From the IMG/VR virus record IMGVR_UViG_3300011115_000156, positions 1-22,382 of that record: 22,382 nucleotides of DNA; one strand, written 5' to 3'. Positions 1 through 22,382 of this stretch are shown piece after piece. Below the pieces are notes generated by a model. The model searched no databases, was not told the origin of the DNA, and was given only the letters and a program-made list of their open reading frames with translations. Origin of the DNA: a virus. The position numbers and the translations under genes are program-made. Numbering within the stretch: the first letter of the stretch is position 1; every line of letters begins with the position of its first letter.

Positions 1-1
1 T

Positions 2-3000
2 GAATACACATACGTTGAACAAGCGCTGGTGGCTAAGGCCGCATCTAAGTATGCTGTGCTGTCAGACAAAACAGGACGTTTGAAACTTGCCGAGATTGGT
101 AAAGACAATACGCACAATTTGGCGTTTATTAGTAGCAAAGACGCGGGCGAAGTCATTCGTAAGTTGCGTGAAGGTTTACCACTCAAGCAAGCGTTCCTTG
201 CAGGCATGCAGGAAATGGCTGACCGCAACGCAGAAAACAACGCTAAGAAAGACGGCTGGCAAAAGTTTGACCAACACCTATTGCCTGAGCGACCAGAAGT
301 GCGTGTGCGTTTGATGACGCCAGAAGACATGACGTTTAGCGGTATGCGTTTTGAAATGAAACGCGCAGACAACCCCAACTTGTTTGAAAGAAACGGACAG
401 CCCGTTGACCGCGCAGAACTTTCGGCAGAACTTCAAGCAATTTGGGAAAAAGAAATTTTTGAAAGAGGCGCACGAAGAGGCCCTGTAAGAGCCGGTCGTG
501 TACTGGCACGCCCTGTTCGTGTACCAGCACGCCCTGTTAATCTTGGCGAACAACTTCGGCAAATAGCAAATGCTGTAAACGCCGGGGAAGCCCGCCCACG
601 TACATTTGCGGATTTATTTGATGAAGAAGTTAAGCCCAATGCAGTTCGCGTTTTAAAACTTACAAACGAGCAAGCGGATTTGCTTCAACTGGAGAACGCC
701 CGTTTAGAAGTTGAAGGCGAACCAAAACTAACAACAATTGACGAGACCGCAAAGTTTTTAGATTCTTACTACACCGAAATTTACGCAAACGCAAAAGACA
801 TTCAAAAAGCAGCGGAAGAATTAAACGCTGGAGCCGCAAACACGTCTTGGTGTACAGGCAGTTCTGTACAGACTGCTAAGAATCAGATTGAGCAAGGCGA
901 CTTTTACATTTACTACAAGAACGGAAGCCCATCAGTTGCAGTTCGTATGAACGGTAAAACTGATGTTGGTGAAGTTCGTGGCAACACAGAGTCTCAAGGT
1001 CTTACAAATGAGCAAGAACTGATTGCCAAAGACTTTTTGTCTAGTAAAAACTTTACAGGTTCCGAAAGATTTATTGAAACGCTAGAGCGCAAACAAGCGC
1101 TGACAAGCATATTAAAAGGCGAGAAAGCTTTTGATGTGCCGTTTTTGATGAAGCTAGGTTCTTATCTAGACGATTCAACCGGCGATGCTCATACATACGA
1201 TGTACGTCGATTGTTAAATTTTTCTGCCATAGATGGCGAAAATTTTGTAGCACGCCCAGATCCAACCGATGCTTTAGTCGACGCTGTAGGTAAAAAATTA
1301 GGTGAATCAACAGAAGCCGCCACAAAAGAAGGCCACTTCCCCGGCATCCGCGGTTACTTTGCACTTAACCAATTTAATTACGAACTACGAGGTAATAGAT
1401 TTGAAGTTCCTGCCGACAATGTACGCACCGTCGACAGTATTCTTTTTATAGGCGGTGACGCATATTTACCAAATTTAGAATCAGTAAACGAAGTTTCGGT
1501 TTCTGGTGATACGGTTGTTCGTTTACCAAAAGTTAAAAACATTGATCTAATTAGATTTAGCGGAAAAGACAAAACCAAACCAATGTTGGTACTGGCAGAC
1601 AACGCGGTAATTAACCGTATTGAAACTGGCGACAGCTTGGAGACCACCCCCGGTAGGCTAAACGCCACAATTAAAAACGCAACGGTTGTTAACAAAATTT
1701 CAGTTAACGCCAACTTTACTGCGCTTGATTTGTCTTTACCGGATACTATTTACGCGCCTGAGATGACCCCTAAAGCGCGTGAGCGTGCTGTTGCTGACGG
1801 AAACTCCATGCAGTTTTTTGGGCTTATGCAAGAGCTTCAAAAACAATACGGCATAAAAAATATTAAAGCTGACGCTGACAACGATATTGTTAAAACGTTG
1901 CGTAACGCCACAAAAGAAGCGTTAGGTCAAAGTGCTGTTGATTACGCGGATGGTCTTGACTTTGGTGAGTTTGACACTAGCGAAGACAGAACTGCGGGAA
2001 ATATGTATGAGTGGTTGGCAAGCGTGCGAGAAGAGTTGGAGGCAAAACATGCTTCTCCAAAAGCAGACATTTTTAAAATTGCCAAGAAAGTAAACGCCGC
2101 TTTTGACATTGAAACTGTTGCGCCAGAAGAAAAGCTTATTGACAGCAGAAGCCAGCTTGGAACTGTTGATATCCCCAACCGCATAGCTGACCAACCACCA
2201 GTACTGGAGATGATCGAGCCAGAAGAGACGCCACGTTACGCACGGGCTGCGCAGTATGGTGAGGAGAATGCGTTGGTTGACTTGGCCAAAGACATCATGT
2301 CCAAGAAGAAAACTTGGAAAGAACAACTTGGCACTAAGCCATTTCTTCAAGCTGAAATGGAGTTGGTTGATATGCGCGCTGGTTTGCGCGAAGCTTTGAA
2401 AGCTGGCGCCAAAGAGATTGGCGACGACATGCTGTTTACTCAGGCTATGTCACACATTGTCATGGCCGACCAGAAGATGGCAATGTTAAATGCTTCGCTC
2501 CAAAAGGGGCCGATGGAGTTGTACACCGACGAAAAAGGTTTTAAAGGTGTCAGGTCTATTGACAAGGATAACGCGCTTGATGTGTTCAAGTCTGTTGCAG
2601 ACATCCCAATGGGTGATCCAGAAGCCAAAGCCAACATAGCTACCACCTACATGATTGCCCAACGTGCAATGAACAAGGGCGTGGCCAAGCTAGACCTAGG
2701 TGCTCTTGGTGTAACAGAGGAAAAACTTAAAGCCGCGCTTGCCGCAGCCAACGCCGACTCTAAACTTAAAAATGCACTGGAAGCAACCCGTTCTGCATAC
2801 AACGCGTACAACGAAGGCCAGATTAAGTTCTTGGCATCAACCGGCGCTATTACCAAAGCTGAAGCTGACAGACTGCTGAAAGAGGGTGACTTCATACCGT
2901 TCTATCGTGTCAACGAGAATGGTATGGCGCAATTGGTGTTTAGCGATGAGGTGACTGTAACGATTGGCGACATTCGTCGTCAGCCGTACCTGAAAGAACT

Positions 3001-4912
3001 AGTGGGCGGTGAGACTCGCATTTTACCAATCACCGAAACACTGCAACGCAATTCCTTGCTCATCATGGACAAGGCGCTGACAAACTTGGCTACCAAGAAT
3101 CTAGCGTATGCGTTCCAAAAGATTGGCGAAGGTAAGGGGCCTGTGGGCAAAGACGGCAAGCCGACTAGCGCTATGCCTATCCATATTGGTATGGGCCCCG
3201 CGTCCCCAGACGTTATTCGCTTTAACCAAGAGCCTAATCCCGACAAACCAGACGACAAGGGCGAGCGTTGGCTACGAGTTAAAACTAGTGACACCGTCAT
3301 GGGCGGTATCCCTGCCGAGTTAATTGTGAAGAGCTTGGAGGGCGCTCACCTGACGCTTCCCGCGTTCTTGAAGATTGGCGGTATTGCTGGTGACATCTTG
3401 CGCTCTGGCGTGACTCGCATGCCAATCTATATTGCGCGTCAGTTGGTTCGTGACCCAATGGCCGCAGCGTTTACGGGTGGTCTGGACTACAACCCCCTGA
3501 CAGCGGTGGTCAAAGCTGGTAAAGAGTTTGTAGCTTCCAGCCGTGGACAAAGCCCGATCAACGAAGAGATGATTAAAAAGGGTCTGATCCAGAGTGGCAT
3601 CTTCACTGGTGACCCAGACGACGTTGCTAAAATGGCTTTGCAGTTGGCAAGCGGTAAAGACCAGAGCGTTTTGGATAAAGTGTTTGCCGCAACAGACCGT
3701 TACGCAATGCGTGCTGATGCTGCCACCCGTGCGCTGGTGTATGAAAACGCACGTAGAAACGGACTGTCTGAAGTGGAAGCTGACTTGGCTGTACGCGAGT
3801 CAATGAACTTTTACAAGCGCGGTCTGTCACCCACAGTGCAGTACGCCAGCCGTTTGATTCCGTTCTTTAATGCGCAGATCCAAGGCTTGAACGTGTTGTA
3901 CAAAGCAGCCCGTGGCCAGATGCCGTTTGAAGAACAGATGCAGATTCAGCAGAAGTTTTTTAACAACGCATTGCTGTTGGTGGCTACAGGTATTGTCTAC
4001 GCCATGGCTATGGACGATGACGAGTACTACAAGAACGCTAAACCAAAGGATCGTTACACTAACTTCTTCCTGCACTTACCGGGCGTTGACGAGCCATTGA
4101 AGCTGCCTATCCCTTACGAGGCTGGTTGGTTCTTTTCCTTGGCTGTTGCCGCATCTGACGCTATGAAAGCTGAAGTTGATGGCGTCCAGCAGTTGGAAGC
4201 TCTGCGTGACATGTTCTTACAGTCAGTGCCGGGCTACAGTTCCAGAGGTGTGCCGCAGATTTTTAAACCCGCGTTTGAGGTCTACAGCAACAAGCGCTTT
4301 TTTAACGACTCAGCTATTGAATCGGCGCGTATGGAGAAGCTGTCGCCACAACAGCGGTTTTCTGAAACTACGACCGAAGCGGCTAAGATGTTGAGCAAAG
4401 TGTTGCCCGGATTTTCTCCTGTGCAGATTGAACACCTTGCCACAGGTTACTTTGGTCAGTTGCCTTTGATTGTTATGGGCGCGGCTGATGGTTTGTTCCG
4501 TAAAAAAACTCGTGGCGAACCTGCTGAGAAGCGTGTCTCAGACTTGCCGTTCATTGGCAGTTCATTCCAAAAGAAATACGGGGGTGCTGATTCTGATGTT
4601 ATGTACCGCATGGCAAGCGAATCTATGCAAGCCAAGGCTACCTTTGACGACATGCGAAAGAAAGGTCAGGGGCAGGAAGCTAGGGATTTCTTAGAAGACA
4701 ACCGGGCTTTAGTTGCATCAGCAGCTTTAGCACGTAACTACCAAAACGTCATGGGTAAGCTTCGCACTGATGTTGACCGCATCAATAACATGAAGAACAT
4801 GACAGGGGCTGAGAAACGTGCAAGGCTAGATAAAATCGATGCGGCACGCCAAGATGTGGCGGACAAGTTTGAGAAAGCTATGAAACGGATTGAGGCTTCC
4901 GGTAAAACATAA
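2..4912 (+). CDS. Giant polyvalent phage protein with LPD38-like C-terminal region (5' end outside window)
   Basis: The frame is open to the left edge with no stop. The first possible start inside the window, GTG at 29, has no ribosome site, so the gene most likely begins upstream. Residue numbers here count from that GTG. Near residue 274 there is a WCTG motif followed by a YIYY...G.P.VAVR pattern, recalling PcfJ-like 'WCT' domains. Residues ~468-570 look like irregular leucine-rich repeats. Residues ~800-1100 are alanine-rich helices. Around 1272 the stretch YASRLIPFFNAQIQG, then a hydrophobic segment (~1312-1330) and a LKLPIPYEAGWFF-like segment, resemble Large Polyvalent protein Domain 38. 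Such proteins are very long phage proteins thought to be packaged and delivered with the DNA; ejection or early host takeover is inferred here. It is the only + strand gene and converges on the replication block. Confidence 0.8.
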   Translation, partial: EYTYVEQALVAKAASKYAVLSDKTGRLKLAEIGKDNTHNLAFISSKDAGEVIRKLREGLPLKQAFLAGMQEMADRNAENNAKKDGWQKFDQHLLPERPEVRVRLMTPEDMTFSGMRFEMKRADNPNLFERNGQPVDRAELSAELQAIWEKEIFERGARRGPVRAGRVLARPVRVPARPVNLGEQLRQIANAVNAGEARPRTFADLFDEEVKPNAVRVLKLTNEQADLLQLENARLEVEGEPKLTTIDETAKFLDSYYTEIYANAKDIQKAAEELNAGAANTSWCTGSSVQTAKNQIEQGDFYIYYKNGSPSVAVRMNGKTDVGEVRGNTESQGLTNEQELIAKDFLSSKNFTGSERFIETLERKQALTSILKGEKAFDVPFLMKLGSYLDDSTGDAHTYDVRRLLNFSAIDGENFVARPDPTDALVDAVGKKLGESTEAATKEGHFPGIRGYFALNQFNYELRGNRFEVPADNVRTVDSILFIGGDAYLPNLESVNEVSVSGDTVVRLPKVKNIDLIRFSGKDKTKPMLVLADNAVINRIETGDSLETTPGRLNATIKNATVVNKISVNANFTALDLSLPDTIYAPEMTPKARERAVADGNSMQFFGLMQELQKQYGIKNIKADADNDIVKTLRNATKEALGQSAVDYADGLDFGEFDTSEDRTAGNMYEWLASVREELEAKHASPKADIFKIAKKVNAAFDIETVAPEEKLIDSRSQLGTVDIPNRIADQPPVLEMIEPEETPRYARAAQYGEENALVDLAKDIMSKKKTWKEQLGTKPFLQAEMELVDMRAGLREALKAGAKEIGDDMLFTQAMSHIVMADQKMAMLNASLQKGPMELYTDEKGFKGVRSIDKDNALDVFKSVADIPMGDPEAKANIATTYMIAQRAMNKGVAKLDLGALGVTEEKLKAALAAANADSKLKNALEATRSAYNAYNEGQIKFLASTGAITKAEADRLLKEGDFIPFYRVNENGMAQLVFSDEVTVTIGDIRRQPYLKELVGGETRILPITETLQRNSLLIMDKALTNLATKNLAYAFQKIGEGKGPVGKDGKPTSAMPIHIGMGPASPDVIRFNQEPNPDKPDDKGERWLRVKTSDTVMGGIPAELIVKSLEGAHLTLPAFLKIGGIAGDILRSGVTRMPIYIARQLVRDPMAAAFTGGLDYNPLTAVVKAGKEFVASSRGQSPINEEMIKKGLIQSGIFTGDPDDVAKMALQLASGKDQSVLDKVFAATDRYAMRADAATRALVYENARRNGLSEVEADLAVRESMNFYKRGLSPTVQYASRLIPFFNAQIQGLNVLYKAARGQMPFEEQMQIQQKFFNNALLLVATGIVYAMAMDDDEYYKNAKPKDRYTNFFLHLPGVDEPLKLPIPYEAGWFFSLAVAASDAMKAEVDGVQQLEALRDMFLQSVPGYSSRGVPQIFKPAFEVYSNKRFFNDSAIESARMEKLSPQQRFSETTTEAAKMLSKVLPGFSPVQIEHLATGYFGQLPLIVMGAADGLFRKKTRGEPAEKRVSDLPFIGSSFQKKYGGADSDVMYRMASESMQAKATFDDMRKKGQGQEARDFLEDNRALVASAALARNYQNVMGKLRTDVDRINNMKNMTGAEKRARLDKIDAARQDVADKFEKAMKRIEASGKT
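497..538 (+). repeat. Tandem 21-bp direct repeat inside the polyvalent gene
   Basis: Two adjacent 21-base units (497-517 and 518-538) differ at two positions and encode RVLARPV followed by RVPARPV. This gives a short Arg/Pro-rich linker between the N-terminal helical part and the rest of the protein. It looks like a recent in-frame duplication. Confidence 0.85.
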
Positions 4913-4931
4913 CACCTAGCTTGCCGTTAAG

Positions 4932-4955
4932 GATGCCCACGCTAGCGTGGGCATC
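4932..4955. terminator. Perfect 24-bp palindrome after the polyvalent gene
   Basis: The two 12-base halves are exact reverse complements (GATGCCCACGCT and its complement). It lies 19 bases after the TAA of the + strand gene, in the gap between convergent genes. It could fold into a GC-rich hairpin on either strand, as expected for a bidirectional terminator. No U-run follows on either strand, so a protein-binding site is an alternative. Confidence 0.4.
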
Positions 4956-5014
4956 TAGTATTCTGAGAGAAAAAGCTTTCTTCAAGCCCCACTCTTTCAT
5001 GGCTTCGGTGTCTA

Positions 5015-5038
5015 GGCAGGGGACAAAGAACCCCTGCC
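5015..5038 (-). terminator. Stem-loop directly after the primase-helicase gene
   Basis: GGCAGGGG at 5015-5022 pairs perfectly with CCCCTGCC at 5031-5038 across an 8-base loop, only five bases beyond the TGA of the - strand primase gene. There is no U-run right after it on the - strand. It may end or protect the 3' end of the long - strand transcript. Confidence 0.45.
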
Positions 5039-5043
5039 CTTTC

Positions 5044-7938
5044 TCAACTTTCTCCCACGGAAGGCGCAGTGAGGAGTACTTCATCGGCTTCAATAATCTC
5101 ACGTCTGATTTTCATAACTGTGACCCGCATCTGTGGCCCTTTGGTCTTGGCCATCATATCTTTCTTAAGATACTCTACGTTGTACAGTTGTTCAAGCTGG
5201 CGCTTAAAGGATGAATATCCAAAGCTCATGGTGGCACAGTACGCCTTGAGCAGTTGCTCCTCGATGAAATAGTCGATGTGGTTGGGGATCGGCTCATGCT
5301 CCACCCGCCCAAACACCTTGTTGCGTGTGATGGTCAAGTCAATGTCCTTGCCGCTACCCAGTTCAGCCATGAGGCCGCCCTTGCTAGGTTTAATAACTAC
5401 GAAACTGCCATAGTTGTCACGGGTGTAGGAGTTCAGTACATCCACAGCGGTGCGCACACTGCTCTTCATACTGGCTCGCATGTAGTCCACAGCCTTCTTG
5501 TAGGAGTTCAGAATAGGGCGATAGGGTATGTCCACCACGCCTAGCTCTTTAAACGCTTTGAGGGCGCATATAGAGCATCCAACCCCTGCCATCCAGAAGC
5601 GCTCATCGTTGGTCGCCTTGAACTCAGTGTACATACCGGCAACGGCTTCGCCCACCATCTTAGGGAACTGATCCACATTGTCCGCAAGGTACTGAGACAG
5701 GGCGTAGCCAGCCACGGCGTAGTTAGCTTGCAAGGACTTGATGATCTCAATCTCGTGTGGCTCCCAAGACAACTCGTCCTCAAGCACAAACTCAAGCAAG
5801 CGGCGCAGTTCACCCTCAGACGAATGGGTACGCCCACCAGTCAGGTAGTCCACGATGTGGGTGTTAGATGACATCAAAGCGTTGGTCATCCAAGTTGACA
5901 AGTTCAGGCGCTCTTTGTTGGAGCCAGACTCCATACGCTCCTTGCCACGGCCTTCGGTCATGTCCAGTAGGAACTCAGGCAACCACTCGAAGTCGTCTCG
6001 GTTCTTGGATGTGATCTCGTCAGTGATAAGCGGGTGGCTGTTGAGCAGACCCAAGCGCTGTTGCATAGCCACAGGAGATGTGCTCTTGCCTGTGCGGTAG
6101 TGGGTTGGGTGTCCCCAGACCGATGCTGCAGCCTCCAGAGCAAGCGTCTTACCCGTACCAGATTCGGTACTGGCACAGTGGTATGTCATGCCGTAGATAC
6201 CTGTGAAGCGCATGAAAGGTGCGCCAGCACCCGCAAGCAAAACGGCTAGGTGATCCCACATCTTCTTGGCAATCATCATCTCTATGAAGATGCGCCACTG
6301 CTCCATAGTGCCACGAGGCTCGGTGTTCTTGGTGATGTTCTCCAAGCCCGGCATTGGGACTTTGACTGGGGGTTTACCCTTAGTGAAGATACGACCCGCA
6401 AATACATACGAGTTGTCAGGTTGCCAACCATAGCTATCGGGAACTTTGATTGGTACTTTGTTAGTGCTAGATTCTTCCACGCATGCCCTCACATATTCAA
6501 ATAAGTTTTTGTCATTGTTGGCACCAAAAGCCGCCACTATGTTTTGGCTTGCCAGTGCTTTCACCGTTTCGTCTTTGCTGACCACCGCCTTCTGCGGCAT
6601 GGTTACGTTTATCGCCCCTTCAGGTCTGAGCGCAATCAGGTGCACAGTGTGGTCGTTGTTGCTATTGAGGATGTCCACCACGAACAACTCGTAGGGCAAC
6701 AGCATCACTTGCTTCTTGGACTTGACGCCCTCGTCATCTTCTACTGTGCGCTCCATGAACACGCCGCCGTTCGTGCCGTAGGCGTAACCCCGTGGCGGTG
6801 TTGGGCGCATGACCTTGACGACTTCTTTCGCAGTGACTGTGCTGTCACTTGTCAGCTTGACCTCGATCTCTTTCTCTTCCACCTCAACAGACAACTCGCG
6901 CCCTAAGATCAGGGGGTTGGTTATCTTGCCCCAGTGTGAGCACGACTGGCACACTCCGGGGTTCTCTGAGTCCATCTTGACGCAGGGGTATGGCCCCTTG
7001 ATGCTTTGCAGCTTCTGGTTCATGCGCTCAGGCTCATACGGATGCATCTTGCTTAGCCACACCGCCGCCTTGTTGCCGTCCTCACAAACCTTTGTCCATG
7101 ACAGCAAGCCTCTCCAGATCGGCTCCATGCCGTCCTCGGTTGCATGCTCCACGTAGTTCGCTAACTGACCACAGCCACGACCATTCTGCGTAGCAAGCCA
7201 GATAGGTTTGAACTTGGTTATGCTGTTCTCATACAACTTAACTGTCGTAGCCGAGGGCGTTGCCTTGGCTGGGCGCTGGCCGGGCAAGTCAAGTGATGGC
7301 ATAGCTACAGGCTCATATACTGAGCCTGTCAGTTTCTCTCGGATGAGAGTTGCCAGCCCCTCGAAGCTGAACACATCGCCTTCAGTCAGTATGCGCACAG
7401 GGCGCGGCGTTGCGTACTTCTTCTTGAAGTTGGTGGTATCAGGCACACGCAAGACTCGGGCGGCGTCAGCCGTCACGGTCATGTCGATGGCCATGTTCTC
7501 CTGCTTGCACAGGCGTTTAAAGTTCTCAGCCACCGGCTTCCACGAATCAATAGGAACGGCAGTGAGTAGCGGCCAGTAGCAGTGCAACCCGCCACCAGAA
7601 CCCACCACATAGGGCGTACCCAAGGCATCAAGGCCAGTCTTCTCCAAGAACGCATTGAGCGCAAGGGCGGCATCTTTCTTCGATGCGTATCCATCCATGT
7701 CGATGAACAGGGACTTTACATACCTTGCGTTGGTAGCTTGCCGATTGTCTTCCTTGCCAAAGGTAGCCAAGGCAAAGTAAACATCCAACTTGCTATCGTG
7801 CCAACCTTTGATTGGCGTTGTTGTCTGATCGAGCGAGTCAACAAAGACATGCTCTTTCGTCCTAGTTAGTTCTGCTACGCAGTACCGACCAAATTCTGGC
7901 GGCGGCAGAACAACCGCTAAAAACTCAAGCGGAGTCAT
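5044..7938 (-). CDS. Primase-helicase: archaeo-eukaryotic primase domain fused to DUF927-like ATPase
   Basis: The N-terminal half fits the archaeo-eukaryotic primase (AEP/PrimPol) fold: a hydrophobic strand ending in DMD (D80, D82) for metal binding, SGGGLH (114-119) matching the SxH-type motif, then AARVLRVPDTTN (159-170). A cysteine cluster (C319, C330, C333, with H335) may bind zinc. The C-terminal half has a P-loop STESGTGKT (590-598) and a Walker B-like LITDE (637-641) followed by conserved DUF927-type sequence, as in primase-linked replicative helicases. The protein would prime and unwind phage DNA. The 964-aa length suits such a two-domain protein. The ATG at 7938 has AAGGA six bases upstream. 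It is the last gene of the long - strand block. Confidence 0.88.
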   Translation of the reverse strand: MTPLEFLAVVLPPPEFGRYCVAELTRTKEHVFVDSLDQTTTPIKGWHDSKLDVYFALATFGKEDNRQATNARYVKSLFIDMDGYASKKDAALALNAFLEKTGLDALGTPYVVGSGGGLHCYWPLLTAVPIDSWKPVAENFKRLCKQENMAIDMTVTADAARVLRVPDTTNFKKKYATPRPVRILTEGDVFSFEGLATLIREKLTGSVYEPVAMPSLDLPGQRPAKATPSATTVKLYENSITKFKPIWLATQNGRGCGQLANYVEHATEDGMEPIWRGLLSWTKVCEDGNKAAVWLSKMHPYEPERMNQKLQSIKGPYPCVKMDSENPGVCQSCSHWGKITNPLILGRELSVEVEEKEIEVKLTSDSTVTAKEVVKVMRPTPPRGYAYGTNGGVFMERTVEDDEGVKSKKQVMLLPYELFVVDILNSNNDHTVHLIALRPEGAINVTMPQKAVVSKDETVKALASQNIVAAFGANNDKNLFEYVRACVEESSTNKVPIKVPDSYGWQPDNSYVFAGRIFTKGKPPVKVPMPGLENITKNTEPRGTMEQWRIFIEMMIAKKMWDHLAVLLAGAGAPFMRFTGIYGMTYHCASTESGTGKTLALEAAASVWGHPTHYRTGKSTSPVAMQQRLGLLNSHPLITDEITSKNRDDFEWLPEFLLDMTEGRGKERMESGSNKERLNLSTWMTNALMSSNTHIVDYLTGGRTHSSEGELRRLLEFVLEDELSWEPHEIEIIKSLQANYAVAGYALSQYLADNVDQFPKMVGEAVAGMYTEFKATNDERFWMAGVGCSICALKAFKELGVVDIPYRPILNSYKKAVDYMRASMKSSVRTAVDVLNSYTRDNYGSFVVIKPSKGGLMAELGSGKDIDLTITRNKVFGRVEHEPIPNHIDYFIEEQLLKAYCATMSFGYSSFKRQLEQLYNVEYLKKDMMAKTKGPQMRVTVMKIRREIIEADEVLLTAPSVGES

Positions 7939-7952
7939 TCAAGTCCTTGCGG

Positions 7953-8135
7953 TCAGAAGAGTTCGAGTTGGCGTGTGTCTTTAGTTGTTGACCCGTCAGG
8001 TGGGGCCATCACAGTCAAGCGTCTAAGAACTTCTAGTTGCCACTCCTTGGGCAGTCCGGTATCAAGTTCAATGAGTTCAGCGCTAAACCGAATTAGCTCT
8101 TGCGTGGTGAGGGATCGAGGTTGTATTCCGTACAT
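7953..8135 (-). CDS. Small unknown phage protein (60 aa)
   Basis: The product is not recognised. It has a charged, probably helical middle (LTTQELIRFSAELIELD) and ends in RQLELF. An ATG at 8147 would add MEKN, but the ATG at 8135 has GGAG six bases upstream and is the better start. It overlaps the end of the HTH gene by 43 bases in another frame and is followed 14 bases later by the primase-helicase gene, suggesting translational coupling. It could be a small partner of replication or regulation, but nothing in the sequence proves that. Confidence 0.6.
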   Translation of the reverse strand: MYGIQPRSLTTQELIRFSAELIELDTGLPKEWQLEVLRRLTVMAPPDGSTTKDTRQLELF

Positions 8136-8386
8136 ATTTTTCTCCATGCCTCGTCCGCTGTGCGTGAGGTCTTCATTATGTGAGTTAAGAATTCGACGCG
8201 GTTACGATAGGCCACGAACACCTCAGTGCCAGTGAACCAGTTGTAAACAGTCTGCCTTGAGACGCCCAGAGCATAGGCAATCTTCGTGACCGGAAAGTCA
8301 AGATGGATCGCCCAACGCCCAAGCTGGTTGCCCAGAGACTTGGGTGTCTTCGCTACCTCGTCAATTATTTTTTGTGAGTACGCCAT
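8093..8386 (-). CDS. Helix-turn-helix DNA-binding protein (Cro/CI-like, 97 aa)
   Basis: Residues ~33-52 (VTKIAYALGVSRQTVYNWF) form a classic helix-turn-helix with the SRQTVYNW recognition helix. A helical N-terminus and a charged C-terminal tail surround it. The size fits phage Cro/Cox-type regulators. It lies between the SSB-like gene and the primase-helicase gene. The ATG at 8386 has no clear ribosome site and follows a structured 66-base spacer, so translation may be weak or controlled. It is a candidate to bind the dyads at 9860-9875 and 18202-18217; that link is inference. Confidence 0.75.
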   Translation of the reverse strand: MAYSQKIIDEVAKTPKSLGNQLGRWAIHLDFPVTKIAYALGVSRQTVYNWFTGTEVFVAYRNRVEFLTHIMKTSRTADEAWRKICTEYNLDPSPRKS

Positions 8387-8397
8387 GTGTTTAAGGT

Positions 8398-8445
8398 GGG
8401 GGTACTAGCCGCTCGTCCGCAAGCATGTTGCACGACGTTCCCCCC
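8398..8445 (-). other. Structured spacer (possible RNA hairpin) before the HTH gene
   Basis: In the 66-base gap between the SSB-like stop and the HTH start, GGGGG (8398-8402) faces CCCCCC (8440-8445). Inside them the segments around CGTCCGCAA and TTGCACGACG pair imperfectly across a short loop. On the - strand transcript this gives a long, GC-rich, bulged hairpin directly upstream of a start codon that lacks a ribosome site. No U-run follows. A weak terminator or a translational control element are both possible. Confidence 0.35.
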
Positions 8446-8452
8446 GATTTAG

Positions 8453-9424
8453 TTACTCATCGTCCCAATCAGCAACGATGTCGGCCAGCTTGTTCTTCTT
8501 AGCTGGGGCGGCTTCAACCTTGGCAGGAGCCTTGCGAACTTCGGGTTCCTCTTCGGCCTCAACCTCAACCGCCTTGGCTTTCTTGGGCTTAGCGGCTTTA
8601 ACTTCAGCCATAGCTTCGGCCTCGTCTTCATCCAGCATCTTGCCCATAGGACGTTTGCCTTCTAGAGCCAACGGAGCAGGGGCAGTAACGCCATCCACAG
8701 CCGCAGGGGTTGAAGATACAGCCTTTTCAGCATCCTTTGATGTGCTCTGAGTCTGCACAATCTCGTACTCGTCATTAGTCAACCAACGCACAGGTGCAAA
8801 GATCAGCTTGGGAGACTCAGCCTTGGTGTCGAACTTCATGCGGGTCACGATGGCATCCAAGTTAACAGGGGGAGTCTGAGCCGCCATGAAGCGGGCGTAT
8901 GCCTGTAGTGGGCGCTTGTCGCCTTCTTCCTTGCCAAAGATGGATGTAGCTGGCAGAGTAACTTGCAACACATCGCCTTCAGGGTTGTTAGCCAAAACCA
9001 CAGCCAAACGCTGTTGGTAACGGCAAGCACGGCTATTACCATTGCCCGACCCAGCGATGTTCTGTGGGCAAGCGGCGCAGCTAGAAGCCTGTGGGTTCCT
9101 CACGCCTGCATCGGGCTTGTCACCATCACCAGAGGTGCAGTCAGGGGGTGCAGCCGCCGCGTCCTTGTCGTAGGAGCCTGCGTAGAAGATACGGCTGACC
9201 TTGGGGGCAGCCTTGACCACGATCACATCCAAGAAGCGCTCATCGATAGCGGCAACCTCTTTGCCACCAGCAAGCAGACGGAACACGCCACCCTTGATGG
9301 AAACGCGCTTCATGCCGGCACTGGTGTTGACACCGCCAGCCAAGGCCAAAGTAGTTGCAGACAAAGCCGCGTTCTTAGCGAACGACGGCACATTTGAGGG
9401 GTTGAACATTGCAATATTGCTCAT
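8453..9424 (-). CDS. Probable phage single-stranded DNA-binding protein with acidic C-terminal tail
   Basis: The core (to about residue 225) contains KRVSIKGGVFR, a four-cysteine cluster spaced C-x19-C-x2-C-x14-C around CAACPQNIAGSG, and RLAVVLAN, ending in a TNDEYE segment. I recognise it as a family common in tailed phages of proteobacteria and usually annotated as SSB or hypothetical. After it comes an Ala/Lys/Glu/Pro low-complexity linker, then the acidic tip DIVADWDDE, typical of SSB tails that recruit replication proteins. The neighbours (primase-helicase, SNF2 helicase, PolA) agree. An upstream ATG at 9436 abuts the stop of the preceding gene, but the ATG at 9424 has GGAA at proper spacing and gives the usual MSNIA-type start. 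The cysteines may bind zinc. Confidence 0.7.
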   Translation of the reverse strand: MSNIAMFNPSNVPSFAKNAALSATTLALAGGVNTSAGMKRVSIKGGVFRLLAGGKEVAAIDERFLDVIVVKAAPKVSRIFYAGSYDKDAAAAPPDCTSGDGDKPDAGVRNPQASSCAACPQNIAGSGNGNSRACRYQQRLAVVLANNPEGDVLQVTLPATSIFGKEEGDKRPLQAYARFMAAQTPPVNLDAIVTRMKFDTKAESPKLIFAPVRWLTNDEYEIVQTQSTSKDAEKAVSSTPAAVDGVTAPAPLALEGKRPMGKMLDEDEAEAMAEVKAAKPKKAKAVEVEAEEEPEVRKAPAKVEAAPAKKNKLADIVADWDDE

Positions 9425-9436
9425 TTTGATTTCCAT

Positions 9437-9838
9437 TTAAGTTGGTTTACGTACAGAGATATCGTACTCAGAGGCTGAGTTAAGTCCGGGCGGTACGACC
9501 CCGGGGTTTTCTTCCAAGAACTGCTTCATGTTGGTCTGTGCAATACGCTTCTCCAAAAGCTCGATGGCTTCGTGGGCTATGACGAACTTCTTGAATTCAT
9601 CCCAGTCCTGTGTGGAGTAACGCGTCTTTACAGACAGCACGACAGTGCCCTCGGTAGTGCGTACAGATGTGACGCCCATCGTCTTCATCTGGTCTTTCAT
9701 TGCGTTCTTGATCTCTTCCTGTTGCGCCTTGAGCACTTCGACTTGCGTGTCGTACTCTTGGGTTAGGTCGGCAATCTTGCTACGCAGTTTGCGGTAGATT
9801 TTTGCTAGCTTGTCTAGCGGTACTAAGTCTTCTGACAC
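9437..9838 (-). CDS. Coiled-coil phage protein, Gp157-like (133 aa)
   Basis: The first ~50 residues are a charged heptad-like helix (coiled coil). A short beta part follows (VTSVRTTEGTVVLSVKTRY), then a helix and a NPGVVPPGLN segment near the end. This arrangement recalls siphovirus Gp157-type proteins, although the match is by eye only. The start is GTG at 9838 with AGGAG six to seven bases upstream. It is the first gene after the dyad at 9860-9875 and sits just before the SSB-like gene, so a role in replication or recombination is likely; the molecular function is unknown. Confidence 0.65.
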   Translation of the reverse strand: MSEDLVPLDKLAKIYRKLRSKIADLTQEYDTQVEVLKAQQEEIKNAMKDQMKTMGVTSVRTTEGTVVLSVKTRYSTQDWDEFKKFVIAHEAIELLEKRIAQTNMKQFLEENPGVVPPGLNSASEYDISVRKPT

Positions 9839-9859
9839 TTGCTTCTCCTGTTTAATTAT

Positions 9860-9875
9860 TGTCTAAGGTTGGACA
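9860..9875. promoter_or_regulatory. Dyad-symmetric operator candidate upstream of the SSB block
   Basis: The + strand reads TGTCTAAGGTTGGACA, a 16-base near-palindrome with TGTC/GACA ends. It lies 21 bases before the GTG of the Gp157-like gene in one of the few real gaps (9839-9909). The other site, 18202-18217, matches it at 13 of 16 positions when read on the opposite strand. AATAAT follows directly on the - strand and could be a -10 box, although no good -35 is visible. A separate palindrome GGTTGCAACC is at 9895-9904. Confidence 0.5.
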
Positions 9876-9909
9876 GTTTACACGTAATTCAATTGGTTGC
9901 AACCCCCTT

Positions 9910-11469
9910 TCATGATTTAATTTCAGTTTCAAACATGTCGGTAAGAAGTAAGTTATCGCTAACTTTCCCTGCCAACGCACTAAACATCTTCCTCTCAATC
10001 GCGCTACCCTGAATGTGGATCACAGTAACTTTGTCTGAGTCCTGCCCCTTGCGGTCAGCACGGGCACAGCACTGGATGTACTGCTCAACACTCATCAGTG
10101 GCCCGTAGAACACCACAGTATCAGCGGCAGTCAGCGTGATGCCGTGAGCAGAAGCCGCAGGCTGCATGACCAGTACACGCGGGTCAGCTTCAGTCTGGAA
10201 GCGATTGATCGTTTGCCCACGCTTGCTTGGCGTTACGTCCCCGTGGATGCACTCATTGACAATGCCCTTCTTGGTGAGGTATGTGCTGATGGTGTCGATG
10301 GTGCTACGGAACAAGGCGAAGATGATGACCTTGCGATCAGTCTCCTCCAGTATCTCCTCCAGTACCGCAAGCCTAGGGGCAGAGTCAAACTCAACAACTT
10401 CCTTGTCGTCTGTGTAGGCCGCACCACAACTGATCTGCAACAGCTTACTCACACCAGCGGCGGCATTGACTGCTGTGATGGTCTCCCCTGCGGTCTGCAC
10501 AAGCATACGTTCTTTGAGAAGGTTGTAGTACTTGGCTTGCTGCGGGGTCAACTGCACCTCACGCGTCATGGTAATGACAGGCGGTAAGTCTAGGCACTGT
10601 GCTTTGGTATAGCGAATGGCTGGCTGGAGAGCCTCATGCACCTTGTCCTTGGCATCAGCCTTGGGCGCCCACTTGAACAGCGTCACCTTGTTCATCACTT
10701 TGTCGCGCCACGCAGTAAAGAACTTAGGCACACCATCAGGGTTAACCAACTTAGCCAAGCCATACGCATCCACTGGTGACTGAGACGCTGGTGTGCCCGT
10801 CATCATCCACAGGTACGTGGTTGGCGTAAGGATTGAGTTAAGAGACTTCCATCTGCGTGTCGTGGGTGTCTTGTATGCGTTGGCTTCGTCAACAATCACA
10901 AGGTCAAAGCGGCCATCGTTACGCACCTCGTCGGCAATCAGGTTCAAGCCTTCGTAGTTGGTAATCACAATCTCGTAGTCACGCTGGATCATCTCAATGC
11001 GCCGACTAGCCTGAGCATGGTGCGCGATAACGGCAGAGCGATGAATAATACTGTTGTTAAGGTCACCCATCCATGCGCTATGCATGATGGACAAGGGGCA
11101 CAGAATGAGAACCCTGCGCACCTTACCTAACTTCATCAAGTAGTCAGCCGCCCACAATGCAGACAGTGTCTTGCCCGTGCCGGGTTCGGAAAACACGAAG
11201 GCTCTTCTGTACAGCGTGAGGAACGCTGACGTCTCGATTTGATGAGCCATTGGCGTGTATCGCCCCGGCCAATCGTAGCGCCTAGTGATAGGCGAAGGTA
11301 CATCTTTTACACCTAGGTTACGCAAGACCCGCGCTTCATCAAGACCCCAGTACACAGCAACATCATAGCCTCCGTCTGCACGAAGCATGGCTTTGCTCTT
11401 AGGGATGATTGAGTATTTGTGCGGGTTCCTTGTTCGTAAGATAAGTGCTCTGTCTTCTACAATTTCCAT
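9910..11469 (-). CDS. SNF2-family superfamily II helicase/ATPase
   Basis: All SNF2/SF2 motifs are visible in order: a Q-like TPMAHQ (72-77), motif I EPGTGKT (95-101), motif II DEAN (194-197), motif III TGTP (224-227), a second RecA lobe starting near 377 (KVIIFALF), and motif VI CARADRKGQ (468-476). The 519 aa are a compact SNF2 core without extra nuclease or methylase domains. Phage proteins of this type act as ATP-driven translocases in replication or recombination. The ATG at 11469 has GGAGAAG just upstream. It is followed by the dyad-containing gap and then the SSB block, and preceded by an HNH gene, in a DNA-processing neighbourhood. Confidence 0.9.
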   Translation of the reverse strand: MEIVEDRALILRTRNPHKYSIIPKSKAMLRADGGYDVAVYWGLDEARVLRNLGVKDVPSPITRRYDWPGRYTPMAHQIETSAFLTLYRRAFVFSEPGTGKTLSALWAADYLMKLGKVRRVLILCPLSIMHSAWMGDLNNSIIHRSAVIAHHAQASRRIEMIQRDYEIVITNYEGLNLIADEVRNDGRFDLVIVDEANAYKTPTTRRWKSLNSILTPTTYLWMMTGTPASQSPVDAYGLAKLVNPDGVPKFFTAWRDKVMNKVTLFKWAPKADAKDKVHEALQPAIRYTKAQCLDLPPVITMTREVQLTPQQAKYYNLLKERMLVQTAGETITAVNAAAGVSKLLQISCGAAYTDDKEVVEFDSAPRLAVLEEILEETDRKVIIFALFRSTIDTISTYLTKKGIVNECIHGDVTPSKRGQTINRFQTEADPRVLVMQPAASAHGITLTAADTVVFYGPLMSVEQYIQCCARADRKGQDSDKVTVIHIQGSAIERKMFSALAGKVSDNLLLTDMFETEIKS

Positions 11470-11483
11470 TGCTTCTCCGAGGA

Positions 11484-11717
11484 TTATTTATTGTCTGCTC
11501 TGTTGGCAGATTTGCTACGCATACGCAAGTTACCTTTGGCTGATGTGCCGCCTGAGCGCATGGGCGTGATGTGATCCACATCTTTGCCGTCACCCTTGGT
11601 GGCTGCTCCTGTCTTCTCCATCATGCGACGAGCCTTAACGCGCTCTGCTCGTTTCTTGATCTGATCGGGCTTGCCTTGGTAGTTAACGTACTCTGACCGA
11701 TAGTTTCTTGTGGCCAT
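11484..11717 (-). CDS. Small HNH endonuclease-like protein (77 aa)
   Basis: The N-terminus is very basic (KKRAERVKARRMM). It is followed by a short HNH signature: DVDHITP with D48-H49, N63 in GNLR and N72 in ANR. This matches the stand-alone small HNH proteins common in podoviruses and marine phages. The family cuts or nicks DNA with a metal; the phage role (packaging, recombination or homing) is not settled. No CxxC zinc pairs are present. It lies between the Cas4-like nuclease and the SNF2 helicase with a 14-base gap, and AGGAA is found upstream of its ATG. Confidence 0.75.
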   Translation of the reverse strand: MATRNYRSEYVNYQGKPDQIKKRAERVKARRMMEKTGAATKGDGKDVDHITPMRSGGTSAKGNLRMRSKSANRADNK

Positions 11718-11725
11718 GATTGTTC

Positions 11726-12391
11726 CTAGTGCTTAGGGTTAAACTCACAGCCAGTGACCTGACACCAGCCGCATAGTGGGGTTTGATTTGGGTTCCATAC
11801 ATCGTTCTCAAAGCAGGATTCCAAACGTGCAGTACGCTCACGATACTTCCACCAGAAGGCTTCGGCTTGATCGCGTGTCATCTGCATCTTGACCATATCA
11901 TTTTTGACGATGAACAGCAACGCAGAGTTAACCTTACGGATGTGTGGGAAGTGTTGGAACACCATGAGCGACATTAGTACAAGCTGATCCCTGTCGGGGT
12001 ACTTGTTGTTGCCGGTCTTCCAGTCTCCCACCCATGCCGTAAGGTTTTCGTCGTCAACGATCAGAATGTCAGCGATGCCCCGCACCCAAACATCAGGTGC
12101 TTTCCAGTTAGTAGGCGTAAGGTCAGCGCGTAGCGCCATCTCGTACTCTGCTAGCTTTCTTCCGGGCTTCTTGAGCATGGCGTCCACGACAGGCTGGAAC
12201 TGCTCGTACTCAGGCGGTATAGGCTTTTGATCCCTGATGTAGTCTTCAATCGCCTGATGTACCTGATTGCCGTACCGCGTGGCTTCAGTCTCTTGGAAGG
12301 GGTACTTCTTTAAGACTTTGACCTCGTGATACCTGCGCTGGCAACCTTCAAAATCTTTGAGGCTGCTGTGTGACCATGCTGGTTTTTTCAT
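11726..12391 (-). CDS. Cas4/RecB-like PD-(D/E)XK exonuclease with probable Fe-S cluster
   Basis: The nuclease core shows GNQVHQAIED (H45), RGIADILIVDD (D108), GDWKTG (D123 and K125, the D-x-K catalytic pair) and a following Q136. Four cysteines sit as in Cas4 and AddB: C17 in the N-terminal EGCQRRY and C207, C210, C215 near the C-terminus, expected to hold an iron-sulfur cluster. The 221-aa length is normal for phage Cas4-like exonucleases. The likely job is 5' or 3' resection of phage DNA ends in recombination-dependent replication. No cas gene or CRISPR array is nearby, so an adaptation role is not supported. Its ATG overlaps the TGA of the metallopeptidase gene (ATGA). Confidence 0.85.
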   Translation of the reverse strand: MKKPAWSHSSLKDFEGCQRRYHEVKVLKKYPFQETEATRYGNQVHQAIEDYIRDQKPIPPEYEQFQPVVDAMLKKPGRKLAEYEMALRADLTPTNWKAPDVWVRGIADILIVDDENLTAWVGDWKTGNNKYPDRDQLVLMSLMVFQHFPHIRKVNSALLFIVKNDMVKMQMTRDQAEAFWWKYRERTARLESCFENDVWNPNQTPLCGWCQVTGCEFNPKH

Positions 12392-12687
12392 TCGAACTTC
12401 GCTGTGTTAATGGCTCTGTTAAGCCGTGTTGCAAACGCCGACACAAAACGCTCGTCACGATACAAAGGGCTGTCCATGTCATGCAAGATTGCATGCGTAA
12501 GCTCATGCCAAAAGGTATCACCGACTTCGTGCTTTGTGAACGGCTTGCCTGTGTGGTTGCGTGTACCGATACGAATGTGCTGCGCGTCATAATGCACACG
12601 CCCCATGTAAGTCTTATCGATCATAGCTTCAATGACTTCCACGCTGTACCACCGCCTACCTACTCTTATTTTTGTTGGTAACTTCAA
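12388..12687 (-). CDS. Small HExxH zinc metallopeptidase-like protein (99 aa)
   Basis: The sequence has one clear motif, HELTHAIL (H61, E62, H65), the zinc-binding and catalytic signature of gluzincin-type peptidases, within a helix, and a later D/E-rich stretch that could supply the third ligand. The length is that of the small ImmA/SprT-like peptidases found in phages. The start is TTG at 12687 with AGGAGAAG seven bases upstream. It overlaps the Cas4-like nuclease by four bases and follows PolA by eleven. The target is unknown; cleavage of a host repressor or repair protein is a possibility only. Confidence 0.75.
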   Translation of the reverse strand: MKLPTKIRVGRRWYSVEVIEAMIDKTYMGRVHYDAQHIRIGTRNHTGKPFTKHEVGDTFWHELTHAILHDMDSPLYRDERFVSAFATRLNRAINTAKFE

Positions 12688-12698
12688 TACTGCTTCTC

Positions 12699-14669
12699 CT
12701 AGTTTTTTGCTAACCCATAACGACGATGCGCGCCACCGTCAGCGGACAATGGTATGCCTTGCATATAGCTTGGCTCCATAGTCATCTGCGCCAAGACCCA
12801 AGTCTTAGCTTCCTCTACCTCGGCATCAGGTACAACAGCGATCAATTCGTCGTGCACTGTGCCTGCTATGAAGTATCTTTTGGATACCCGTAGCATTCCG
12901 TCAGTCATCACAATACGCGCCAGCGCTTGCGTGACATTGTTTGTTACCTTGCCTGCATACAACTTGGTTGCATCGGCGCCGTAAACCCACTGGTCTCTAC
13001 CCTTCTCATCCTTCTCTCGTCTCAGAGCAGGGTAGTGCAAGCTCATTCCATTGGGTAATTCTATACGACCCTTGCGAAACGTCAAGCACTTGTATGTGTA
13101 GTCGTTGCCATCGTACAAAGCCGACTCAATCTGTCTCTCACACATCTGCCAAAAGCCCACAACAGGGTACGCTGTAGCTCTGTAGATATCAATGATGCGC
13201 TTGGATGCTACGGCATGCATGGCTAACTCGTACAGGCTACAAGTGTGCGGGATATCCCTAAGCTTGGCTTCGGTGTCTTGCCAACTCAGGAACTCGATCG
13301 CTTTCTTCTTGCTTACGCCAAGTTGCCGCGCAAAATCCGCCTCGTAGCGTACAGGTGGCGCACCGAGGAAGCCTGTTGTGAGTTGAGATGCAAAAGACGC
13401 CCAGCCAAGACCGTATCCACAGCCAAGCAACGCGCTCTTCGCTGACTGCCGAAGGTCAGGGTGAGATTCTTTACTAAGTCCGGGTATGTTGAACATCTGC
13501 GCACCGAACGCGGCGTAAGGGTCACCACCACTTTTGAAGATGTTAAGCATGTCTTGGTAATCTGAAAGCCATGCCAGTACTCGCGGCTCAATCTGCGATA
13601 GATCACCGACGACGAGTTGGTAGCCATCGGGAGCCATAATCGCTTTGCGTAGGAACGAGCCTCGCTTGAGGTTCTGCATGTTGATGGCCGAACCTTTGCT
13701 TGCTGTCCACCTTCCTGTTTGCGCCCCGTAGTAAGACAGAGGGACTGGAAGCGCACCACGCTTGCTAATATCGAGGAATCGCTGCGCACGGGTTCTCTCA
13801 GTGGTCGATTTAACCCGAAGACGCGCTTCACATAGAAGGGCAACGTCTTCACGTTCACTGTTGAGTAGCGTTTGAAATAGGGCATCGCTTTTAGCGAGTG
13901 CGAGTGTCTCTTTCCCAGTCGTCTTACTTGTCTTGGTTGGCGGAACCACGTTGAGTTTTTTAAGTAGTTCAGCAAACTGTTGGTTCGACGCCAGTGCAGT
14001 TTCCACCACGTCGAGCTTCTGTAATAGGGCTTCACGTTTTTCCTTTTCGTCTAGTATGGCGTCGGTCAGCATGTTGGGGTCAAGCTGCAGCACAGGGCGC
14101 GTGTACATCTTCAGCGTCATGTCAATCAGTCGGAGTTCTTTGGACGGGTATCCAGCGACCAAGCGTGTAAAGATTCGTTCGCATAGATATACGTCGTGTT
14201 TGCAATAGTCTGCAAGCTCAGATTCCAAGACCTCGTCCAACTCGGCCACACCATTGGTGCTGTGTACGGCTGTCCCTTTGGCGGGAAGATCAAAATCGAT
14301 CGCAAGTTTGGCGAGACTGTTGCCAACCTCAACGCCTCTGAGAGCTCGCGCCATTGATAAGGTGTCGAAGATGAAGGCGGGGTGTACGCCGTAACGCCAC
14401 TCCATAATTGATACATCGAACTGTGCGTTGTGCGCAAGCACTGCGGTTCGTCCCCAATCAATTCCAGAAAAGTATTCACGTAGTCTGTCGCTTCCAACCC
14501 AAGTAGTTGGGCTGTCAGATCCGTACTCATGAACACAGCATCCAAACGCGTGAAATAAGTCATGGCGTATGTACTCCTCGGTTGTCATCTTGCTAAGTGT
14601 GTAACCTGACTTGGTGTCCCAGTAGGTTTCGAAGTCGATCGTTAAGATCGTGTCGTATGGTTTGGTCAA
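12699..14669 (-). CDS. Family A DNA polymerase (PolA-like) with 3'-5' exonuclease
   Basis: Exonuclease motifs: I with D12 and E14 (TIDFETYWD), II LAHNAQFD (78-85), III DYCKHD (154-159). Polymerase motifs: A DLSQIEPR (356-363), B RQSAKSALLGCGYG (407-420), C VHDEL (605-609). All catalytic carboxylates are in place. In motif B the residue aligned with E. coli F762 is Leu (L415), a known phage subtype. The 656 aa hold no 5' nuclease domain. It is the replicative polymerase of the block. The start is TTG at 14669, with GGAGAAG six bases upstream and overlapping the stop of the preceding gene (TTGA). Confidence 0.95.
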   Translation of the reverse strand: MTKPYDTILTIDFETYWDTKSGYTLSKMTTEEYIRHDLFHAFGCCVHEYGSDSPTTWVGSDRLREYFSGIDWGRTAVLAHNAQFDVSIMEWRYGVHPAFIFDTLSMARALRGVEVGNSLAKLAIDFDLPAKGTAVHSTNGVAELDEVLESELADYCKHDVYLCERIFTRLVAGYPSKELRLIDMTLKMYTRPVLQLDPNMLTDAILDEKEKREALLQKLDVVETALASNQQFAELLKKLNVVPPTKTSKTTGKETLALAKSDALFQTLLNSEREDVALLCEARLRVKSTTERTRAQRFLDISKRGALPVPLSYYGAQTGRWTASKGSAINMQNLKRGSFLRKAIMAPDGYQLVVGDLSQIEPRVLAWLSDYQDMLNIFKSGGDPYAAFGAQMFNIPGLSKESHPDLRQSAKSALLGCGYGLGWASFASQLTTGFLGAPPVRYEADFARQLGVSKKKAIEFLSWQDTEAKLRDIPHTCSLYELAMHAVASKRIIDIYRATAYPVVGFWQMCERQIESALYDGNDYTYKCLTFRKGRIELPNGMSLHYPALRREKDEKGRDQWVYGADATKLYAGKVTNNVTQALARIVMTDGMLRVSKRYFIAGTVHDELIAVVPDAEVEEAKTWVLAQMTMEPSYMQGIPLSADGGAHRRYGLAKN

Positions 14670-14929
14670 CTGTTCTTCTCCTTGAGTTTTGCTTCAATGA
14701 CTCGGACGTACCGAATCACACAGTCATTTGATACGTTGCCATCATTAAGACCAAAGGCAAAGCCATCGTCAATCGCGCCTTCAATCTCAGCACCCGTCAG
14801 CCCAACCCATGTGCGCTGTGTGTAAAGGGCTAGTGGTTCGACATCAACAGTTACGGGCGCAGTTATCTTTGTTGGCTTTGCCCAGTAAAAGCCTTTGTGT
14901 GGGTCGTAAAACGCTACAGGTTCAGTCAA
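14666..14929 (-). CDS. Unknown small phage protein (87 aa)
   Basis: The product contains RTWVGLTGAEIEGAID, a WVGLT-type motif I know from many uncharacterised phage proteins near DNA polymerase genes. No catalytic motif or membrane segment is visible, and the C-terminus is charged (EAKLKEKN). The start is TTG at 14929, with AGGAG about eight bases upstream and overlapping the preceding stop as TTGA. Its own stop overlaps the polymerase start in the same way, so it is likely translated in step with PolA. Confidence 0.7.
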   Translation of the reverse strand: MTEPVAFYDPHKGFYWAKPTKITAPVTVDVEPLALYTQRTWVGLTGAEIEGAIDDGFAFGLNDGNVSNDCVIRYVRVIEAKLKEKNS

Positions 14930-15246
14930 TTAAAGTTCTCCTTGGGTGGTGCGTCGAGGACGTTGAGAAAGCCGAAAAAATCGTTTGCCGCCAACATGAG
15001 TTGCGACGCCTCCATCTCGTTACAGTTTAGGGTAACGACTCCTGCTAGCTGATCTTCGGCACGACCCACTATGACGACAGCTTGCGCCCTGCCTTCGCCG
15101 TAGCACATTACTAGCTTGTGTATGAGTAGTTTGAAGTGTGCCTGTTCCTCATCAGACATGCCCTTGACTCTGCGCTCAAGCTCCTCTTGGGTCATCATGT
15201 CTTCATAAGCCACTTGCTTTATCCCTGAGTAGTTGTTGTAGTTCAT
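14926..15246 (-). CDS. Unknown phage protein (106 aa)
   Basis: The N-terminal half is acidic and helical (MTQEELERRV). The C-terminal half (AVVIVG, VVTLNCNEMEASQLMLAANDFF) looks alpha/beta. I do not recognise the family. The ATG at 15246 lies inside the end of the VRR-NUC gene (44-base overlap, different frame), with GGAGAG about eight bases upstream. An internal Met at residue 17 or 18 is a weaker alternative start without a ribosome site. Position between a nuclease and a small gene leading into PolA suggests a DNA-metabolism accessory role. Confidence 0.65.
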   Translation of the reverse strand: MNYNNYSGIKQVAYEDMMTQEELERRVKGMSDEEQAHFKLLIHKLVMCYGEGRAQAVVIVGRAEDQLAGVVTLNCNEMEASQLMLAANDFFGFLNVLDAPPKENFN

Positions 15247-15505
15247 CTATGTTGCTCTCCCGTGCAATGTATGTTGTTCCGCCTGCGTTGTGTATGCGGT
15301 TGAGTTCAAGGTCTTGCAGGGCTGTTGTCTTGCCGCTACCCGCCTTGCACTCAATCGCTATGAAGTGTCCGTCCATGCAGGCTATGATGTCCGGAATACC
15401 TGCCCGACCAAAGCCGTTGGCTGGTGGCATGAAGTGGTAGATGCCCAGCTTGTCTAGCATCTCACGCACACGCTTCTTGACTTTGGATTCAGGTGTTGCT
15501 GCCAT
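15203..15505 (-). CDS. VRR-NUC domain nuclease (100 aa)
   Basis: The motifs of the virus-type replication-repair nuclease family are complete: E6 in the first helix, GIPDII with D39, IECKAG with E52 and K54, TALQ with Q64 and an AGG turn (74-76). This is the minimal stand-alone form common in phages and related to FAN1 and Holliday-junction resolvases. It probably resolves branched DNA made during phage replication. The ATG at 15505 has AAGG upstream. It starts the gene pair that leads into PolA. Confidence 0.9.
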   Translation of the reverse strand: MAATPESKVKKRVREMLDKLGIYHFMPPANGFGRAGIPDIIACMDGHFIAIECKAGSGKTTALQDLELNRIHNAGGTTYIARESNIDELQQLLRDKASGL

Positions 15506-15513
15506 TGTGTACC

Positions 15514-15723
15514 TTAGTCATTGATCTCTCTCCTTTGATTTATAAATATGTTATCAGCAGGATTGCTTGGACGCTCAAACACTGCGTAGTAGTTTTTTGG
15601 GCGAGTGCGCATGACACGGCGTAGCCAGTCAGCGCCCCCCATCTCTTGGAACTTTTCCCACTCAGAGTCAGACATCCGTATGTACCTTGGCGTTAGGGGT
15701 TCGGGGGGCTTGGGTCTAGGCAT
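15514..15723 (-). CDS. Unknown small basic phage protein (69 aa)
   Basis: The N-terminus is Pro/Arg-rich (MPRPKPPEPLTPRY) and leads into IRMSDSEWEKFQEMGGADWLRRVM, which resembles small phage proteins with a 'MSD.EW..F...GG..WLR' pattern. A ribbon-helix-helix or similar DNA-binding fold is possible but not shown. AAGGAG lies eleven bases before the ATG at 15723. It overlaps the preceding gene by eight bases. Confidence 0.6.
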   Translation of the reverse strand: MPRPKPPEPLTPRYIRMSDSEWEKFQEMGGADWLRRVMRTRPKNYYAVFERPSNPADNIFINQRREIND

Positions 15724-15925
15724 CGGTCTTCATACTCCTTACATAGACAGCAAAGCTTGCCGCTGTGTCACCAAAGTTTTTCATGGAGTCAAACTCACGC
15801 GCCACTTCTTCTAGCGCATCGTTGCGAATCTTCTGCGTCACTTCGTTGGTGATCTGCCCTTTAATCATCTGACGTTTGCGCCAACCCAAGGCTTTCTCCC
15901 ACACGTTCAGTTGTGGTTCGGTCAT
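15716..15925 (-). CDS. Unknown small helical phage protein (69 aa)
   Basis: The product is mainly helical, with a basic N-terminal third (WRKRQMIKG) and a predicted amphipathic second half (ALEEVAREFDSMKNF). No known motif is seen. The ATG at 15925 has GGAGAAG six bases upstream and overlaps the previous gene by four bases (ATGA), so translation is coupled. Function unknown. Confidence 0.6.
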   Translation of the reverse strand: MTEPQLNVWEKALGWRKRQMIKGQITNEVTQKIRNDALEEVAREFDSMKNFGDTAASFAVYVRSMKTDA

Positions 15926-16104
15926 GTCTTCTCCTTCAGCACTGCCTCAAGCTTATCAAGCGCCTTGTCCCAGTTGTCGTAATCAATGCCGTGGCTAAAC
16001 GCATTCATCACAGCGAGGGCTGCGTGCTCAATCTTTTTGAGGCGTTTGTTCTCCGACATAAGTTCTGCCAGTTGTAGGTCTAGCTCTCTTTCTGCGTCAG
16101 TCAT
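15922..16104 (-). CDS. Unknown coiled-coil micro-protein (60 aa)
   Basis: The first half (ERELDLQLAELMSENKRLKKIEHAAL) is a leucine-heptad coiled coil and the second half is a short acidic helix. It is preceded by AGGAG eight bases before its ATG, and it overlaps the 399-aa protein gene by ATGA. It may dimerise or bind a partner. No function can be assigned. Confidence 0.6.
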   Translation of the reverse strand: MTDAERELDLQLAELMSENKRLKKIEHAALAVMNAFSHGIDYDNWDKALDKLEAVLKEKT

Positions 16105-17300
16105 GCAATTCTCCTGTCTGTTTCTTCGGCTTGCGCCAACAATTTACCTAGCTTACTCAAATACACAAAATCAGTTTCATCTGTGTCATTGACATCAATT
16201 CCTTCCGAATCAAATGTGGCTGCGGTCTTGCCAGTGATCTTAGGTGAAGTCACAAGGCACTGATACCCTGCCCAAGAGAACTCACGCACGCCCCTGATAT
16301 GTTCCTTGATAACAACAGACTTGTTGCCCACTGTGCGTTCATGTTCCTTGACGTAGTGCACGATGCGTTGTGTCTGCCCACTGGCAGTCTTGACGGACTT
16401 GTCACGGTCTTTGAAATAAAACTTTGTCTGATCTTGGTCAACGCCAAATGTTACACGCTCACCATTCTTCTTGACCACAACATTCCAACGCTCATCACGC
16501 TTGACCCACCAGTTAAACATGGCAGCAAAAATGTTTTTAGATGCCAAGCGCATATGGTCTATTGAATGGTTGTCGTTCTCAAAGAACGATGGTTGCGACC
16601 AAGCCCGCTTCGTAACGACATGACTCCTGCCACCCCCTCCTCGCTTAGACGCAGGGTTCTTGATGGGTATGATATTGGTGATCGTGCGCAGTTCCTCACA
16701 CGCTTGCATGGCGCCTGTCCTGCGATTGATGGTGAACCACATATGAATCCAAAACAACCTACCATCGAGACGGAAAGCGGCTCCGTACTGATACGGCACA
16801 CCTGAGTGGTAGCCGACATACCAAGGTAGCTTCTTGTGCTTGATGGCAAACATGATGTCAGGGTAAATATGGTCACTCGCAGAGTCCTGACGTGTCTCCT
16901 TGTTACCGATGCAAATACACATCAGCGTTGGCATGGCCTTGGACACATCGACTTTGATATTCTCCTCGTCATCAGACCACGGCATTTCCCATGGGCTGGG
17001 TACATGCGTGCCCAGCTTGCGTAAGCCTATGACGCTATCCTGTTCAAGCCAAGACTCTTTCATGCTAGGCAGGCGGTAGGTATCAAAGGATATGTCAAGG
17101 TTGTCCAGTAGCTCAGACAGGTTGCGCCTGTCTTCCTTGTGTGACACACGAGGTTTGCGTTGCTTTTTAGGTTCTTCAGGCACAGCCACAGGAGCTTGCG
17201 GTGTCTCCCCAATAGGGGTTGCGTCCTCGACAATCGGTGCACCTCTGTGGAACCACGAGCGCACCCTAGCCATGAACCTTTCAAGGAAAGGTATTCTCAT
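16101..17300 (-). CDS. Unknown conserved-looking phage protein (about 399 aa)
   Basis: I do not recognise this protein. Counting from the ATG at 17300, the N-terminus has a basic amphipathic helix, a Pro-rich stretch and a KKQRKPR-like basic patch. The middle is rich in Trp, Tyr and Gly (LPWYVGYHSGVPYQYGAAFR, FWIHMWFTINRR), and the last third is alpha/beta. A SKRGGGGRSH loop lies near residue 215. The TTG at 17312 lies inside the end of the upstream gene and is less likely than the ATG one base past that gene's stop. The winged-helix gene precedes it and a coiled-coil gene follows, with overlaps. A structural or DNA-processing role are both open. Confidence 0.65.
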   Translation of the reverse strand: MRIPFLERFMARVRSWFHRGAPIVEDATPIGETPQAPVAVPEEPKKQRKPRVSHKEDRRNLSELLDNLDISFDTYRLPSMKESWLEQDSVIGLRKLGTHVPSPWEMPWSDDEENIKVDVSKAMPTLMCICIGNKETRQDSASDHIYPDIMFAIKHKKLPWYVGYHSGVPYQYGAAFRLDGRLFWIHMWFTINRRTGAMQACEELRTITNIIPIKNPASKRGGGGRSHVVTKRAWSQPSFFENDNHSIDHMRLASKNIFAAMFNWWVKRDERWNVVVKKNGERVTFGVDQDQTKFYFKDRDKSVKTASGQTQRIVHYVKEHERTVGNKSVVIKEHIRGVREFSWAGYQCLVTSPKITGKTAATFDSEGIDVNDTDETDFVYLSKLGKLLAQAEETDRRIA

Positions 17301-17301
17301 G

Positions 17302-17964
17302 TCAACCCCCAAACATTTGCTTCAAGTGGGTGTACAACTCGTGCGCCTGATACACAGTCATGTCCTTCAGAATATCTTCGGGCGAACGTGTGCGTACAAG
17401 GGACACGAAAGCTCTGCGCTGTGGTGCAGGAGCCGTGGAAAAAGCAGCAGAGGCATCCAATGCGGCTTGGCTAGGCGCAGGCATATTCTCTAGCCGCTCC
17501 TTCAACAACGCACCAATGCCTGTTACGTCACGCTTAGTGTACTTGCGCTTAGGCACAGGCTCAGCTTTGGCTTCCATTTTCTTGATGGCCTTGAGCGATT
17601 TGATTGGGCGGTACTCGTCAACGTCGGCGTAGTACAAGTTGTTGGTTTCGTGAACCATGTTGTTGCGACGTAACTGTGCAATCAGGCTAGACACAGAGTC
17701 TGATCTGAAATCTTGATGCTCCAGTGCTTCTATGATTTCTTTTCGCGTGGAGCCGGGATTGTCTTTGATGTATTGGAAGGTTACGCGTGAGACGTTGTTT
17801 GTTACGCCAAAAGTTTTTTTCATGGGAATTTCCTGAGTTGATACAGTTTTGTTGACAGTAGTGTTGATAGTAGTAGAAGGTGGGGAGACTGTCTCCCCAT
17901 CGTCATCCCACTGTTGTAAGGTTTTGCTAAGCGCTTGTTTGAAAGCAGTTTGAATGTCAGGCAT
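17302..17964 (-). CDS. Winged-helix DNA-binding protein (220 aa)
   Basis: Residues ~57-113 form a winged helix: a first helix (SRVTFQYIKDN), a STRKEIIEAL helix, a SVSSLIAQLRRNNMV recognition helix and a two-strand wing ending LYYAD. The rest is a Ser/Thr-rich N-terminus and a basic, Ala/Pro-rich linker (KAEPVPKRKYTKRD). It is probably a phage transcription or replication regulator. GGAGG precedes the ATG at 17964. An internal ATG (M48) also has AGGAAA upstream and could make a shorter form. It overlaps the 72-aa membrane gene by eight bases and is the second gene after the 18196-18225 promoter, so it may regulate itself. Confidence 0.75.
   Translation of the reverse strand: MPDIQTAFKQALSKTLQQWDDDGETVSPPSTTINTTVNKTVSTQEIPMKKTFGVTNNVSRVTFQYIKDNPGSTRKEIIEALEHQDFRSDSVSSLIAQLRRNNMVHETNNLYYADVDEYRPIKSLKAIKKMEAKAEPVPKRKYTKRDVTGIGALLKERLENMPAPSQAALDASAAFSTAPAPQRRAFVSLVRTRSPEDILKDMTVYQAHELYTHLKQMFGG
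17881..17899. repeat. 19-bp dyad shared with two other sites, here inside a gene
   Basis: TGGGGAGAC, one base, then GTCTCCCCA form perfect nine-base arms. This matches 17 of 19 positions of the dyad at 22287-22305 and the core of the one at 20138-20156. It lies in the N-terminal part of the winged-helix gene, upstream of the internal M48 start. Because it is inside a reading frame, it cannot simply be a gene-end terminator. Confidence 0.6.
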
Positions 17965-18175
17965 TTGAGGTTCCTCCAGTTAGTAGCATGACGATGACAA
18001 TGAAAGCGATAAGTCCGATGGACTGTATGGTGGTGAGCAAGAGGTCGTCCATTACCCGCTTGTCACCAAGCAGCACACCCTGAACCCAATCGGATTCAGG
18101 GGTACATTCAGGGGGAGGTTGGGTGTATAGCAAGCCGATCTTGACCTTACCTGTGTCGTAGGGTGGGTTGTTCAT
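17957..18175 (-). CDS. Small tail-anchored membrane protein (72 aa)
   Basis: The N-terminal ~45 residues are soluble and proline-containing (YTQPPPECTPESD). The C-terminal part (TIQSIGLIAFIVIVMLLTGG) is one clear transmembrane helix followed by a very short tail. No signal peptide is seen. The ATG at 18175 has AAGGAG seven bases upstream and comes 26 bases after the 18202-18217 dyad, so it is the first gene transcribed from that promoter. A holin, an anti-holin or an anchor for another phage protein would all fit. Confidence 0.65.
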   Translation of the reverse strand: MNNPPYDTGKVKIGLLYTQPPPECTPESDWVQGVLLGDKRVMDDLLLTTIQSIGLIAFIVIVMLLTGGTSNA

Positions 18176-18195
18176 TATTTTCTCCTTGAGTGAGT

Positions 18196-18225
18196 ATTAT
18201 TTGTCCAAGAGTAGACAGAAGTCAA
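18196..18225 (-). promoter_or_regulatory. Sigma70-like promoter for the membrane/winged-helix operon
   Basis: On the - strand, TTGACT (18225-18220) and AATAAT (18201-18196) are separated by 18 bases. Each hexamer matches the consensus at five of six positions. The spacer holds the 16-base dyad, which ends directly before the -10. The site lies just past the stop of the 30-aa gene and ~20 bases before the start codon of the 72-aa gene. The start point is inferred. Confidence 0.55.
18202..18217. promoter_or_regulatory. Operator candidate inside the promoter spacer
   Basis: The - strand reads TGTCTACTCTTGGACA, with the same TGTC/GACA ends as the site at 9860-9875 (13 of 16 bases). Sitting between -35 and -10 boxes, it is where a repressor would block RNA polymerase. 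The protein that binds is unknown; the HTH (8093-8386) and winged-helix (17302-17964) proteins are candidates. Confidence 0.5.
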
Positions 18226-18314
18226 TAGGGTCTCCAATAAAAAAGATCCGTTATTAGTACAATTACTGCAACTAAAAGTACTACTCTCTCTAGTTTTTCC
18301 CATGGTGTCATCAT
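18222..18314 (-). CDS. Tiny membrane peptide (30 aa)
   Basis: The frame starts at the ATG at 18314, which overlaps the TGA of the preceding gene as ATGA. A GGAG lies upstream and a second Met follows directly. After WEKLER, a run VVLLVAVIVLITDLFYW makes a single hydrophobic helix, and the end is RPY. It is too short for ORF callers and has no recognised relatives. The coupling, ribosome site and hydrophobic core make it credible, and it fills what would otherwise be an apparent gap. Confidence 0.5.
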   Translation of the reverse strand: MMTPWEKLERVVLLVAVIVLITDLFYWRPY

Positions 18315-18490
18315 GCCTCGTCCTCCATGTCATCGGCTATCAAACCAAGAACCCACTCAGCTATCTGCTCCTCGGTGTGGTACGAAAGAATCCAGTCAGC
18401 CAAGGCGTGTACTGGGTTCTGCATGATGCAGTCGTATAACGACTCCAATGCTTCCTTGCCGAAGCGTGCTTGTATTTCTTCTGGTGTCAT
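18311..18490 (-). CDS. Unknown acidic micro-protein (59 aa)
   Basis: This acidic, helical protein starts MTPEEIQARFGKEAL and ends IADDMEDEA. The ATG at 18490 overlaps the preceding stop as ATGA, and AAGGAG lies six to eight bases upstream. No motif is known. It lies in a chain of micro-genes that share start-stop overlaps, which supports it being a real gene even though it is one residue below a 60-codon cutoff. Confidence 0.65.
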   Translation of the reverse strand: MTPEEIQARFGKEALESLYDCIMQNPVHALADWILSYHTEEQIAEWVLGLIADDMEDEA

Positions 18491-18669
18491 TCTGACTCTC
18501 CTTCTGTTAGTGATATCCCTAATCTATCCATCACATCGAGCAGTAGGGTGTGTACGTCTGCAATGTGATGCGTGTTGTTTGCCCTGTATTCAACAGGGTT
18601 GTCTAGGTAGTCCCGCAGGTCTGCCTCGATACAGCGCAGGTGTAGCGCAATGCTGTCTTTAACTTTCAT
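18487..18669 (-). CDS. Unknown small phage protein (60 aa)
   Basis: It is mostly helical with two heptad-like segments (SIALHLRCIEADLRDYL and ADVHTLLLDVMDRLG). A strong AAGGAGG is about ten bases upstream of the ATG at 18669. It overlaps the previous gene by eleven bases and the next by four (ATGA). No motif is recognised. Confidence 0.6.
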   Translation of the reverse strand: MKVKDSIALHLRCIEADLRDYLDNPVEYRANNTHHIADVHTLLLDVMDRLGISLTEGESE

Positions 18670-18811
18670 CTTCTTCTTCCTCCTTTACTTCATCTACATA
18701 CGCTGGGTTGCACGTTGTGTGCCTGTACAGCATGGCTTCCTTGAGTGCGTCATGCACGTTGTCGAACACGCCAAGCAGCGTGTCGTTATGGTTGCGTACT
18801 TCAAATTTCAT
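18659..18811 (-). CDS. Unknown micro-protein with acidic tail (50 aa)
   Basis: The peptide begins MKFEVRNHNDTLLGVFDNVHD, a compact alpha/beta start, and ends in an acidic EVKEEEEDES tail. AGGAG stands six to eight bases before the ATG at 18811. It overlaps the preceding gene by ATGA and the next by eleven bases. It is too short for usual ORF calling; the coupling on both sides argues that it is real. Confidence 0.6.
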   Translation of the reverse strand: MKFEVRNHNDTLLGVFDNVHDALKEAMLYRHTTCNPAYVDEVKEEEEDES

Positions 18812-18957
18812 TGCAGTTCTCCTAAGTTAAGGTGTACCCACTCGGTCATGCTTGCATCGACATAATCGATCGCGTGTATCTCGTGGTCGTCGAAGGTGTA
18901 GACCTCCGTCTCGGGGTCGCACTGCTGTAAGTGCGCGATCAGTTCTTTGACTTTCAT
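18808..18957 (-). CDS. Micro-protein of the 'MKVKELI' type (49 aa)
   Basis: The sequence begins MKVKELIAHLQQCDPETEVY. This pattern (M.VKELI..L...DPE..V) is a very common short domain in phage and bacterial small proteins of unknown function. AAGGAG is seven to nine bases before the ATG at 18957. It is the first gene of the micro-gene chain after the hairpin at 18972-19000, and its stop overlaps the next start as ATGA. Confidence 0.65.
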   Translation of the reverse strand: MKVKELIAHLQQCDPETEVYTFDDHEIHAIDYVDASMTEWVHLNLGELQ

Positions 18958-18971
18958 TTAGTTTCTCCTTG

Positions 18972-19000
18972 GGTTAAAAATGCGGGGGCGAACCCCCGCT
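18972..19000 (-). terminator. Intrinsic terminator-like hairpin after the amidotransferase gene
   Basis: On the - strand, GCGGGGG, a UUCG tetraloop and CCCCCGC are followed by ATTTTTAA. The stem begins about six bases past the TGA of the amidotransferase gene. The ribosome site of the next gene follows the U-run immediately, so partial termination or mRNA stabilisation is likely rather than a full stop. Confidence 0.7.
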
Positions 19001-19005
19001 ACACA

Positions 19006-20112
19006 TCAAGTCAACAGTGCAGGCAATGTTGGCTTGAACGATACAGGTGTGCGTACATCCCATTGCAGGTAGTAGCACATCACCTCGGCAACGATGCCGA
19101 CTGAGCCATACGACTTGGTCACTGAACTGATAAGACCAGACGCATCGCCCTCCATCAGCATATCGTAGATGCCCTGCTCGGCAAAGCATAAGTCATCACG
19201 ATGTGTGTAGCTCAGAGGCGAAGGCTTATAGCAGTGCAGTAGCGTAGTGATTGTGTACGCAGGCATCTGGTCAAGCCATACCTCCATCGTCTCTACGTCA
19301 GCCTCGGTCAACGCACAGGCAATGTCGTCAGGGGTAGGCTGAACGAAGCCATCCTCGTCATCAGGAAAGTCATACGCTGTCTCGTCGTAGTTGGCGCTGT
19401 GTGCGCTGACCAAGCGGGGCTTGATACCGAAGCTTGCGTTGTAGTCGTACATCTCGTCGTACTCGTCGTCCATGTAGCTGCCGTAGCTGCTCGTGTAACT
19501 GTATGACTTGAGTGTCGCACTCTTGTAGCTGGGGATCAGGCGTGATGGAGACCACGCATAGGTATTGCTGAACCACAGTTCCTCGTGCTCGATGCCCTGA
19601 TCGAAGTTGACGTGTTGCATACGACCCTCGCCATTCATGAACACAAAGCGATTGTTGCCGATGAACTCCTCGAGCATATCAACGAAGCCCTTGTCATACA
19701 CGAGGTCAGGTGACGCAGACACAGCGGTGTGCAAGTAGTCATTGATGAAGTGCCACGTATCTGACTTGGTTTTGTCAGCAGTATTGCCTGTGTGCAGGAT
19801 GCCGTTGTGCATCATGGCGATGTAGCCAGGAATCACATCATACGGATGGCAGTTAATCATGTCAGTCTTGCCGTGCGTAGTCCAGCGAAAGTGAATGGCA
19901 ATCTCACGATCGTCATTAGGCAAGCGCTGAATGAATGCAGTAGCATCGCCAAGATTCTTAGGCAAAGTCTTGGTAACCTTCAGTCCCTTGGCAGTGCCGT
20001 ACATAAAGCCGATGCCGTCAGGGTTGGATGTGAAGATGTCGCTCAGTAGCCCGTGCGTGTTGAGCAGGGTTGAACGAACTTTGGAAGACTTGCCAGTAAT
20101 AATTAAACACAT
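19006..20112 (-). CDS. Class II glutamine amidotransferase-like protein (368 aa)
   Basis: The protein begins Met-Cys (C2), so once Met is removed Cys becomes the N-terminal nucleophile of an Ntn hydrolase. Further GATase II marks: NPDGIGFM (30-37), IHFRWTTHG (73-81, with R76), NCHPY (87-91), MHNG (101-104) and SDT (117-119). These bind glutamine and form the oxyanion hole. The ~170 C-terminal residues are unusual, with a Tyr/Ser/Asp-rich stretch (~205-235), and match no domain I know. It would release ammonia from glutamine or make an acyl-enzyme. The partner is very likely the amidoligase encoded just upstream. AAGGAG precedes the ATG at 20112. Confidence 0.85.
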   Translation of the reverse strand: MCLIITGKSSKVRSTLLNTHGLLSDIFTSNPDGIGFMYGTAKGLKVTKTLPKNLGDATAFIQRLPNDDREIAIHFRWTTHGKTDMINCHPYDVIPGYIAMMHNGILHTGNTADKTKSDTWHFINDYLHTAVSASPDLVYDKGFVDMLEEFIGNNRFVFMNGEGRMQHVNFDQGIEHEELWFSNTYAWSPSRLIPSYKSATLKSYSYTSSYGSYMDDEYDEMYDYNASFGIKPRLVSAHSANYDETAYDFPDDEDGFVQPTPDDIACALTEADVETMEVWLDQMPAYTITTLLHCYKPSPLSYTHRDDLCFAEQGIYDMLMEGDASGLISSVTKSYGSVGIVAEVMCYYLQWDVRTPVSFKPTLPALLT

Positions 20113-20128
20113 AATGAAACTCCTTGAT

Positions 20129-20156
20129 GTAAAAGAATGGGGAGAGTTACTCCCCG
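20129..20156 (-). terminator. Terminator-like hairpin between amidoligase and amidotransferase genes
   Basis: On the - strand, GGGGAG, a five-base loop and CTCCCC are followed by ATTCTTTT. The hairpin lies in the 59-base gap. Its U-run leads directly to the AAGGAG of the amidotransferase gene, leaving no room for a promoter. It matches the hairpin at 22287-22305 at 16 of 19 positions. Confidence 0.6.
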
Positions 20157-20171
20157 TTTGGTTGTTGATGA

Positions 20172-22259
20172 TTACTCAGAGACTGAGTTAGCTGACACAG
20201 GGTTGTGACCCATAATCAGTTCGTTGAAGCTGTCCTCTTGCAGACGCCACACATCGCCGTCACGCACATAGATCACATCGGTGTCACCGATGTGCTCATC
20301 GTCACCCCCGTACGGGAACACAGCCAACTCCAAGCCGAGTGCTCTGAAGAAGGTGAAGTACAGCCCGTATCGGTCAGCGTAGCCACGTATATCTGCATAA
20401 GGTATCTCAGACAGATAGCGATGGTCATGCCCTTGGGCATAGCGAGACGCTACGGCAGGGGCAGGAGGCACAGCATCAGTACAAGTCTCCATCGCTGGTG
20501 CGATGACTGTCGGCACAGATGTGTGTACATTGCGCACGCCATACCACTTAGTCAGCGCAGGGTACTGACCCGCCACAGTCTTGAGCCACTTGACGAACGA
20601 TGTGCCGTTGAGATCACGCCACGATGCGACACGGCAGAACATGACAGACGCATGAGTGAACTCGATCTGTGCAAGCAGCCTCTCCTTCTTGAGTGATGCA
20701 CGGAAGATACGCAACTCGACAGTGTTGTACTTGCCGTTGTAGCTGTTGTCCATGTTAAGACCAAGACGCCGAGCCTCACGAGAGCCAAGGTTGCACATAT
20801 TAACCATGCGATAGCGCTCACCAGACTTACCCTTGACAGCCTTCTTGGGGTTGGTAAGGATGGACTGATGCTCAGCGGCGCAGTAGCTACGGGCTTGGTC
20901 ATCGACAGATGGATGGCGACCAGCAATCTTACGAATGAAGTCGACGTTGCCATTGCTGTTGATGAACATGAGGAACTTGCCAAGCGTCAACTGCGTGAAG
21001 GCACGGGAGTCGATATGGACATGCATACCGCACTTGCCCGTGTTCCATGCACGATAGGTTGGATCGATCTCCCACGCTTTGAACTTCTCGATGTGCTTGG
21101 CTAGACCTTGCGGTGAAGTCACGACCTCGAAGCCATTGTAAGGAAGCGAGCCATCACTCTTGATGATGCAGTATGAGGTACCCAAGCGGCTACGCACAGA
21201 CTCAGCGGCTGAGTTGGTGTCCGAGTCGCCTGATGTCATCTCAAGCTCAATGCCCATCGTGAACTCACCGAAGTGAGACGACGTGATGCCCGAAGGATCG
21301 TCAAGCACATGAAGCACATTGGTAGAGTACGACATGATTGGCTGGTTGCGGTCATCATCGTCATCATCGTCATCATCGTCATCGTCATCGCCCTCGCTGT
21401 CACGATCGTACGTATAGTAGGCATCACGAGTCTCAGAGTAGTACGCATCGTCACGAGGCCAATACTCACCATTGTCCTCGCAGTACACAGCGTCATCATC
21501 GAAGCACGAGTCGCACCACGTATCGTTACGCACACTGTGCGTGTTGTCCTCGTCTTCGTAGTGACCGCAGTCGCAATGCACAATGCCAAGATCCAAATCA
21601 CGAACAGCGTCAAACGCATTCTCCATATGGCTAGTGGCATCGGCGTAGCGACTGGATAAGTCAAAGAACGCAGTGCGTATCGCATCGTTGGTGATGGACT
21701 CATCGCCTGCCTTGGCACGAGCTACGAGATGACCGAAGTGTTGGAACGAACTACGCACAAGTCTGAACACATCTACGTGGTAGTAGTACCCGCCCTTGAA
21801 CATAGCGTGAGTATTAGGAGTGTGATTCCCATACGCATCTGGATCGTGCTTGCGTGCATAAGCCTCGACAACTGCCTCGATACGAGTAGACCACGCATTA
21901 CGAATAGCACGAGGCATATCACCCATGCTTGCTGGTGTCAGCAGTCTACGCATCATCTGATGCATATCGTAGCGATCACGGCTCTCATCGCAAGCCTGTT
22001 TGTATGTCATAGCACGAGGTGCGAACTCTCCCTCACCCTTGACACGACAGCGTGAGGTACGAGTCCACACAGCTAAGTTGCCTGTAGTAATCAGATCGAG
22101 GGGCTTGATGCCCGCATCCATGTACTGCATCTCTGAGTAGACGAGACGTCTACGAGATGCGTTGTACACCATGTACCGCTTGTTGAGCGATACGATATAG
22201 ATGGTGTTCTCGAGTGAGTCAACGAAGTCCTCCATCACGAACCTAGTTATTTGAAACAT
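20172..22259 (-). CDS. Amidoligase (glutamine-synthetase-fold COOH-NH2 ligase), 695 aa
   Basis: The catalytic domain (~330-550) shows the Amidoligase_2 signature in order: GIELE (336-340), KSDGS (367-371), FEVVTSP (377-383), CGMHVHID (410-417, H413 and H415) and VELRIF (514-519, E515 and R517). It is expected to use ATP to join a carboxylate to an amine. The long N-terminal part (~1-225) is helical and unrecognised. A segment with C229, C231, C249, C252 and C260 may bind zinc. A 13-Asp run (291-303) links it to the ligase. The C-terminal ~100 residues are unassigned. AAGGAG precedes the ATG at 22259. The amidotransferase gene follows on the same strand. Confidence 0.85.
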   Translation of the reverse strand: MFQITRFVMEDFVDSLENTIYIVSLNKRYMVYNASRRRLVYSEMQYMDAGIKPLDLITTGNLAVWTRTSRCRVKGEGEFAPRAMTYKQACDESRDRYDMHQMMRRLLTPASMGDMPRAIRNAWSTRIEAVVEAYARKHDPDAYGNHTPNTHAMFKGGYYYHVDVFRLVRSSFQHFGHLVARAKAGDESITNDAIRTAFFDLSSRYADATSHMENAFDAVRDLDLGIVHCDCGHYEDEDNTHSVRNDTWCDSCFDDDAVYCEDNGEYWPRDDAYYSETRDAYYTYDRDSEGDDDDDDDDDDDDDRNQPIMSYSTNVLHVLDDPSGITSSHFGEFTMGIELEMTSGDSDTNSAAESVRSRLGTSYCIIKSDGSLPYNGFEVVTSPQGLAKHIEKFKAWEIDPTYRAWNTGKCGMHVHIDSRAFTQLTLGKFLMFINSNGNVDFIRKIAGRHPSVDDQARSYCAAEHQSILTNPKKAVKGKSGERYRMVNMCNLGSREARRLGLNMDNSYNGKYNTVELRIFRASLKKERLLAQIEFTHASVMFCRVASWRDLNGTSFVKWLKTVAGQYPALTKWYGVRNVHTSVPTVIAPAMETCTDAVPPAPAVASRYAQGHDHRYLSEIPYADIRGYADRYGLYFTFFRALGLELAVFPYGGDDEHIGDTDVIYVRDGDVWRLQEDSFNELIMGHNPVSANSVSE
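21352..21390 (-). repeat. GAT/GAC trinucleotide tract encoding 13 aspartates
   Basis: The + strand shows three copies of TCATCATCG followed by two of TCATCG. Read on the - strand, these are 13 aspartate codons alternating GAT and GAC. It is an in-frame microsatellite that can change length by slippage without breaking the amidoligase frame. It separates the Cys-rich segment from the ligase domain. Confidence 0.9.
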
Positions 22260-22275
22260 ACACTTCTCCTTGATT

Positions 22276-22305
22276 TATAAAAAGAATGGGGAGAATTTCT
22301 CCCCA
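22276..22305 (-). terminator. Terminator-like hairpin before the amidoligase gene
   Basis: On the - strand, TGGGGAGAA and TTCTCCCCA are nine-base arms around a single base, followed by TTCTTTTTAT. It ends the gene entering from the right, and the AAGGAG of the amidoligase gene comes next. It is one of three related 19-base dyads in the window. Confidence 0.65.
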
Positions 22306-22329
22306 ACTAACTAACACACTAACTAACAC
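22306..22329. repeat. Perfect 12-bp tandem duplication
   Basis: ACTAACTAACAC occurs twice in a row. It sits between the stop of the right-edge gene and the hairpin at 22287-22305. Its - strand carries TAG stops in several frames. It may be only a small slippage duplication. Confidence 0.7.
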
Positions 22330-22338
22330 GCCTGTTGC

Positions 22339-22380
22339 TCAGGCTAGCGATACCTCCATGTCATCTATTACATCGAACGA
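22339..22380 (-). CDS. C-terminal end of a gene entering from the right edge
   Basis: One - strand frame is open from the window edge to a TGA at 22341-22339 and encodes SFDVIDDMEVSLA. The other two frames stop within a few codons. The terminator-like hairpin at 22276-22305 follows, which agrees with a gene end here. Only 13 residues are visible, so no product can be named. Confidence 0.45.
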   Translation of the reverse strand, partial: SFDVIDDMEVSLA

Positions 22381-22382
22381 AT

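Follow-up and report, generated by a model that had tools for sequence, protein, structure and literature searches.

A phage gene pair encoding an Amidoligase_2 protein and a class II glutamine amidotransferase: a candidate glutamine-dependent carboxylate-amidating system

The window, the whole 22,382-nt stretch of virus record IMGVR_UViG_3300011115_000156 that was analyzed, carries two neighboring genes whose products suggest amide formation, and the question raised by this locus is what the two proteins do together and on which substrate. The preliminary description had claimed a 695-aa Amidoligase_2 protein (AML) with the full motif set, and an ORF does lie where it had been placed, with the motifs present and PF12224 matched above its cut-off. 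The accompanying claim of a 368-aa protein with a Met-Cys start and class II glutamine amidotransferase (GATase II) motifs (GAT), encoded 3' of AML on the same strand, is likewise borne out by ORF coordinates and motifs; the two genes are 59 nt apart (Table 1). The source of the pair is a freshwater phage.

Table 1. Features of the AML-GAT locus (AML domain limits are drawn from the predicted model and alignments)
Feature	Position	Strand	Residues	Remarks
AML (Amidoligase_2)	22259..20172	minus		695 aa
AML N-terminal domain		minus	1-224	
AML zinc-knuckle segment		minus	225-285	
CxCGH...CxxC zinc-knuckle-like segment of AML	21504..21575	minus	229-252	
AML Asp tract		minus	291-303	
AML GS-fold ligase core (predicted)		minus	about 326-603	
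AML catalytic motifs GxExE, DGS, CGxHxH, RY..N, TxExR	20703..21254	minus	336-519	
AML C-terminal domain		minus	604-690	
GAT (class II glutamine amidotransferase)	20112..19006	minus		368 aa, Met-Cys start
GAT Ntn core (predicted)		minus	1-190	
GAT Tyr/Ser/Asp-rich linker		minus	about 195-258	largely predicted disordered
GAT helical C-terminal domain		minus	about 261-353	
GGGGAGAAATTCTCCCC palindrome + TTCTTTTT tail	22287..22305	minus		directly 5' of AML Shine-Dalgarno
GGGGAGTAACTCTCCCC palindrome + ATTCTTTT tail	20139..20155	minus		terminator-like; AML-GAT gap, directly 5' of GAT Shine-Dalgarno
GCGGGGGTTCGCCCCCGC-ATTTTT hairpin	18982..18999	minus		terminator-like; 3' of GAT

Chance ORFs are ruled out because relatives recur in viral contigs (GAT at 62 loci, AML at 41), because all 95 of the 95 distinct pairs in viral or phage records carrying both genes have GAT following AML on the same strand, and because the median dN/dS over the catalytic cores is low (0.15 for AML and 0.11 for GAT). 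Two outcomes had been named beforehand as speaking against the pair, namely missing folds and genes never adjacent in related phages; neither was found, GS and Ntn folds being predicted and the two genes lying together in related phages. The same order occurs in bacteria at 74 of 76 testable loci, including pairs in Clostridial genomes, many of which adjoin a serine recombinase. AML was found with no GAT alongside in Clostridioides phage AR1086-1 and in the partial genome of Microcoleus phage My-WqHQDG, and in one contig (L001/L079) a GAT of 100% identity lies at one end and a cut AML of 85% identity at the other; were this contig circular, recombination could separate the two genes. The tblastn search of phage records misses distant members, since phage tf, discussed below, was not listed. 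In-frame fusion or read-through as a regular feature was rejected: in counts over 78 loci, into which loci from one contig entered more than once, the gap is in frame at 26 and the AML stop is TAA at 76, and no natural AML-GAT fusion was present among the ORFs examined.

The surroundings of the pair hold an observation of a different kind. Six to nine GGGGA...TCCCC palindromes with genome-specific arms surround AML and GAT, and hairpin gaps number 26 of 29. With several loci per contig merged in the counts, the arm letters agree best with the alleles of a neighboring 234-aa protein of unknown family, and GAT and a winged-helix gene show a weak link to the arms as well. The palindromes may perhaps prove more surprising than the enzyme pair.

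For AML, PF12224 matched with E 3.3e-8 (34.2 bits; cut-off 22), the motifs lie at residues 336-340 (GIELE), 369-371 (DGS), 410-417 (CGMHVHID) and 514-519 (VELRIF), and E338, E340, D369, S371, H413, H415, E515 and R517 are kept in 60 of 60 aligned sequences. The best VIA match of model residues 326-603 is YbdK (1r8g; Z 11.8, rmsd 4.4, 231 aligned), followed by glutamine synthetases, glutamate-cysteine ligase and PafA; Foldseek ranks glutamine synthetase first (E 0.0024, no match being below 0.001), and the matches in a viral library are phage amidoligases (best E 1.5e-14). Although the pTM values of the AML and GAT models are modest (0.51 and 0.55), the AML model and the conserved motifs support a GS fold with the metal/ATP motif residues in place. 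The flanks of AML evolve faster than its core (median dN/dS 0.37 for the N-terminal and 0.47 for the C-terminal part, versus 0.15), and searches of its N-terminal 225 and C-terminal 96 residues against Pfam and PHROGs returned nothing below 0.05.

Between the N-terminal domain and the core lies a Cys-rich segment in which C231, C249 and C252 are each present in 59 of 60 aligned sequences and C229 in 38 of 60. The window's own segment yielded no match; one scanned bacterial relative (L323) matched Pfam LIM above cut-off. Judged from these sequences, the segment looks like a zinc knuckle that is LIM-like in the bacterial relative. Such an architecture would suit amidation of protein or nucleoprotein carboxyls, with AML docking on a host or phage protein by means of the zinc and N-terminal domains and turning Asp/Glu or C-terminal carboxylates into amides: phage and bacterial members alike have a zinc-knuckle/LIM-type segment N-terminal to the ligase, the flanking domains are faster-evolving than the core, and the pair occurs in unrelated kinds of phages and bacteria. 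This reading nevertheless seems unlikely, as segments of this type are also widespread in a structural role, the Cys cluster is by eye missing from at least one relative of AML (L244), and we are aware of no precedent for an enzyme dedicated to amidating side chains in this way. Its most specific form, a phage-borne machine in which AML uses its zinc segment and N-terminal domain to select a host protein or other macromolecule and GAT feeds in ammonia, so that particular Asp/Glu or C-terminal carboxylates are amidated, is quite improbable; if true, it would be a post-translational modification that lacks a known dedicated enzyme.

In GAT the motif positions are Cys2, HFRW (74-77), HNG (102-104) and SDT (117-119). 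C2, R76, H102, N103 and G104 are kept in 44 of 44 aligned sequences and D118 in 40, the other four being bacterial rows with T-D-S a few residues further on; C2, R76, N103, G104 and D118 should correspond to GlmS C1, R73, N98, G99 and D123. GAT falls below the Pfam cut-offs of GATase_4/6 (PF13230, 12.7 bits versus 23; PF13522, 13.4 versus 27), and a GlmS profile matches only partially (residues 71-107, E 1e-6) and far under the model's cut-off; the assignment therefore rests on residues and predicted fold. The predicted structure matches GlmS with E 8e-7, and the top VIA match is EgtC (4zfj; Z 12.7, rmsd 3.8, 176 aligned), with GlmS (2j6h; Z 12.2, rmsd 4.4, 183 aligned) within 1 Z. Model and residues together support an Ntn-hydrolase fold with the Cys nucleophile and glutamine-binding residues in place. 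As for the regions that the preliminary description had left unexplained, the Cys-rich segment of AML now has a probable identity, and in GAT the Tyr/Ser/Asp-rich region is mostly predicted disorder followed by helices, although the C-terminal 111 residues of GAT returned nothing below 0.05 from Pfam and PHROGs; the N-terminal part of AML, however, can be described only as a faster-evolving domain that has no profile match.

Because EgtC is the top VIA match and lies so close to GlmS, GAT alone might act as a gamma-glutamyl hydrolase. Extended to both proteins, this becomes small-molecule metabolism, in which the pair would make or break gamma-glutamyl or other amides with GAT as an EgtC-like hydrolase. 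The top match of AML points the same way, YbdK being a carboxylate-amine ligase, and for a phage whose genes are similar, a passage of PMC10945688 puts forward a role in nitrogen metabolism. The large extra domains of AML would be unexpected in a small-molecule ligase, however, and no pathway genes were recognized among the scanned window proteins, so that we hold this reading to be rather doubtful. A PADLOC search led nowhere.

We think it reasonably probable, from conserved residues and predicted folds, that AML and GAT form a two-subunit glutamine-dependent carboxylate-amidating system. The residue conservation also supports the earlier proposal of glutamine as nitrogen donor, and if GAT supplies ammonia, the product is more likely to be a plain amide than an isopeptide. 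The pair would probably be made early in infection; Cys2 of GAT would hydrolyze glutamine to glutamate and ammonia, AML with ATP and metal would turn a target carboxylate into an activated acyl phosphate, from which ammonia handed over by GAT would yield the carboxamide. The target, probably a macromolecule or envelope-linked peptide, would be bound by the zinc segment of AML together with its faster-changing N- and C-terminal domains, and a host component would be altered during takeover, for example wall-peptide carboxylates, with exclusion of competing phages.

That last example, a special case of carboxylate amidation with the substrate named, sees the pair as a stripped-down form of the phiEco32/RIO-1/LUZ24/tf peptidoglycan modification cassette that amidates peptidoglycan stems for superinfection exclusion. 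Within the cassette, an Amidoligase_2-GATase couple remotely homologous to the window pair shows the same gene order: AML aligns with tf_21 (hhalign E 9e-7, probability 91) and GAT with tf_22 (E 5e-6, probability 86), which adjoin each other in phage tf. Passages of four papers (PMC5498523, PMC10580990, PMC6256558, PMC11318856) that cite Iyer give a wall or superinfection role, there a proposal and not a result. The cassette has additional genes, however, for a COOH-NH2 ligase, an ATP-grasp protein and a GGCT. The first and last (PF14395, PF06094) gave no match in any of 12 records related to the window (41-68 kb, completeness not stated), while the control, phage tf, matched both, and they were absent from the 5 other phage records searched; the tf ATP-grasp protein was also found in 0 of 12, with a tf self-match as control, so that a diverged ATP-grasp could be missed, and PF13535 matched 0 of 12 and missed phage tf too. 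The window covers 22 kb and is itself a fragment; for PF12957 (DUF3846), searched in those 12 relatives, no control responded. The window pair as a full cassette is rejected because no COOH-NH2 ligase or GGCT companion was found in the 12 relatives. Since these companion genes did not turn up there, and with pairs occurring beside serine recombinases in Clostridial genomes as well, wall peptide is one candidate target among several, and stem amidation is possible but improbable.

The AML-GAT pairing is already known from phage tf and its relatives, OM43 phages and mycobacteriophage Marvin, wall modification there being a proposal. The couple spans phages of very different hosts and gut Clostridia, with constant order in nearly all testable loci and, to our knowledge, no known substrate; for finding what is amidated, a compact version with just two genes offers the simplest system. 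Predicted folds liken AML to YbdK and glutamine synthetase and GAT to the GlmS N-terminal domain and EgtC, with which we take them to share catalytic residues, but those are single enzymes with their own substrates and about 8-19% identity in structural alignments. The pairs of mycobacteriophage Marvin (gp105/gp106) and of OM43 phages MEP401 and MEP402 are likewise adjacent homologs in equal order and strand, at about 26-31% identity to the window proteins over matched parts, and in MEP401/MEP402 a few small genes lie between the pair and the DNA primase gene downstream; their AML N-terminal and GAT C-terminal parts are unlike the window's, and the annotated spacing is a 10-nt overlap in MEP and 79 nt in Marvin, versus 59 nt with a hairpin here. 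Of 80 Clostridial loci (mostly Oscillospiraceae), 39 carry a DUF3846-like gene and 51 a serine recombinase; these loci have a shorter LIM-type AML (about 370 aa, versus 695) but share with the window the gene order, the zinc segment and the GS-fold motifs.

We infer early expression of the 695-aa Amidoligase_2 protein (AML) and the 368-aa class II glutamine amidotransferase (GAT) from gene position: in the window, a complete virus record of 22,382 bases, the two lie near the 5' end of a gene row that continues into polymerase, exonuclease and helicase. In longer related records (L063, L070 and others; L-numbers denote loci with AML and/or GAT relatives) a 513-aa ORF on the strand opposite to AML, some 4 kb past that gene, is the large terminase, and the neighbouring 193-aa and 745-aa ORFs are taken for small terminase and portal from size and place only. 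The nearest terminases belong to Pelagibacter phages HTVC027P and HTVC023P, phage 023Pt_psg01 and phage DSL-LC04 (about 50–53%); tblastn against 50,697 phage records gave no AML or GAT match in any of these, nor did it pick up phage tf. The ORF with the LPD38 domain runs opposite to the early genes. In a gut phage scaffold (L101:2989-7224) AML-GAT is placed differently from elsewhere, directly 5' of scaffold-like and major-capsid-like ORFs assigned by eye.

Features of the window and of related locus L063
Feature	Position	Strand	Basis or remark
AML	22259..20172	minus	Amidoligase_2 Pfam cut-off passed
GAT	20112..19006	minus	residues and weak matches; below every Pfam cut-off
Palindrome/terminator-like hairpin before AML	22287-22305	minus	GGGGA...TCCCC palindrome at 22304-22288, and T-rich tail
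Palindrome/terminator-like hairpin in AML-GAT gap (20113-20171)	20155-20139	minus	before GAT start
Terminator-like hairpin after GAT	18982-18999	minus	T-rich tail
Further palindrome of GGGGA...TCCCC set	17898-17882	minus	pattern
1636-aa open-ended ORF	2-4912	plus	LPD38 (large polyvalent protein associated domain), E 7e-26
234-aa protein, unknown family	L063:6144-6845 and homologues		upstream of AML, outside window
156-aa neighbour of 234-aa protein	L063:4843-5313		

Structure prediction of both proteins, proposed in the preliminary description as a check on its assignments, bears them out as far as AlphaFold2 models can (mean pLDDT 86 and pTM 0.51 for AML; 80 and 0.55 for GAT). The predicted AML core (residues 326-603) matches YbdK (Z 11.8), glutamine synthetases (Z up to 10.6), plant glutamate-cysteine ligase (10.2) and PafA (9.8); Foldseek on the AML model likewise ranks a glutamine synthetase at the top, though with an E value of just 0.0024. 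Predicted GAT 2-200 matches EgtC, GlmS and PurF. Catalytic residues of both proteins are invariant or nearly so across aligned relatives. The Cys-rich part of AML reads CxCGH...CxxC, with C231, C249 and C252 each present in 59 of 60 sequences, and one bacterial relative scores above the cut-off for LIM. The AML N-terminal domain (1-224) is mostly well predicted; GAT 195-258, the Tyr/Ser/Asp-rich stretch, is largely predicted to be disordered, with helices from 261 onward. Neither Pfam nor PHROGs gave a sequence match for the AML N-terminal domain or for the C-terminal domains of either protein. Median dN/dS, measured for parts of these two proteins only, is 0.15 for the core, 0.22 for the zinc part, 0.37 for the N-terminus and 0.47 for the C-terminus of AML (against 17 relatives), and 0.11, 0.15 and 0.24 for the core, linker and C-terminus of GAT (against 16); the catalytic parts are more constant than the AML flanking domains, whose divergence would fit either recognition of substrates or partners as hosts change or no more than weaker constraint.

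Ligase and glutaminase are coupled in GatB with GatA, in MurT with GatD and in AsnB. By the proposed mechanism GAT would release ammonia from glutamine and AML, as a GS-fold ligase, would form an acyl phosphate on a carboxylate, carboxamides being the simplest product of such a ligase with a dedicated glutaminase. Gene pairing and residues lend support to this putative coupling. Single-protein scans of viral contigs gave 62 GAT and 41 AML loci, and alignment-based scans 488 GAT and at least 571 AML relatives, from which 80 and 79 distinct loci, respectively, were retained. Among 247 sequences (several loci per contig), 212 carry the two together, 18 have GAT alone and 17 AML alone; 33 of the 35 single-gene cases end at a contig edge where the partner is expected, the exceptions being L098 and L099. 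The arrangement seen in the preliminary description, GAT behind AML on the same strand, recurs in all of the 95 distinct pairs (by protein ends) to which the 212 reduce, at an offset below 300 bases in 90 and of 302-1028 in the other 5. After merging of loci with any common exact 400-mer, named-record loci left out, both genes occur in 71 of 88 groups.

A bacterial genome scan gave 271 relatives ranked by likeness to L100, of which the best 80 were kept; being the top of a likeness ranking, this list is no measure of spread. Titles of these 80 name Clostridia, mostly Oscillospiraceae, or Bacillota, and GAT immediately follows AML in 74 of the 76 testable loci (in L264 the frame overlap exceeds the limit; in L289 GAT was not found). 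Several copies per genome sometimes occur in this clostridial set (L247-L326), as in Pseudoflavonifractor phocaeensis An858 (L255, L267, L313). A serine recombinase cluster is present in 51 and a DUF3846-like cluster in 39 of the 80, each named from one example; the clostridial pair, frequently accompanied by genes for a DUF3846-like protein and a small serine recombinase, is possibly a mobile cassette.

A GGGGA...TCCCC palindrome stands right before the Shine-Dalgarno sequences of AML and of GAT, each terminator-like because of its T-rich tail. In the gap, hairpin and T tail recur in 26 of 29 distinct AML-GAT gaps of close relatives (missing in L029, L050 and L058) and in 2 of 34 gaps outside this group (1.3% with mononucleotide shuffling); the stem's sixth pair is A-T in 9 gaps, G-C in 8 and C-G in 10, one of the last (L205) belonging to a more distant group. 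A T-tailed hairpin lies 5' of AML in 28 of 28 unique lineage sequences (shuffles 8%), some not of the GGGG type, and 3' of GAT in 35 of 40 (shuffles 4%). As terminator-like hairpins directly before start sites bracket AML and GAT, expression of GAT would be expected to depend on read-through or antitermination.

The palindromes before AML and GAT belong to a wider array of 14-17-bp palindromes, GGGGA-xy...y'x'-TCCCC, of which some precede Shine-Dalgarno sites and others lie within genes. Five of the eight records searched (behind L001, treated as circular, L004, L020, L029 and L202) hold 6-9 per genome, against 0-1 for the reversed pattern, and three hold none; palindromes were also noted in the window, L063, L067, L070, L075, L080 and L202. 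Nearly all fall inside a 6-8 kb early segment with AML-GAT, the exceptions being a single palindrome in each of the records behind L001 and L020. The variable arm letters xy are common within a genome and different between genomes (agreement 0.62 vs 0.34 shuffled, 0/2000; 26 groups, some merging several genomes, 220 palindromes). Such an array looks like a set of operators, or of hairpins in RNA, with a recogniser specific to each phage. Among the literature examined, the nearest published case (PMC4351075) comes from Cluster O mycobacteriophages, whose 17-bp palindromes have no known function.

The 234-aa protein is a candidate recogniser because its allele type follows the arms of its genome while AML hardly does. 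With loci of one contig merged and shuffles that ignore relatedness, its identity is 0.71 within and 0.49 between arm types (n=30; 0/1000 shuffles), whereas AML gives 0.70 vs 0.68 (68/1000). The 156-aa neighbour (0.68 within, 0.45 between; n=7; 15/1000) may be another palindrome recogniser. Weaker links are seen for GAT (0.80 within, 0.72 between; 0/1000) and the winged-helix ORF 17964..17302 (0.58 vs 0.49; 2/1000). When the count is restricted to palindromes 200 or more bases away from the gene for the 234-aa protein, merged loci of type I, one of three types named after inspection of the alignment, have GA (9) or AC (3) arms, type II AA arms in 4 of 4, and type III C-arms in 8 of 9 (unmerged, 3 exceptions in 18), with five others besides these types. 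One palindrome lies within the type I coding sequence itself, and the amino acids it encodes vary with arm type.

In phage tf a single stretch encodes COOH-NH2 ligase, Amidoligase_2, GATase, ATP-grasp and GGCT, among which Amidoligase_2 and GATase are remotely homologous to AML and GAT, respectively. Among 12 records from the wider lineage of the window, 0 gave a match to COOH-NH2 ligase or GGCT, for both of which phage tf was positive as control, and 0 to tf-type ATP-grasp, with the phage tf self-match as the only control. Papers on such phages repeat Iyer's suggestion that these genes serve to modify the wall and exclude superinfecting phages (PMC5498523, PMC10580990, PMC6256558, PMC11318856). 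Phage Marvin and the OM43 phages have the two-gene form seen in the window; the AML-GAT pairing is thus already known from other phages, and the window pair adds a further member.
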